From assembly GCF_014873145.1 (NCBI RefSeq), contig NZ_JADBEK010000001.1, positions 5,890,001-5,954,000 on the forward strand: a DNA stretch of 64,000 bases, read 5' to 3'. The position numbers and the translations under genes were made by a program. Positions 1-64,000 of the stretch are shown one piece after another. This DNA comes from Nonomuraea angiospora. GTDB lineage: Bacteria; Actinomycetota; Actinomycetes; Streptosporangiales; Streptosporangiaceae. The notes under the pieces are model-generated. The model did not search any database. It was not told the DNA's origin and saw only the letters and a program-made list of their open reading frames with translations. The stretch's first letter is position 1; each line of letters starts with the position of its first letter.

Positions 1-284
1 GGGCCCACCATGTACGCGGTCTGCGCGATGCCCGCCACGTCCGCCTGCGCCTGCCTCAGCTGGGCCAGAAGGGTGCTGGAAGTGGTGGTCGCCCGTTTCA
101 CCTGGAGCTTGATCTCCTCCAGGCTCTGGATCTGGCCGCGGTAGCGCTTTTCGAGCAGCTCGGCCTGTTTGGTGAGTTTCCGCAGGTCACCAGGGCTGGG
201 GTCGGCCACGGCAGGGGATGACACGGGAAGGCCGAGCAGCCCGGCGAGGACGGCGACAAGAACGGCGATCCGCCCGGTTCTCAC
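1..284 (-). CDS. Secreted coiled-coil protein, N-terminal fragment (truncated by window edge)
   Basis: A GTG start at 282-284 follows a purine-rich ribosome site (AGGGGAGGGGG). Ninety-four codons are visible before the left edge. Residues 1-27 look like a signal peptide: positive start (V-R-T-G-R), Ala/Leu/Val-rich core, and a small-residue cleavage zone ending near AVAD. The rest is Glu/Lys/Gln/Leu-rich and probably coiled coil (for example LTKQAELLEKRYRGQ). Actinobacterial NlpC/P60 cell-wall hydrolases of the RipA type begin in this way, so a secreted peptidoglycan hydrolase is likely, but the catalytic domain lies outside the window and the assignment is only an inference. It is divergent from the M14 peptidase gene. 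Confidence 0.6.
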   Translation of the reverse strand, partial: MRTGRIAVLVAVLAGLLGLPVSSPAVADPSPGDLRKLTKQAELLEKRYRGQIQSLEEIKLQVKRATTTSSTLLAQLRQAQADVAGIAQTAYMVG

Positions 285-486
285 ACCCGCCCCCTCCCCT
301 CATAGACGGTCCGAAACTATAGAAGATGATCTTGATTCCTGTCACCCGAACGGCCGAACTGCCGCACCATTGGTGACATTTATGGTGATTTGTCCGAATT
401 AAGAAGGATCTAAAGATTGGGCCTTGTATAGATCGCTCCAACGGTCTGAGATGGCGATCGAACTCGTCTCTGCGAAGGGGCAGATC

Positions 487-3400
487 GTGTCTCGAACCTT
501 GACCATCGCCACCGCCGTCATCCTCGGCTTAGGCACCTCCATCGTGGCCACGACCGCGCAGGCGTCCGTGGACCCGCTACCACCCCGCGACCGCATCGAG
601 CTCTACCAGCTCGACAGCGCCCCGGGCACCGCGCAGACACTCAGGGAAAAAGGCTTCGACGTCGTCCAGCAGCAGAACAAGGGCGACCAGGAACACATCG
701 AACTCACCGCCGCGCAGACCGATCTCGACGCGCTGCGCAAGCTCGGCCACAAACCCGAGCCCGTACGCAACCCCCAGGGCCAGACCCAGCTCGAGGCCGC
801 CAAGGCACAGGCGGCCTCCGGCTACACCGTGTGGAAGTCCTATTCGGAGACGGGCGGCATCGCCGACCAGCTCAAGGCCATCGCCGGCGCCAACAAGGAC
901 ATCGTCAAGCTCCAGTCCATCGGCAAGTCGCTGAAGGGCCAGGACATCCTGGCCGTCAAGGTCACCACGGGCGCCCGGCTGCTGCCCGACGGCCTCAAGC
1001 CCTCGACGCTCTACTCCGCCACCCAGCACGCCCGCGAGTGGATCGCCACCGAGGTGGACATGCGGCTGCTGAAGTACGTGATCGCGAACAAGGCCGCGCT
1101 GAAGGACCTGCTCAACAAGACCGAGCTGTGGTTCGTGCCGGTGGCCAACCCCGACGGGTACGACTTCACCTTCACCGAGGGCAACCGCCTGTGGCGCAAG
1201 AACCTGCGTGACGTCGACGGCGACGGCAAGATCACGATCGGCGACGGCGTCGACCCGAACCGGAACTTCCCGACGAACTTCCACTACGACGAGGAAGGCT
1301 CGTCGAGTATCCCGAGCAGCGACACCTACCGCGGCGCGGGCCCGGCCAGCGAGCCGGAGACCAGGGCCATGGACGGCCTGCTCAGGCGCATCGGGTTCGA
1401 GATGCAGCTCAACTACCACTCCTACGGCCCGCTGCTGCTCTACCCGAGCGGCTTCCAGATCGCCACGGAGACGGCCGACAACCCGATCTACGAGGCCATC
1501 ACCGGCAACGACGCCAAACCGGCCGTCCCCGGCTTCGACCCCGACCTCGGGGCCGAGCTGTACACCACGAACGGCGACACCAACGACCATGCCCACCGCC
1601 AGTACGGCACGCTGTCGTGGACGCCGGAGCTGGACGAGGGGTGCGACGGCTGCGGGTTCGTCTTCCCCGACGACGAGGCGCTGGTGCAGGGCGAGTTCGA
1701 GAAGAACCTGCCGTTCGCGCTCGACGTGGCCAAGTCGGCGGTCAACCCCGTCGAGCCGGTCAACCACCTGGGCAACACGACCCCGGACTTCGAGATCGAC
1801 CCGTTCGAGGTCAGCTACGGCAAGGACCAGGTCGTCCAGGTCAACGCCAAGCGCAAGCTCGGCCCGGTCTTCCTGAACTACCAGGTCAACGGCGGCCGTA
1901 CCAAGACCGTCCTGACGGGCGAGTGGAAGGGCGGCGAGCGGTACGGCAGCGGCTACAACCGCTACTACCACCGCCTGCGCGGCAAGATCACCGGCACCAG
2001 GCCCGGCGACAAGGTGAAGGTCTGGTTCGCCTCGATCGGCAGGAAGAGCGCCGACTTCACCTACACCGTGGCGACCGACATCGGCGGCAAGGTGCTGATC
2101 CTGGCCACCGAGGACGTCACGGGCCTCAGCCCGGCGCAGGGCGTGAGCGAGGCCAAGTACGCCGACGAGTACGCCGCGGCGCTCACGGCGGCCGGCTACA
2201 CCTCGGACGTGTACGACATGGACAAGATGGGCCGCAAGGCCCCGCACCCGCTGGGCGTGCTCAGCCACTACAAGGCCGTGGTGTGGGAGACCGGTGACGA
2301 CATCATCCCGAGGTCGCCCGGCCAGGTGGGCGGCACCACCTCCAAGGGCGGCGTGGACACCGAGCTCGCGGTCCGCGACTACCTGAACGAGGGCGGCAAG
2401 CTGCTGCACGCCGGCAAGTACCCGTCGTTCGCGGCCAACAACAACGGCGCCTACTACTACCAGCCCGACCAGCCGGCGCAGCCGGAGTGCACGGTCCCGG
2501 ACGACCCGCCGTGCATCCCGGTGTTCAACGACTTCCAGCAGTACTGGCTGGGCGCGTACGTCTTCTTCGACGACGCCGGCACCAACCACGACACGGGCCA
2601 GCCGTTCGGGCTGGCGGGCAACGGCGGCGCGTTCGACGGCTTCGGCGCGACGATCGAGCCGAGCCACACCAACTCGTTCGTGGCCACCTCGGCCATCCTG
2701 CCCGCGCAGCAGTTCCCGCTGTTCGCGAGCTCGGCGCAGGTCAAGTGGGTACGCCCGGGCGGCCCGTTCGACCCGCACTCCGGGGCGTGGGACGTCTACA
2801 GCGGCATCGCCGACGTCTCGTGGAAGCGGCTGACCAAGACGGTCGACCTGACCGGCAAGACCAGTGGCGAGCTGACGTTCTGGACGTCGTACGACACCGA
2901 GAGCACCTGGGACTACCTCGCGGTCGAGGCGCACACGGCCGGCGGCGACGACTGGACCATGCTCCCGGACGCCAACGGCCACACCACCCAGGAGACCGGC
3001 AGCAGCTGCGACCCGCCCAGCGGCGGCGACGGCTGGCGGACGATCCACCCGTTCACCCAGCGCTACCAGGGCCCCAACTGCGAGCCCACCGGCACCTCCG
3101 GCGCCTGGCACGCCGCCACCGGCAACTCGGCCGGCTGGCAGCAGTGGAAGATCGACCTGACCCCGTACGCGGGCAAGCGGGTCGAGCTGTCGATCTCCTA
3201 CATCAGCGACTGGAGCACCCAGGGCGCGGGCGTCTTCCTGGACGATTTCGCGGTCACCCTGGACGGCGTGACGGCCGAGCAGACCTCGTTCGAGTCGGAC
3301 CTGGGCGGCTGGGCCGTCGGGGCGCCTCCCGAGGGCACCTCGCCGTCGATCAACAACTGGTTCAGGACGGACCAGGTCTTCGAGGAGGGTGCCGGAATCG

Positions 3401-3504
3401 TCACCAAGGACACCGTCTACCTGGGCTTCGGCGCTGAGAGCGTGACCGACCCGGCCACGCGCGCCGACCTCGTCAAGAGATCCATGAAGCACCTGCTCGG
3501 TTAG
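487..3504 (+). CDS. Secreted M14 zinc carboxypeptidase with long C-terminal extension
   Basis: This is a secreted metallocarboxypeptidase of 1005 aa from the GTG at 487, chosen because AAGGGG lies just upstream and a normal signal peptide follows (SRTLTIATAVILGL, then a cleavage zone ending TAQAS). Zinc ligands of the M14 fold are visible: H181 and E184 in the HAREW motif, and H311 in NYHSYG. The substrate-binding DPNRNF motif is near residue 257 and the catalytic Glu is E381 in TPELDEG. The catalytic domain ends near residue 430. The remaining ~570 residues resemble the immune-inhibitor-A-like beta domains seen after M14 domains in Streptomyces, including a stretch ending FLDDFAV. It is monocistronic and followed by a strong terminator. 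It probably degrades extracellular peptides. Confidence 0.9.
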   Translation: MSRTLTIATAVILGLGTSIVATTAQASVDPLPPRDRIELYQLDSAPGTAQTLREKGFDVVQQQNKGDQEHIELTAAQTDLDALRKLGHKPEPVRNPQGQTQLEAAKAQAASGYTVWKSYSETGGIADQLKAIAGANKDIVKLQSIGKSLKGQDILAVKVTTGARLLPDGLKPSTLYSATQHAREWIATEVDMRLLKYVIANKAALKDLLNKTELWFVPVANPDGYDFTFTEGNRLWRKNLRDVDGDGKITIGDGVDPNRNFPTNFHYDEEGSSSIPSSDTYRGAGPASEPETRAMDGLLRRIGFEMQLNYHSYGPLLLYPSGFQIATETADNPIYEAITGNDAKPAVPGFDPDLGAELYTTNGDTNDHAHRQYGTLSWTPELDEGCDGCGFVFPDDEALVQGEFEKNLPFALDVAKSAVNPVEPVNHLGNTTPDFEIDPFEVSYGKDQVVQVNAKRKLGPVFLNYQVNGGRTKTVLTGEWKGGERYGSGYNRYYHRLRGKITGTRPGDKVKVWFASIGRKSADFTYTVATDIGGKVLILATEDVTGLSPAQGVSEAKYADEYAAALTAAGYTSDVYDMDKMGRKAPHPLGVLSHYKAVVWETGDDIIPRSPGQVGGTTSKGGVDTELAVRDYLNEGGKLLHAGKYPSFAANNNGAYYYQPDQPAQPECTVPDDPPCIPVFNDFQQYWLGAYVFFDDAGTNHDTGQPFGLAGNGGAFDGFGATIEPSHTNSFVATSAILPAQQFPLFASSAQVKWVRPGGPFDPHSGAWDVYSGIADVSWKRLTKTVDLTGKTSGELTFWTSYDTESTWDYLAVEAHTAGGDDWTMLPDANGHTTQETGSSCDPPSGGDGWRTIHPFTQRYQGPNCEPTGTSGAWHAATGNSAGWQQWKIDLTPYAGKRVELSISYISDWSTQGAGVFLDDFAVTLDGVTAEQTSFESDLGGWAVGAPPEGTSPSINNWFRTDQVFEEGAGIVTKDTVYLGFGAESVTDPATRADLVKRSMKHLLG

Positions 3505-3510
3505 AGCCGG

Positions 3511-3544
3511 AGAGGGGTGCGGCAGAGCGTGCCGCACCCCTCTT
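3511..3544 (+). terminator. Terminator of the M14 peptidase gene
   Basis: A perfect 14-bp stem (3511-3524 with 3530-3543) encloses a 5-nt loop and starts 7 nt after the stop codon. There is no long T-run, as is common in GC-rich actinobacteria. Confidence 0.85.
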
Positions 3545-3627
3545 GCGTGTCCGGACAGAACATGGTTCGGTCACCTTGAGGAAGTCCGGAAGCAAGCAAG
3601 CATTCGGTCAAGCAGGAGGGTCACGAC

Positions 3628-5061
3628 ATGCGCCGGCACGACACGCTGTTCATCGGGGGCGAATGGGTGGCCCCCGCGGGCACCGCGACGATAGACGTCG
3701 TCTCCCCGCACACCGAGGAGGTGGTCGGCCAGGTGCCCGACGGCACCACCGCGGACATGGACCGCGCGGTCGCGGCCGCCAGGGAGGCGTTCGACCACGG
3801 GCCGTGGCCGCGGATGACGTTCGCCGAGCGGGCCGAGGTCATCGGCAGGCTGGCCGCGATCTACAACGAGCGGCAGGGCGAGATGGCCCAGCTCATCACG
3901 GAGGAGATGGGCTCGCCGATCACGTTCTCGAACCTCGCCCAGGCGCCCCAGCCGCTGGGCATGCTGCAGTACTACGCCGAGCTCGGCAAGACGTTCGAGC
4001 AGGAGGAGCAGCGGCCGGGCCTGTTCGGCCCGATCACCGTGCGCAGGGAGCCCGTGGGCGTGGTGGCGGCCGTGGTGCCGTGGAACGTGCCCCAGTTCGT
4101 CACGATGACCAAGGTCGCGCCCGCGCTGCTGGCCGGCTGCGCCATCGTGCTCAAGCCGGCCCCCGAGACGCCGCTGGACGCGTACCTGCTGGCCGAGTGG
4201 GCGATCGAGGCGGGCATCCCGGCGGGCGTGCTCAACATCGTGGCCGCGGGCCGCGAGGTCGGCGAGCACCTGATCTCCCACCCCGGCGTGGACAAGGTGG
4301 CCTTCACCGGCTCGACGGCGGCCGGCCGGCGGATCGCCGCCATCTGCGGCGAGCAGCTCAAGCGGGTCAGCCTGGAGCTGGGCGGCAAGTCGGCCGCGAT
4401 CGTCCTGGACGACGCCGACCTGGCCGCCAGCATGGGTTTCCTGTCCATCGCCTCGCTCATGAACAACGGCCAGGCCTGCGTGGCGCAGACCCGCATCCTG
4501 GCCTCGCGCAACCGCTACGACGAGGTCGTCGACGCCGTCGCGAACATGGTCAACTCCCAGCCCGTCGGCGACCCCGCCGACCCAGCCACGGGCATCGGCC
4601 CGCTGGTGGCCAAGCGGCAGCAGGACCGGGTGGAGGGCTACATCAGGATCGGCATGGACGAGGGCGCCAAGGTCGTCGTCGGCGGTCTCGACCGGCCCTA
4701 CGACCGCGGCTGGTACGTCTCCCCCACCGTCTTCGCGGGCGTCACCAACGAGATGCGCATCGCCCGCGAGGAGATCTTCGGCCCGGTCCTGGCCGTGATC
4801 CCGTACGAGGACGAGGCGGACGCCGTACGCATCGCCAACGACAGCGACTACGGCCTGGCCGGCTCGGTGTGGACGGCCGACGCCGAGCACGGCATGGACG
4901 TGGCCCGCCAGGTCCGCACCGGCACGTACGGCGTCAACTGCTTCATGCTGGAGACCAACGCGCCCTTCGGCGGCTACAAGGCCAGCGGCATCGGCCGCGA
5001 GCTGGGCCCCGAGGGCCTGAACGGCTACCTGGAGTACAAGACGATCGCGCGGCTCGGCTAG
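3628..5061 (+). CDS. NAD(P)-dependent aldehyde dehydrogenase
   Basis: A 477-aa aldehyde dehydrogenase of the ALDH superfamily, oxidising an aldehyde to its acid. The whole catalytic apparatus is visible: N153 in PWNVP, K176 in the KPAPE cofactor motif, general base E250 in LELGGKS, and nucleophile C284 in GQAC. Length is typical of the family. The ATG at 3628 follows an AGGAGG site 7-8 nt upstream. It has its own terminator and no pathway genes beside it, so the physiological substrate cannot be read from the sequence. Confidence 0.93.
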   Translation: MRRHDTLFIGGEWVAPAGTATIDVVSPHTEEVVGQVPDGTTADMDRAVAAAREAFDHGPWPRMTFAERAEVIGRLAAIYNERQGEMAQLITEEMGSPITFSNLAQAPQPLGMLQYYAELGKTFEQEEQRPGLFGPITVRREPVGVVAAVVPWNVPQFVTMTKVAPALLAGCAIVLKPAPETPLDAYLLAEWAIEAGIPAGVLNIVAAGREVGEHLISHPGVDKVAFTGSTAAGRRIAAICGEQLKRVSLELGGKSAAIVLDDADLAASMGFLSIASLMNNGQACVAQTRILASRNRYDEVVDAVANMVNSQPVGDPADPATGIGPLVAKRQQDRVEGYIRIGMDEGAKVVVGGLDRPYDRGWYVSPTVFAGVTNEMRIAREEIFGPVLAVIPYEDEADAVRIANDSDYGLAGSVWTADAEHGMDVARQVRTGTYGVNCFMLETNAPFGGYKASGIGRELGPEGLNGYLEYKTIARLG

Positions 5062-5068
5062 CGCGGCG

Positions 5069-5102
5069 AGAAGGGCCTCGCGGCATGCCGCGAGGCCCTT
5101 CT
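5069..5102. terminator. Palindromic terminator between converging genes
   Basis: A perfect 34-nt palindrome (17 bp each side, centre 5085/5086) starts 8 nt after the aldehyde dehydrogenase stop. The right arm ends in CCCTTCTTC, so it fits best as the plus-strand terminator. The rest of the 157-nt gap before the converging hydrolase gene is pyrimidine-rich with no other clear element. Confidence 0.8.
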
Positions 5103-5259
5103 TCGTGCCGCGGAACGTGCACCCAGCGCGCCCCCGCAACGCTAGGTACAGATCCCGCTACCGGAAGTATGTCCCACGGTCACCGCTGCGACGGTTTCCT
5201 TCCCCAGAGACTTTCTCCCGGCGGTTTCTTTCTTTCCGTCCTAGATAGACGCCTTTAAC

Positions 5260-6057
5260 TCACGAAAGGTTCGAAGAGATCCACTTGCCGATTCTGCGAA
5301 TGAGTTCGGGGGGCGCGGCGGTCTCCGCGTGGCCGTACCCGGGCTCGATCCAGAGCTCCTTGGGCTCGCGCGCGCCGGCGTAGAGTTGGTGCGCGTGGTC
5401 GAGCGGGAAGAACGTGTCCTGGTCGCCGTGCACGACCAGCAGCGGGGTCGGCGAGATGAGCGCGGCGGCCTCGTGCGGCGGCATCGGGATCGGGTCCCAC
5501 TCGCCGCGGGCGATCCTCGTCCGCTTGACCACCCTCGCCGCCAGGCGCCCGAACGGCCGCTCGATGGCCCAGTGAACCTGCCGCATCGGCTTGGTGCCGC
5601 GGTAGTACCAGCGGGCCGGGGCGCTCACCGCCACCACGGCGTCCACGCCGCCGAGCAGGCCCGCGTGCCGTACGGCCACCGCCGCCCCCATGGAGAAGCC
5701 CACGACCGCGAGCTTGGAGTAGCCGGCCACGCGGGCGTGCCGGACGGCGGCGTCCAGGTCGAGGATCTCCAGGTCGCCCACCGTGGTCTCACCGCCGGAG
5801 CGCCCGTGGCCGCGGAAGTCGAAGGCGATCACCCCGCCGTACCCGCTGAGCACGTGCACGATGCGCCGCGCCGTACGGTCCCGCCACGACCCGGTGAACC
5901 CGTGCGCCATCACGATCCCTGTGTTCATGGCCTCCACTCCGTGGAGGCGGGCTCGGTCGCTGGGGAGCCGTCGCCGCGAGAAGGGGGTGTGGGCGGCGTT
6001 GAGGCGTATCCCGTCTTCGGTCCTGAGCATGACGGGGAAATGAGGCGCGTACGGCAT
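5260..6057 (-). CDS. Alpha/beta hydrolase
   Basis: A 265-aa serine hydrolase of the alpha/beta fold, probably cytoplasmic (no signal peptide). The oxyanion region HGFTG lies at 52-56, the nucleophile is S122 in GFSMG, the acid is probably D214 in HGDQD, and the histidine H243 in YGHAE. The overall pattern is that of small-ester or acyl hydrolases. It starts 10 nt after the stop of the upstream LuxR-type regulator on the same strand, so it is almost surely the last gene of the five-gene block 12265 to 5260. Its position beside two truncated adenylate-forming domains hints at acyl or ester chemistry, but no substrate can be assigned. Confidence 0.85.
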   Translation of the reverse strand: MPYAPHFPVMLRTEDGIRLNAAHTPFSRRRLPSDRARLHGVEAMNTGIVMAHGFTGSWRDRTARRIVHVLSGYGGVIAFDFRGHGRSGGETTVGDLEILDLDAAVRHARVAGYSKLAVVGFSMGAAVAVRHAGLLGGVDAVVAVSAPARWYYRGTKPMRQVHWAIERPFGRLAARVVKRTRIARGEWDPIPMPPHEAAALISPTPLLVVHGDQDTFFPLDHAHQLYAGAREPKELWIEPGYGHAETAAPPELIRRIGKWISSNLS

Positions 6058-6067
6058 GGAGACGAGC

Positions 6068-8494
6068 TTATGTTCGCTCCGCGTCCACCCCGTGTTCGGC
6101 CGCCCAGACCGCGATCCGCGCCCGCGAGTCGAAGCCCAGCTTCTCCATGATGATGGCGACGTGCCTGGCCACGGTGGCCGGGCTGATCACCAGCGCCTCG
6201 GCGACGCCGCGGTTGCTCAGGCCCCGGGCCAGCATGGCGGCGATCTCCCGCTCCCGCGCGGTCAGCCCGTCGTGCGCGAGCACCGGGGGCGGCGCGGCCG
6301 GCCCGGGATCGCCGTCGAGCACGAACCCGGCCACCACCTCCGGCGGCATCCTCCTCCCCCTGGCCCACAGCAGCTCCACCCGGTCCGCCCCGAGCCGCGC
6401 GCGGACGAGCGCCAGCAGCTCCTCGATCCGGCCGGACGCGCCGACCTGCCCGATGGACTCGCGCAGCGCGGTGGCGGCGGCGGCCGCGAGCACCGCGCCC
6501 TCCAGGTCGTCCCGCGCGTGCGCCAGCGCGGAGACGGCCATGAGCGCCCGGACGATCCCCCTGCGCTGGCCCGTCTGCCTGCTCAACGCCAGGCTGTCGG
6601 CGATGTGCCCCCGGGCCGCGGCGTAGTCGCGCAGCCCGGCCGCCACCCGGCCGATCTGGGCCTGGCAGCGGGCCAGCTCGATCCGGTTGTCCAGGTCCTC
6701 CAGCAGCGGCAGCGCGGCCGCGTGGTGCGACCTGGCGGTCTCCAGGTCGCCCGCGGCCTCGGCCACCGCGCCCAGGTGGGTCAGCGCCCTGGCCAGCGAC
6801 CAGTGGTGCCCGGCCTGCCCGGCCAGCGCGAGCGCCTCCTCGCCGTAGCGCCGGGCCTCGTCCGTCCGGCCGTGGAAGAGCGCCAGGTTGAGCTGGGCGA
6901 TCCTGGCCGTGACCAGGTTGAACAGGTCGTCGTGGGCGCCGGCCGCCGCCTCCAGCTCCGCGGCGTAGCGTCGCGCCCGCTCGCTCTGCCCGGTGCGGAA
7001 GAGCACGGTCAGCGCCACGCCGTACGTGATGCCCAGCCAGTGCGTGTACGGGTGCCGCTTCTGCTCCTCCAGCCCCCGCACGACCAGCTCTTCCGCCCGG
7101 CCCAGCTCGTCGGCGAGCTCCAGCCCGTACGCCAGCCCGCTCCTGGCCACCGCGACCAGGTCGGCGGGGGCCCCGGACAGGTCGAGCGCGAGCAGCCGCT
7201 CGTGCCAGCCGACGCTCTCGCCCAGGTCGCCGCGGACGGCCATGACGGCCATGGCGGCGCGGGCCAGGCGCAGCCCGAGCACGGGGGCCCGCGACTCCAC
7301 CGCCCAGTCGACCGCGTTCCTGGAGTCGTCGAGGAGGGCGCGGCCCCTGGTCAGATGGGCGAACCGCTCCTGCCACGGCATCCTGCGGTCGAACGAGCCG
7401 GCCTCGTGGCAGTGCTCCATCTCCTCGCAGACCGCCTTCAGGTGCCTGTCGCGCAGGTGCGCGGCCTCGCCGGCCTCCTCCAGGCGCTCTGCGGCGTACT
7501 GCTTGATGGTCTCCAGCAGGCGGTAGCGGCCGGGGGCGTGGTGGCGCACCAGCGACTTGCCGGCCAGGCCGGTGAGCAGGCCGGGCAGCTCGGCCCTGCG
7601 CAGGATGCCGCCGTCGGCGCAGACCTGCTCGGCCAGGCCGAGGTCGAACGGCCCGGCGAACACCGAGAGCCGGCGCAGCAGCACCCGCTCCTTGGGCGGG
7701 AGGAGCTCGTGGCTCCACTCGACGATGGCCAGGAGCGTGCGCTGCCTGGCGGGAGCCGTACGATCGCCGGCGGCGAGCAGGCCGAGGCGCTCGCCGCCGC
7801 GACCGGCCAGGCGGTCGGCGATGTGGCCGGGGCTCAGCCGGCTCGTACGGGCCGCCGCCAGCTCCAGCGCGAGCGGCAGGCCGTCGAGCACGTGGCACAG
7901 GCGTACGACGTCGTCCATGACGCGCGCCACCCCGCTCGCGCCCGCAGCGAGCGCCCGCTCGACGAACAGCAGTACGGACTCGGCCTCGGGATGCCGCTCG
8001 TCGGGCAGCTCCAGCGGCGGCACCCGCCAGACCAGCTCGCCCGGGACGCGCAGCGGCTCCCGGCTGGTGAGCAGGAACCGGAGCTCGGGGCACTCGGAGC
8101 TCAGGCCGGCCACCAGCTCGGCGCAGCGCTCGACCAGGTGCTCGCAGTTGTCCAGCACGATCAGCGCCCTGGCCGTGCGCAGGCGGGTGCGCAGGCCGTC
8201 CAGCAGCCGCCCGGGCACCTCGTCGCGCACGCCGAGCACCTCGGCCAGCTCGTTGACGATCAGCTCGGGGTTGCCGATGCGGGCCAGCTCGACCAGCCAC
8301 ACACCGTCGGGGAAGCGGCTCAGCTGCTGCGCGGCGACGCGCAGGGCGAGCCGGGTCTTGCCGATGCCGCCCACGCCGCTGAGCGTGACCACGCGTTGTT
8401 CGTGGACGAGCGCCGCCAGCTCGGCCACGTCGCGGACACGCCCGACGAAGCGGTTGGGCTCGGCGGGGAGATTGTGCGGAACTTGCGTGATCAT
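6068..8494 (-). CDS. NB-ARC/LAL-type LuxR transcriptional regulator (copy 1)
   Basis: An 808-aa STAND-type regulator. A P-loop ATPase domain begins near residue 15, with Walker A GVGGIGKT at about 40-47, and a hydrophobic strand ending in IVLDNCEH serving as Walker B. A long helical TPR-like middle follows. The last ~60 residues are a LuxR DNA-binding domain (LTAREREIAAMLARGLSNRG, then SPATVARH). The ATG at 8494 was chosen because it places HNLPAEPNRFVGR at the same distance from the start as in the paralogue at 9040-11469. A TTG at 8536 and a GTG at 8524 are alternatives, and the ribosome site is weak. It is paralogous to the next regulator along its length. It probably activates transcription on binding an unknown inducer. 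Confidence 0.9.
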   Translation of the reverse strand: MITQVPHNLPAEPNRFVGRVRDVAELAALVHEQRVVTLSGVGGIGKTRLALRVAAQQLSRFPDGVWLVELARIGNPELIVNELAEVLGVRDEVPGRLLDGLRTRLRTARALIVLDNCEHLVERCAELVAGLSSECPELRFLLTSREPLRVPGELVWRVPPLELPDERHPEAESVLLFVERALAAGASGVARVMDDVVRLCHVLDGLPLALELAAARTSRLSPGHIADRLAGRGGERLGLLAAGDRTAPARQRTLLAIVEWSHELLPPKERVLLRRLSVFAGPFDLGLAEQVCADGGILRRAELPGLLTGLAGKSLVRHHAPGRYRLLETIKQYAAERLEEAGEAAHLRDRHLKAVCEEMEHCHEAGSFDRRMPWQERFAHLTRGRALLDDSRNAVDWAVESRAPVLGLRLARAAMAVMAVRGDLGESVGWHERLLALDLSGAPADLVAVARSGLAYGLELADELGRAEELVVRGLEEQKRHPYTHWLGITYGVALTVLFRTGQSERARRYAAELEAAAGAHDDLFNLVTARIAQLNLALFHGRTDEARRYGEEALALAGQAGHHWSLARALTHLGAVAEAAGDLETARSHHAAALPLLEDLDNRIELARCQAQIGRVAAGLRDYAAARGHIADSLALSRQTGQRRGIVRALMAVSALAHARDDLEGAVLAAAAATALRESIGQVGASGRIEELLALVRARLGADRVELLWARGRRMPPEVVAGFVLDGDPGPAAPPPVLAHDGLTAREREIAAMLARGLSNRGVAEALVISPATVARHVAIIMEKLGFDSRARIAVWAAEHGVDAERT

Positions 8495-8548
8495 GTGGGG
8501 CCCAGGTGGTCGCGGGGGGATCACATCCGATGCCAAGTCTCCCCTGGT

Positions 8549-8962
8549 TCAGGGGCTGATGTGGTCACTTTCCGTGCAGAGTTCGCGACTGGTTGGATAT
8601 GAATGCGGCACGCCGAGGTCGGCGACGCTCATCACGATCCGTACGCGTGACTCGTCCGCGGCGTCGAGCGCCCTCGGCACCTCGGAGATCATCACGCGGG
8701 CGCCGCTCGCGTGGATCTGGTCCCTGAAGGCGCCCGCGTCGAGGTCGCACGGCAACGGCCAGGCGACGCCGCCCGCGGCGATCACCGTGTCGGCAGCCAC
8801 CAGCAGGTCGGCTCCCGCGGGCAGGCAGATGAGCACGGCGTCACCCGCGCGCACACCTCGGCGCCGCAGCTGGACGGCCGCGACTGCAGACCTCTCGTCC
8901 AGCTGCTCCTCGGTGAGCCTCAGGCCGGTGCCCGAGTCCACCACGACGATGCGCTCATCCAT
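8549..8962 (-). CDS. Truncated adenylate-forming-domain-like protein A
   Basis: A 137-aa protein that resembles only the first ~130 residues of acyl-CoA synthetases and NRPS A-domains (ANL superfamily). The visible part is LTEEQLDERSAVAAVQLRRR followed by GVRAGDAVLICLPAG and an AAGGVAWPL strand. It lacks the ATP-binding P-loop (TSGTTGxPKG) and everything after it, so it should not form adenylates. The ATG at 8962 (MDERIVV) was chosen over a GTG at 8971; neither has a good ribosome site. It ends 54 nt before the start of LuxR copy 1, the same layout as protein B with LuxR copy 2. It could be a decayed enzyme or a ligand-binding partner of the regulator. Confidence 0.65.
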   Translation of the reverse strand: MDERIVVVDSGTGLRLTEEQLDERSAVAAVQLRRRGVRAGDAVLICLPAGADLLVAADTVIAAGGVAWPLPCDLDAGAFRDQIHASGARVMISEVPRALDAADESRVRIVMSVADLGVPHSYPTSRELCTESDHISP

Positions 8963-9039
8963 GGGGCCCACGGTAGGGAGGGCCCCTCATGCATACATGG
9001 GGCGGAATATGCAGATCCCTATGCAGAACCGCGCCACGC

Positions 9040-11469
9040 TCACCGGGCGACGGTGGGGTGCTCCGCGGCCCAGACCGCGATCTGGGCCCGCGACGTGTAG
9101 CCCAGCTTCTCCATGATGTTGGCGATGTGCCGGGCGACCGTGGCGGGGCTGATCACCAGCTCCGTCGCGATGGCCCGGTTGGACAGCCCCCGGGTGAGCA
9201 GGCCCGCGACCTCCTGCTCGCGGGCCGTCAGCAGCGAGTGTCTGACCGGCTTGGTCGCCACCGGCGCCTTCTGCGCGATGCGCTCGCCCTCCAGCACGTG
9301 CCGGGCGGCGTCCTCGGGGCTCATGGCCCGGCCCCGCGACCAGAGCGAGGTGGTGCGGCCGTCGCCCAGCTTGGTGCGGGCCCGGCCGAGCAGCTCCTCG
9401 ATCCTGAGCGTGGGCGACTGCTGCCCGATCGACTCGCGCAGCCGGACCGCCGCGCCCGCGGCCAGCACGGCCCCCTCCAGGTCGCCCTCGCACTCCGCCA
9501 GCACCGACAGCCCGACCAGGCACAGGGCCACCCCGTGGCGTTGCCCGGTCTCCCGGCCCAGGGCGAGGCTGGCGGCCAGCCACTCCCGCGCGGCGGCGAA
9601 CTCGTGCAGCATCGCCGTCACCCTGCCGACCCTGGCCAGGGCGCGCGACAGGTCGAGGTCGCTGCCCAGCTCGCGCAGCCACGGGACGACCATCTCGTAG
9701 TGGGCCCTGGCGGTCACCAGGTCGCCGCGGAACTCGGCCACCGCGCCGAGCTGGGTGGCGGTCCTGGCCATGATCCACCGGTGGCCGTGCTCGCGGGCCC
9801 GCGCGAGCGCCTCCTCGCCGTGCCGCTGCGCCTCGCGCAGCCGCCCGCGGCTCAGCGCCACGGCCGACAGCCCGGCCAGCCCCGCCGCCTGGTTCCACGC
9901 GTCTCCCGAGCGCAGGGCCAGGGCCAGGCCCTCCTCCGCGTGGTGCACCGCGTCCTCGGGCCTGCCCATGCGCAGCAGCACGACGACGATGAGGCTGTGG
10001 ATGACGCAGCGCGCGAACGTGTCGCCGGTGGTGAGCCCGGCCAGGCTCTCCTCGGCCAGCGCCAGGGAGCGGCTCAGCTCGTCCCTGGCCTCCAGGCCGT
10101 AGGCGAGGTATCCCCTGGCCTGCGCGATCTGCTCGCCGGGCACCTGGGTCAGGTCGAGCGACAGCAACCGCTCGATCCAGGTGCCGATCTCCGTCAGGTT
10201 TCCGCACAGCGGCAGCAGCCCGCTGCTGGCGGCGCAGAGGCGCAGGCCCAGCGGCACGTTGCCGGACTCCACGGACCAGTCGAGCGCCATCCGCTGGTCG
10301 TCGACGAGGCTCTTGCTCATGGTCAGCGCCTCCAGGCGGCGGGCCCACGGCACGCCCGGCTCGACCATCTCGGTGGTGAAGTGGCGCTCCTGCAGCTCGC
10401 AGACCACGTGCAGGTGGCGCTCGCGCAGGACCTCGCGCTCGCCGGCCTTCTGCAGGCACCCCACCGCGTAGCGCTTGATGGTCTCCAGCAGCCAGTAGCG
10501 CCTGCGGCTCTCGTCGCACAGCACGAGTGACTTGTCGACCAGCCCGCCGAGCAGATCGACGATCTCCGCCTCCGAGATGGGCCGCTCGGCGCAGACCTGC
10601 TCGGCCAGGTCGAGGTCGAAGTCCCCGGCGAACACCGACAGCCTGCGCAGCAGCACCTGCTCCTTCGCCGAGAGCAGGTCGTAGCTCCACTCGACGGCCG
10701 CGAGCAGCGTGCGCTGCCTGATGGGGGCGGTGCGGCCGCCGGTGGTGAGCAGCGAGAACCGGTCGTCGATGCGGTCGGCGATCTGCCCGGGGCTGAGCAG
10801 GCTCGTGCGGGCCGCGGCCAGCTCCAGCGCCAGCGGCAGCCCGTCGAGCGCCCGGCACAGCCGCACCACGTCGGGCAGGCTGCCGGCGCCCAGCCTGGTG
10901 CCGGCGGCCGCCGCCCGGTCCAGGAAGAGCTGCACGGACTCCGCCTCGGGACCGCCCTCCCCGGGGGTGCTCTCGTCGGGGAGGTCGAGCGGCGGGACCC
11001 GCCAGATCAGCTCGCCGGCGATGCGCAGCGGCTCCCTGCTGGTGGCCAGGACGCTCAGGCGCGGGCAGGCCGCGATCAGCGCCGCGGCGACCTCGGCGCA
11101 CCTGTCGATGAGATGCTCGCAGTTGTCGAGCAGCAGCAGGCACCGCAGGTCGCGCAGCCGGTCGAGGACGGTGCCGAACACCGGGCGGCCGCCCTCCTCC
11201 CGCACGCCGAGCACCCGGCCGATCTCCTGGTCGACCAGCTCGGGGTGGCGCAGCCTGGCCACCTCGACCAGCCAGACGCCGTCGGGGTAGGCGGGCACCA
11301 GCCCGGCCGCGACCCGCAGGGCCAGGCGGGTCTTGCCGATGCCGCCCACCCCGCACAACGTGACCACGCGCGTCTCGCGGAACAGCCCACGCAATTCGTC
11401 GAGATCGCGCTCGCGACCAACGAACCGGTTGGGCTCCGCCGGAAGATTGTGCCTGGGGGGCTCTGGCAT
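9040..11469 (-). CDS. NB-ARC/LAL-type LuxR transcriptional regulator (copy 2)
   Basis: An 809-aa paralogue of the regulator at 6068-8494, one residue different in length from the chosen starts. Walker A GVGGIGKT and the Walker B strand ending LLLLDNCEH sit at equivalent positions. The middle is helical and TPR-like, and the C-terminal LuxR helix-turn-helix reads LTAREQEVAGLLTRGLSNRA and then SPATVARHIANIMEKLGY. The ATG at 11469 has AGGGTG 6 nt upstream; a TTG at 11532 would overlap the preceding gene. Both regulators share HNLPAEPNRFVGR near the start. It likely controls this block or linked genes in response to an intracellular ligand, but the ligand is unknown. Confidence 0.9.
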   Translation of the reverse strand: MPEPPRHNLPAEPNRFVGRERDLDELRGLFRETRVVTLCGVGGIGKTRLALRVAAGLVPAYPDGVWLVEVARLRHPELVDQEIGRVLGVREEGGRPVFGTVLDRLRDLRCLLLLDNCEHLIDRCAEVAAALIAACPRLSVLATSREPLRIAGELIWRVPPLDLPDESTPGEGGPEAESVQLFLDRAAAAGTRLGAGSLPDVVRLCRALDGLPLALELAAARTSLLSPGQIADRIDDRFSLLTTGGRTAPIRQRTLLAAVEWSYDLLSAKEQVLLRRLSVFAGDFDLDLAEQVCAERPISEAEIVDLLGGLVDKSLVLCDESRRRYWLLETIKRYAVGCLQKAGEREVLRERHLHVVCELQERHFTTEMVEPGVPWARRLEALTMSKSLVDDQRMALDWSVESGNVPLGLRLCAASSGLLPLCGNLTEIGTWIERLLSLDLTQVPGEQIAQARGYLAYGLEARDELSRSLALAEESLAGLTTGDTFARCVIHSLIVVVLLRMGRPEDAVHHAEEGLALALRSGDAWNQAAGLAGLSAVALSRGRLREAQRHGEEALARAREHGHRWIMARTATQLGAVAEFRGDLVTARAHYEMVVPWLRELGSDLDLSRALARVGRVTAMLHEFAAAREWLAASLALGRETGQRHGVALCLVGLSVLAECEGDLEGAVLAAGAAVRLRESIGQQSPTLRIEELLGRARTKLGDGRTTSLWSRGRAMSPEDAARHVLEGERIAQKAPVATKPVRHSLLTAREQEVAGLLTRGLSNRAIATELVISPATVARHIANIMEKLGYTSRAQIAVWAAEHPTVAR

Positions 11470-11521
11470 GTGGTCACCCTGCGTCGCTGAAGGATCACAC
11501 TCTCCCACAGTGTCGCACTTT

Positions 11522-12265
11522 TCACAGCCCAAGCGAGCTCACGATCGCCCTTTCGTCGACGACACGCAGGACGGGGTCGCCGAGCAGCCGTCTGGCCAGG
11601 TCATACGGCGCGACGACCATGGTGGCGCGGCGCTCCTGGGCCAGCACGCGGCAGCCCACCAGGCTCGGCTCGTGGGCGATGACGACGTGCGCCCCCACCG
11701 TCATCGCCAGATCGATCACCCGCAGACCCCGGAACGGCTCGCTCACCGCGCTGATCACCACGTCCTCCTTGCCGATCACCAGCCGGCCGGCCAGCCTGCG
11801 CAGGTCGGCCGCCAGCGTGTGGTGATCGAACACCCGCCCGCCGTCGACGGTGAGCGCGGGCCCGGCCAGCGGGCCGTACTCGAGGGCGCGGTCGCCGATG
11901 AGCGCGGTGAACGGCTTGGTCCCCGGCGCGGACTGGAAGGAGAAGACCCGGTCGACCTTCACCGCGGCGGGGTCGTAGCGGCCGTGGGTGATCATGAAGC
12001 GCGCCGTCCCCGAGGCCGCGAGCACCGCCACCCCGCCCGCCCAGGCCACGGAGTGGACCGCCACGGGCAACGACGTGCCGAGCGGGACGTCGACGATCAC
12101 CTCGTCGCCGAAACGCAGGCCCTGGCGCTGCAGACCCGCCGCGGCGCGGGTGACCCGCCTGGCGAACGCGGCGTAGGACAGCACCTCGCCGGTCCTGACT
12201 TCGCTGACCGCGGGTTGGTCCCCCTGGGTCGGCGCCGCGGCCATAACCAGCTCTGTCCAGGTCAT
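11522..12265 (-). CDS. Truncated adenylate-forming-domain-like protein B
   Basis: A 247-aa protein similar to the N-terminal half of ANL enzymes. It has the early SYAAFARRVTRAAAGLQRQG and GLRFGDEVIVDVP region at 30-61. Residues 148-228 resemble the segment that normally follows the P-loop (HHTLAADLRRLAG, DVVISAV, GAHVVIAHEP, ERRATMVVAPYDLARRLL). The TSGTTGxPKG ATP-binding loop is missing and the protein stops before the A5-A8 motifs, so adenylation is unlikely. It is the first gene of the minus-strand block. A TAGATT -10 box at 12272-12277 lies 6 nt before the ATG, which suggests a leaderless mRNA. Confidence 0.7.
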   Translation of the reverse strand: MTWTELVMAAAPTQGDQPAVSEVRTGEVLSYAAFARRVTRAAAGLQRQGLRFGDEVIVDVPLGTSLPVAVHSVAWAGGVAVLAASGTARFMITHGRYDPAAVKVDRVFSFQSAPGTKPFTALIGDRALEYGPLAGPALTVDGGRVFDHHTLAADLRRLAGRLVIGKEDVVISAVSEPFRGLRVIDLAMTVGAHVVIAHEPSLVGCRVLAQERRATMVVAPYDLARRLLGDPVLRVVDERAIVSSLGL

Positions 12266-12302
12266 GCCGATAATCTAGGGACGGCGGCCCGGCTTGCCAT
12301 GC

Positions 12303-12314
12303 GCACAATTGTGC
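12303..12314. promoter_or_regulatory. Candidate operator GCACAATTGTGC
   Basis: A perfect 12-bp palindrome lies in the divergent gap between protein B and typA. Its centre is 43.5 bp upstream of the protein B ATG, which is also the probable transcription start if the gene is leaderless. That is where activators often bind to overlap the -35 region. Control by one of the LuxR proteins is an inference. Confidence 0.4.
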
Positions 12315-12371
12315 AACCGGCTATGTACGTGGACCGCACGCCGCTCGCCGCTGAGGACCCCTCACCTCGCG

Positions 12372-12401
12372 CTGTCATCAGAGGGGATCAACTAGACTTA
12401 T
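12372..12401 (+). promoter_or_regulatory. Possible typA promoter
   Basis: A CTGTCA hexamer at 12372-12377 is followed by an AT-rich segment, TAGACTTAT, at 12393-12401. This is the only AT-rich patch in the typA leader. The spacing (15-18 nt depending on the hexamer chosen) leaves the exact -10 box uncertain. Confidence 0.3.
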
Positions 12402-12453
12402 AAGGCCGCGACTTCGCGCGGCCGACCCCACGACCACAGAGCGAGACGTCATC

Positions 12454-14304
<1,851 letters not shown>

Positions 14305-14391
14305 GCTTTTTCGTCGCCTTTTTCGGTGTAAGCCCACTTGGTCAGGCTTTGGGCCTCGCCATGGGCGATGAATGAGCCCGCCGGTCAAGAA

Positions 14392-14433
14392 AAGGGGTCA
14401 TGGTGAAAAGCTGTAATCACACCGTGACCCCTT
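14392..14433. promoter_or_regulatory. 14-bp inverted repeat abutting a TTGACA box
   Basis: Arms 14392-14405 and 14420-14433 pair at 13 of 14 positions (AAGGGGTCATGGTG versus CACCGTGACCCCTT) around a 14-nt loop. TTGACA at 14432-14437 overlaps the right arm. It lies 88 nt after typA and just before the membrane protein gene. It could be a typA terminator, but no T-run follows. An operator over a promoter is equally possible. Confidence 0.4.
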
Positions 14434-14473
14434 GACATAGAACCTTCTGCCATTCCGGAGAATCATCCACTTT

Positions 14474-17002
14474 GTGGGAAAGCTCCGGATGGCAACCGCG
14501 TTCGGGCTGGCTCTGGTGTCGTTGGGGGCGATCGTTTGGTGCACCGTCGTAGCCAGACCGGTGGCGGGCCCCGCGCCGCTCAAGAGCACGGCGGCGCCCA
14601 ACCCGTGGGTGGCGGCCGCCGCCCGCGCCGACCCCGTCGTGGGCTGGGCGCGCAAGGCGACCACCGAGGTGACGCTCGCCAGGGCGACTGAGCGCGACCT
14701 GGATCCGGTGCCCAAGGGGCGGATCGATCCCCGCCAGCGGCAGGTCAAGGTGACCGTCGTACACCGGCTCCGGCTGGCGCCCAAGGATCCGCTCACGGAG
14801 GCGCTGCGCCAGGGCAGCGGGTTCCCGGGCACGCTGCAGCAGGTCACCGACGCCGCGTTCGGCGCGATCAAGGTGGGCGGACCCGGGCTGGCGCCCACGA
14901 CACGCCTGGCGCCGATCCTGACCTCCGATGCCGCCGGGACCACGGCCAGGTTCGCCGTGACGCTGCTGCGGCAGGTCAAGGCGGACGAACTGCTGACGCT
15001 CGACTTCACCGCGCCCGACGCGGTGCCGCTGATCGTCACCTCGCGCTCGATCGCGGTGCTGCCCGGTGAATGGACGGTGCTGCGGCTGGCGGGGATCACG
15101 CCGGAGCGGGAGCAGGAGGAGCGGCTGGAGTTCACCGTCGGGGCGTACCCGGTGAGCTTGACGCTGGCGCCGGACTCGTTCGGGTTCGCCGACACGGTCG
15201 TGGAGGACGACTTCTCGTGGGCCACCGCGCTCGGCGTGCTCACCGCGATCGCTCTCGTCGCCTTCCTGCTGCGCTCGCTCGGGAGCGGGTGGTGGGCGCG
15301 GCTGGCCAACAGGGAGCTGTTCGCCGGGCTCCTGCTGGCGGCGCCCACGCTGCTGATCCCGCTGTTCGCCGAGGACTGGTCGGCGGTGGCGTACGTGATC
15401 CTCTTCGTCGCGGTGCCCGCGCTCGCGCTGCGGCACGCGGGACGGGTGCTGCCCACCAGCCCGCCGTGGAACCCGCGCGACCTGCTGGTCACGACCGGGC
15501 TGGGCGTGGTGGTCGGGCTCGGCATGCTGGCCTGGTCGTGGCTGCACGGGCAGCTGCCGGGGCAGACGCTGCTGGCCGGAGGGGCGGTGGCGGCCGTGGC
15601 CGCGGCCGGGTCCGCGGTGGCGTTCAGTGTGGACCTGGGGGTCAGGCCGGTGATCGTACGGCTGGCGGTGCTGTCGGCGGAGGCCGCGGTCGGGCTGCTC
15701 GCGCTCGCGCTGTGGCTGCGGGCGCTGCTGAACGGGGTGTACCCGCCCGACAGCGTCCGCCTGATGCTGGCGCTGAGCTGGGCCGCGATCCCGGTCGCCG
15801 CCATCGCCGTGGCCACCAGGCAGTGGACGCGCGGCGCGGTGGCCGGCGCGGTGATCGTGAGCCTGCTGGTCCAGGGCTGGCCCACCGAATGGCTGGACTC
15901 GGGGTCGTGGAGCCTGGCGGTCTCGCAACCCGAGCCCAGGATCGGCAGCCTGGTGCTCACCCCGCTCGTGCGCGGGGTGCTCGGGCTGCTGCTGCTGGGC
16001 TTCCTGATGCTGGTGCTGCGGCTGCGGCGGCTCGGCGACGAGCTCTCCGCGATCGACAACCCCGTCGCCGAGTCGACCATGATCGCCGTACTGATGGTGC
16101 TGTACATCACGCCCGGCGGCAGCACGACCCTGGCGGACATCGACGTGCCGCTGCCGCTGCTGGCGATCACCTCGATCGTCGCCTGGGCGAGCGCGCGCTG
16201 GCTGCTCTCCGGGCCGCGCCCCGTGCTCACCGAGCCCGTCTCGCAGGAGGAGCACCGCCGGCTCATCAGGGCCGCCCTGCACAAGCGGCTGCTGCTGGTG
16301 GCCGAGCAGGAGCTGTACCGCGTCGGACGGGGCAGCATCGGCTCGGGCGAGATGTCGATGACCGACTTCGACGAGCGGCGGGACGCCCTGGAGGAGGCGC
16401 TGCGGCAGCACGGCCGACACCCGGAGACCGCCTTCGCCACGGCCGCCGGGTGCACGCCCTGGCACAACGGCGTACACGCCTTCGCGGTGAGCCTGCTGCT
16501 GAGCCTGCCGTTCGCGATCGTGTACGGGTGGCCGGACGGGACCGACCTCACCAGCTTCATCTTCGACGCGCGCTACCTGGTCACGCTGCCGGCCTTCGGC
16601 TTCCTGTTCGGCTACTTCTACCCGCGCCTGCGCGGCACCCAGCCGATGACCAAGGCCCTCCACCTGATCGCCGCGGCCCTGCTCACGGAGCTGTCCGGCT
16701 ACCTGTCCACCCTGGTGGAGCCGGACATCGGGGCCTTCGACAAGGTGCAGGTGGTGGGGATCGTGGTGGGCCAGGTGACCATGGTCTGCGTCGGGCTGGG
16801 GCTGTACTGGGAGTGGCGCGTCATGCACCTGGCCGGGGAGCCGTGGGCCCGGGTCCGCAACCTGCGCAGCATCCGCAGCCTGGCGGCCCCGACCCTGGCC
16901 ATCGTCGTGGCGGCCGGCACCACCGCCGCCACCTCGGCGGCCGGCCAAACCGTCGATCGCATCCTCAAGGGCGACCAGATCACGACCACCGCCCCCCGCT
17001 GA
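14474..17002 (+). CDS. Large multi-pass membrane protein of unknown function
   Basis: An 842-aa protein from the GTG at 14474 (an ATG at 14489 is possible). An N-terminal transmembrane segment (GLALVSLGAIVWCTVVA) is followed by about 200 residues predicted to lie outside the membrane. Around ten hydrophobic segments then run between about residues 245 and 580. A charged cytoplasmic stretch follows (EEHRRLIRAALHKRLLLVAE, near 595-660), then more membrane helices, and a short basic tail. I recognise no catalytic motif. It recalls the DUF6185 family described from Streptomyces, but that is from memory and uncertain. It is convergent with the DUF2461 gene, and inverted 9-mers at 16996-17004 and 17052-17060 contain the stop codons of both genes. 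Confidence 0.75.
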   Translation: MGKLRMATAFGLALVSLGAIVWCTVVARPVAGPAPLKSTAAPNPWVAAAARADPVVGWARKATTEVTLARATERDLDPVPKGRIDPRQRQVKVTVVHRLRLAPKDPLTEALRQGSGFPGTLQQVTDAAFGAIKVGGPGLAPTTRLAPILTSDAAGTTARFAVTLLRQVKADELLTLDFTAPDAVPLIVTSRSIAVLPGEWTVLRLAGITPEREQEERLEFTVGAYPVSLTLAPDSFGFADTVVEDDFSWATALGVLTAIALVAFLLRSLGSGWWARLANRELFAGLLLAAPTLLIPLFAEDWSAVAYVILFVAVPALALRHAGRVLPTSPPWNPRDLLVTTGLGVVVGLGMLAWSWLHGQLPGQTLLAGGAVAAVAAAGSAVAFSVDLGVRPVIVRLAVLSAEAAVGLLALALWLRALLNGVYPPDSVRLMLALSWAAIPVAAIAVATRQWTRGAVAGAVIVSLLVQGWPTEWLDSGSWSLAVSQPEPRIGSLVLTPLVRGVLGLLLLGFLMLVLRLRRLGDELSAIDNPVAESTMIAVLMVLYITPGGSTTLADIDVPLPLLAITSIVAWASARWLLSGPRPVLTEPVSQEEHRRLIRAALHKRLLLVAEQELYRVGRGSIGSGEMSMTDFDERRDALEEALRQHGRHPETAFATAAGCTPWHNGVHAFAVSLLLSLPFAIVYGWPDGTDLTSFIFDARYLVTLPAFGFLFGYFYPRLRGTQPMTKALHLIAAALLTELSGYLSTLVEPDIGAFDKVQVVGIVVGQVTMVCVGLGLYWEWRVMHLAGEPWARVRNLRSIRSLAAPTLAIVVAAGTTAATSAAGQTVDRILKGDQITTTAPR

Positions 17003-17053
17003 CCGCTTGCCCCGCACCACACCCCGCCGACCCGGCGCCCGGCGAGCGGGGGG

Positions 17054-17704
17054 TCAGCGGCGGGGGAGTTCGCTGCCGCGGACGTGGGTGCAGAGCCAGT
17101 CGACCAGGGAGCCGTACGCGCGCCACGTCCGCGACACCCGCTCCCGCACCTCCGCCGTGTGCACCCACGGCTCCGGCTCCCAGCGCACCCCCGCGTAGAG
17201 CGACTTGTGCCGCAGCAGCCCGATCCGCGGATGGTCCTCCGAGAAGCCGCGCGGCTTGGTCTTGAGGCGCTCCCCGCCCAGCTCGTAACCGGCGGACACC
17301 AGCTCCCCCGTGATCGACTCCAGCGGCTTGCCGGTCAGGTCCTCGTCCACCGCGGCCCGGTAGCGGGCCACCTGGTCGGGCGCCTGGGTGTAGAAGCCCC
17401 CGGCCGTGTAGATCCCGGCCGCGCTCAGCTCCACGTAGAGCCCGATCCCCGGCTGGAGGTCCACGAATGCGCCCTGATGGGTCTTGTACGGCGATTTGTC
17501 CTTGGAGAAGCGCACATCACGATAGGGCCGGAAGAGCTGCGCCGCCCCGAACTCGGCGGCCAGCTCGTCCGTCAGCGCGAGCATCGGCTCCCGCACCGCC
17601 TCCTCGTAGAGGTGCTTGTGCCGCGTGAAGTAGGTCTTCGAGTTGTCCGCCTCGAGCCCTTCGTAGAACAGGAAAGCCTCATCAGGGAAGCCGCTGAAAC
17701 CCAT
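17054..17704 (-). CDS. DUF2461 domain-containing protein
   Basis: A 216-aa member of the DUF2461 (TIGR02453) family of unknown function. The family start GFPDEAFLFYEGLEADNSK, the RPYRDVRFSKDKSPYKTH block and the later GGFY segment are clear. The ATG at 17704 gives the usual family N-terminus; a GTG at 17728 would add eight residues. It lies 12-36 nt downstream of the polysaccharide deacetylase gene on the same strand and is probably co-transcribed with it. Confidence 0.88.
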   Translation of the reverse strand: MGFSGFPDEAFLFYEGLEADNSKTYFTRHKHLYEEAVREPMLALTDELAAEFGAAQLFRPYRDVRFSKDKSPYKTHQGAFVDLQPGIGLYVELSAAGIYTAGGFYTQAPDQVARYRAAVDEDLTGKPLESITGELVSAGYELGGERLKTKPRGFSEDHPRIGLLRHKSLYAGVRWEPEPWVHTAEVRERVSRTWRAYGSLVDWLCTHVRGSELPRR

Positions 17705-17740
17705 GCTCCCAAGGGTGCCACGCCGCACCGACAGCTCGGG

Positions 17741-18538
17741 TCACCGCTCGGTGTACGTCCGCCCAGGCGACGGCGTCCTGCCGTAGAGCTCCGACACCGT
17801 GACGAACGTGAAGCCCTTCCGGGCGAGGAGGTCGAGGATGGCGGGCACGGCCTCGACCGTCGTGCGGTGGATGTCGTGCATGAGGACGATCGATCCGGGC
17901 TTGGCCTCACCGGCCCGCCGCGTGACGGCCGCGGGGACCCGGTGCAGCCAGTCGAGGGTGTCGACGCTCCAGAGGATCTCCGCCAGCCCCTCCTGGCGCG
18001 CCTCCGCGGCGACCGCGGCGTTGGTCGACCCGTACGGCGGCCGCATGATGTGCATCCGCACCCCGGTCAGCTTGAACACGAGGTCGTTGGTGTGCTGGAG
18101 CTGCCGCTGCACGGCGTCGTGCGACAGCCCGGCGAGGGCGGGGTGACTCCAGGAGTGGTTGCCGAGCTCGTGGCCGTCCTCGACGATGCGCCGGACGAGG
18201 TGGCCGCCCTTGTCGGCCGCCACCATCTGCCCGATGACGAAGAACGTGGCCTTGACGTCACGCTTGCGCAGCAGGTCGAGCAGCCGCGCGGTGTACTCGC
18301 CGGGCCCGTCGTCGAAGGTCAGGGCCACGCACTTGAGCTTCGAGCAGTCGAACTTGCGGCTGCGCGGCCAGCCGGAGCCGTACTGCATCGACACCAGCCG
18401 CTTGGCGAGCACCGCCGGATCGACGACGGCCGCTTTGTACGGCGCGATCGGCGGCTCCTTCTGCTGGTGGCTCGCCACCGAGCAGGTGACGCAGACCGCC
18501 AGAGCGAGCAGGGCCAGCGGCACAGCCCATACGCGCAT
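17741..18538 (-). CDS. Secreted polysaccharide deacetylase (NodB/CE4 family)
   Basis: A 265-aa extracytoplasmic carbohydrate esterase. An N-terminal hydrophobic signal (VPLALLALAVCVTCSVA) could be a signal peptide or membrane anchor. The CE4 motifs are in order: TFDDGP (catalytic Asp and metal Asp), HSWSH (metal His pair), RPPYG, DTLDW and LMHDIH. It probably N-deacetylates peptidoglycan or another N-acetylated glycan. The ATG follows GGGGGGAACC. Upstream is a small unknown gene and downstream the DUF2461 gene, all on the minus strand. Confidence 0.92.
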   Translation of the reverse strand: MRVWAVPLALLALAVCVTCSVASHQQKEPPIAPYKAAVVDPAVLAKRLVSMQYGSGWPRSRKFDCSKLKCVALTFDDGPGEYTARLLDLLRKRDVKATFFVIGQMVAADKGGHLVRRIVEDGHELGNHSWSHPALAGLSHDAVQRQLQHTNDLVFKLTGVRMHIMRPPYGSTNAAVAAEARQEGLAEILWSVDTLDWLHRVPAAVTRRAGEAKPGSIVLMHDIHRTTVEAVPAILDLLARKGFTFVTVSELYGRTPSPGRTYTER

Positions 18539-18568
18539 GGTTCCCCCCGAAGCGCCGCGCGCGGGGGC

Positions 18569-18874
18569 CTATGGATAGTCCTGGACCGGTTTCCCCCGCA
18601 ATTCCCTGGCCAGGTCGTCCCACCAGAGTGGGATATCGGCCTGCAGTTCCTTGTAGCGGCGCGCCACGCGCATGGCACATCCGACCGGATCCGTACCCAG
18701 ATGCCGACGTTTCACCGGTCCTTCCTGCCAACGGTAAAAACCATCTCTATACCGAACGACCAGGCCTATCCATACCGAGATAGTCGCTCCGTCCCCTACC
18801 TCGTACGCGCTGGTGACGCCCAGAGCGCGAAGCTCCGACTGGAGCTTCTCCGTCGCCGCAAGGGCCTCACTCAC
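18569..18874 (-). CDS. Small hypothetical protein (101 aa)
   Basis: No family recognised. The GTG at 18874 was chosen because AGGGGGT lies 6-8 nt upstream. The first ~20 residues are helical (SEALAATEKLQSELRALG), then a beta-type stretch ISVWIGLVVRYRDGFYRW and a C-terminal helix with WWDDLARELRG. This pattern is seen in small actinobacterial proteins encoded beside regulators. It is preceded by one or two tiny open frames with their own promoter (19097-19126) and followed 30 nt later by the polysaccharide deacetylase. Confidence 0.6.
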   Translation of the reverse strand: MSEALAATEKLQSELRALGVTSAYEVGDGATISVWIGLVVRYRDGFYRWQEGPVKRRHLGTDPVGCAMRVARRYKELQADIPLWWDDLARELRGKPVQDYP

Positions 18875-18978
18875 ACGCCACCCCCTGCCCACATTCCGCC
18901 ACACCAGGGATGTACCCACAACGAGCCATCAGCCGTCCAAAGCCACTGGTCTGCTCCGTCCGGCTGCGGGGAGGCCGG

Positions 18979-19059
18979 TCATCGGCCCGCGCAGGGGACC
19001 CGGCCGGCAGGGGGCCACGGCGACACGGTCATCAGGCGCGCGTCATAGGGCACCGCCAT
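18979..19059 (-). CDS. Possible 26-residue peptide gene
   Basis: An ATG at 19059 has a textbook ribosome site (GGAGG, 6 nt spacing) and lies downstream of a good promoter. The product is 26 aa, with MAVPYDARLMTV at the start and a Pro/Gly/Arg-rich end containing one Cys. It ends 104 nt before the start of the 101-aa gene. It may be a leader peptide or a small protein; codon evidence is too short to decide. Confidence 0.35.
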   Translation of the reverse strand: MAVPYDARLMTVSPWPPAGRVPCAGR

Positions 19060-19096
19060 CGCACACCTCCTGTCACATCAGCCTCAGCGATCGCAA

Positions 19097-19126
19097 ACTT
19101 TACTGGCTGTTACCGAGGTTTTCCAA
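19097..19126 (-). promoter_or_regulatory. Promoter of the small-peptide/101-aa gene
   Basis: On the minus strand TTGGAA (19121-19126) and TAAAGT (19097-19102) are spaced by 18 nt. Both lie in the gap after the XRE regulator stop, 38 nt before the small ATG at 19059. Confidence 0.5.
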
Positions 19127-19130
19127 ACGG

Positions 19131-19706
19131 TCATTGGTCATGGGTGTCGCGCGGCTCCGCGACGACCATCACGAACCTGAGGTCCTCGGTGCCCCGGTTG
19201 GCATAGCGATGGGGCCGGTCGGCCGTGAAGAGCACCGCGTCGTCCTTGCCGATCACGTAGCTCTTGCCGTACACGGTGAGCGTCAGCTCCCCGTCCAGGA
19301 CGGTCAGCATCTCGCGGGTGCCCGGCGGGTGGGCGTCGCCGTCGTGGTGCTCGCCGGGCGGCATCCGCCAGTCCCACAGCTCCAGGATCATCGGCACGTC
19401 GGCGCCGACCAGCAGCCGCGCCCGCACGTCCCCCTGGTCGAACGTGACCACGTCGGCCTTGCTCACGATCCGCACCGTCGGCACGTCGGCGACCTCGACG
19501 AGCCGGGCCACGGTGACGCCCAGGGCGGAGGCGATCCGGGTGAGGGTGGAGACGCTCGGGTTCGTCCTGCCCTGCTCGACCTGGACCAGCATGCCCCTGC
19601 TCACCCCCGACCTGGCGGCGAGGGCGTCGAGCGTCAGCCCCCGGTGTGCCCGCTGGGCCCGGACGTTGTTGGCGATGGCCTGGTTGATCAGGTCTGGATC
19701 TTCCAC
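19131..19706 (-). CDS. XRE-family regulator with cupin sensor domain
   Basis: A 191-aa regulator. An N-terminal HTH-XRE domain occupies about residues 8-65 (NNVRAQRAHRGLTLDALAAR then SGVSRGMLVQVEQGRTNPSV). A cupin ligand-binding domain covers residues ~105-185 (MPPGEHHDGDAHPPGTREML, GELTLTV, RPHRYANRG). The GTG at 19706 was chosen; TAGACT at 19714-19719 on the minus strand lies 7 nt before it, so the mRNA may be leaderless. It is divergent from an EamA transporter, which it probably controls through a 17-bp inverted repeat between them. This arrangement is typical of cupin-XRE repressors that sense a small molecule. Confidence 0.9.
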   Translation of the reverse strand: MEDPDLINQAIANNVRAQRAHRGLTLDALAARSGVSRGMLVQVEQGRTNPSVSTLTRIASALGVTVARLVEVADVPTVRIVSKADVVTFDQGDVRARLLVGADVPMILELWDWRMPPGEHHDGDAHPPGTREMLTVLDGELTLTVYGKSYVIGKDDAVLFTADRPHRYANRGTEDLRFVMVVAEPRDTHDQ

Positions 19707-19754
19707 GCAGTGCAGTCTAGTGAAGTGGATTTGCAATGGAATGTACTCTATGTG

Positions 19755-19771
19755 TTGTACTGACAGTGCAA
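19755..19771. promoter_or_regulatory. Candidate operator between XRE-cupin and EamA genes
   Basis: TTGTACTGACAGTGCAA is a 17-nt imperfect palindrome (7 of 8 arm positions match around a central A). It is placed between the divergent starts, 27 nt before the transporter GTG. Confidence 0.5.
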
Positions 19772-19797
19772 CCTGTTGAACCAAGGGAGGCATACCG

Positions 19798-20637
19798 GTG
19801 ACGGTGATCCTGGCGACCGCCTGCGCGGTGGTGTACGGCACGGCCGACTTCTTCGGCGGCCTGGCCACCCGCCGATCCCAGGTGCTGTCGGTCGTCGTGC
19901 TGTCGCAGGTCGCGGGCCTGGTGCTGATCCTGGCCCTGCTGCCGGTGCTGCCCGGCACGGCCGGCGCCGCCGCCCTGTCGTGGGGCCTGGCGGCGGGCCT
20001 GTCGGGCGCGGCCGGGCTGGTGCTGTTCTACCGGGCGCTGGCCACGGGCGTCATGTCGGTGGTCGCCCCGACGACCGCGGTCACCTCGGCGGCGCTGCCC
20101 GTGGTGTTCGGGCTGGCGACGGGCGAGCGGCCGGCGTTCTGGGCGCTGGTGGGCGTGGCGCTGGCGCTCTGCTCGGTGCTGCTGGTCAGCCAGGACAGGT
20201 CCACCGAACGCCGGGGCTCGCGCGCCTCGGTGCTGACCGCGCTGGCGGCCGGGGCCGGGTTCGGCGGGTTCTTCATCCTGCTGGCCATGGCGCCGGACGA
20301 CGCCGGGCTGTGGCCGCTGGTCGGCGCCAGAGTGTCGTCGATCACGACGGTGGCGCTGCTGGCCCTGGTCACGCGGCGCGCGCTCAGGCCGGGGCCGGGC
20401 TCCCTGCACATCATCGTGGCGGCGGGCGTGCTCGACATGGCGGCCAACGTGCTCTACCTGCTGGCCCAGCGGGGCGGCCTGCTCAGCCTGGTCGCCGTGC
20501 TGGTGTCGCTGTACCCGGCGAGCACCCTGCTGCTGGCCAGACAGGTGCTCGGAGAGCGGCTGCGGGCCATCCAGGTGGCCGGTGTGGCCTGCGCGCTCGG
20601 GGCGGTGGCGCTGATAGCCGTTGCGCAGCACCTCTAG
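19798..20637 (+). CDS. EamA/DMT-family transporter
   Basis: A 279-aa integral membrane protein with ten predicted helices arranged as two EamA repeats of five, as in drug/metabolite exporters. It starts VILATACAVVYGTADFFGG and ends with a hydrophobic helix GVACALGAVALIAVA. The GTG at 19798 follows AGGGAGG with 7 nt spacing. The substrate is unknown; the adjacent divergent XRE-cupin regulator suggests induction by the exported compound. Confidence 0.88.
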   Translation: MTVILATACAVVYGTADFFGGLATRRSQVLSVVVLSQVAGLVLILALLPVLPGTAGAAALSWGLAAGLSGAAGLVLFYRALATGVMSVVAPTTAVTSAALPVVFGLATGERPAFWALVGVALALCSVLLVSQDRSTERRGSRASVLTALAAGAGFGGFFILLAMAPDDAGLWPLVGARVSSITTVALLALVTRRALRPGPGSLHIIVAAGVLDMAANVLYLLAQRGGLLSLVAVLVSLYPASTLLLARQVLGERLRAIQVAGVACALGAVALIAVAQHL

Positions 20638-20656
20638 CGCTTGCTACGTTTCGCCC

Positions 20657-21601
20657 GTGCGCCCTGACCGGGCACCTTCGGACGGCGAGTCGCTCCGGCA
20701 CATCGCGGTGCCGCACGACTCGGACGAGACCTTCGTGAGGCTCGCCACCCCGCGCGTGCGCTCCGCCCTCGACGAGGGCAGGCACGTGCTGGTGATCACG
20801 TGCGCCGACAAGCTCGCCCTGCTGCACGACGCCCTCGGCCGCGACGCCGGGCGCATCGACAGCCGGGTCTCGACCGGCTGGTACGGCCACCCGTACCGCA
20901 CCCTGGCCGCCTATCACGAGTACACCCGCGACCGCCGCACCCTCGTCATCGGCGAGCCCGACTGGGAGGGCAGGACCGAGCGCGACATCAGGGAGCTGAT
21001 CCGCTACGAGTCGTTGGTCAACGCCGCGCTCCGCCCGGCGGCGGCGATCATGTTGTGCCTGTACGACGTGCGCCGCGCCCCCAGGACCGCGCTCGACTTC
21101 GGCCCGGTCAGCCATCCGCTCCTGCTGGGCCCGGACGGCGAGGCGGCCAGCACCCGCTTCGTCGAGCCCCACGAGCTGGTCCTGAACGGCGACCGCGCCC
21201 CCCTGCCCGCGCCGGCCGACGGCGCCGAGACCATCCCCTTCACCGCCCGCGAGCTGAAGCGGCTGCGCCGGAGCGTGGGCGACTACGCCAGGGCGGCCGG
21301 CATGGACCGCAACCTGATCACCTCGCTCGTGATCAGCGTGTCCGAGATCGCCGCGAACAGCATCGAGCACGGCGCCGGGCACGGCATGGTCACGATGTGG
21401 GTGAGCGACGGGGAGCTGGTCTGCGAGATCGCCGACCCGGGCGGCGCCCTGGACGACCCGTTACCCGGCTACATACCACCTGAGCCCGAATCCCCTCGGG
21501 GATACGGGCTCTGGATCAGCCGGCAGCTCTGCGATCTCGTGCAGCTGCGCAATGAAGGCGGCGTGTTACGCGTCCGCCTTCATTTCATGATGGGGTCATA
21601 G
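20657..21601 (+). CDS. MEDS-domain sensor with anti-sigma-type ATPase domain
   Basis: A 314-aa fusion. Residues ~10-170 form a MEDS-like domain (a methanogen/methylotroph DcmR sensory family, a degenerate RecA-like fold): FVRLATPRVRSALDEGRHVL, STGWYGHPYRTLAAYHEY, with CLYD later. Residues ~205-312 form a histidine-kinase-like ATPase of the RsbW/anti-sigma class, with N box SEIAANSIEHGAG, G1 EIADPGG and G2 GYGLWI. Such proteins probably act on an anti-sigma-factor antagonist or a sigma factor. The GTG at 20657 is 6 nt after a TACGTT box (20645-20650) with TTGCGC 18 nt further upstream, so it is likely leaderless. It converges on the ECF sigma gene. Confidence 0.85.
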   Translation: MRPDRAPSDGESLRHIAVPHDSDETFVRLATPRVRSALDEGRHVLVITCADKLALLHDALGRDAGRIDSRVSTGWYGHPYRTLAAYHEYTRDRRTLVIGEPDWEGRTERDIRELIRYESLVNAALRPAAAIMLCLYDVRRAPRTALDFGPVSHPLLLGPDGEAASTRFVEPHELVLNGDRAPLPAPADGAETIPFTARELKRLRRSVGDYARAAGMDRNLITSLVISVSEIAANSIEHGAGHGMVTMWVSDGELVCEIADPGGALDDPLPGYIPPEPESPRGYGLWISRQLCDLVQLRNEGGVLRVRLHFMMGS

Positions 21602-21607
21602 GGGTCT

Positions 21608-22201
21608 TCACGCGGCGCGCTGGGCGGGGAGCCGTACGGCGCCTTCCTCGCGGGCGTACTCCTCGAGCATGCCCCGCAGCTGGCGGCGGCCCCGGTGGAG
21701 GCGGGACATGACCGTGCCGATCGGCGTGCCCATGCGGTCGGCGATCTCCTTGTAGGCGAATCCCTCCACGTCGGCCAGGTAGACGGCCACGCGGAAGTCC
21801 TCGGGCAGCGAACGCAGGGCGTTCATCACGACGCTGTCGGGCAGCCGGTCGAGCGCCTCGGTCTCGGCCGAGCGCAGGCCCGTCGAGCTGTGCGACTCGG
21901 CGGCGTGCAGCTGCCAGTCCTCGATGTCCTCGGCGGCCGACAGCTTGGGCGAACGCTGCTTCTTGCGGTAGTCGTTGATGAAGTTGTTGGTGAGGATCCG
22001 GTGCAGCCACGCCTTGAGGTTGGTGCCCTCCCGGAACTGGTGGTACGAGGTGTACGCCTTGGCCACCGTCTCCTGCACCAGGTCCTCCGCGTCAGCGGCG
22101 TTGCGGGTGAGGCGCATGGCGGAGGCGAACAGCTGCGACGTCACGGGCACGACATCGCGCTCGAACCAGTCCTGACGCTGCTCATCGGTCATAGTGATCA
22201 A
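21608..22201 (-). CDS. ECF RNA polymerase sigma factor, SigR/SigH-like
   Basis: A 197-aa ECF sigma factor. Region 2 includes [20 protein letters not shown] and [20 protein letters not shown]; region 4 includes [20 protein letters not shown] followed by [15 protein letters not shown]. This is very close to Streptomyces SigR and mycobacterial SigH, which respond to thiol-oxidative stress through the zinc anti-sigma RsrA. No CxxC anti-sigma gene follows; the next gene is convergent and is a MEDS/ATPase protein. A TTG at 22201 lies 6 nt after an AGGGGG site; an ATG at 22192 is the alternative. Confidence 0.9.
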
Positions 22202-22433
22202 TTCATTCCCCCTTGCGCTATCCCCCGTTTCGGCACAAGCCGCCTGCGGGCGGTTTCCATCATGGCAAGTCCCAGGTAAGGGACGCGTTAGAGGCTCCGC
22301 CTTGGTCAGAGGGGGGTTTCGTCCATCTGCTCGCGGCGTGTGTGGTCACGTCCACGGCCGGACAAGTCTCAGTATCATAACACTACCCACCCAATTTCGC
22401 AGTAATAGTGGCAAGAGTCACATGGGATAGCGT

Positions 22434-23513
22434 ATGGGCATGAGTTTTGTGGACCGTCACGACCTTGCTGCGCGCCACTGGGTGACAGACGCCATACGCA
22501 AGGTCGAGGCCGATGCCAACCGTAGCTGCGACACACATCTGCACGTCTTTCCGCTGCCCTCGCACTGGGGTGTAAACCTCTACTTGAAAGACGAATCGGT
22601 ACACCCGACGGGTTCACTCAAACATCGACTTGCTCGTTCTCTGTTCCTGTACGGCCTGGCGAACGGCTGGATCGGGCCCACCACGACGATCGTGGAAGCG
22701 TCGAGCGGATCCACCGCCGTGAGCGAGGCGTACTTCGCCCGCCTGCTGGGACTGCCGTTCATCGCGGTCATGCCCGCGTCCACGTCGCCGGAGAAGTGTC
22801 ACCTCATCGAGTTCTACGGCGGGAAGTGTCACCTCGTGACCGACCCCGGCGCGATCTATGAGGAATCTCACCGTCTGGCCGCCGAGACCGGCGGCCATTT
22901 CATGGACCAGTTCACCTACGCGGAGCGGGCGACGGACTGGCGCGGGAACAACAACATCGCCGAGTCCATCTATTCCCAGATGTCCATGGAGCCCCACCCG
23001 GAGCCCTCGTGGATCGTGGTGGGCGCCGGCACCGGCGGCACGTCGTCGACCATCGGCCGCTACATCCGCTACCGCCGCCACCCCACCCGCCTGGCCGTCG
23101 TCGACCCGGAGGGCTCGGCCTTCTACCCGAGCTGGGTCTCCGGCGACACCTCGGTCACCGCGCGGGGCTCCCGCGTGGAGGGCATCGGCCGCCCGCGCGT
23201 GGAGCCGTCGTTCCAGCCGTCCGTCATCGACCGCATGATCGCCGTCCCCGACGCCCGCTCGATCGCCGCCATGCACTGGACGCGCGAGGTCACGGGCCTG
23301 GACGTCGGCGGCTCCACGGGTACGAACATGGCGGCCTGCGTGGACCTCATCCAGGAGATGCGCTCGGCGGGCGAGCGGGGCAGCATCGTCACCCTGGTCT
23401 GCGACAGCGGCGACCGCTACCGGGGCACGTACGGCAACCCGCAGTGGCTCGCCGACCAGGGCCTGGACGTCGAACCCCATCTGGACGAGCTCCGCGCGTT
23501 CCTGCCGGACTGA
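22434..23513 (+). CDS. PLP-dependent cysteine synthase-fold enzyme (possible Cds1-like cysteine desulfhydrase)
   Basis: A 359-aa fold-type II PLP enzyme. The Schiff-base lysine is probably K63 in [11 protein letters not shown]. The substrate loop reads [10 protein letters not shown] and the phosphate-binding loop [10 protein letters not shown] near residue 197. It differs from housekeeping CysK and resembles Cds1 (Rv3684-type) cysteine desulfhydrases that release sulfide from cysteine; that functional label is from memory. The gene is transcribed alone from an AT-rich divergent region shared with the sigma factor gene, and ends 6 nt before the converging siderophore-binding lipoprotein gene. 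Confidence 0.85.
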
Positions 23514-23519
23514 AGGGGC

Positions 23520-24482
23520 TCAGGCCCTGGCCGGGTCCACCTCGAAGAGCTTGGCCACGTCGTCCAGGATCGCGTGCGCCCCCTGGATGCCCACCGCGGT
23601 CATCCAGGTCAGGTCAGCGACATCGTGTTTGTCGCCCTTGAGCTTGCCCCAGAGCGGGTTGTTCACGAACTTCTCCTTCGGCCCCTCCGCCGACGGATCC
23701 TGATATGTCGAGACGAAGATGTGGTCGGCGTCCAGGTCCGCGATCCGCTCCTGGCTGATGTCCACCGCGATGGCGTCCTGCTCGGTCGGCTGCCCCTCGG
23801 GCCGCGGGAACCCGACATCCTTCAGCACCAGCCCGGAATAGGACTTCTCAACATAAAGCCTGACTGTCGGCTCGCCGGCGAACCGCACGACCGAGATCGT
23901 CGGCAGCTCGCCGTCCTTCGCCTTGATGGCCGCGCCGATCTTGGCCGCTCGTCCCTCGTACTCCTTGATCCTGGTGTCGGCGAGCTGCTCCTTGCCCAGG
24001 GCCTGTCCCATGAGCCGGAGGTTCTCCTTCCAGATGGCCCCGGTGGTCTCGCTGAAGACGGTCGGCGCGATCTTGGACAGCTTGTCGTACAGGGCCTCGT
24101 GCCGGACCTTCGCCGAGACGATCAGGTCGGGCTTCAGCGCCATGATCTTCTCCAGGCTCGGCTGCTCCAGCGAGCCGACCGGGGTGGCCTCCTTGCCGTA
24201 CTGCCCGGCGACGGTCCCCAGGTAGGCGGGCAGCTTGTCGTCGAGCGACCGGTACGTCGTGTACCCCACCACCGGCGTCTCCAGCGTGAGCACCGCGTCG
24301 ACGAAGCTCTGGTCGAGCGCCACCACCCGCTTCGGCTGGGCCGGGATCACGGTCTCGCCCATCGCGTGCTTGACGGTCCTGAACGGGGCAGCGGAAGAGG
24401 GAGCCGCCGTGGTCCCCCCGGAACCGCAGGCCGAAAGCCCCGCCACGAGGAGAACCCCGGCCAGCATGCGCAACGGTCTCAT
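23520..24482 (-). CDS. Iron-siderophore ABC transporter substrate-binding lipoprotein
   Basis: A 320-aa class III binding protein (FecB/BtuF fold). The ATG at 24482 follows AGGGA and gives a clean lipoprotein signal, LRMLAGVLLVAGLSAC, where the Cys is the lipidated residue after the LSA/C lipobox. Two periplasmic-binding-protein-type lobes follow (PKRVVALDQSFVDAVLTLE; LKPDLIVSAKV). It captures ferric siderophore outside the membrane for the permeases encoded divergently. An iron-box-like operator lies in the shared promoter region, so iron repression is very likely. Confidence 0.92.
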   Translation of the reverse strand: MRPLRMLAGVLLVAGLSACGSGGTTAAPSSAAPFRTVKHAMGETVIPAQPKRVVALDQSFVDAVLTLETPVVGYTTYRSLDDKLPAYLGTVAGQYGKEATPVGSLEQPSLEKIMALKPDLIVSAKVRHEALYDKLSKIAPTVFSETTGAIWKENLRLMGQALGKEQLADTRIKEYEGRAAKIGAAIKAKDGELPTISVVRFAGEPTVRLYVEKSYSGLVLKDVGFPRPEGQPTEQDAIAVDISQERIADLDADHIFVSTYQDPSAEGPKEKFVNNPLWGKLKGDKHDVADLTWMTAVGIQGAHAILDDVAKLFEVDPARA

Positions 24483-24514
24483 AAGATCCCTTTCCCGAAT
24501 CCCAAAGTAAGGCA

Positions 24515-24541
24515 AACCTAAATTAGGTTAGGTCTGCCTAA
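24515..24541. promoter_or_regulatory. DmdR1/IdeR-type iron box controlling the siderophore import genes
   Basis: TTAGGTTAGGTCTGCCTAA at 24523-24541 matches the known actinobacterial iron box (TTAGGTTAGGCTAACCTAA) at 15 of 19 positions. It overlaps a perfect 15-nt palindrome AACCTAAATTAGGTT at 24515-24529. Together they cover a TTAGGT/CATACT promoter (24523-24528 and 24547-24552, 18-nt spacer) for the permease operon, and lie 33 nt before the binding-protein start. Confidence 0.85.
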
Positions 24542-24587
24542 GCTGGCATACTTCACCGTGATCGAGCAAATGTTGAGGAGGACGTGG

Positions 24588-25622
24588 GTGAGTGCGACCG
24601 CCGTGGCCCCGCGCCTCCATGGCATCCGGCACAGGCGGCTCACCGTTCTCCTAGCCCTGCTGGCCGCCGTGCTGGTCGCCATCGTGCTGAGCATCACGGT
24701 CGGCTCCAAGTCCGTGCCGCTCGCCGACGCCTGGCACGCCCTCACGGCCCCCACCGGGACCGAGAACGACATCGTCATCCGCTCGCTGCGCCTGCCCAGG
24801 ACCGCCCTGGGCGTCCTCGCCGGGATCGCGCTCGGCGTGGCGGGCGCGCTCATGCAGGGCCACACCCGCAACCCGCTCGCCGATCCGGGGCTGCTCGGCG
24901 TCACGCAGGGGGCGGCGTTCGCGATGGTGTCCTCGATCATCCTGCTCGGCACCTCCAGCCTGCTCGCCTACATCTGGTTCGGCCTGGCGGGCGCCCTGGT
25001 CGCCAGCGTCGGGGTGTTCGCGCTGGGCATGGTGGGCGGCAGGGGCGGCCCCACCCCCGTCACGCTGGCGCTGGCGGGCACCGCCGTGAGCGCCCTGCTG
25101 TACGCGCTGACCTCGGCCATCGTGCTGCTGGACGAGCAGGCGATGGACGTCTTCCGCTTCTGGCAGGCCGGCTCGATCGCGGCCAGGGGCTCGGACGTGG
25201 TCTGGCAGGTGCTGCCGTTCATCCTCGTGGGCCTGGTGCTCGCGATGGTCAACGCGCCGGGCCTGAACGCGCTCTCCCTCGGCGAGGACGTGGCCAGGAG
25301 CCTCGGCCAGAACATCTCCGCGACCCGCGCCGTCGGCGTCGTCGCGGTCACCCTGCTGTCGGGGGCGGCCGTCGCGGCCTGCGGCTCGCTGGCGTTCGTG
25401 GGCCTGATCGTGCCCCACCTCGCCCGCCCGCTGTCGGGCACCGACCACCGGTGGCTGCTGCCGTTCTCCGGGCTGATCGGCGCGGCGCTGCTGCTGCTCG
25501 CCGACGTGATCGGCCGCGTGGTGGCCCCGCCGGGAGAGCTGGAGGTGGGCGTGGTGCTCGCGCTGCTCGGCGCGCCGTTCTTCGTCGCGCTCGTCAGGCG
25601 CAGAAAGCCCGTGCGACTGTGA
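24588..25622 (+). CDS. Iron-siderophore ABC transporter permease (FecCD family), subunit 1
   Basis: A 344-aa multi-helix permease of the BtuC/FecCD family. The GTG at 24588 was chosen because GAGGAGG precedes it with 6 nt spacing. It has the family motifs [39 protein letters not shown] near the N-terminus and [20 protein letters not shown] near the C-terminus. It overlaps the second permease gene by one base (TGATG), so the two are translationally coupled. Confidence 0.93.
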
Positions 25623-26665
25623 TGACCACTCTTTCCCTGCGCGCCGGCGCCGTGTCCTGGCGGGTACGGCTGCGCGGCGTCGCCGTCTCCCTGATCGGCC
25701 TGGCCCTGATCGTCGTGCTCATGGCCTTGAACATGCGCATCGGCGAGATCCCGATGACGCTGCCGGAAGTGATCTCCGGCACTTTCGACGTCAACAGCGC
25801 CGCCCACTTCGTCATCATGGAGCTGCGCCTGCCGCGCGCCCTCACCGGCGCCCTCGTCGGCGCGGCGCTCGCGCTGTCCGGCGCGATCATCCAGTCCATC
25901 GCGCGCAACCCGCTGGCCAGCCCCGAGATCCTCGGCGTCACCACCGGCGCCTCGGTCACGGTCGTGGCCGGCGTGGTGGCCAGCGGCAGCGCGTACGGCG
26001 GCGCCAGCGGCCTGCTGGCCACCGTCGGCATCCCCGCCCTGGCCCTGCTCGGCGGCCTGGTCGGCGCGGCCGTCGTGTACGGGCTGGCGTGGCGCCGCGG
26101 CCTGGACGGCTACCGGCTGGTCCTGGTCGGCATCGGCGTGGCCGCCGTGTTCACGAACATCAAGTTCTGGCTCCTGACCGTCGGCGACGTCAACGACACC
26201 GGCCGCGCCATGGTCTGGATCAGCGGCTCGCTCAACGGCCGCGGCTGGGAGCACGTGCTGCCCACCGCGCTGGCCCTGGCGGTGCTGGTGCCGCTGACCC
26301 TGCTCGGCACCCGTTCCCTCGACGCCCTGCGCTTCGGCGACGACACGGTGACCGCGCTCGGCGTCCGCACCAACCTGGCCCGCGCGCTGATGATCCTGGC
26401 GGCCGTGCTGCTGGCCGCCGTGGCCACCGCCTCGGCCGGCCCGATCGCGTTCGTGGCCCTGGCCTCACCGCAGATCGCGCTCAGGCTCACCCGCTCCGCC
26501 CAGCCGCCGCTGCTGTGCTCGGCGGTCGTGGGCGCCGTGCTCACCACCGCCGCCGACCTGATCGCCAGGACCGCGTTCTCCCCGCTGGAGCTGCCGGTCG
26601 GCATCGTCACGGCCGTGCTGGGCGCCCCTTACCTGATCCACCTGATCTGGAGGTCACGCAAATGA
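25622..26665 (+). CDS. Iron-siderophore ABC transporter permease (FecCD family), subunit 2
   Basis: A 347-aa FecCD permease, paralogous to the preceding one. It contains [40 protein letters not shown] and a C-terminal [18 protein letters not shown] segment. The ATG at 25622 overlaps the upstream stop codon. Its own stop overlaps the ATPase start by 4 nt (ATGA). The two permeases form the heterodimeric membrane channel. Confidence 0.93.
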
Positions 26666-27465
26666 GGCTGCAGGCCGCCGGCGTCAAGCTCGGGTACGGC
26701 GAACGCCTGGTGGTCGACGGGCTCGACCTCGGCATCGAGGCGGGCACGGTGACCACGATCATCGGTCCCAACGGCTGCGGCAAGTCCACGCTGCTGCGCG
26801 CGCTGGGCCGCCTGCTCAAGCCGCAGGGCGGCGAGGTGCTGCTGGACGGCAAGCGCATCGACAAGATCCCCACCCGCGAGGTGGCCAAGGTCCTCGGCGT
26901 GCTCCCCCAGGCGCCCAGCGCCCCGGAGGGGCTGACCGTGGCCGATCTGGTGGCCAGGGGCAGGCATCCGCACCAGACGTGGTACCGGCAGTGGTCCTCG
27001 GACGACGAGGGCGCCGTCGCGGCCGCCCTGGACATGACGGGCCTGGCCGACCTGGCGGAACGGCCGCTGGACGAGCTGTCGGGCGGCCAGCGGCAGCGGG
27101 CGTGGATCTCCATGGCCCTGGCCCAGGGCACCGACCTGCTGCTGCTCGACGAGCCGACCACGTTCCTGGACCTGGCGCACCAGGTGGAGGTGCTGGAGCT
27201 CGTACGGCACCTGCACCAGGAGGCGGGCCGCACGGTCGTCATGGTCCTGCACGACCTCAACCTGGCCGCCCGCTACGCCGACCGGCTGGTGGCCATGCGC
27301 GCCGGGCGGGTGGTCGCCGCGGGCACCCCGCACGAGGTGCTGACCGAGGACCTGCTGGGCGAGGTGTTCGAGCTGGACGCCAAGGTCATCGAGGATCCGG
27401 TGGCGGGGACGCCTCTCGTGGTGCCGATCCGGCCGCGTTCGCACCCCGCGCAGCCGCGGGCCTGA
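26662..27465 (+). CDS. Iron-siderophore ABC transporter ATP-binding protein
   Basis: A 267-aa FecE/FepC-type ATPase. Walker A is GPNGCGKST (near 34-42), Q-loop [15 protein letters not shown], signature LSGGQRQRA, Walker [13 protein letters not shown], and the H-loop histidine is in MVLHDLN. It energises import by the two permeases. The start overlaps the second permease stop. The gene converges with the TPR gene, leaving 16 nt. Confidence 0.95.
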
Positions 27466-27481
27466 CCCGCCGCGGCGGCGA

Positions 27482-29158
27482 TCACGCCTGGGCCAGAGCG
27501 CGCCTGACCTCCTCGTCGTCAGGGGCCAGCTCCGTGGCTCTGAGCAGGTCGTCCCTGGCCTTGTCCGCCAGCCCCGCGGCCCGGTGGACCACGGACCTGT
27601 TGAACAGCAGCTCGGCCGTCTCCGCCAGCTTCAGCGCGTGGGTCAGGTCGGCCAGCGCCGCGTCGTGGTCGCCGCTCTCGAAGGCCAGCTCGGCCCGGCC
27701 CGCCCAGGCCGCCACCAGCTCGGGATCGGCCTCCAGCGCCCCGTCGAACGCGGCCCGCGCCTCCGGGCGCCTGCCCTCGGCCAGCTCCACCTGCCCGAGC
27801 ACGCACAGCAGGTGGGCGTCGCGGGGCGTCAGCCCCAGCCCGCGCACCACGTCCTGCCTGGCCCCCGCGTAGTCGCCCATCACCACGCTGATCCCGCTGC
27901 GGTTCACGTACGCGGGCGCGAACTCGGGGTCCAGTTCCAGCGTGTGGTCCAGGTCGGCGCGGGCTCCGTCGAGATCGCCCGCGGCGAACCGGACCTCGGC
28001 CCGGTTGTAGTACGCCTCGGGGAAGGGCGGGCTGAGCCGCATGACCGCCTCGTAGTCGGCCAGCGCCTCCTCCGACCGGCCGAGCCGGTGCAGCAGGTTG
28101 CCGCGTTCGAGGTAGTAGTCGGGGTAGCCGGGGTCGGCCTCGACGGCCCGCGTGTAGTCGGCCAGCGCCTCCTCCGTCCGGCCCGCCATGGCCAGGAGCT
28201 GCCCCCTGTTGGCGTGGAGCACGAGCCGGTGGATCGGGTGCTCGCCGGCCAGGTCCGTCTCCGCCAGGTCGATGGCCTGCCGCACGAGCTCCATCGCCGC
28301 CTCGTGACGGCCCATGCGCACCTCGACCAGGGCCTTGCCGTTGAGGTCGAACCCGAGGTGGAAGGCCCGCTCGCGGCGGTCGGGCAGCAGCGACGTGATC
28401 GTGATCGCCTCGTTGATCCAGGCCAGGGCCTCTTCGGGGTCGCGCCGGGCGGGGTCGTGGTGGCGTACGAGGATCATGGCGGTGGCGTACGCGACGGTGG
28501 CGCGGTGCTTGGGCTCGGTGCTCACGCGCCTGGCCCGGTCGTAGAGCTCGCGAGCCTCGTCCTCGCGCTCGATGGCCTCCAGGGCGCCGGCGACGCGCTG
28601 CAGGAGGTGCTGCCAGCCCTCCGGGTCGTCCTCGTACGCCATCCCGCGCAGCACCGCCAGGCCCGACTCGGCCATGGCGTGATGGAAGCCCTCGTCGCGG
28701 AAACGGTCGAAGTCCGCGCACAGCGGTCCGGCACCGGGGGCCGTCGGGCCCTCGTCGATGCGCAGCAGCCCCGGGTCGAGCCTGCGCCGCAGCACGGCCA
28801 CCAGCTCGGTGTCGGTGGGGTCGGCCGCGCCCAGGTTCGTCACGGTGAGCGCGAGCGGGCCCGCGTCGCGCAGGTGGTCGCGGACGAACTCGGCCAGCCC
28901 GTTCGCGATCCTGAGGCTGCGCCGGGCGCCGGGCACGAGGATGCGCTGCCCCTGGGGCAGGCGGCCGGCCAGCGAGCTCCTGCGCTCGGGGACGGACGCG
29001 CGCAGCTGCGGCGCGGCGGTGCGGATCTCGATGTCGTGCGCGGCGACCAGCTCGGGCCGGCGCTCCAGCGCCCGGGGGACCAAGTGGCCGAGGAGCCCGG
29101 CCGCGAAAGTGTAGGGGCCGCCGATCCGGCGGTCGGCGTCAAGGGAGATCGTGTCCAC
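27482..29158 (-). CDS. TPR-repeat protein with degenerate ATPase-like N-terminus
   Basis: A 558-aa protein. The N-terminal ~150 residues (starting DTISLDADRRIGGPYTFAAG) include LALTVTNLGAADPTDTELVA. This resembles the Walker B/ADP region of LAL-type STAND ATPases but lacks a P-loop. From about residue 180 to the end there are roughly nine TPR-like helix pairs, several with ALADYxxAxxxxP spacing (for example EEALADYTRAVEADPGYPDY). No DNA-binding domain is visible. The GTG at 29158 follows GGAAGG. A 24-codon peptide gene lies 50 nt upstream in the same direction, so the TPR domain may sense a peptide. That is inference. Confidence 0.8.
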   Translation of the reverse strand: MDTISLDADRRIGGPYTFAAGLLGHLVPRALERRPELVAAHDIEIRTAAPQLRASVPERRSSLAGRLPQGQRILVPGARRSLRIANGLAEFVRDHLRDAGPLALTVTNLGAADPTDTELVAVLRRRLDPGLLRIDEGPTAPGAGPLCADFDRFRDEGFHHAMAESGLAVLRGMAYEDDPEGWQHLLQRVAGALEAIEREDEARELYDRARRVSTEPKHRATVAYATAMILVRHHDPARRDPEEALAWINEAITITSLLPDRRERAFHLGFDLNGKALVEVRMGRHEAAMELVRQAIDLAETDLAGEHPIHRLVLHANRGQLLAMAGRTEEALADYTRAVEADPGYPDYYLERGNLLHRLGRSEEALADYEAVMRLSPPFPEAYYNRAEVRFAAGDLDGARADLDHTLELDPEFAPAYVNRSGISVVMGDYAGARQDVVRGLGLTPRDAHLLCVLGQVELAEGRRPEARAAFDGALEADPELVAAWAGRAELAFESGDHDAALADLTHALKLAETAELLFNRSVVHRAAGLADKARDDLLRATELAPDDEEVRRALAQA

Positions 29159-29208
29159 GAAAGGCCTTCCGTGCTGGCCGGCGCCCCACGAGACGCCGGC
29201 CGGGCGGC

Positions 29209-29283
29209 TCAGGCGCTGTGCCTCGGCGCGGCCGCTGCGGTCGGCTTCACGGTTCCTGGCCGATGAACGACGATCTTCTTCAT
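29209..29283 (-). CDS. 24-residue peptide gene upstream of the TPR protein
   Basis: An ATG at 29283 with AAAGGGG 4-5 nt upstream opens a 24-codon frame that ends at 29209. The product begins MKKIVVHRPGTVKP and ends with a Pro/Ala-rich stretch and RHSA. It is strongly basic with no signal-peptide core. The good ribosome site, own leader and position in the TPR transcript favour a real gene. It could be a signalling peptide, an antitoxin-like small protein or a regulatory leader. No known family was recognised. Confidence 0.5.
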   Translation of the reverse strand: MKKIVVHRPGTVKPTAAAAPRHSA

Positions 29284-29349
29284 GGCGCCCCTTTGCGCGG
29301 AACGAGCGATCATTGATGACCGCTACATGTCAGCACGTGAGAAGCTCTC

Positions 29350-29361
29350 AAACAATTGTTT
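29350..29361. promoter_or_regulatory. Candidate operator AAACAATTGTTT
   Basis: A perfect 12-bp palindrome in the AT-rich 131-nt gap between ftsY and the peptide gene, centred about 72 nt before the peptide ATG. It shares the ACAATTGT core with the palindrome at 12303-12314. Confidence 0.35.
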
Positions 29362-29414
29362 ATCTGGTAATGGCTATTATCCGGACAATTACCGCGCGCC
29401 CGAATCGTTTCGCG

Positions 29415-30593
29415 TCACTCTCCCAGGATCGCGTCCACGAACACCTCAGGGTCGAACGGCGCCAGGTCGTCGGGCCCCTCGCCGAGCCCCGCGAGCTTGA
29501 CCGGCACCCCCAGCTCCCGCTGCACGGAGATCACGATGCCGCCCTTGGCGGTGCCGTCGAGCTTGGTCAGCGCGATGCCGGTGATGTTGACCACCTCGGC
29601 GAACACCTGGGCCTGGCGCATGCCGTTCTGGCCCGTGGTGGCGTCGAGGACGAGCAGCACCTCGTCGACCGTGGCCTTCTTCTCGATGACCCGCTTGACC
29701 TTGCCCAGCTCGTCCATGAGGCCGGTCTTGGTGTGGAGGCGGCCCGCGGTGTCGACGATGACCACGTCGACCTTCTCCTCGATCCCCTTGGCGACGGCGT
29801 CGAACGCCACGGAGGCCGGGTCGCCGCCCTCGGGACCGCGCACGACGTCGGCCCCCACCCGCTCGCCCCAGGTCTGGAGCTGGTCGGCGGCGGCCGCACG
29901 GAAGGTGTCGGCCGCGCCGAGCACGACCTTCTTGCCGTCGCCGACGAGCGAGCGGGCGAGCTTGCCCGTGGTGGTGGTCTTGCCGGTGCCGTTGACGCCC
30001 ACGACGAGGGCCACCGCCGGCCGCTCGCCGTGCTTCTGGATGCGCAGCGTGCGGTCGAGGTCGGGGTCGATCTGGGCCAGCAGCTCCTCGCGCAGCAGGC
30101 CGCGCAGCTCCTCGGGGGTGCGGCTGCCCAGCACCTTGACCTTGGTGCGCAGGTCGTCGACGATCACGCGGGTCGGCGCGACGCCGACGTCGGCGGTGAT
30201 CAGCTTCTCCTCGACCTCGTCCCACACGTCGTCGTCGAGGCGGTCGCGGGAGAGCAGCTCCAGCAGGCCGCGCCCGAGGGCGCTCTGCGAGCGTGCCAGC
30301 CGTGAGCGCAGCCGCACCATCCGGCCCGCGGACGGCGGCGGCACCTCGATCTCGGGCGTGACGACGGCCGGCTCGGCGGGCTTGACCGGGGGCGGCAGCG
30401 TGGTGGTCGCGCCCTCGCCCTCCTCGCCCGCCACTCCCGCGGGCCGCTCCTCCTGCTCGGGAAGAACGGGTTTCTCCGGCGGTTTGACCGGCGGGGCCGC
30501 CTTGCGACCCGGCTTGAAGTACAGCAGAAGGCCGCCGGCCGCCAGCAGGGCGACGACGGCCACGATCACTATGACGCCGAGGTAACCATCCAC
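29415..30593 (-). CDS. ftsY: Signal recognition particle receptor FtsY
   Basis: A 392-aa SRP receptor that docks SRP-ribosome complexes at the membrane. Residues 5-27 form an N-terminal membrane anchor (VIVIVAVVALLAAGGLLLYF), followed by a Pro/Glu-rich linker. The NG GTPase domain starts near residue 95: G1 GVNGTGKT at 199-206, G3 DTAGR at 281-285, G4 TKLD at 343-346, and a C-terminal GEGPDDLAPFDP motif. The membrane anchor is typical of actinobacterial FtsY. The start is the GTG at 30593 and follows smc on the same strand after 113 nt. Confidence 0.96.
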   Translation of the reverse strand: MDGYLGVIVIVAVVALLAAGGLLLYFKPGRKAAPPVKPPEKPVLPEQEERPAGVAGEEGEGATTTLPPPVKPAEPAVVTPEIEVPPPSAGRMVRLRSRLARSQSALGRGLLELLSRDRLDDDVWDEVEEKLITADVGVAPTRVIVDDLRTKVKVLGSRTPEELRGLLREELLAQIDPDLDRTLRIQKHGERPAVALVVGVNGTGKTTTTGKLARSLVGDGKKVVLGAADTFRAAAADQLQTWGERVGADVVRGPEGGDPASVAFDAVAKGIEEKVDVVIVDTAGRLHTKTGLMDELGKVKRVIEKKATVDEVLLVLDATTGQNGMRQAQVFAEVVNITGIALTKLDGTAKGGIVISVQRELGVPVKLAGLGEGPDDLAPFDPEVFVDAILGE

Positions 30594-30706
30594 AAGATGT
30601 CAGTTTTCCAGATCGACCGGCATGGTCATGCCCAAGGCACCACCGATCAGGCCCAACTCACGCCCTCCGACCGGCTGTCCGGCGCGCCGCCGGGCAGGGG
30701 CCAGGG

Positions 30707-33700
30707 TCAGGCCGGCTCGCGTTCGCGCAGTCGCTGGCTGACGACCTGCGTCACGCCGTCGCCGCGCATCGAGACGCCGTAGAGCGCGTCGGCGATCTCC
30801 ATCGTGCGCTTGTTGTGGGTGATGACGATCAGCTGCGAGCTCTGCCGCAGCTCCTCGAACAGGGTCAGCAGCCGCTGCGTGTTGGTGTCGTCGAGCGCGG
30901 CCTCGACCTCGTCCATCACGTAGAACGGCGAGGGCCGCGCCTTGAAGATGGAGATCAGGAACGCCACGGCGGTCAGCGAGCGCTCCCCGCCCGACAGCAG
31001 CGACAGCCGCTTGACCTTCTTGCCCGGCGGCCGTGCCTCGACCTCGATGCCGGTGGTCAGCATGTCGGCCGGCTCGGTCAGCACCAGCCGCCCCTCGCCG
31101 CCAGGGAACACCCTGGTGAAGATCTGCTCGAACTCCCGGGCCACGTCCTCGTACGCCGAGGCGAACATCTGCTCCACCCGGTCGTCGACCTCCTTGACCA
31201 CGGTCAGCAGGTCGCGCCTGGTCTTCTTGAGGTCCTCCAGCTGCGAGGTGAGGAACGCGTGCCGCTCCTCCAGCGCCGCGAACTCCTCCAGGGCGAGGGG
31301 GTTGACCTTGCCGAGCTGGTTCATCTGCCGCTCGGCGGCCCTGGCCCGCTTCTCCTGCTCCTCGCGCACGTAGGGCACGGGCGGGTCGCCGGGGACCGGG
31401 ACCTCGGGCCCGTACTCGGAGATCAGGGCCTCGATCTCGACCCCGAACTCCTCCAGCGCCCGCTGCTCCATCTGCTCCAGCCGCAGCCGCTGCTCGGTGC
31501 GGGCGACCTCGCTGCCGTGCACCCGGTTGACCAGCTTGTCCAGCTCCTGGCCGAGCTCGCGGACGCGCAGGCGCACCTGCTTGAGCTCGGCGTCGACGGC
31601 GACCCTGGCGAGGTCGGCCTCGTCGCGCTCCCTCGACGCGAGCCGGATGGAGGACTCCAGCTCCCTGAGCACCTGCTTGGCGCCCTTGCTGACGGCCTCG
31701 GCCACGGCGGCCTGCCGGCGGCGCCTGGCGCGCTGGGCGGCGGCCTGGGCGCGGTCCTGGCGCTCGCGCTGGGCGGCCCGGACGAGCCCGTCGGCGCGGC
31801 CCTCGATGCCCTTGACCCGCTCCTCGGCGGTGCGGACCTGGAGGCGGGTGTCCATCTCGCGCTGCCTGGCGGCCTCGCAGGCGCCGGCCAGGTCGTCGCG
31901 GAGGTCGGTGGTGGGCTCGGACTCCAGCTCCTGGGCGTATTCGGCCTCGGCCAGGCGGATCTCCAGCTCGGCCAGCTCCTCCAGCCCTTCGGCGCGGGCC
32001 TCCTCCGCCTTGGTGACGCTCACGGCCAGGCGCTCGGCCTCGTCGCGGGCGGCGTTGGCGGCGGCCTCGAGCTGGGCCAGCCGCTTGGCGGCGGCGGCGT
32101 TGCGCTGGTCGGCCTCCCGCTGGCGGCCCCTGACCTGGTCGAGGGCCCCCTGGGCGGCGCTCACGCCCGCCTGCGCGGTGGTGACGGCGGTCTGGGCCTC
32201 GTTGACCTTCGCCTGGGCGGCCTCCAGCGCCGCCTGGGCCGCCTGCTCCTGCTCGACCGCCTGGTCGAGGACGACGACCGTCTCCTCCGCCCGGCTCTCG
32301 GCCTCCTCCAGGTCCCTGACGGCCTCGTCGAACGCGGCCCGCACCTGCAGCACGGAGGTGCCGCCCTCGGAGCCGCCGCTGACCAGGTGCGCGCTCACCA
32401 GGTCGCCCGCCTTCGTGACCGCCCTGAGCCCGGGGTGGCCCTCGACGACCGCGCGGGCGGCTTCGAGGTCCGCCACGACCACGACGTCCGCGAGGACGTG
32501 GTCGAGGGCGGGCCGCAGGTGGTCGGGGACCGTGACGAGGTCGGCGGCCCACTGGCCGCCCTCGGGAGCGGTCGTACGGGCGCGCCGGGCCTGGTCGCCG
32601 TCCGCCCCCACCAGGAGGGTCGCCTGGCCCGAGCCCTGGGCGCGCAGCAGGTCGAGGGCCTCGACGGCCGTGTCGAGGGTCTTGACCGCGACGGCCTCGG
32701 CGACCGGGCCCAGCACGGCCGCCACCGCCGGCTCCGCGCCGGGCGTGACCTGCATCGAGGCGGCCAGCGGCCCCAGCACCCCGGCCAGGTCCGCCTCCAG
32801 CAGGGCCGCGCCACCGTCGCCCTTGGCGAGCCCCAGCTCCAGGGCGTCCCGGCGGGCGATCAGCGCGGCCACGGACCGCTGGGCCTCCTGGTCGGCGGCG
32901 CGCGCGGTGGTCATCCCGGATTTTGCGGCCTGCAGGGCGGCGCGTGGCGCGTCGAGGCCCGCCTTGGCCTCCTCGGCCGCCGCCCGCGCCTCGTCGGCGA
33001 CCGCCCTGGCCTCCTCCACCAGCGCCTGCGCCGTGGCCAGCTCCTCGGCGAGCGCGGGATCGACCGCGGGCTCCTCCAGCCGCTGCGCCTCCAGGTCCTC
33101 CCTGGCCCGCCGCTCGCGCCCGGTGGCGTCGGCCACGGACTGCTGGAGCCGCCCGATCTCCTCCTGGGCGGCCCGCGTCCGGCTCCGTACGGAATCGACC
33201 TGGCCGCGCAGCTTGGCCAGCCCCTCGCGGCGGTCGGCGGCGGCCCGGGCGGCCAGGGCGAGGCGGTGCTCCTCGGCGCTCAGCTCGGCCTCGGCCTCGG
33301 CCCGCCGCTGGACGGCCTCCTCCAGCAGCTCCTGCGCCTGCTCCAGCTCGGCCCTGAGGATCAGCTCCCGCTCGCGCACCTCGGCGGCCTCGCGTTCGAG
33401 GTCCTCGGGGTCGCGGCCGCGGCGCTCGATGGCGGCGGCGTCGAGCGCGTGCCGGTGGCGCTCGGCGGCGAGCTGCGCCAGGCCGGTGATGCGCTCGCGC
33501 AGCGACGAGAGCCGGAAGTACGTCTCCTGCGCGGCGCTCAGCCGCGGCTGGGTCTCGGCCTCGGCCGTCTCCAGTGCCGCCTCGCGCTGCTGGCCCTCGG
33601 CCAGCTCGGCCTCGACCTTGTGCCGCCTCTCCGTGATCGCGGCCTCGTCGGCGGCCTCGCGCTGCAGCGTGGTGCGCAGGATGCACACGTCGTCGGCCAG

Positions 33701-34387
33701 CAGCCGCAGCCGGGCGTCACGCAGGTCGGCCTGGATGACGGCGGCCTTGCGGGCGATCTCCGCCTGCCGGCCCAGCGGCTTGAGCTGGCGGCGCAGCTCG
33801 GTGGTGAGGTCCTGCACTCGGGTCAGGTTGGCCTGCATGGAGTCGAGCTTGCGCAGCGCCTTTTCCTTGCGCTTGCGGTGCTTGAGCACGCCCGCGGCCT
33901 CTTCGATGAACGCCCGCCGGTCCTCCGGCCCCGCGTGCAGGACGGCGTCGAGCTGGCCCTGGCCGACGATCACGTGCATCTCGCGGCCGATGCCGGAGTC
34001 GGACAGCAGCTCCTGGATGTCGAGCAGGCGGCAGGTGTCGCCGTTGATCGCGTATTCGCTCTGCCCCGACCTGAACATCAGCCGGCTGATCGTGACCTCG
34101 GTGTAGTCGATCGGCAACGCGCCGTCGGAGTTGTCGATGGTCAGCGTCACCTCGGCGCGCCCGAGCGGCGGCCTGGAGGAGGTGCCGGCGAAGATGACGT
34201 CCTCCATCTTGCCGCCGCGCAGCGACTTGGCGCTGTGCTCGCCCATGACCCAGGCCAGGGCGTCGACGACGTTGGACTTTCCCGAGCCGTTGGGGCCGAC
34301 GACGCAGGTGATGCCCGGCTCGAGACGCAGGGCGGTCGCCGAGGCGAAAGACTTGAAGCCGCGCAGGGTGAGGGTCTTCAAATACAA
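30707..34387 (-). CDS. smc: Chromosome segregation ATPase SMC
   Basis: A 1226-aa SMC protein that organises and segregates the chromosome with ScpA/ScpB. Walker A GPNGSGKSN is near residue 32, followed by Q-loop VMGE. Two long coiled coils (Glu/Ala/Arg-rich) flank a hinge near 510-650 (for example AVKTLDTAVEALDLL). The ABC signature LSGGERSLTA starts at 1131 and Walker B FYVMDEVEAALDD ends in D1159/E1160. The TTG at 34387 is supported by AGAAGGGGG 6 nt upstream. Slightly longer than the ~1190 aa typical of the family. Confidence 0.96.
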   Translation of the reverse strand: MYLKTLTLRGFKSFASATALRLEPGITCVVGPNGSGKSNVVDALAWVMGEHSAKSLRGGKMEDVIFAGTSSRPPLGRAEVTLTIDNSDGALPIDYTEVTISRLMFRSGQSEYAINGDTCRLLDIQELLSDSGIGREMHVIVGQGQLDAVLHAGPEDRRAFIEEAAGVLKHRKRKEKALRKLDSMQANLTRVQDLTTELRRQLKPLGRQAEIARKAAVIQADLRDARLRLLADDVCILRTTLQREAADEAAITERRHKVEAELAEGQQREAALETAEAETQPRLSAAQETYFRLSSLRERITGLAQLAAERHRHALDAAAIERRGRDPEDLEREAAEVRERELILRAELEQAQELLEEAVQRRAEAEAELSAEEHRLALAARAAADRREGLAKLRGQVDSVRSRTRAAQEEIGRLQQSVADATGRERRAREDLEAQRLEEPAVDPALAEELATAQALVEEARAVADEARAAAEEAKAGLDAPRAALQAAKSGMTTARAADQEAQRSVAALIARRDALELGLAKGDGGAALLEADLAGVLGPLAASMQVTPGAEPAVAAVLGPVAEAVAVKTLDTAVEALDLLRAQGSGQATLLVGADGDQARRARTTAPEGGQWAADLVTVPDHLRPALDHVLADVVVVADLEAARAVVEGHPGLRAVTKAGDLVSAHLVSGGSEGGTSVLQVRAAFDEAVRDLEEAESRAEETVVVLDQAVEQEQAAQAALEAAQAKVNEAQTAVTTAQAGVSAAQGALDQVRGRQREADQRNAAAAKRLAQLEAAANAARDEAERLAVSVTKAEEARAEGLEELAELEIRLAEAEYAQELESEPTTDLRDDLAGACEAARQREMDTRLQVRTAEERVKGIEGRADGLVRAAQRERQDRAQAAAQRARRRRQAAVAEAVSKGAKQVLRELESSIRLASRERDEADLARVAVDAELKQVRLRVRELGQELDKLVNRVHGSEVARTEQRLRLEQMEQRALEEFGVEIEALISEYGPEVPVPGDPPVPYVREEQEKRARAAERQMNQLGKVNPLALEEFAALEERHAFLTSQLEDLKKTRRDLLTVVKEVDDRVEQMFASAYEDVAREFEQIFTRVFPGGEGRLVLTEPADMLTTGIEVEARPPGKKVKRLSLLSGGERSLTAVAFLISIFKARPSPFYVMDEVEAALDDTNTQRLLTLFEELRQSSQLIVITHNKRTMEIADALYGVSMRGDGVTQVVSQRLREREPA

Positions 34388-34515
34388 GCGCGGCCCCCTT
34401 CTGCCTGATGCGGACTCCGGAAAGCCTACTGGTCCTCACTGCCCCACGCGGGCCGGTGCGGTACACGCCGGCCCGACCTGGGCAAAGGAAGCTTTCCGAA
34501 TATGCGCAAATAACA

Positions 34516-34540
34516 AGGGACGCCTCTTTGAGACGTCCCT
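34516..34540 (-). terminator. Terminator of the small coiled-coil gene
   Basis: An 11-bp stem with one mismatch and a TTT loop. On the minus strand it is followed by a T-rich tail (TTGTTATTTG). It lies 23 nt after the stop of the 64-aa gene. Confidence 0.65.
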
Positions 34541-34563
34541 GGGGTCTTGCGCTCCGATCACTC

Positions 34564-34758
34564 TCAGGTGAGTGCCGGCTCGCGCTCTTGCATGCGGCTT
34601 AGTGCCTCGTCGCGGGTTTGCGCCGCAAGAGCGTCATTGGTGGCCTGAAGTCGGATGAGTTCTGCCTCCAGATCCCGGATACGCTGCTGCAGGCGGCGCA
34701 TCTCCGAGACCATCCGAGGGTCAGGACCGCCGACGTGGCCGAGTAGAGCCTTCGCCAT
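34564..34758 (-). CDS. Small coiled-coil protein (64 aa)
   Basis: A 64-aa protein of unknown function. After MAKALLGHVGG comes one continuous amphipathic helix (MVSEMRRLQQRIRDLEAELI then RLQATNDALAAQ) typical of a dimeric coiled coil. The ATG has GGAGG 10 nt upstream, a terminator follows, and it stands alone between acyP and smc. Similar small coiled-coil proteins are widespread in actinobacteria, but I know no assigned function. Confidence 0.7.
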   Translation of the reverse strand: MAKALLGHVGGPDPRMVSEMRRLQQRIRDLEAELIRLQATNDALAAQTRDEALSRMQEREPALT

Positions 34759-34948
34759 GGTAAAGGGTCCTCCACGCTGAGTGACCAGACTGGTTCGCGC
34801 ACTTCTATTCCGCGGGAGGGGTGCGCGTGGTACCTAACAAGAGTCGCACCGGCAGTGTGGGCGGTCAAGTCGAACGAACCGCTGAGCCCTACTGATGGGC
34901 ACTCCCGACATACAACTATACCCTATTTGAGCGGTTAAACGGAAGCCA

Positions 34949-35236
34949 CTACCGCTCCACAAACCCACCCAAACTACCTCGGGGTTCACTCCAACGTTCC
35001 ACTACTCCATCGACCCTGCCCGGCGTGTCGCAACCTCTGAGCAGCGCCAGCAGCTTGACGCACGCCTCGCGCGGGCCCTCCGCGACCACCTCCACCCGTC
35101 CGTCCTCGGTGTTGCGCGCCCATCCCACGAGCCCCAGCTCCAGTGCGCGCGCACGGGTCCACCAGCGGAACCCCACCCCTTGGACCCTGCCCCGTACCCA
35201 GGCGGTCAGCCGTGAGTTGTCATTGTTTTCCTGCAT
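34949..35236 (-). CDS. acyP: Acylphosphatase
   Basis: A 95-aa acylphosphatase, hydrolysing carboxyl-phosphate bonds such as acetyl phosphate. The catalytic loop [11 protein letters not shown] supplies the phosphate-binding Arg, and the catalytic Asn is in [13 protein letters not shown]. The ATG at 35236 follows GGGAG with correct spacing. It starts 11 nt after the LysR gene on the same strand; in Streptomyces acyP is next to smc, so the LysR/MFS pair is probably an insertion here. Confidence 0.9.
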
Positions 35237-35247
35237 TTCATCTCCCG

Positions 35248-36150
35248 TCAGGCCACAAGGGACTCCATCCGGTGTGCGTGCCCGACGGCCGCCTCGTCGA
35301 ACGCCAGCACGGCGGCGGTCTCGGCCGCCTTCACCCAGGCCAGGCCCATGACCGACGGGCTCAGCCCGGCGACGGGGACGAAGCTCACGTCGGGCCGCCG
35401 GTGGTGGGCCGCCGTCGGCGCGCAGAACAGCATGCCACCCCGGTCGAGCGCCACCTGGGTCAGGCCCTCCTGGCTGGTCGCCACGGTGCCGGCCCGGGGA
35501 ATCGGACGTCCGGAAGGGGTTACGGACGGTGCGATCCGCTCGCGCCAGGTGCGCGGGGCCGGGCCGTCCATTCCGATCAGGGGCACGTTCGCCAGCTCCT
35601 CCGCGGCGATGCCCGGGCGGGCGGCCAGCGGATGGCGGATGGAGACGCCCAGCTGGTAGCCGACCTCGTTCAGCCCCTCGCCGGTCGCGAGATCCGGCTC
35701 GTTCACCGGGAGCAGCGTGAACGCGAGGTCCACCTGCCCGGCGCGCAGCTTGCCGAAGGGGTCCGAGAGCGGGATCTCCACCAGCTCCACCTCGCACTCC
35801 GGATACCGGCGTTCGAAGGCCCGCACGCTGCCGGTGACGACCTCCGTGGGCGTGGCCAGGAAGCCGACCCTGAGCCGGCCGGTCACCTCGCGGGCGGCCG
35901 CCTTGGCCCGGCGCACCGCGTCGGCCAGGCCGTCGTAGGAGGGGCGCAGGTCCGCCAGGAAGCGCTCGCCCAGGGGCGTGAGGCGCACCCTGCGGCTGGT
36001 GCGCTCGAAGAGCCTTCCGCCGATCCTGGTCTCCAGCGAGCGCATGAGCTGGCTCACCCGGCCGGGCGACAGATAGAGGCGCTCGGCCGTACGCGCGAAG
36101 TGCAACTCCTCGCTGAGCACCACGAAGCACTCCAGCTCCCTGAACTCCAT
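35248..36150 (-). CDS. LysR-family transcriptional regulator
   Basis: A 300-aa LysR regulator. The winged HTH occupies residues 1-60 ([20 protein letters not shown] and [14 protein letters not shown]); the effector-binding domain follows from about residue 90 ([20 protein letters not shown]). The ATG at 36150 was chosen over the ATG at 36156. It is divergent from an MFS transporter with 90 nt between them, including a T-N11-A-type palindrome, so it probably controls that gene. Confidence 0.9.
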
Positions 36151-36169
36151 CCCCATCCCCCCGGATCGC

Positions 36170-36182
36170 TTAGCCTGCCTAA
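36170..36182. promoter_or_regulatory. T-N11-A LysR-type operator candidate
   Basis: TTAGCCTGCCTAA (TTAG-N5-CTAA) lies between the divergent LysR and MFS genes, 19 nt before the LysR ATG. It fits the T-N11-A motif bound by LysR proteins. Confidence 0.5.
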
Positions 36183-36240
36183 ACCAAGCCTTCGGACTTC
36201 GTCATTGTTCCCGTCCGGCGCCGAACCCGAGGCTGGGGGC

Positions 36241-37404
36241 ATGACCATTACCGATGTCTCCTCCGCCACCCGGGCGCGCTGGCTCGCCGTGTCGTCGGTG
36301 GCGGTGGGCACCTTCACCATCGTGACCAGCGAGATGCTGCCCGTCGGCCTGCTGACCTCGATCGGCGCCACCCTCGGGGTGTCCGACGGGACGGCCGGGC
36401 TGATGATGTCGGCCCCCGGGCTGGTCGCCGCCGTGTCCGCGCCGGTGCTGGCGCTCACCGCCCGCCGGCTGGACCGGCGGGCCATCCTGATCGGGCTGAT
36501 GGCGCTGCTGGCGGTGGCCAACCTGGTGGGCGCGTTCGCGCCCGGCTACCCCGTCATCCTGGCCGCCCGGGTGCTGACCGGGGTGAGCATCGGCGGGTTC
36601 TGGGCGTTCGCGGCCGGCCTCGGGACGCGGCTGGTGCCGGAACGGTCCGTCGGGCGGGCCACGTCGATCATCCTGGCCGGGGTGTCGGTGGCGTCGGTGC
36701 TGGGGGTGCCCGCGGCGACGTTCGTGTCGTCGTTCGCGGGGTGGCGCAGCGCGTTCGCCGCGATGGGGGTGGTGGCGCTGGCCCTGGTCGCCGTCCTGTA
36801 CGCGACCCTGCCGCCCCTTCCGGGCGAGGCCCCTGCCCGGACCTCGGGACCGCGGCGCGGATGGCTCTCAGGGCCGCTCAAGACCGTCCTCGTCATGACC
36901 GTGCTCGTCGTGTCCGGCCACTTCGCGGCCTACACCTACGTCCGGCCGTTCCTGGAGCAGGTCTCGCACGCCGGGCCCGCCCTCGTCAGCACGATCCTGC
37001 TCCTGTACGGCGCCGCGGGCGTGGCGGGCAACTTCGCCGCCGGCGCGTGGGCGGCCAGGAACCCCAAGCCGGTCCTGATCGCCCTGGCCGCCCTCATCGC
37101 GCTCGCCACGGCGGCGCTGGCCTCGATCGGCCTGCCGCTGGTCGTGCTGCTGGTGTGGGGCTTCGGCTACGGGGGCGTCGGGGTGACCCTGCAGCTGTGG
37201 ATCATGCGTGCGGGCGGCGGGGAGCTCGGCACGGCGCTCTTCGTCGGCGCCTTCAACGTCTCCATCGCGCTCGGCGCGTTCGCCGGCGGCCGGGTCGTGG
37301 ACGGGGTGTCGACCACCGCGGTGATGTGGCTGGGCTCCGGGCTCGCCGTGATCACCGCGGCCGTCGCTGGCATCTGGGGCAGGAGTAGGACGAGCGGTTC
37401 ATGA
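36241..37404 (+). CDS. MFS transporter
   Basis: A 387-aa major facilitator superfamily exporter with twelve predicted helices. It resembles the AraJ/Cmx-type drug and sugar efflux subfamily: the N-terminal [13 protein letters not shown], then the A-motif region [17 protein letters not shown], and the motif C region [11 protein letters not shown]. The substrate is unknown. The LysR gene is divergent. Its last 53 nt overlap the 3' end of the converging mutM gene. Confidence 0.88.
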
Positions 37405-38197
37405 ACGGCTCGCGCCTGATCGCGGTGCCGCAGCGGGAGCAGGGCAGGTCGCGCCGGCCGTAGACCTCAAGCGAGCGCTCGAAGTAGCCGCTCTCGCCGT
37501 TGACGTTGACGTACAGGCTGTCGAACGAGGTGCCGCCCTGCTGAAGCGCGGAGGACATGACGGCACGGACGCCGGCCAGCAGCTCGGCGATCTTGGGACG
37601 CGTGAGCGTCTCCGTCTGCCGGGCCCCGTGCAGGCGGGCGATCCACAGGGCCTCGTCGGCGTAGATGTTGCCGACGCCGCTGATCAGCGACTGGTCGAGC
37701 AGCGCGCGCTTGATCTCCGTGTGCCTGGCCCTGAGCCTGCGGGCGAACTCCGCGTCGTCGAACACCGGCTCGAACGGGTCGGGGGCGATGTGGGCGATCG
37801 GCTCGGGGACGCCCTCGGCCAGGCCGGTCAGCATGACGTGCCCGAACGTCCGCTGGTCGACGAAGCGCAGGTCGGGGCCGCCGTCCTCGAAGCGGAGGCG
37901 TACCCGCAGGTGCTTCTCCAGCGGCGAGTCGGGCTCGACGACCAGCAGCTGGCCGCTCATCCCCAGGTGGGCCAGCAGGGCCTCCTCGGCGCCCGACAGC
38001 GGGAGCCACAGGTATTTGCCGCGCCGCTCGGCGGACAGCACCGTGCGGCCCTTGAGGCGCGCGGCGAACTCGTCGGCTCCGGGCGCGTGCCGCCTGATGG
38101 CGCGGGGATGCAGCACCTCCGCCGAGGCGATCTCGCGCCCGGTGACCCACTGCGCGAGGCCGCGCCTGACGACCTCGACCTCCGGTAGCTCAGGCAC
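37352..38197 (-). CDS. mutM: Formamidopyrimidine-DNA glycosylase (Fpg/MutM)
   Basis: A 281-aa base-excision repair glycosylase/AP lyase for oxidised purines such as 8-oxoguanine. The N-terminus is the catalytic MPELPEVE (proline nucleophile after Met removal). The zinc finger near the end is C-x2-C-x16-C-x2-C, spanning [13 protein letters not shown] to SCPRC. The helix-two-turn-helix segment is near [13 protein letters not shown]. The C-terminal end overlaps the MFS gene on the other strand. It follows rnc after 116 nt. Confidence 0.96.
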
Positions 38198-38313
38198 CTC
38201 AGACCCTTTCCGGCACCAACCTGCTTGTGCGGCCCGCTTCGGGCGACCTGCTTATGCGGCTTATGCGGCCCGGTCCGGGCGTCCTGCCCATGGCTGGCCC
38301 CGGGCGGGGGCGT

Positions 38314-39054
38314 TCAGCCGGCGGGCTGGCTCTCGCGCTGCTCCCGCCGGGTTTTGATCCGGGTCCAGGCCGCCTCGGCCGCCTGCTGCTCGGCCTCCTT
38401 CTTGCTGCGCCCGTTGCCCGAACCGTAAGACTCGCCGCCGACCCGCACCATCGCCGTGAACGACTTGGCGTGGTCGGGGCCGCTCTCCTCGACGTGGTAT
38501 TCGGGCACGCCGAGCGCCTCGGAGGCGGTCAGCTCCTGCAGGGAGGTCTTCCAGTCGAGCCCGGCGCCGAGCGAGGCCGAACGGACGATCAGCGGGTCGA
38601 ACAGCAGGTGCACCACCCGGAACGCCTCGTCGAGCCCCTTGTCGACGTAGATCGCGCCGATCAGGGCCTCGAGGGTGTCGGCCAGGATGGACGACTTGTC
38701 GCGCCCGCCGGTGCCCTCCTCGCCCCTGCCGAGCCGCAGGAACCGGCCCAGGCCCAGGTTGCGGGCCACGTCGGCCAGCGCGCGCATGTTGACCACCGCG
38801 GCACGCAGCTTCGCCAGCTGGCCCTCGGGCAGGTCGGGGTGGTTGCGGTAGAGGGTGTCGGTGACCACCAGGCCCAGGACCGAGTCGCCGAGGAACTCCA
38901 GGCGCTCGTTGGTGGGCAGGCCGCCGTTCTCGTACGCGTAGGAGCGGTGCGTCAGCGCCCGCTCCAGGATGTCGGGGTCGAGGCCGACCGCCAGGACCCG
39001 CTCCAGCTCGTCTCGGGCGACCTCTACGGCCACCGGCTTAGGACCTGTGCCCAC
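38314..39054 (-). CDS. rnc: Ribonuclease III
   Basis: A 246-aa RNase III, cutting double-stranded RNA in rRNA processing and mRNA decay. The signature [16 protein letters not shown] and the second acidic set ([15 protein letters not shown]) are present, and a double-stranded-RNA-binding domain fills the last ~70 residues ([14 protein letters not shown] to [13 protein letters not shown]). The GTG at 39054 is preceded by AGGAGG with 7 nt spacing, so the in-frame extension upstream is rejected. It follows rpmF and DUF177, as is usual. Confidence 0.95.
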
Positions 39055-39249
39055 GTGCTTTCCTCCTCGGACATCTTCGCATGGTGCGCGGAGTGCGGAA
39101 GATGCCCGAAAACGTGGTGGGCGTCGGGGTAACGCGTAGCCCCGGCGTCCACCACGGCCGCGGGCGAACCGCCGCCGCACGCATCTGAGACGGTAACGCC
39201 GACCGAGGCACCATCGCACCCGGTCGGCATCACGTCAACTGCTGACGGA

Positions 39250-39429
39250 TCAGGCGGACGGCTCGATGACCTGACGCCGGTTGTAGGTGCCGCAGGTGGG
39301 GCACGCGATGTGCGGCTGCTTGGGCGAACGGCACTGCGGGCAGCTCACCAGGGCGACAGCAGTCGTCTTCCACTGGGAGCGACGGTGGCGGGTGTTACTC
39401 CGCGACATCTTTCGCTTCGGGACGGCCAC
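39250..39429 (-). CDS. rpmF: 50S ribosomal protein L32 (zinc-binding form)
   Basis: A 59-aa L32: [22 protein letters not shown], then CPQC at 30-33 and CPTC at 43-46, the four-cysteine zinc-binding (C+) form. The GTG at 39429 follows AGGAGAAG. It starts one nucleotide after the DUF177 stop, so the two are co-transcribed and probably co-translated. Confidence 0.97.
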
Positions 39430-39430
39430 G

Positions 39431-39982
39431 TCACTTCTCCTGATCGTTATCTTTGTCGGTAATCAGACCTTGCAACGACGCCCAGCGGGCATCGATCTTC
39501 TCGTGCCGGTGATCCTCGCCGGCCTCGGCCAGCTTGATCCCGCACTCCGTGCAGAGCCCTTCGCAGTCCTCACGGCACACGGGGCTCAACGGCAGTGCGA
39601 GCACCACCGCGTCACGGAACGTCGGCTCGAGGTCGAGCAGCTCGCCGTCGAGCAGTGAGTCCTCCTCCGAGGCGTCCTCGTCGGAGTAGAAGAACAGCTC
39701 CTGCAGGTCGACCTCGAGGTCCGAGGTGACGGGGTCGAGACAGCGAGCGCACTCCCCGGCGAGCGGGGCCTGCGCCGTGCCCGACACGAGCACGCCTTCC
39801 ATCACTGCTTCGAGCCGGAGGTCCAGCTCGACTTCGGCGTCTTTGGGGACACCGATCATGTCGACGCCGAGATCTGCCGGTGCCGGGAGGGTCAGAGTCA
39901 TCTGCCGCATCGTGCCCGGCCGCTTTCCCAGGTCATGAGTGGAGATCACCCACGGGGAGCGGGGGTCGAGGTGCTGAGTCAT
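39431..39982 (-). CDS. DUF177 (YceD-family) protein
   Basis: A 183-aa DUF177/YceD protein, involved in rRNA or ribosome-assembly control in other bacteria. It has a CARC motif ([10 protein letters not shown]) and a C-terminal cysteine cluster ([13 protein letters not shown]) that likely bind zinc. The ATG at 39982 was chosen; the ATG at 40000 would add six residues. It is directly upstream of rpmF, its usual neighbour. Confidence 0.9.
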
Positions 39983-40053
39983 CCTGCTCTCGCTAGGCAT
40001 GGCGAGACGATCGCCGTCGTACAAGGCCGAAATGAAAGGATAGCAGGTCGCGC

Positions 40054-40530
40054 TCAGCCCCTGAGCCGCTCGATGAGCAGCTTGTGCACGAGATCGGGCA
40101 CGAGGCCCGAGACGTCCCCACCATACCTGGCGATCTCCTTCACCCTGCTGGAGGACAGGAACGAGTATTCGGGGTTCGTCGGCATGAACAGCGTCTCGAC
40201 CCCCGACAGGCGGTAGTTGAGCTGTGCCATCTGCAACTCGTAGTCGAAGTCGCTGACCACCCTGATGCCTTTGACGATGGCGGGGATGTCGTTCTGCCTG
40301 CAGAAGTCGACCAGCAGTCCGTGGAATTTCCGCACCGTGACGTTCGGATATTCCTTGGTCACGGTCTGCAGGATCTCAATTCGTTCGTCCACCGTGAACA
40401 GGCTGCTTTTCTCGACGTTGATGAGGACTGCCACGGTCACCTCGTCATAGAGCCGGGCGGACCGGCCGATGATGTCGAGGTGGCCATTCGTGATGGGGTC
40501 GAACGACCCCGGGCAGACTACGCGGCGCAA
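40054..40530 (-). CDS. coaD: Phosphopantetheine adenylyltransferase (PPAT)
   Basis: A 158-aa enzyme for the fourth step of coenzyme A synthesis, adding AMP to 4'-phosphopantetheine. The nucleotidyl-transfer motif is PGSFDPITNGHLDII; a later SSSRVKEIARYGGDV binds ATP. The start is the TTG at 40530 with GGGAGG 4-5 nt upstream, giving the family-standard length of about 159 aa. It follows rsmD after 14 nt. Confidence 0.95.
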   Translation of the reverse strand: MRRVVCPGSFDPITNGHLDIIGRSARLYDEVTVAVLINVEKSSLFTVDERIEILQTVTKEYPNVTVRKFHGLLVDFCRQNDIPAIVKGIRVVSDFDYELQMAQLNYRLSGVETLFMPTNPEYSFLSSSRVKEIARYGGDVSGLVPDLVHKLLIERLRG

Positions 40531-40544
40531 GACGCCTCCCAGGT

Positions 40545-41111
40545 TTACGGGTTCCCGGCGGCGCGACCGTACCAAACGGACGCTTCGCCATAACGACGGA
40601 CCCTCTCCTCAACGTAGCCTTCCGGCCACATCAGTGCCTTTCCCCTGCTTTCCCTCTCGAATGCCACCAGCGCCTCATCCAACAGCCATCCGTTGTCGCG
40701 CAGCGCCTCCAGCGTCCGCCGGACCTCCTCGTCGGACACGGCGTAGGGCGGGTCGGCGAAGACGATGTCGTACGGCTCGGCGGGCGGCTTGCCGAGCACG
40801 CGCTCGACCTTGTCCGCGATCACCTGGGCGCCGTCGAGGCCCAGCGACTGGACGTTCGCCTTGATCGTCCTGACCGCCTTGGGGTCGGACTCCACCAGCA
40901 CGGCCTCCTTGGCGCCCCTGGACAGCGCCTCCAGGCCGATCGCGCCGGACCCGGCGTACAGGTCGAGCAGGCGGGCGCCGGTGAGGCCGTACAGCGAGTC
41001 GAGCGTCAAGAAGATCCCTTCTCTGGCCCTGTCGCTGGTCGGTCTCGTCCCCCGCCCCGGCGGCACCGCCAACCGCCTGCCACCCGCGCTGCCTGCGATG
41101 ATCCGCGTCAT
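40545..41111 (-). CDS. rsmD: 16S rRNA (guanine(966)-N(2))-methyltransferase RsmD
   Basis: A 188-aa class I SAM methyltransferase, methylating 16S rRNA. The SAM loop is LLDLYAGSGAIGLEALSRG, with acidic VLVESD, and the catalytic motif is FADPPYAVS. The ATG at 41111 gives MTRIIAGSAGGRRL, the standard N-terminus. It lies upstream of coaD in the same operon, as in Streptomyces. Confidence 0.94.
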   Translation of the reverse strand: MTRIIAGSAGGRRLAVPPGRGTRPTSDRAREGIFLTLDSLYGLTGARLLDLYAGSGAIGLEALSRGAKEAVLVESDPKAVRTIKANVQSLGLDGAQVIADKVERVLGKPPAEPYDIVFADPPYAVSDEEVRRTLEALRDNGWLLDEALVAFERESRGKALMWPEGYVEERVRRYGEASVWYGRAAGNP

Positions 41112-41120
41112 GTGACCCAT

Positions 41121-41626
41121 TGTTCCGCATGTTCGCGCAGGTCAAGAGTGGACAAGTGTCTGCCTCGAGTGCGCAAGGGTGATTCACATCGGCGCGACGG
41201 GCCCGCATGATGAGTTCTGCGGCCTTCAAGGTGACCCACATGAAGGCCGACCGGCGTGATCGTGAGCCCTTCCGCACGCCGGTTCCCTCGGCACCTGACC
41301 CGAGGGTGGGCCCAGCCGGGGACGGCATTCGGGGGGAGGCCGTCCCCGCGGCTGGGCATCTCACTACCGTTCAGCTTCCCCACCGCCCCGGCGCCCCGAC
41401 TACCGCCCGGGCAAAGCACCGCACGCCGCTCCCCGCCAGCAGCCCGGCCCCGACCCGCCGCACGCGTCGCGCCGAACACCACCGCACACCACCCCACCGC
41501 ACCGTCGCCCGAGATCCCCTGTGCCACCCGACGGCCGCTATCCGCCTGGCGCCGCCTCCCGGGCGACCGTACGCCGCGTGCCGCTCCCCCAGCCCGGGGC
41601 TTGCTCAGGCGGCCCCGGCCATCGGG
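41121..41626. other. 506-nt gap between recG and rsmD with strong hairpins
   Basis: I see no supported gene here; the longest frames have no ribosome site or recognisable product. Two inverted repeats stand out: 41285-41291 with 41300-41306 (7 bp), and 41310-41326 with 41339-41357 (17 of 19 nt paired, a 2-nt bulge and a 12-nt loop). The second is far more stable than an average terminator. The gap also contains C-rich runs, and may hold a recG 3' end, a small RNA, or an rsmD leader. Confidence 0.4.
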
Positions 41627-43807
<2,181 letters not shown>

Positions 43808-43856
43808 GGCATTAAGTTCTACCGCGTCGGCCCGACAGGAATCCCGTCCATCGGTG

Positions 43857-45404
43857 TCACTCCACGCCGATCAGGAGCGGATAGCCGCCCTGCTCGCCGT
43901 CGTACACGACCAGATCCACGTCGGGCCGCGTGCCGCGCAGCTGTTCCTCCAGCCGCGCGGCGAGGCCCGGCGGCGCCTGCGCGCCCGTGACCAGGGTGAC
44001 CAGCTCGCCGCCGCCGGCCACCATCCGGTCCACGACCATGGTGGCCACGCGGTCGAGCGAGCCGCCGATCACGGCGACGTCCCCGTCGATCATGCCGAGC
44101 ACGTCGCCGGGGCGGCACAGCCCCGCGCTCGTCATCGCCTCGCGGTCCGCCACCGTCACGTGTCCGTACCGCGTGTGCCCGGCCGCGTCCGTCATCGCCA
44201 CCACGTCGTCGTCGAAGCGGCGCAGCGGATCGTGTACGGCCAGCGCGGCGAGCCCCTGCACGGTCGCCTTCGTCGGCAGCACGCTGACCACGACCCCGTC
44301 CTCGCGGGCGACCTCCGCGGCCGCGGCGGCGACCGACCTGACGCCCTCGTCGTTCGGCAGGACCGCGACCTCGCTGCCCGCCTGCCTGATCGCGGCCAGC
44401 AGGGCGGGCAGGCTGGGCCGGGTGCCGGGCTCGCGGCGTACCACGACCGCGCCGCACTCCTCGAACAGCGCCGCGATCCCGTCGCCCGCGGCCACCGCCA
44501 CCACGCCCCGGCCCGCGCTGCCGCGGTGGGTGCGTTCGGCCAGGTACGTGATCCTGATCCGGTGCGGCCGCCCCGCCCGCAGCCCGGCCTCGACGGCGGG
44601 ACCGGCCTCGGCCACGTGGACGTGCACGTTCCACAACCCGTCGCCGCCGACCACGACCAGCGAGTCGCCCATGGCGTCGAGCTCCTCGCGCAGCGCGGCC
44701 ACCGCGGCGTCGTCGGCGTCCAGCAGGTACATCACCTCGTAGCCCGCCCCCACCTCGGCCATCGGCGCGACCCGCGAGGTCGGCGCGGGCACGTCGTAGT
44801 GGTCGCTGTAGGAGTCGGTGATCACGGAGGCCAGGGTCTCCAGCACGATCGCCGCGCCCGCGCCGCCCGCGTCCACCACGCCGCTGCGGGCCAGCACGTC
44901 CAGCTGGGAAGGCGTGCGGCGCAGCGCGGCGCGGGCCTCGCCCGCCGCCTGCCGCGCCACCGTCCGCAGGTCGCCCTCCTCCACGTCCTGTACGGCTCGC
45001 GCGGCCGACTCCAGCACGCTCAGCACCGTGCCCTCCACCGGCCTGGCCACCGCCTCCCTGGCCAGCACGGCGGCCCTGAGCAGCCCGGCCCGCAGGTCGG
45101 AGCCGTCCTTGAGCACCTCGGCGAGGCCGCGTAACGCCTGGCTGACGATCACGCCGGAGTTGCCGCGGGCCCCGACGAGCGCGCCGTACGAGAGCGTCTG
45201 CCACACCACGGCCGCGTCCACGTCGTCGGGCAGCGACTCGACGGCCTCGGCCGCGGACAGCATGGTCAGGTGCAGGTTGGTGCCGGTGTCGCCGTCGGCC
45301 ACGGGGAAGACGTTCAGCGCGTCGATCTCGGTCCTGGCCCGGCCGAGCGCGTCGGCGGCCAGGCGGGCCCAGCGGCGCACCGCCGGCGGGTCGAGGATCT
45401 TCAT
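43857..45404 (-). CDS. DAK2 domain-containing protein (FakA/YloV-like)
   Basis: A 515-aa protein with an N-terminal DhaL/DAK2 kinase-like domain (DALNVFPVADGDTGTNLHLT near 30-49, the ATP-Mg binding loop, then GARGNSGVIVSQALRG near 99). The later two-thirds match the DegV-partner region of fatty acid kinase FakA/YloV. In Firmicutes FakA phosphorylates FakB-bound fatty acids; the actinobacterial role is inferred. The ATG at 45404 was chosen because GGGAGG precedes it by 6 nt. Confidence 0.88.
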   Translation of the reverse strand: MKILDPPAVRRWARLAADALGRARTEIDALNVFPVADGDTGTNLHLTMLSAAEAVESLPDDVDAAVVWQTLSYGALVGARGNSGVIVSQALRGLAEVLKDGSDLRAGLLRAAVLAREAVARPVEGTVLSVLESAARAVQDVEEGDLRTVARQAAGEARAALRRTPSQLDVLARSGVVDAGGAGAAIVLETLASVITDSYSDHYDVPAPTSRVAPMAEVGAGYEVMYLLDADDAAVAALREELDAMGDSLVVVGGDGLWNVHVHVAEAGPAVEAGLRAGRPHRIRITYLAERTHRGSAGRGVVAVAAGDGIAALFEECGAVVVRREPGTRPSLPALLAAIRQAGSEVAVLPNDEGVRSVAAAAAEVAREDGVVVSVLPTKATVQGLAALAVHDPLRRFDDDVVAMTDAAGHTRYGHVTVADREAMTSAGLCRPGDVLGMIDGDVAVIGGSLDRVATMVVDRMVAGGGELVTLVTGAQAPPGLAARLEEQLRGTRPDVDLVVYDGEQGGYPLLIGVE

Positions 45405-45611
45405 CTGCACCCTCCCGGCTCCCGGCGTCGCCCGAATGCGCTACGGTTGTCGATGGAGAATATCGCCGCCGGACCACCGGTCCAGCGTTCCGGTTCGCGC
45501 CCATCGGTGTGGATCGGATATTCTCGTCTGGCTGGCCGGTTGTCCCGGCATGCCCTCCGCCCGGAAAGCATCAGCGGACAGGGCTACATCGACTGTTTTA
45601 AGGAGCGAACC

Positions 45612-45797
45612 GTGGCTTCCGTCTGCGATGTCTGCCGCAAGGGCCCGACCTTCGGCAACAACGTGTCCCACTCCCACCGCCGTACCCGTCGTCGTTGGAA
45701 CCCCAACATCCAGACGGTCCGCGCGGTCGTCGGCGGCACGCCGAAGAAGCTCAACGTGTGCACCTCGTGCATCAAGGCGGGCAAGGTCACCCGCTAG
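45612..45797 (+). CDS. rpmB: 50S ribosomal protein L28 (zinc-binding form)
   Basis: A 61-aa L28 with GTG start ASVCDVCRKGPTFGNN and the basic HSHRRTRRRWNPNIQ block. Two CxxC pairs (CDVC and CTSC) mark the zinc-binding C+ form. It starts at 45612 after AGGAGCGAACC. A strong terminator follows. It is divergent from the DAK2/recG genes. Confidence 0.97.
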   Translation: MASVCDVCRKGPTFGNNVSHSHRRTRRRWNPNIQTVRAVVGGTPKKLNVCTSCIKAGKVTR

Positions 45798-45810
45798 TCT
45801 TCCCACTTTC

Positions 45811-45856
45811 GCGCAAGCCCGTAGCTCCCCAGGGAGCCGCGGGCTTGCGCGTTTTC
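45811..45856 (+). terminator. Terminator of rpmB (also between rpmB and thiD)
   Basis: An 11-bp outer stem (45811-45821 with 45840-45850) and a 6-bp inner stem (45824-45829 with 45832-45837) are followed by GTTTTC at 45850-45855. It is also in position to end converging thiD transcripts. Confidence 0.85.
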
Positions 45857-45883
45857 TTCACCAAAGCGTTTTCTTCCCCGAAG

Positions 45884-46678
45884 TCAGCGCCAGCGCCAGG
45901 CGTGGTCCACCGGGCCGATGCCGCTCCCCAGGGGGAAGCCGCGCGCGATCGCGCCCGTCACGTACTCCTTCGCCTTCCCCACCGCCTGCGGCACGTCGTC
46001 GCCCAGCGCGAGCCGGGAGGCGATGGCCGAGGCCAGCGTGCAGCCCGTGCCGTGGGTGTGGCGGTTGTCGAGGCGCTCGGCGGCGAACCGGTATTCGTCC
46101 GTGCCGTCCGTGAGCAGGTCCACCGGCGCGCCCGGCAGATGGCCGCCCTTGATCAGCGCCCACCTGGGCCCGAGCTCCAGAACGGCCTCGGCCGCCGCCC
46201 GCAGCCCGTCCTCGTCCTCCACCTTGACGGAGGTGAGCTGCTCCACCTCCCACAGGTTCGGCGTCACCACGGTGGCCACGGGCAGCAGCAGCGTCCGCAG
46301 CGTGTCGACGGCCTCGGGCGCGAGCAGCGGGTCGCCGTGCTTCGACACACCCACGGGGTCCACGATCACCGGCGCGGCGTACGAGCCGAGCGCGTCGGCC
46401 ACGACCTCGACCAGCGCCGGGGAGGCCAGCATGCCGGTCTTCACCGCCTGGGCGCCGATGTCGCCCAGGACGGAGTCGAGCTGCGCGCGTACGGCCTCGG
46501 GCGGCAGCTCCCAGTAGCCCTGGACGCCCAGGGAGTTTTGAGCCGTCACCGCGGCGATGACGCTCATGCCGTGGACGCCCATGGCCAGCATGGTCTTCAG
46601 GTCGGCCTGGATGCCCGCGCCGCCCCCGGAGTCGGAGCCGGCGACGGTCAGCACGCGTGGAGGGGTCGAAACCGTCAT
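45884..46678 (-). CDS. thiD: Hydroxymethylpyrimidine/phosphomethylpyrimidine kinase
   Basis: A 264-aa ribokinase-family enzyme that phosphorylates HMP and HMP-P in thiamine biosynthesis or salvage. The N-terminal [20 protein letters not shown] and the C-terminal [15 protein letters not shown] (anion hole) are typical. The ATG at 46678 was chosen; the ATG at 46687 is an alternative. It is the last gene after thiL and the Pro-rich membrane protein on the minus strand. Confidence 0.95.
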
Positions 46679-46695
46679 GTCCCCCATCCAACCAC

Positions 46696-48447
46696 TCAGC
46701 TGATGGCGCAGTCCCCGCTGACCAGCCCGCAGTTGGCGGCCTTCTGGCCCTTGCCCGTGGCGGTGAACGAGACGTTCACCGAGTCACCGGCCGACAGCGA
46801 CGCCGACAGGTCGAGGATCAGCAGATCGCCGTCCTGCGTCCACTGGGCGCCGGTCACGGTCATGACATCGCCCTCGACCGGGACGGAGACCGTCGGGTTC
46901 TCCAGCGTCTCCTTGGAGGAGTTCGAGAGCGTCATGTCGGCCCGGTAGCTGAGCACGCGCTGCTTGATGGTCTGGGTGATGTTCATCGCGCCGCTCTGGC
47001 CGGACCCGAACGTGTTCGTGCTGGACGGGAGCGGGGTGCTGCCGCCGCTGGTCCCGCCGCCGGTGTCGGAGTCGTCGATCGTCGAGGGCTCCTCGGTCGG
47101 CGTCTCGGAGGCGAGCTCCTCGACGGGCGGCGTCGGCTCCTTCGTCGGCTTCGCGGAGGTCTTCACCTTGGTCTTGGTGGGCGTGGGGGTCGCGGAGGCG
47201 GTGCGGCGCGGCGTACGGGCGCTGTACGAGGCCGTCGGCGCCGCGGTCTTGGACGGCGTCGGCTCGTCCGTCGCCGACTCCTCCTCGGACGGCTCCTCCT
47301 CCGGCGTCGTCTCCTCCTCGGTCGGCTGGGAGGCCGCGGGACCCGGCTGGTTGTTCGTCGCCTGGACGGCGGCGCAGGTCGCGCCCGCGCACTTGTCGGG
47401 CGTACCCGGCGAGCTCATGAACTTGACGCCCGCCACGGTGCCGCCGAGGACGACGGCGACCGCCGCGACCGACAGCAGCGCGACGCGGCCCTTGCCGCCG
47501 CCCGACGACGGGGGCGGGGTGAGCACGTCGTCGCCGCCGCGTCCGCCCTTACGGCGCCCGCGGCGGCCCTTGGACTCGTCCGGCCCGTCGAGGCCGGGGT
47601 CGGCCGCCCAGTCGGAGGCGAGGAAGCCGGTCTCGGCGTTCGCCCAGGCGGGCGCCTGCACGGCCGTGGGCTCCCCGGCCACCTTGACGTCCCCTGGCTC
47701 GGGAGGACCGGCCGACATGGGCACCGCGCCGGTACGGTCGCCGGGCCCGTCGAACGGCCCGGGCCGGTCGCCGGGAGGTGGTCCGCCGAAGGCGCCACCC
47801 GGCACGTCGGGGCCGTCGAAGAAGGCCGTGTGCTCCATGGGCCCGTCAAAGGGACCAGGCGTCTCGAAGGGGCCGCGCCCGGCGGCCGGCCCCGGACCCG
47901 GCCCTCCAGGACCGGGGGGAGCGTCCGGGCCGCCGAAGAAGGCCGTACGCTCGGCGGGCCCCTCCATGGGAGCCGCGGCGTCGAAAGGGCCCCGCCCGCC
48001 GGGCGCGCCCGGCGGGCCGTCGAAGAAGGCAGTGCGTTCCATCGCCCCGTCGAAGGGGCCGGGACGGTCGGCGTCAAAAGGGCGGTCGCCCGGTTGGCCC
48101 CATTCCGGCGGCCGGGCGAAGGCGCCCGTCGTCTCGAACGGCCCGGCCTCCTCCCCAGGACCCGGCTGCGGGAAGCCACGCACGGGGTCGTTGGCCGAGG
48201 GGAAGCCGCCGTCGGAGTTGTTGGGCAGCGCGAAGGCACCGGTGGTCTCGAACGGCTCGGACTGCGGCCCGCGCGGAAGCGGTCCGTCAGTGCGCCGCGG
48301 CATGGGAGCCCACTGGCCCGTCACCTCGGGTTCGTCCGGCAGCGAAGGCCAGCCCGGCGGCTCGGCCTGCTCGTCAGGACCCCAGAATGCGCTGTTGTTC
48401 CCCCGTTCATCCCCGTCGTCGGATCCACCTGTGCCGTGGCGGCCCAT
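46696..48447 (-). CDS. Pro-rich membrane protein with repeated Thr motifs and C-terminal beta domain
   Basis: A 583-aa protein of unrecognised family. Residues 1-318 are a disordered Pro/Gly-rich cytoplasmic tail. It contains repeated acidic-Thr motifs: FETTGAF at 66-72 and 104-110, FETPGPF at 194-200, ERTAFF at 137-142 and 166-171, EHTAFF at 205-210, DRTGAV at 237-242, and EVTG/AETG variants. A basic stretch ([13 protein letters not shown]) precedes a transmembrane helix near 320-342. Outside, a Thr/Glu/Pro-rich linker leads to a C-terminal ~100-residue beta domain of CBM2-like pattern with a Cys pair near the end. The repeats resemble PknB phosphothreonine sites read by FHA domains. It is flanked by thiL and thiD. 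Confidence 0.75.
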
Positions 48448-48572
48448 GGCTGCCCTTTCTCGCGGTTACAGTGGCCGCCAATCTTCATAACACCTTTGCG
48501 ACACCGTTGTCACAGCAATCCCCGGAGTCCCACCACAAATCCGGAAAATGTCACTTAAATCGGGACAAGTCA

Positions 48573-49538
48573 TCACCGAAAGTGATCCCAGCCGCGGCGG
48601 CCGATCTCCCGTCCCCGCACCAGCACGCCTTCGCCCTCGACCACCCGGCCCACGACCTGCCACGACGGCGGCAGACGTACCTCCGCGGGGAAGACCGCGG
48701 CGAGCGCGTGATCCTCACCACCCGTGAGCACCCACTCCAGCGGATCGGCCCCCAGCTCCTTGGCCGCGACCGAAACCGGCTCCCCCACGGCGAACGCCCC
48801 CGGATCCAGCTCGATCCGCACGCCACTGGCCTCGGCGACGTGGCCGAGGTCCTGCAGCAGCCCGTCGCTGACGTCCAGCATCGCGCTCGCGCCCAGCTCG
48901 GCCGCCCCCGGCCCCATCGCGTACGGCGGGCTCGGCCGCCGATGCGCGACCACGACCTCCTCCACGACGGGGTTGTCCGGCACGCCCGCCTCCAGCAGCG
49001 CCCACCCGGCGGCGGCGTACCCCAGCCGCCCGGCCACCGCCACCACCTGCCCGGGCCGGGCGCCCGAGCGCGTCACGGGAGCCCGCCCGCCCAGGTCGCC
49101 CAGCGCGGTCACCCCGATGACCACCAGGTCGCACCGCGTGATGTCGCCCCCGGCCACGCTCGCCCCGACCACCGCGCACTCGTCGCGGAACCCGTCGGTC
49201 AGCCCGTCCAGCCACTCCAGCGGCAGGTCGGCGGGCACGCCCAGCCCGACCACGAGGGACGTCGGCACGGCGCCCATGGCGGCCACGTCGGCGAGGTTCT
49301 GGGCGGCGGCCTTACGACCCACGTCGTAACCGCTGGACCAATCCCGCCGAAAATGTCTACCCTCGATCAGCAAATCCGTTGAGACCACGACCCGGCCGTC
49401 AGGCGCGCTGACCACGGCGGCGTCGTCCCCCGGACCGAGCATTACCGCCGCACCCTGGGGCAGACGACCGGTAATCCGATTTATCACTCCGAATTCGCCG
49501 AGATCTCCGACTGTGATGACGCACCTCCTGACGCACAC
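48573..49538 (-). CDS. thiL: Thiamine-monophosphate kinase
   Basis: A 321-aa enzyme phosphorylating TMP to thiamine pyrophosphate. The AIRS-like fold motifs are GPGDDAAVV, STDLLIEGRHFRRDW, NLADVAAMGAVPTSLVVGLG and DVSDGLLQDLGH. The start is uncertain. A GTG at 49538 is used here, but the strong AGGAGG at 49524-49529 sits inside that frame and points 6 nt downstream to an ATC codon at 49517. That would give the standard N-terminus ITVGDLGEFG. It is divergent from the Lrp-type gene. Confidence 0.92.
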   Translation of the reverse strand: MCVRRCVITVGDLGEFGVINRITGRLPQGAAVMLGPGDDAAVVSAPDGRVVVSTDLLIEGRHFRRDWSSGYDVGRKAAAQNLADVAAMGAVPTSLVVGLGVPADLPLEWLDGLTDGFRDECAVVGASVAGGDITRCDLVVIGVTALGDLGGRAPVTRSGARPGQVVAVAGRLGYAAAGWALLEAGVPDNPVVEEVVVAHRRPSPPYAMGPGAAELGASAMLDVSDGLLQDLGHVAEASGVRIELDPGAFAVGEPVSVAAKELGADPLEWVLTGGEDHALAAVFPAEVRLPPSWQVVGRVVEGEGVLVRGREIGRRGWDHFR

Positions 49539-49585
49539 AGGGTACGGTGGCCCTTCGGCGTGATCCAATCGCCCGGGAGGACGTG

Positions 49586-49819
49586 ATGGTGCAGGCCTAC
49601 ATCCTTATCCAGACCGAGGTCGGCAAGGCCGCTGCCGTGGCTCGCGAGATTTCCGGGATTCCCGGGGTCACTCAGGCGGAAGACGTGACGGGGCCCTACG
49701 ACGTTATCGTGCGCGCGGAGGCCAACAACGTCGACGAGCTGGGCAAGCTCGTCGTCGCGCAGATTCAGGCGGTGGAAGGGATCACGCGTACTCTTACGTG
49801 TCCGATCGTCCACATTTGA
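49586..49819 (+). CDS. Stand-alone Lrp/AsnC ligand-binding (RAM) protein
   Basis: A 77-aa protein consisting only of the RAM amino-acid-sensing domain of Lrp/AsnC regulators, without a DNA-binding HTH (VQAYILIQTEVGKAAAVARE ... GPYDVIVRAEANNVDELGKL). Such short forms are common in actinobacteria and form oligomers that can bind amino acids or partner with full-length Lrp proteins. The ATG at 49586 has GGGAGG 5 nt upstream. DUF3515 follows in the same direction after 13 nt. Confidence 0.93.
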   Translation: MVQAYILIQTEVGKAAAVAREISGIPGVTQAEDVTGPYDVIVRAEANNVDELGKLVVAQIQAVEGITRTLTCPIVHI

Positions 49820-49832
49820 AGGTAGTCGTCGC

Positions 49833-50264
49833 ATGCGTGCCGCCGCCGCCCTGCTCGTTCTCCTCGCGCTCGCCGGTTGCGGCGGCACCGTACAGGTCGA
49901 TCCGCCCAAGCCGACGGGCGAGGCGGTGACGGCCTGCGGCAAGCTGGCGACGCTGCTGCCCCAGACGCTCGACGGCGACCGGCGTGGCACGTCCACGCCC
50001 GAGTCGCCGTACGTGGCCGTCTGGGGCGACGGGAGCATCGCGCTGCGCTGCGGCGTCCCGAGGCCCGCCAGGATGGCGCCCACCGACCAGCTCCAGGAGA
50101 TCGGCGGGGTGGGGTGGTTCGCCGATCCCGACAAGCCCACGTTGTTCACCGCGGTCACGGACGCGGCCTACGTGGAGGTCACGGTCGGCGGCGAGCACGT
50201 GGCCGCCGAGGTGCTGGCGGACCTGTCGAAGCCGATCGCCCAAATCTCGCCGCCGTCCCGGTGA
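49833..50264 (+). CDS. DUF3515 lipoprotein
   Basis: A 143-aa protein with lipoprotein signal AALLVLLALAGC (lipobox LAGC, Cys lipidated). A DUF3515 domain follows (ACGKLATLLPQTLDGDRR, ALRCGVPRPA, WFADPDKP). Function is unknown; it is conserved in this place between Lrp/thiL and ddl in actinomycetes. The gene converges on ddl, leaving 10 nt. Confidence 0.9.
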   Translation: MRAAAALLVLLALAGCGGTVQVDPPKPTGEAVTACGKLATLLPQTLDGDRRGTSTPESPYVAVWGDGSIALRCGVPRPARMAPTDQLQEIGGVGWFADPDKPTLFTAVTDAAYVEVTVGGEHVAAEVLADLSKPIAQISPPSR

Positions 50265-50274
50265 CCGCGCGAGC

Positions 50275-51369
50275 TCAACGCAGGCCAGCCGAGCGCGACA
50301 GCGCGAGCTGGATGAGCCGGTCGACCAGCGCCGGATAGTCCAGCCCCGAGGCGGCCCAGAGCTGCGGTGCTACCGACAGCGACGTGAACCCCGGCATGGT
50401 GTTGATCTCGTTGAAGACCAGGTGGCCCTCGGGCGTGTAGAAGAAGTCGACCCGCGCGAGCCCCTCGCAGTCGAGCGCCTCGAACGCGCGCACCGCCATG
50501 GCCCGCAGCTGCTCGGCCGCCTCCTCGGGGAGGTCGGCGGGCACGGTGAGCGACATCTGGTCCGGGTAGTACTTCGCCTCGAAGTCGAAGAACTCCTGGC
50601 CGCCCTCGACCTTCACCTCGCCGGGCCGTGACGCGACCGCGGGCTCGTCGCCGAGCGACTCCAGCACCGCGCACTCGATCTCGCGGCCCACGATGGCGGC
50701 CTCGATGAGCACCTTGGGGTCGTGCTGCCTGGCGAACTCCACGGCCGCCTCCAGCTCGCCCAGGTCGTGGGCCTTGGAGATGCCCTGCGAGGACCCGGCC
50801 CTGGCGGGCTTGACGAACACCGGCCAGCCGAGCCCCTCCGCCTCCTTCAGCACGCGGTCGCGGTCGAGCCGCCAGTCGCGGTCGCGTACGACGACGTGGC
50901 GGCCGATCGGCAGACCGGCGGCGGCCATCACGGTCTTCATGTGGGCCTTGTCCATGCCCACCGCGCTGGCCAGCACGCCCGAGCCGACGTAGCGCACCCC
51001 GGCCATCTCGAGCAGCCCCTGGATGGTGCCGTCCTCGGCGAACGGGCCGTGCATCACGGGGAACACCACGTCCACCGCGCCGAGCTCCACGGGGATGCTG
51101 CCGGGGTCGTACGCCACCAGCGAGCTCCCACCGGACGGCAGCGCCAGCGCCGCGCCCGAGGTGTCGACGATCGGCAGCTCGCCCGACTCGATGGCGAACC
51201 GCTGGTCGGAAGCCGCCAGCACCCACCTGCCGTCCTGGGCGATCCCGATGGGGATCACCTCGTACTTGCTCCTGTCGATCGCATCCAGCACACTGCCCGC
51301 GCCCATCAGGGACACGGCGTGCTCCGAATTGCGGCCTCCGAAAACAACGGCGACGCGTGGCTTGCTCAT
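50275..51369 (-). CDS. ddl: D-alanine--D-alanine ligase
   Basis: A 364-aa ATP-grasp ligase making the D-Ala-D-Ala dipeptide for peptidoglycan. Near the N-terminus is VAVVFGGRNSEHAVSLMGAG. The ATP-grasp region has FVKPARAGSSQGISK; the active-site loop holds EAKYYPDQ; the C-terminal metal site is VFNEINTMPGFTS. Overall form is a housekeeping D-Ala-D-Ala ligase rather than a Van-type D-Ala-D-Lac ligase, but I did not test the specificity residues. Confidence 0.95.
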   Translation of the reverse strand: MSKPRVAVVFGGRNSEHAVSLMGAGSVLDAIDRSKYEVIPIGIAQDGRWVLAASDQRFAIESGELPIVDTSGAALALPSGGSSLVAYDPGSIPVELGAVDVVFPVMHGPFAEDGTIQGLLEMAGVRYVGSGVLASAVGMDKAHMKTVMAAAGLPIGRHVVVRDRDWRLDRDRVLKEAEGLGWPVFVKPARAGSSQGISKAHDLGELEAAVEFARQHDPKVLIEAAIVGREIECAVLESLGDEPAVASRPGEVKVEGGQEFFDFEAKYYPDQMSLTVPADLPEEAAEQLRAMAVRAFEALDCEGLARVDFFYTPEGHLVFNEINTMPGFTSLSVAPQLWAASGLDYPALVDRLIQLALSRSAGLR

Positions 51370-51441
51370 GGTGTCCGAATCTACCGGGGTGTCCGGGTCA
51401 CAGCGAGCCGAGCACGCCGTAATCAGGACTTTCTCCCACGC

Positions 51442-52452
51442 TCATACCCCGTAACGCTCCGGCTTGGGCGATCGGGACATGAGCAACATACCCGCCTCCG
51501 CCGGCGACATGCCGTCGTGCACGACCCCGACGACGACCTCGGTGATCGGCATCTCGACGTCGTGCTTCCTGGCCAGCTCCAGCACGGACTCGCAGGACTT
51601 CACGCCCTCGGCGGTCTGCTTGGTGGCGGCCACGACCTCGGCGAGGGTCATGCCCCTGCCCAGGTTCTCGCCGAAGGTGCGGTTGCGCGACAGCGGCGAG
51701 GTGCAGGTGGCCACGAGGTCTCCCATGCCCGCGAGCCCCGCGAACGTGTGCTGGTCGGCCCCCAGGGCCGCGCCCAGGCGGGAGATCTCGGCCAGCCCCC
51801 TGGTGATGAGCATGGCGCCGACGTTGTCGCCCATGCCCATGCCCGCGGAGACGCCCACGGCCAGGGCGATCACGTTCTTCACCGCGCCGCCCAGCTCGAC
51901 GCCGACCACGTCGGGGTTGGTGTACGGACGGAACCACGGCGGCAGGTGGCAGATCGCCTGCAGCCGGGCGGCGACCGACTCGTCGGTGCAGGCGACGACG
52001 GTGGCGGCGGGCTGGCGTTCGGCGATCTCCCTGGCCAGGTTGGGGCCCGAGACGACCGCGACCCGCTCCTCGGGCACCTCGGCGACCTCGCGGATCACCT
52101 CGCTCATCCGCTTGGTCGTGCCCAGCTCGATGCCCTTCATCAGGCTCACCAGGACCGCGTTCGGCGGGAGGTGCTCGCGCCAGGCGGCCAGATTGGGCCG
52201 CAACTGCTGCGACGGCACCGCCAGCACCACGAACTCGGCCCCGTCGAGCGCCCGGGCCGGGTCGGTCGTGGCGCGCAGCCGCTCCGGGAGGGGGATGCCC
52301 GGCAGGTAGTCGGGGTTGACGTGGTCGCGGTCGATCGCCTCGACCAGCTCCCGCCTGCGCCCCCAGAGCGTGACCTCGTTGCCTGCCTCGGCCAGGATCA
52401 TCGCGAACGTGGTCCCCCAGGAACCCGTGCCGAAAACGGCCACCTTTGTCAT
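51442..52452 (-). CDS. gpsA: Glycerol-3-phosphate dehydrogenase [NAD(P)+]
   Basis: A 336-aa enzyme reducing dihydroxyacetone phosphate to glycerol-3-phosphate for phospholipids. The dinucleotide motif at the start is [19 protein letters not shown]; the catalytic lysine is in [14 protein letters not shown] and the C-terminal domain has [13 protein letters not shown]. The ATG at 52452 was chosen at the Rossmann-fold start; it is 4 nt after the plsC stop, so the two are coupled in one lipid operon. Confidence 0.96.
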
Positions 52453-52456
52453 GCCA

Positions 52457-53167
52457 TCACCGCCCGGCGGGATCGTAGGGAGTCTCGGGGGCCTTCTCGC
52501 CACGCAGCTCGGCGAGCTGCTGGGTGATCGCGGCCGTGATGTCGGCCGTCGCCGCGCGCAACACGTCCGCGTGCAGCTCCTTGCCTTCGTACTTCGACAG
52601 GTCCACCGGTGGGCCCACCGACACGCGGAACGTCTTGCGCGGGAACAGCCTGGGCTTCTTCTCCCCGTACGGCAGCAACTCATGCGCGCCCCAGTGGGCC
52701 ACCGGGATGACCGGCGCGCCGCTCTCCAGCGCCAGCCGCGCCGCGCCCGTCTTGCCCACCATGGGCCACAGATCGGGATCGCGGGTGCAGGTGCCCTCGG
52801 GATAGAACAGGATCGCGCCGCCGTCCTTGAGCCGCTGGGCCGAGATGTGCAGGGACTTCGCCGCCTCGGCGCTGCCCCGGTCGACGGGGATGGCCAGGAG
52901 CGCCGTCACCGCCCTGCCCAGGAACGGCACCCTGAACAGACCGGCCTTGGCCAGGATTACCGGCCAGCGCCCGTTGTTGTAGAGGAAGTGCGACAGCAGG
53001 ACCGGATCAGTCCATGAGAGGTGATTGGCCGCGATGATCACACCGCCGGTGCGCGGGATGCGCTCCCCACGACGCCAGTCCCTCTTGACCAGGAGCCGGG
53101 ACAGCGGTTTCACGAGGACGACTGCCAGGGTTTCCCAGAAACGCGACGGTCGCGCGGGGCGGCTCAT
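52457..53167 (-). CDS. plsC: 1-acyl-sn-glycerol-3-phosphate acyltransferase
   Basis: A 236-aa membrane-associated acyltransferase forming phosphatidic acid. The catalytic HX4D motif is NHLSWTD, and the phosphate-binding motif is FYPEGTCTR. An N-terminal hydrophobic segment anchors it. The ATG at 53167 follows GGAGGAGACC. Its stop is 4 nt before gpsA, giving successive phospholipid steps in one transcript. Confidence 0.93.
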
Positions 53168-53247
53168 GGTCTCCTCCAACACGTACGGGATGCGCCCCAA
53201 GTCTCCCGGTTGGCCGCGCGGGATGTCGAGGCGGGATGCTTAAGACT

Positions 53248-53883
53248 ATGAGCATCCGCTGGTCGCTGGTCATCCCGGTGAAGACGCTGGTCGCGGCGAA
53301 GACGAGGCTGGCGGCGGCCACGGGCCCGCACCGGACCCGGCTGGCCGTGGCCGTGGCGAGTGACACGGTGGCGGCGGCGCTCGCGTGCGCGCGGGTCGCC
53401 CGGGTGATCGTGGTGACGGCCGACCCCGCCGCGGCCGGGCCGCTGGGCGCGCTGGGTGCCGAGGTGGTGCCCGACCCGGACCGCGGCCTGAACACCGCCC
53501 TGCGCACCGGGGCCGCCCATGCCGTACGCGTGGCGCCCGGCGACGCGGTGGGGGCGCTCCAGGCGGACCTGCCCGCCCTGCGGTCGCCGGAGCTGGGGAC
53601 GGCGCTGGAGGCCGCCGCCGAGTTCGACCAGTCCTTCGTGCCGGACGCGCTCGACGTCGGGACGACCTTCTACGGGGTGCGGCCCGGGATGCCGTTCACG
53701 CCGAGGTTCGGCGGGGAGTCGCGGGCCAAGCACCTGGCGGGCGGGGCGAAGGAGCTGTGCGTGCCGGGGATCGACTCGGTGCGGCGGGACGTGGACACGC
53801 CCGACGACCTGCGCGCGGCCATCGCCCTGGGCCTCGGCCGCCACACGGCCGCGGTCGTCGCCGAGCTGTGGCCCGGCTCATGA
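53248..53883 (+). CDS. cofC: 2-phospho-L-lactate guanylyltransferase (CofC/FbiD)
   Basis: A 211-aa nucleotidyltransferase of coenzyme F420 synthesis, coupling GTP to 2-phospholactate or phosphoenolpyruvate. It has the N-terminal VIPVKTLVAAKTRLA, DPDRGLNTALRTG, LQADLPAL and a C-terminal DVDTPDDLRAA. The ATG at 53248 is used. Its stop codon lies inside the first copy of a 23-bp tandem repeat. It is divergent from plsC. Confidence 0.93.
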   Translation: MSIRWSLVIPVKTLVAAKTRLAAATGPHRTRLAVAVASDTVAAALACARVARVIVVTADPAAAGPLGALGAEVVPDPDRGLNTALRTGAAHAVRVAPGDAVGALQADLPALRSPELGTALEAAAEFDQSFVPDALDVGTTFYGVRPGMPFTPRFGGESRAKHLAGGAKELCVPGIDSVRRDVDTPDDLRAAIALGLGRHTAAVVAELWPGS

Positions 53884-53992
53884 CGTCTTGCCGGAGATCC
53901 TCATGACGTCTTCGCGGAGGTCCTCATGACGTCTTCACGGAGATCCTCATGACGTCTTCGCGGAGATCCTCATGACGTCTTCGCGGAGGTCC
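53878..53992. repeat. Five tandem 23-bp repeats spanning convergent stop codons
   Basis: Five head-to-tail copies start at 53878, 53901, 53924, 53947 and 53970, and a sixth start (TCATGATGG) follows. Each begins TCATGACGTCTTCGC and continues with a purine-rich GGAGATCC or GGAGGTCC end; copy 1 differs slightly in the middle. The TCATGA part makes a stop on both strands: cofC stops in copy 1 and the MFS gene in copy 5. Confidence 0.95.
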
Positions 53993-55178
53993 TCATGATG
54001 GCGGGCGAGGTCGCCACCGCCAGGTGCGCCAGGCCCATCACGGCCACGCCCGCGGCGAAGGCCGCGTAGCCGCCGAGCCACTCCCCCAGCGCGCCCCCGG
54101 CCAGCCCGCCGAGCGGGTACGCCCCCCACATGAGGAAACGCATGCTGGCGTTGACCCGGCCCATCAGGTGGTCGGGAGTGATGCGCTGGCGGTAGCTGAG
54201 CTGGGCCACGCCGAAGATCGAAGTCACCACGCCGAACAACGACGAGGCCACCGGGAAGATCAGCAGCCGCCAGCCGGGGCCGGTCGCCAGCGCGGGCAGG
54301 TAGAGCACGGTCGCCAGGACGGCGGAGCCGTACAGGGCCGGGCCGCTGCCGAAGCGCGCGGTGACGCGGGCCACCAGCGCGGCGCCCACGAGGGAGCCGA
54401 CGGCGGCGGCCGACAGCAGCAGCCCGTACTGGGCGGAGCCGACTCCCAGCTCCTTGACCAGGTAGAGCGGCAGGCCGACCGTGGAGATGCCGTTGGCCGT
54501 CATGACGAGCGCGCCCCCGACCGCGACCCTGCGCAGCACCCGCTCTCCCGCGACGAACCTGATGCCCTCCGACACCTCCTGGCGCAGCCTCCGCTCGCTT
54601 CGCCGCGGGCTCTCCTCGGCCCGCACGCCCGACAGCAGGAGCGCGGAGAGGAGATAGCTGACGGCGTCGGCGAGCAGCGCGATCGGCGCGGTGAACACGG
54701 CCACCGCCCAGCCTCCTAAGCCCGGCCCCGCGAGCAGCGAGGTGTTCCTGGTGACCTCCAGGACGCCGTTGCCGCGTTCGAGGCGCTCCTTGGTCACGAT
54801 GGCGGGCAGGAAGCTCATGTGGGCGACGTCGAAGAAGACCGTGCCCACGCCCAGCACGAGGGCGACCGCGTACAGCTGCGGCAGCGTCAGCACGTCGAGC
54901 CAGGCCGCCACCGGGATCGACAGCAGCGCCACGCCCCGCGCGACGTCGGACCAGATGAGGATCGGGCGGCGCCGCGACCGGTCCACCCACACGCCCGCGG
55001 GCAGCCCGATCAGCAGGAACGCGAGCATCTCGGCCGCCGACAGCAGGCCGAGCTCGAAGGCCCCGGCGTCCAGGACCAGGAGCGCCGCCAGGGGCAGGGC
55101 CACGACCGTGACCTGCGTTCCCGTCTGTGTGATGGCGTTCGCCCACGCGAACCGCCAGAAATCGCCCGTACGCCCCAT
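53970..55178 (-). CDS. MFS transporter (enterobactin-exporter/MFS_3-like)
   Basis: A 402-aa permease with twelve predicted helices. It starts DFWRFAWANAITQTGTQVTV; motif A region is VWVDRSRRRPILIW. This is the pattern of EntS-like and macrolide-export MFS proteins. Its last eight codons are supplied by a tandem repeat (MRTSAKTS), so its exact C-terminus varies with repeat copy. The ATG at 55178 is used. No substrate is evident. Confidence 0.87.
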   Translation of the reverse strand: MGRTGDFWRFAWANAITQTGTQVTVVALPLAALLVLDAGAFELGLLSAAEMLAFLLIGLPAGVWVDRSRRRPILIWSDVARGVALLSIPVAAWLDVLTLPQLYAVALVLGVGTVFFDVAHMSFLPAIVTKERLERGNGVLEVTRNTSLLAGPGLGGWAVAVFTAPIALLADAVSYLLSALLLSGVRAEESPRRSERRLRQEVSEGIRFVAGERVLRRVAVGGALVMTANGISTVGLPLYLVKELGVGSAQYGLLLSAAAVGSLVGAALVARVTARFGSGPALYGSAVLATVLYLPALATGPGWRLLIFPVASSLFGVVTSIFGVAQLSYRQRITPDHLMGRVNASMRFLMWGAYPLGGLAGGALGEWLGGYAAFAAGVAVMGLAHLAVATSPAIMRTSAKTS

Positions 55179-55235
55179 GTCGCTTCATCCTGGTGGCCTG
55201 GCCGGGCGAGGGGCAAACGAATTACGCTGATCAGC

Positions 55236-55475
55236 GTGCAGGGAACGGTACGCAGCTTCGACGAGACCACGCGCTCGGGGACGGTGTTCCTCGACGACGG
55301 GACCGTGCTGGAGTTCGGCACGCCCGCCTTCGACGCGGGGCCGCTGCGGCTGCTGCGCACGGGGCAGCGGGTCAACCTCGGGATGTCCGGCGGGCGGATC
55401 GCCTACATCACGCTCTCGACCTTCCCGGTCCCCGACGCCTTCGGCGGCCGGCCGCCGGCGGGCGATTCCGAGTAA
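55236..55475 (+). CDS. Small beta-barrel protein, cold-shock-like
   Basis: A 79-aa protein with a cold-shock/OB-type pattern: QGTVRSFDETTRSGTVFLDD, TVLEFGTPAF, LRTGQRVNLG, ending Pro-rich. The RNP motifs of classical CspA are absent. A TACGCT box at 55223-55228 sits 7 nt before the GTG at 55236, so it is probably leaderless. Conserved beside hup/cofC in actinomycetes; nucleic acid binding is likely but inferred. Confidence 0.75.
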   Translation: MQGTVRSFDETTRSGTVFLDDGTVLEFGTPAFDAGPLRLLRTGQRVNLGMSGGRIAYITLSTFPVPDAFGGRPPAGDSE

Positions 55476-55509
55476 CTTTTGCCGGGTCCCGGCCGCGCCG
55501 ATTGCGGGC

Positions 55510-55544
55510 CGAAAAGCGAAACGCCCGGGCCGATGGCCCGGGCG
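55510..55544 (-). terminator. Terminator of the HU gene
   Basis: A perfect 10-bp stem (55522-55531 with 55535-55544) and 3-nt loop are followed on the minus strand by TTTCGCTTTTC (55511-55521). It lies 17 nt after the hup stop. Confidence 0.85.
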
Positions 55545-55560
55545 GAAGCGCGTGCTGGGT

Positions 55561-55860
55561 TTACTTCTTCTTTCCGACTTTCTTGCCGCCCTGGTTGACC
55601 AGTTCCTTGAAGTCGGATCCCGGGCGGAACTTCGGCCCCCAGCTCTCGGGAACGTTGATTTCCGCGCCGGTCGACGGGTTCCTGGCCGTGCGGGCGGGCT
55701 TGTTCACCATCTCGAATGCGCCGAAGCCCGTGATCGAGACCTTGTCGCCGCTCGCCACGGCTTTCTGGATGGTGTCGATGACCGCGTTGACGGCCTCGGT
55801 GGCCGTCTTCCTGTCGCCCACCCGATCAGCGATGGCCTCGACGAGTTCTCGCTTGTTCAT
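55561..55860 (-). CDS. hupA: HU family DNA-binding protein
   Basis: A 99-aa histone-like protein that bends and compacts DNA. It starts NKRELVEAIADRVG and contains the DNA arm segment KPARTARNPSTGAEINVP. It ends GGKKVGKKK, without the long lysine/alanine tail of HupS. The ATG follows a GGAG/CAGGA site. Streptomyces carries the equivalent gene here, next to leuD; the exact HupA/HupB label is inferred. Confidence 0.95.
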   Translation of the reverse strand: MNKRELVEAIADRVGDRKTATEAVNAVIDTIQKAVASGDKVSITGFGAFEMVNKPARTARNPSTGAEINVPESWGPKFRPGSDFKELVNQGGKKVGKKK

Positions 55861-55959
55861 GAAAGTCCTGCTCCCCCAGTTACGGCTCGGGGTTCCAGCT
55901 CACGAGTTCGCCCTAGAAACCCCTTACGCGCTTGAAAGTAGGCGGGATCGCGAGTGAAC

Positions 55960-56187
55960 TCAATCACCTAGCGCGTTTTCCTCACTACGTGGCGTGTCGA
56001 GAGCGGCCAGAAACGCGTCGAGGCGGGCGGCAGCCCTTTCCGGGTCGCGCTTCGCCAGATCGCAAATCGCGAGGTAGCGGCGGGCCAGCCGGTCCTTCTC
56101 GGCGGCGGGGAGCAGGCGGACGCGGCGGTGCGCCTCGCGCAACCGCCGCGCCAGTTCGTCGTCTTCTAGACGGTCGTCGGCAGCCAT
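55960..56187 (-). CDS. Small helical protein (75 aa) overlapping leuD
   Basis: A 75-aa helical, charged protein ([40 protein letters not shown]). No family recognised. It starts 22 nt before the leuD stop, consistent with translational coupling to leuCD, and has no terminator before hup. Codon positions look genuine. It may be a conserved actinobacterial accessory gene of the leu operon, unproven. Confidence 0.6.
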
Positions 56188-56753
56188 GGCTGCCGACCAT
56201 TCTCGTACGCCGCCACTTCGTCGGCGTGACGCAGGGTCAGCCCGATGTCGTCGAGGCCCTCCATGAGCCGCCAGCGGGTGTAGTCGTCGATCTCGAACGG
56301 CACGACCTCATCGGCCCAGCGGACCTGGCGTTCGGCCAGGTCGACGGTGACCTCGAGCTTCGGGTCCGCCTCGACGGCCGACTGCAGCGCCTCGACCTTG
56401 TCGCCCGGCAGGGCGACCGGCAGCAGGCCCATCTTGGTGGAGTTGTTGCGGAAGATGTCGCCGAAGCGGGCTGCGATCACGACGCGGAACCCGTACTGCT
56501 GCAGCGCCCAGACCGCGTGCTCACGCGAGGAGCCGGTGCCGAAGTCGGGGCCGGAGACGAGGATCGAGCCGCCCTCGTAGGACGGGTCGTTCAGCACGAA
56601 CGTCGGGTCCTCGCGCCAGGCCGAGAACAGGCCCTTCTCGAATCCGGTGCGGCTGACCTGCTTGAGCCAGACGGCCGGGATGATCTGGTCGGTGTCGACG
56701 TTGCTGCGGCGCAGCGGCACCGCCGTACCGGTGTGGGTGGTGAATGCTTCCAT
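56166..56753 (-). CDS. leuD: 3-isopropylmalate dehydratase small subunit
   Basis: A 195-aa small (swivel) subunit of isopropylmalate isomerase, second step of leucine synthesis. The N-terminal region is [20 protein letters not shown], then [20 protein letters not shown]. It starts 16 nt after leuC. It contains no iron-sulfur cysteines, as expected. Confidence 0.97.
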
Positions 56754-56769
56754 CGGTCCAGGTCTCCTT

Positions 56770-58155
56770 TTACAGGTCGGCGGGCGCGGTCAGACGGCCG
56801 GTGACGGCGGTCGCGGCGGCGACCTGCGGCGACACCAGGTGGGTGCGGCCACCCTTGCCCTGGCGGCCCTCGAAGTTGCGGTTGGAGGTGGAGGCGCTGC
56901 GCTCGCCGGGCTGGAGCGTGTCGGGGTTCATCCCCAGGCACATCGAGCAGCCGGCCTCGCGCCACTCGGCGCCGGCGGCCTTGAACACCTCGTGCAGGCC
57001 CTCCTGCTCGGCCTGCAGCTTGACCAGCATCGAGCCGGGGACGATCAGCGTGCGGGTCCTCACCTGGCGGCCGCGCAGGATCTCGGCGGCCGAGCGCAGG
57101 TCCTCGATGCGGCCGTTGGTGCACGAGCCGACGAACACCGTGTCGACCTCGATCTCACGCAGCGGCGTGCCGGCGGTCAGGCCCATGTACTCCAGCGCCC
57201 GCTCGGCGGCCGAGCGCTCGACCGGGTCGGAGAAGCTCTCCGGCGACGGGACGGACTCGCCCAGCGGCAGGCCCTGGCCCGGGTTGGTGCCCCACGTGAC
57301 GTACGGGGTCAGCGTCGAGGCGTCGATCTCCACGACCTTGTCGAACACGGCGTCGTCGTCGGTGCGCAGCGTCTTCCAGTATTCGACGGCCTCGTCCCAC
57401 GCCTGGCCCTCGGGCGCGTGCGGGCGGCCCTTCAGGTACTCGAACGTGGTCTCGTCCGGCGCGATCATGCCGGCGCGGGCGCCCGCCTCGATCGACATGT
57501 TGCAGACCGTCATGCGGCCCTCCATGGAGAGCTTGCGCACGGCCTCGCCGCGGTACTCCACGATGTAGCCCTGGCCGCCGCCGGTGCCGATCTTGGCGAT
57601 GATCGCCAGGATCAGGTCCTTGGCGGTCACGCCGGCGGGCAGCTCGCCGGAGACCTCGATCGCCATCGTCTTCGGCCGGTACGCGGGCAGCGTCTGCGTG
57701 GCCAGCACGTGCTCGACCTCGGAGGTGCCGATGCCGAACGCGATGCCGCCGAACGCGCCGTGCGTCGAGGTGTGGGAGTCACCGCACACGATCGTCATGC
57801 CCGGCTGCGTCAGCCCGAACTGCGGGCCGATGATGTGCACCACGCCCTGACCGGCGTCGCCCATCGGATGGAGCCTGATGCCGAACTCGGCGGCGTTCTT
57901 GCGCAGCGTCTCGACCTGCGTCTTGGACACCGGGTCGGAGATCGGGCCGAGCACGGTCGGCACGTTGTGGTCCTCGGTGGCGATCGTGAGATCGGGCCGC
58001 CGCACCTTCCGGCCGGCGAGACGGAGCCCGTCGAACGCCTGCGGGCTGGTCACCTCGTGGATGAGGTGCAGGTCGATGTAGAGCAGGTCCGGTTCGCCCT
58101 CGGCCCGCCGGACTACGTGTTGCTCCCAGACCTTCTCGGCCAGTGTGCGGCCCAT
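56770..58155 (-). CDS. leuC: 3-isopropylmalate dehydratase large subunit
   Basis: A 461-aa aconitase-family subunit carrying the [4Fe-4S] cluster. Cluster-binding cysteines are visible in VFVGSCTNG and CSMCLGM. Catalytic region [12 protein letters not shown] is present. The ATG at 58155 has AGGAGGAG 5 nt upstream. It is transcribed away from the IclR regulator through a ~240-nt leader. Confidence 0.97.
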
Positions 58156-58397
58156 GATCTCCTCCTGTTTGTTCGCGATGCGCCATCGCACCGCTTGCTC
58201 AGGCCCGGTCCCGCCGGTCGCCGCCCTTGCTTACTGCGATGCTGCGCATCGCGGCTCGGTCGCTGAGGTCCGGTCTCTTCCCTCGTCACTCCGGTCGCTA
58301 CGCTCCCTTCGTTCCTCAGTCCAGAGACCGGCGCTCCCTCGCGGGGGAGTTTGCCTCCGACTTGCCTTCTCATATGTCGAGACGGCAGTATCGGTTT
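58156..58397. promoter_or_regulatory. Divergent leuC/IclR control region with structured leuC leader
   Basis: The IclR gene side has TTGCCT (58362-58367) and CAGTAT (58386-58391), 18 nt apart, ending 6 nt before its ATG, so that mRNA is likely leaderless. TCTCATATGTCGAGA (58369-58383) between them is a near palindrome and an operator candidate. On the leuC side, the RNA can form stems at 58236-58242/58246-58252 (7 bp) and 58270-58278/58323-58331 (9 bp). I see no leucine-rich leader peptide or T-box sequence. Confidence 0.55.
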
Positions 58398-59114
58398 ATG
58401 GACAACTCTAGCGGAGTCGGAGTACTCGACAAGGCAGTTCTTGTACTCAATGCCCTCGAAGCGGGACCCGCTTCCCTGGCGCAGCTCGTCCAGGCCACCG
58501 GTCTGGCCCGCCCCACGGCCCACCGGCTGGCCGTCGCACTTGAGCACCACCGCATTGTGAGTCGTGACACACAGGGCAGGTTCGTACTGGGTCCCCGGCT
58601 TTCCGAGTTGTCCACCGCGGCCGGCGAGGACCGGCTGCTGGCGGTGGCCGCCCCCGTGCTGATGCAGCTCAGGGATCTCACCGGGGAGAGCGCGCAACTC
58701 TACCGCCGCCAGGGCGACGAGCGCGTCTGCGTCGCGGCCGCCGAACGCGCGAGCGGCCTGCGGGACACCGTGCCGGTGGGCTCCGCGCTGCCCATGGGGG
58801 CGGGCTCGGCCGCGCAGATACTGCTGGCGTGGGAGGAGCCGGACCGGCTGCACCGCGGCCTGCGCGGCGCCAAGTTCAGCGCCGCGACCCTCGCCTCCGT
58901 ACGGCGCCGCGGCTGGGCCCACAGCGTCGGCGAGCGCGAGCAGGGGGTGGCCAGCGTGTCGGCGCCCATAAGGGGCAGCGGCGGCAAGGTGATCGCGGCC
59001 GTGTCGGTCTCCGGCCCCATCGAACGGCTCACGAGGGCACCGGGACGGCTCCACGCGGTGCCCGTTATGGCGGCGGCCGAACGTATAACGGAGGCAATGC
59101 GCCGCACGTCATGA
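58398..59114 (+). CDS. ndgR: IclR-family regulator of leucine biosynthesis (NdgR/LtbR-like)
   Basis: A 238-aa IclR regulator. The winged HTH is at 1-65 (GVLDKAVLVLNALEAGPASL, ARPTAHRLAVALE). The IclR effector domain follows (RGWAHSVGEREQGVASVSAP). Divergence from leuCD is the hallmark of Streptomyces NdgR and corynebacterial LtbR, which regulate leuCD and amino-acid metabolism. It is probably translated from a leaderless mRNA. Confidence 0.9.
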   Translation: MDNSSGVGVLDKAVLVLNALEAGPASLAQLVQATGLARPTAHRLAVALEHHRIVSRDTQGRFVLGPRLSELSTAAGEDRLLAVAAPVLMQLRDLTGESAQLYRRQGDERVCVAAAERASGLRDTVPVGSALPMGAGSAAQILLAWEEPDRLHRGLRGAKFSAATLASVRRRGWAHSVGEREQGVASVSAPIRGSGGKVIAAVSVSGPIERLTRAPGRLHAVPVMAAAERITEAMRRTS

Positions 59115-59172
59115 TCGGCGAAACCAGGTATTTGGGGAGCCGAGTGCCTCGTGGGCGCACTAGCCTGAGTGC

Positions 59173-60885
59173 GTGACAGATCGCATCGAGGTAGCCGCCA
59201 CTGAGCTGCGACCCCTGCTCGAAGAGTTCATCATGTGGGCGCGTGCGAACGCGCCCGGAAGCGACCCCGAGCTCGTGGGGCCCGCCGCACTGTGGCACCG
59301 TCTCGCCTTCTCGCAGGACCTCGGCACGTGGAAGCGTGCTGACCTGCGCAACCTGCTGCTCGACCGCATGCCCAAGGTCGTGGAGGATCCCGACGCCGCC
59401 GCGGACGGGATGCTCCCGGCCGTGGACGCGTACCTGACGTTCCTCTCCCAGACCGGCAGGCTCGCCAAGGGCTCGGACTCCCTCGCCGATCTGCAGGCTG
59501 AGCTCGACGACGTCGAGGACGAGTTCGTCGACCTCATGGAAGAGCTGCTCGACGACGCCGAAGGCGACGACGAGGAGGAGGACGAGGTCGGCGACCTGGG
59601 CGATTTCGAGCCGTTCGCGGACGACCTCGCCGAACTCGACACGATCAGGCTGCGGCCCGACTCGGAGCTGGCCGCGGCGGCCCGGCAGGCGCCACTGGTG
59701 GCCAAGGCCCGCGACCTCGCCCTCTGGGTGGGGTCCGGTCGCCGGGTGGGCGAGGACACCCTGCTCACCGACGCCGAGGTGGAGGAGGCGCTGGCGGCCG
59801 TCGGGCTGCCCAGGCCCGACACCGAGGGCCCGATCGCCGAGGCCGTCCCGCAGCTGTGGAACATCTGGAACCTGGCCGTGGACCTGGAGTTCCTCCAGCC
59901 CGGCGAGGGCAACACGGTCGCGGTGCAGGACGATACCTCGGAGTGGCCGTTCGACGACGACGAGGACGTGCTCGACGCCTGGATGCTCGGGCTCCACTCC
60001 GTCGACTACGGCGACCCCGAGCTGAGCGACGAAGACCTCACGATGGCGCTGGCTGGCCTGACCCGCGGCCTGCTGGTCAGGCTGCTGCTGGCGGGCGGCT
60101 CGCGCGACCTCGACGACCTGGCGCAGGACCTGGCCGAGTCCGCCGCCGACCTCGACGAGCTGGGCTCGGACGCGTGGGAGGCGGCAGGCGACCCGCTGGC
60201 CCCCGCCATCGACTGGCTCGCCGGATACGGCATGGTCGAGCTCGACGGCAGCACCCTGCGCCTCACGCCGCTCGGCACCGAGGGCGTCGTCCACCTGGTG
60301 GACGACGCCGACATCGAGGTGGACGCGCGGCCCGCGATCGAGTCCATGAGCGCCCACGAGCTGCTGGCGCTCAGCGCCGAGCTGCCCGAGGAGGAGGCCG
60401 ACGCGGAGTTCGCGGCCTGGATGCGGCTCCGGGAGCCGGGCAAGGCGGCCGAGGAGCTGCTGGAGGCGGCGGCCGAGGACGAGAGCGACGCGCTGATCAG
60501 GGTGCAGGCGGCCAGCGTGGTCGGCACCCTGGGCGAGGCCGCCATCCCGGCCTGGCAGGCGGCCCTCAAACAGCCCTCGCTCCGGCCCTACGCGGCCACG
60601 CACCTGAGCCAGCTGGAGATCGAGGGGGCTCCCGAGCCCACCCAGGACGACACCCACTGGCTGATCCTGGACATGTGGACGATCTCGGCCGGGCTGGGGC
60701 GTTCGGAGTTCGTGAGCAGCCTGCGGGACATCGGGCCGGAGATGGTCAACGACCTGCTCGAGGTGATCTGGCGGATTCCGCACTCGCACGTGGAGGAGCT
60801 GCTGGACCTGATCTCCCAGGTCCACCCGGACAAGCAGGTCGCCAAGGCGGCCCGCCGCGCCCTCTTCAAGGCCCGCTCGGTGTAA
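59173..60885 (+). CDS. Large acidic protein of unknown function
   Basis: A 570-aa, very Asp/Glu-rich protein with no membrane segments. I recognise no family. The centre includes an extreme acidic run (near 130-150). The C-terminal part (about 400-560) has helical pairs resembling HEAT-like repeats, for example [20 protein letters not shown] and DKQVAKAARRALFKARSV. A TAGCCT box at 59161-59166 lies 6 nt before the GTG at 59173, suggesting a leaderless mRNA. A strong terminator follows. Codon usage matches neighbours. Confidence 0.8.
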   Translation: MTDRIEVAATELRPLLEEFIMWARANAPGSDPELVGPAALWHRLAFSQDLGTWKRADLRNLLLDRMPKVVEDPDAAADGMLPAVDAYLTFLSQTGRLAKGSDSLADLQAELDDVEDEFVDLMEELLDDAEGDDEEEDEVGDLGDFEPFADDLAELDTIRLRPDSELAAAARQAPLVAKARDLALWVGSGRRVGEDTLLTDAEVEEALAAVGLPRPDTEGPIAEAVPQLWNIWNLAVDLEFLQPGEGNTVAVQDDTSEWPFDDDEDVLDAWMLGLHSVDYGDPELSDEDLTMALAGLTRGLLVRLLLAGGSRDLDDLAQDLAESAADLDELGSDAWEAAGDPLAPAIDWLAGYGMVELDGSTLRLTPLGTEGVVHLVDDADIEVDARPAIESMSAHELLALSAELPEEEADAEFAAWMRLREPGKAAEELLEAAAEDESDALIRVQAASVVGTLGEAAIPAWQAALKQPSLRPYAATHLSQLEIEGAPEPTQDDTHWLILDMWTISAGLGRSEFVSSLRDIGPEMVNDLLEVIWRIPHSHVEELLDLISQVHPDKQVAKAARRALFKARSV

Positions 60886-60901
60886 CCACCGCCCTTCGGG
60901 A

Positions 60902-60928
60902 GGCCCTCGCCACTCGGCGGGGGCCTTT
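60902..60928 (+). terminator. Terminator of the acidic-protein gene
   Basis: A 10-bp stem (60902-60911 with 60916-60925, one G:U pair), 4-nt loop, then TTTCCATTT. It starts 16 nt after the stop codon. Confidence 0.85.
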
Positions 60929-60973
60929 CCATTTCAAGCACACCAGGGCCTCCCGGGACTCTCCGTTCTTCCG

Positions 60974-61369
60974 GCGAGCAACCCACCGCACACGGCCAGG
61001 TCCATCGACCCTGCACGTCGGCAGCGAGCACCCACCGCGCAAAGCCAGGCGCCTCGGGTGGGCAAGCCGCCGCTCGCGGCCGGGGGCCCGTGGGTCTCGC
61101 ACGCCACAGCGAGCACCCACTGAACGGGGCCGGACGCCTCGGACCGGACACCCACCGAATGGGGGCCGGACGCCTCGGACCGGACACCCGCCGCAAGCAC
61201 GCGGCCAGCCCTTGGACCGGACACCCAGCGCACGCGGCCGGCCCCTCGATCCTGCACGCCTGCAGCAAGCGCACACCGAACGGCGGCGGGCGCCTCGGGT
61301 CGGCATTCACGCGCACGTGGCTCGATGCCTCGGGTCGGCAACCCCACCGCACCCGGCCCGGGTCCTGTT
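60974..61369. repeat. Degenerate 35-37-bp tandem repeats
   Basis: About eight to ten imperfect units with a CACCCACCG-type start and a GGCCGGACGCCTCGG-type end. Clear steps begin at 61114, 61149, 61185 and 61222 (35, 36 and 37 nt apart). Long open frames arise on both strands as a by-product; I see no gene. Confidence 0.7.
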
Positions 61370-61411
61370 CGGGGAGGCGGTCGGACCTCCCGTGGAAGTG
61401 GCAGGCGAGGC

Positions 61412-61451
61412 CGGAAAACAGAAACGCTCCGGGGCTGTGAGCGCCGGAGCG
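61412..61451 (-). terminator. Terminator of the tRNA-Glu pair
   Basis: On the minus strand an 8-bp stem (61425-61432 with 61444-61451) is followed by TTTCTGTTTTCC. It lies 15 nt after the end of the second tRNA. Confidence 0.8.
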
Positions 61452-61465
61452 AGTGTGATAGACGT

Positions 61466-61536
61466 AGTCCCGACCGGATTCGAACCGGCGCTACCGCCTT
61501 GAGAGGGCGGCGTCCTGGGCCACTAGACGACGGGAC
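61466..61536 (-). tRNA. tRNA-Glu (CTC)
   Basis: Folds as a cloverleaf on the minus strand. The anticodon stem CCGCC/GGCGG encloses the loop CTCTCAA (anticodon CTC). The T-arm GGTTCGAATCC is standard. No CCA is encoded. It is identical in sequence to the copy at 61560-61630. Confidence 0.93.
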
Positions 61537-61559
61537 CTTCGCGGGCTTGTGACAGTGGT

Positions 61560-61630
61560 AGTCCCGACCGGATTCGAACCGGCGCTACCGCCTTGAGAGG
61601 GCGGCGTCCTGGGCCACTAGACGACGGGAC
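61560..61630 (-). tRNA. tRNA-Glu (CTC), second copy
   Basis: Same 71-nt sequence as the neighbouring tRNA-Glu, separated by 23 nt. It comes first in transcription. Both anticodon stems and T-arms are intact, so neither is a decayed copy. Confidence 0.93.
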
Positions 61631-61711
61631 CCTGTCCACAAGCTGCTGGTGCCGGGATCTCCCCGGCAACGCAGGTAACTCTACCGCACCCCGGAGACCA
61701 CACCAAACCGC

Positions 61712-62293
61712 TTAACGGCCCATCAGGTCGGGTCTGTGGCGGCGTACCCAATCCCCCATCGCCCCGCCTTCCCACAGCGGGTCGAACTCCCCGAGCGGGA
61801 TCGCCACCTCCGGCCGGCCGGTGGCCGGGTCCACGGGAACCCGGGCCAGCCGCTCGCGCGTCCAGCCCGGCACGCGGGGCGGCACCGTACGCTCGCCCCA
61901 CCCGACGAGCCCCACCGAACGCAGCGGCTCCACCCGTACCCGCACGCCGCCCGGACGGCCGATGCGCCTGGGACTGGCCAGCCGGGTGTCCACGACGTCG
62001 ATCCTGGTGATGTCGGGCCAGCGGAGGCGGACGCGGAAGCCGTACGAGTCGGTCAGCTCCACGCCGTCGGCGGAGAAGCGGACGACGGTGCCGGTGGTCA
62101 GGCGGCGGTGTTTGGCCACGAGCACGGCCAGGAGGGCAGCGGTGGCCAGCGCCCCGATGACGGCGCCCAGCGGGGTGCTGCCGGTGAAGATGGCGCCGAG
62201 GAGCAGGCAGACGGCGAAGAAGAGGGCGAGCGGAGCGGCGAACGGGGCGACGAAGCGCGGGAAGTTGCCCGCGCGAATCCGAAACTCATCCAT
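61712..62293 (-). CDS. Membrane protein with PH-like domain
   Basis: A 193-aa protein. Residues ~15-60 form two transmembrane helices (FAAPLALFFAVCLLLGAIF, AVIGALATAALLAVLVA). A cytoplasmic bacterial PH-like part follows (VRFSADGVELTDSYGFRVRL, ITRIDVV), then a Pro-rich end. It follows the response regulator after 62 nt on the same strand, and may be part of the two-component operon. Function unknown. Confidence 0.75.
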   Translation of the reverse strand: MDEFRIRAGNFPRFVAPFAAPLALFFAVCLLLGAIFTGSTPLGAVIGALATAALLAVLVAKHRRLTTGTVVRFSADGVELTDSYGFRVRLRWPDITRIDVVDTRLASPRRIGRPGGVRVRVEPLRSVGLVGWGERTVPPRVPGWTRERLARVPVDPATGRPEVAIPLGEFDPLWEGGAMGDWVRRHRPDLMGR

Positions 62294-62355
62294 AAGCCGG
62301 GCGGACTTTACCCAAACCGCTGCCGTGTCTCCACCCTCACGGCCCTGGCACGCTG

Positions 62356-62970
62356 TCAGTCGGTGAGGAGGCCGCGGCGGTAGGCCTCGGCCACGGCGGA
62401 TGCGCGGTCGCGGACGTCGAGCTTGGCGTAGATGTGCAGGAGGTGGGTCTTGACGCTGGCCTCGCTGATGAACAGGCTCGCCGCCGCCACCTTGTTCGTC
62501 GCTCCCCCGGCCACCAGGCGCAGCACCTCCAGTTCCCGTTTGCTGAGCCTCCCCCTGGTGGGCTTGCGAAGGGCCGCCGCGAGCCGGCCGGCCACGGCCG
62601 GGGCGAGGACGGTCTCGCCCCGGTGGGTGGCGCGGACGGCGCGCACCAGCTCCTCCGGCGGGGCGTCCTTCAGCAGGTAGCCGGTGGCGCCCGCTTCGAG
62701 GGCGGGCAGGACGTCGGTGTCGAACGTGGTCAGGACCAGCACCCGCGGGCCCGTGCCGCTGAGGCGGCGGATGGCGGTGACGCCGTCCATCCCCGGCATG
62801 CGCAGGTCCATCAGGACGATGTCGGGCTCAAGCTCGGCGGCCAGGCGTACGGCCTCCGCGCCGTCGGCCGCCTCGCCGACGATCTCAAGGTCGGGCTCGC
62901 CACCGAGTGCCGCGCGCAGGCCGTCGCGCACGATGGGGTGGTCGTCCGCTATCAGCAGCCTCAGCCGCAT
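62356..62970 (-). CDS. NarL/FixJ-family response regulator
   Basis: A 204-aa two-component regulator. The receiver domain has acidic pocket DDHP (near 7-10), phospho-acceptor Asp in DIVLMDLRMPGMDGV, and the conserved Lys in GYLLKDAPPEEL. The LuxR-type HTH is LSKRELEVLRLVAGGATNKV. The ATG at 62970 follows GGAAGGGGAGAG. It is downstream of its likely histidine kinase. Confidence 0.93.
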   Translation of the reverse strand: MRLRLLIADDHPIVRDGLRAALGGEPDLEIVGEAADGAEAVRLAAELEPDIVLMDLRMPGMDGVTAIRRLSGTGPRVLVLTTFDTDVLPALEAGATGYLLKDAPPEELVRAVRATHRGETVLAPAVAGRLAAALRKPTRGRLSKRELEVLRLVAGGATNKVAAASLFISEASVKTHLLHIYAKLDVRDRASAVAEAYRRGLLTD

Positions 62971-63040
62971 CTCTCCCCTTCCGGCCGACACTCGTCTCTC
63001 TCTCCCTCGTCAGGCTCTCATCCATCGCCCCTCCTTGGGC

Positions 63041-63155
63041 CGGCTCCGACCACGCGTCCGCCGGCCAGGGTGCGGGACCGGCTCTGACTATGCGTGCGCC
63101 AGCCAGGGCGCGGGGGCGGCTCTGACCACGCGGGCGTCTGCCAGGGCGCGGGGGC
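63041..63155. repeat. Three imperfect 38-bp tandem repeats
   Basis: Units start at 63041, 63079 and 63117 with CGGCTCYGAC and contain CCAGGGYGCGGG. They fill the 300-nt gap (62971-63270) between the histidine kinase end and the response regulator start. I see nothing else clear in that gap. Confidence 0.75.
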
Positions 63156-63270
63156 GCCTCAAGTGCTGCCTTGGGATCAGGGGCGGAGGAGGGCGGGGCT
63201 GGCGAGCGTTGGGGATGGGGAGCAGGGCGCGGTGGTCTATCTCGGGTGATCGCCGTGGACGGCTCGCGGA

Positions 63271-64000
63271 TCATGGGTGGTCGTCCTCGGCGGGGAGCAT
63301 GGGGATGGCGGCGGCCACGGCGGTGCCCTGGCCGGGGGTGGACTCGAGGTGGAGGGTGCCGCCGACGGCGCGGACGCGTTGGCGCATTCCGTCGAGGCCG
63401 AAGCCGTCAGCGGGCTTCTGCGGGGCGAACCCGGCGCCGTCGTCTCGAATGTCGAGGAGGACGGTTTCGTCCGTGTACGACAGGGTCAGGCCCGTCCTGG
63501 AGGCTCTGGCGTGCTTGGCGACGTTGGCCAGAGCCTCCTGGGCCACGCGGAACAGCGTGTCCTCGATGGGGGCGGCCAGGGCGACCGGGGTGCCGGTGAT
63601 CTCGAGGATCAGGTCGACGCCGGCCGACCGGGACCACGACTCGGCCAGGTCGGTGATCGCGTCCGGGAGCTTCGAGGTCTCCAGCGGCTCCGGGCGCAGG
63701 GCGCGTACGGACCGGCGGGCCTCGGAGAGGCTGCGGCGGGCCAGGTCGGCGGCCTGGTCGAGGTGGCGGCGGCGGGTCTCGGCCCTGGAGGTGCGGTCGG
63801 CGGCGTTGAGCTGGCCGATCAAGGCGACGAGGTCCTGGGCGACCGTGTCGTGGATCTCTCCGGCCACGCGGTGCCGCTCGTCGAGCATGCCCGCCCGCCT
63901 GGCCTGGTCGAGGAGCCGGGCGTTGAGTGAGGCGTTCTCGGCCATGGCGGCGCGCAGGCGCTCGACCAGGCGGCGGCGCTTGTCGTGCTCGGCGGAGACG
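63271..64000 (-). CDS. Histidine kinase, C-terminal part (runs off the right edge)
   Basis: The C-terminal ~242 residues of a NarL-type sensor kinase. HisKA_3 phospho-acceptor histidine is in ERHRVAGEIHDTVAQDLVAL. The HATPase domain has N box QEALANVAKHARA, G1 IRDDGAGF, G2 GFGLDGMRQR. The start and sensing domain lie outside the window. It is the partner of the response regulator gene at 62356-62970. Confidence 0.9.
   Translation of the reverse strand, partial: VSAEHDKRRRLVERLRAAMAENASLNARLLDQARRAGMLDERHRVAGEIHDTVAQDLVALIGQLNAADRTSRAETRRRHLDQAADLARRSLSEARRSVRALRPEPLETSKLPDAITDLAESWSRSAGVDLILEITGTPVALAAPIEDTLFRVAQEALANVAKHARASRTGLTLSYTDETVLLDIRDDGAGFAPQKPADGFGLDGMRQRVRAVGGTLHLESTPGQGTAVAAAIPMLPAEDDHP

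Follow-up and report, generated by a model that had tools for sequence, protein, structure and literature searches.

Two giant LuxR-type regulators in this locus are each preceded by a protein that resembles only the first half of an acyl-CoA synthetase, which raises the question of what such halves of the ANL superfamily do beside regulatory genes. The window, the whole stretch of 64,000 nucleotides that was analysed, lies at 5.89-5.95 Mb of the single-contig 13.09-Mb genome of Nonomuraea angiospora. The answer that we favour, and consider rather probable, is a dedicated regulator-pseudoenzyme circuit, in which a STAND activator is dedicated to an ANL pseudoenzyme and is probably subject to feedback from it.

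Organization of the locus

The features are listed below in window coordinates.

3628..5061, plus strand: convergent neighbour, presumably an aldehyde dehydrogenase from its sequence; context
5260..6057, minus strand: alpha/beta hydrolase (Pfam), with GFSMG as nucleophile motif and HGDQD and GHAE as sites of the candidate Asp and His
6068..8494, minus strand: LAL2, 808-aa paralogue of LAL1 (54% identity)
8549..8962, minus strand: AMPb, 137-aa protein with the first ANL subdomain only and a variable tail
8970..8975, minus strand: AMPb -10 element TACCGT, beginning 13 nt before the AMPb ATG
9008..9025, minus strand: promoter box of AMPb, TGCATAGGGATCTGCATA, 63 nt ahead of its start codon and directly past the LAL1 stop
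9040..11469, minus strand: LAL1, 809-aa LuxR-type STAND regulator with NB-ARC-like ATPase, TPR and GerE HTH (Pfam)
11522..12265, minus strand: AMPa, N-terminal ANL half of 247 aa that lacks the C-terminal domain and has its ATP loop (A3) deleted
12272..12277, minus strand: AMPa -10 element TAGATT, beginning 12 nt before the ATG; leaderless mRNA predicted
12310..12327, minus strand: promoter box of AMPa, TACATAGCCGGTTGCACA, 62 nt ahead of its start codon
12454..14304, plus strand: divergent neighbour, which we take to be typA; locus marker in relatives, context outside the system

AMPa, LAL1, AMPb, LAL2 and the hydrolase gene follow one another with intergenic gaps of 52, 77, 54 and 10 nt, and the typA start lies 188 nt from AMPa on the opposite strand. 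The sequence-only reading had described gaps of 52 and 54 nt and regulators of 809 and 808 aa with a common sequence at equal distance from the start; the coordinates confirm these values, and HNLPAEPNRFVGR begins at residue 7 in both LAL1 and LAL2. Over 56 residues, AMPa and AMPb share 43% identity, and the AMPa of Nonomuraea jabiensis is 97% identical to that of the window.

A third pair of a LAL and an ANL-half is located 6.0-9.6 kb ahead of window position 1, with LAL3 at 6.0-8.5 kb and then AMPc, an ANL-half of 257 aa, at 8.8-9.6 kb. The gene after AMPc encodes the solute-binding protein of an ABC transporter, which NCBIfam sugar-binding models matched below their cut-offs. AMPc is closely trailed by a gene for a carbohydrate-binding protein in several Nonomuraea and in genus g43, and in one genome (G003, locus L059) two LAL3-type genes, at 6821-9208 and 9259-11601, stand in tandem before AMPc. 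Between LAL3 and AMPc there is one further feature:

G000:C1:5881257-5881381 (locus L214, upstream of the window), minus strand: structured RNA candidate of ~125 nt with a terminator-like hairpin at its 3' end

Covariation supports this candidate: in an alignment of 12 sequences, three of them poorly aligned in the first stem, 12 pairs have substitutions in both partners, where shuffles give 5.5 +/- 1.6 and slid controls no more than 5; its further pair types are not above shuffles, of which 104 of 500 reach the same number. The RNA model finds one copy each in 26 of 150 family genomes from 10 genera (six of the 26 had supplied rows of the model), with a LAL upstream in 24 of these matches and AMPc downstream in 23. 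No Rfam match was returned at E <= 5 for loci L001, L002, which includes the candidate, and L005.

Truncated ANL proteins and their full-length relatives

The Pfam model PF00501 matches AMPa over positions 4-77 of 384 only (E 2e-9) and AMPb over positions 10-130 only (E 1.9e-14). Both proteins have the ANL N-terminal fold in their predicted structures; on comparison with ANL N-domains, AMPa is confidently predicted to adopt the fold of the initial portion of an ANL enzyme, and AMPb aligns to the first subdomain alone. The A3 ATP loop is deleted outright in AMPa, in AMPc and in three halves of genus g47, AMPb ends ahead of it, and the C-terminal domain with the A10 lysine is, by length, missing from AMPa and AMPb. 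That the half-domains lack the ATP-binding loop and should be non-catalytic, as proposed from the sequence, is thereby borne out. Database names for AMPa relatives include AMP-binding protein and fatty-acid-CoA ligase.

As judged from substitution rates, the ANL-halves are under purifying selection. In six chosen pairs dN/dS is 0.19-0.31 for AMPa, and in five of the six it is 0.18-0.46 for AMPb; AMPb reaches 1.19 in the closest pair, which holds few changes. Over all pairs the medians are 0.42 for AMPa and 0.41 for AMPb, similar to those of the LALs, with a maximum of 0.95 for AMPa. The reading frames are intact at all loci read (16 of 16 for AMPa and 15 of 15 for AMPb), and the stops flagged by a profile search in two further genomes are natural stop codons. 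The length is also narrowly distributed: among proteins of 136-432 aa from the best 8000 candidates scored, 83 of 98 AMPa relatives have 235-261 aa.

Gene order was compared in 35 named loci, from 33 Nonomuraea, [Actinomadura] parvosata and Thermoactinospora rubra, with the labels LAL1 and LAL2 assigned by best tblastn hit. The genes typA, AMPa and hydrolase were each found in all 35, and the adjacency of AMPa and typA is more than chance. LAL1 and AMPb are present in 33, LAL1 of parvosata being in two pieces. For LAL2, 16 loci have a complete gene, three a partial or split one and 16 none, so AMPb does not depend on LAL2. The arrangement of half-domain then regulator, twice, which had been proposed as a duplicated module, is the true gene order in this strain, but AMPb and LAL2 had to be rejected as a conserved unit. 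Loci of T. rubra and N. longispora retain only AMPa and the hydrolase, LALs and AMPb being missing, and four genomes of genus g15 (L130-L133) have typA, an ANL-half and the hydrolase with no adjacent LAL.

Some single genomes show further changes. Both LAL1 and LAL2 are broken into pieces in G015 (L046), LAL2 is partial in G018 (L054), and LAL1 of G014 (L055) carries ~1 kb of additional sequence ahead of the HTH; loss or damage looks commoner in the regulators than in the ANL-halves. A 973-aa open frame in G014 was considered as a half-LAL fusion and was not borne out, the AMPa frame from the start codon being 246 aa. In two genomes of the genus group (G006 and G283, loci L136 and L137), the AMPb product has shrunk to ~91-94 aa behind an intact promoter box, and AMPa was not detected in the stretches fetched.

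In genus g77, the promoter box leads into a 497-aa full-length ANL protein adjoining a LAL. A search of 298 family genomes with this protein as query found, at E <= 1e-75, 20 matches from five genera, g47 alone contributing 15; at the same threshold, no full-length homologue was found in the genome of the window. A LAL lies in the 1.5-kb upstream flank of 18 of the 20, and a second ANL-related frame follows downstream in 17, with the box between the two in 16 of these, so that the order in other genera is LAL, full-length ANL, second ANL. The promoter of the full-length gene itself is often off the box consensus. Another full-length protein is encoded in g70. Over 21 full-length proteins, the catalytic lysine is replaced by Arg in 19 and by Gln in one and is unreadable in one, that is, lost in 20 of 20 readable proteins, and the ATP loop is near-intact in only two (L189 and L201). 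An aldehyde dehydrogenase with 71% identity to that of the window occurs near the LAL-ANL array in 5 of 8 stretches from other genera.

Arranged by size, the ANL proteins form a series of about 500-540, 301-348, 247-257, 137 and 94 aa. Full-length ANL proteins adjoin LALs elsewhere, and several have that aldehyde dehydrogenase gene nearby, so truncation is the most likely origin of the halves; the sequences point to a full-length ancestor that was most likely already without catalysis. The possibility raised earlier, that the halves are remnants of full-length synthetases, holds in that full-length ANL proteins do stand beside LALs in other genera, but not as regards activity, because the catalytic lysine has been lost there too. 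A remnant of an active synthetase was not found at the locus, the full-length counterparts being dead by motif as well.

Regulators and promoter box

LAL1 and LAL2 combine an ATPase with Walker motifs, a TPR region and a C-terminal HTH, the layout of LAL (STAND) LuxR-type regulators. In LAL1, the Walker A motif GVGGIGKT is at residue 40 and LLLLDN at residue 111, and the corresponding motifs of the two proteins are GVGGIGKT and LLLLDN/LIVLDN. NB-ARC scores are 19.8 bits for LAL1, below the Pfam cut-off of 23.5, and 28.8 bits for LAL2, above it; TPR_12 matches with E 3.1e-15 and 8.7e-8, and the GerE HTH (PF00196) with E 3.5e-17 and 6.9e-15, respectively. The HTH of LAL1 reads VISPATVARHIANI. 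Neither protein is MalT itself, since the MalT equivalog NCBIfam PRK04841 scores 44.2 bits in LAL1 and 19.0 bits in LAL2 against a cut-off of 537.

The phylogenetic tree unites 27 LALs from ANL loci in a single clade (98/98) and separates them from 12 further LALs encoded in the genome of the window, which are the usable rows from 17 own-genome loci tried. LAL1 and LAL2 fall in separate clades that split near the base of Nonomuraea. The recognition helix of the ANL-linked LALs is VISPATVARHV.NI or a close variant (VISSAT, VISTAT, VISQAT, FISPAT), and it starts with FITPAT and FITQST in L142 and L145. Four other own-genome LALs that match the helix motif have VIAQRT(A/V)E(G/C)H(I/V)E. A helix of their own fits a separate DNA target for the ANL-linked LALs.

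Reading the upstream sequences side by side revealed a box of two hexamers, TRCAYA-N6-TRCAYA, 61-64 nt before the start codon. A TANNNT -10 element begins 12-13 nt ahead of the start codon in the promoters read. The accessible text of PMC3898074 places TANNNT of leaderless actinobacterial promoters ~7-12 bp before a transcript start that coincides with the initiation codon; the spacing found here suits transcripts starting at the ATG, which suggests that the mRNAs of the ANL-halves are leaderless.

In the 13.09-Mb genome, the hexamer pair occurs at four places, as does a reversed control pattern; three of the four are the promoters of AMPa, AMPb and AMPc, and around the fourth no ANL or LAL frame was present within the 3 kb read. 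AMPa is preceded by the box at a distance of 62-63 nt in 34 of the 35 named loci, T. rubra being the exception, and AMPb at 62-64 nt in all 33 that have this gene; a search of either strand found no further box elsewhere in these loci. Outside Nonomuraea, 28 distinct boxes (29 rows, one locus twice) are all 61-64 nt before an ATG or GTG, with TANNNT at -12/-13. The loci without LALs differ among themselves. N. longispora has kept AMPa and its box though LAL1 and AMPb are gone, T. rubra has neither box nor single hexamer upstream of AMPa, and the g15 loci have lost the pair and kept the downstream hexamer TGCATA in place, 50-51 nt before the ATG. The loss of LALs and the loss of the box are therefore only partly coupled. 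In L130-L133 of g15, TGCATA lies inside an inverted repeat, ATGGTCAG...CTGACCAT (CTGGCCAT in two), ~40-70 nt before the ANL-half, which is perhaps the site of another regulator.

Genome searches with the promoter pattern gave 12 hits for the TACA start, in 12 of 150 family genomes from 7 genera (control 2), and 36 hits for the TGCA start, in 31 of 298 family genomes, all in the genus group of the window (control 1). The motif was defined on Nonomuraea, so hits in this genus are not independent; six hits of the TACA search came from other genera, G080 among them already known beforehand. When 42 of the 48 hits were fetched as loci, an ANL-derived frame began at most 700 nt downstream in 41 and a LAL was present within 1.5 kb in 40. 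The single miss for ANL is L165, where the box opens a 15-aa frame; L173 has AMPc and no LAL in the 1.5-kb flank. Among the pattern hits, these counts show a near one-to-one link of the box to ANL-derived genes beside LALs. Whether homologues of the half-domains stand regularly beside LALs had been the check proposed from the sequence, and they do; a common promoter box also ties the half-domains to the regulators.

The pattern is insensitive: G062, G089 and G177 carry the box and were missed in the TACA search because their box-to--10 gap of 33 nt is one base above that allowed. In 296 genomes of the class (28 of the family and 268 others), the TACA pattern, which boxes with a 33-nt gap escape, gave 3 hits (control 1), namely two Nonomuraea and G484, a 1.5-Mb genome and the only match among the 268 of other families. 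Three of the six other-genus hits (G078, G039 and G101) have a frame of 94-171 aa first and the ANL-related frame 372-536 nt downstream. The short frame between box and ANL-related frame in L142, L144 and L145 has a conserved stretch, RRGEAPA...GSPRGGGVT, with a tandem duplicate in L145, and may act as RNA, not protein.

The proposed circuit and its alternatives

In the circuit that we propose, a MalT-like LAL would bind TRCAYA-N6-TRCAYA directly upstream of the -35 region of leaderless promoters and activate them. The first gene behind such a promoter would encode a dead ANL protein, in Nonomuraea an N-terminal half or less. As AMPa is followed in order by LAL1, this regulator would be autoregulated together with AMPa, and AMPb would head a second unit with LAL2 and the hydrolase. 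From the company that the box keeps, we infer that a LAL is the factor binding it. By analogy with MalY, Aes and MalK, which act on MalT in this way, the ANL-derived protein most likely contacts the LAL, tunes its switching and so feeds back.

A wider form of the proposal we put forward tentatively, at slightly under even chances: a STAND clade whose near-sole target and return controller is an ANL pseudoenzyme, the partner having eroded stepwise from a full-length dead ligase to one subdomain of 94-137 aa, with a structured leader RNA, without an Rfam match, at one locus. If the erosion ran so far, it is the first ANL subdomain that must contain the control interface.

The alternative to be taken most seriously, which we nevertheless regard as unlikely, is that the ANL-halves are mere output genes of the LALs, with a job of their own as scaffold or in pairing with a full-length ANL protein, and no feedback. 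It would agree with the second ANL-related protein directly downstream in 17 of 20 full-length loci, a possible pairing, with the survival of AMPa without an adjacent LAL in T. rubra and g15, and with the place of AMPc closely before a carbohydrate-binding protein gene in several Nonomuraea and g43. The genome of the window, however, has no full-length homologue at E <= 1e-75 and thus no obvious partner, AMPb retains one subdomain only, and AMPa stands 52 nt before its regulator gene in an apparent operon. The suggestion of the sequence-only reading, in which the half-domains act as sensors or carriers of acyl compounds on behalf of the regulator and the hydrolase is a further component, is quite improbable. 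The predicted ANL fold would suit such a role, as would a hydrolase present in 35 of 35 named loci and with catalytic motifs in the window copy, but the ATP loop is deleted in AMPa, AMPc and the three g47 halves. The first ANL subdomain alone does not make up an acyl/adenylate site, and AMPb aligns to nothing more; with most of the domain that forms the acyl/ATP site missing, an acyl carrier is unlikely in its case. Nor is the hydrolase supported as a third part, because it is kept also in the two named loci where the LALs are lost and may be a separate gene.

Binding of the box by a different regulator, the LAL genes adjoining for other reasons, seems to us very improbable. The box persists in N. 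longispora with LAL1 gone from the locus, and g15 retains one hexamer with no LAL there, as such a regulator would allow; against it, the LAL clade, its recognition helix and the box travel together across genera. Gene decay, by which the halves are remnants of a synthetase on its way out, has been largely refuted and is barely credible. Full-length homologues beside LALs in other genera, with that aldehyde dehydrogenase close by in 5 of 8 stretches, and the graded series from about 500-540 down to 94 aa are what decay would leave, yet the frames are intact (AMPa 16/16, AMPb 15/15, the flagged stops being natural), dN/dS is mostly well below 1, 83 of those 98 AMPa relatives keep to 235-261 aa, the AMPa fold is predicted with confidence and the promoter box is near-invariant. 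Simple decay, the alternative named at the outset, was rejected on the frames and dN/dS.

The regulator-pseudoenzyme circuit has its nearest model in the MalT system. Like E. coli MalT, the LALs have a STAND ATPase, a TPR region and a C-terminal LuxR-type HTH; the proposed partners are of enzyme descent, as are MalY and Aes, with an alpha/beta hydrolase in the gene set, and a carbohydrate ABC transporter gene is the neighbour of the LAL3/AMPc copy. The folds of MalY and Aes differ from the ANL fold. Unlike the MalT inhibitors, the proposed partner is a catalytically dead and truncated member of the ANL family, whose gene shares the locus of the LAL and lies behind a dedicated box. According to the accessible text of PMC10427625, MalT is sequestered by MalY, Aes and MalK, of which MalY and Aes are enzymes, and MalY blocks MalT oligomerization. 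Domain layout and size class are those of other actinobacterial LALs, as far as the available text describes them (SCO0877/SCO7173, PMC3282765; SCO6993, PMC9628970). The 12 other LALs compared from the genome of the window differ from the ANL-linked ones, which have a separate clade, their own recognition helix and a very small predicted target set. In contrast to members of the ANL superfamily such as acyl-CoA synthetases, 4-coumarate:CoA ligase and NRPS adenylation domains, the partners have no ATP loop, C-terminal domain or catalytic lysine, and AMPb is a single subdomain. A literature search by titles and abstract openings, with most subscription papers outside its reach, found no description of pairs of a LAL and an ANL-half. 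The pieces are of known kinds; as far as we found, neither their pairing nor the box nor the partner's stepwise erosion has been described.

How STAND transcription factors are held and triggered is known in detail in few cases, such as MalT. A natural series of partner sizes down to one subdomain, together with few predicted DNA sites per genome, makes control of a STAND activator by its partner directly testable. If the proposal is true, these loci would clearly exemplify the conversion of an enzyme family into regulatory components, and annotators could drop the names AMP-binding protein and fatty-acid-CoA ligase for such genes.
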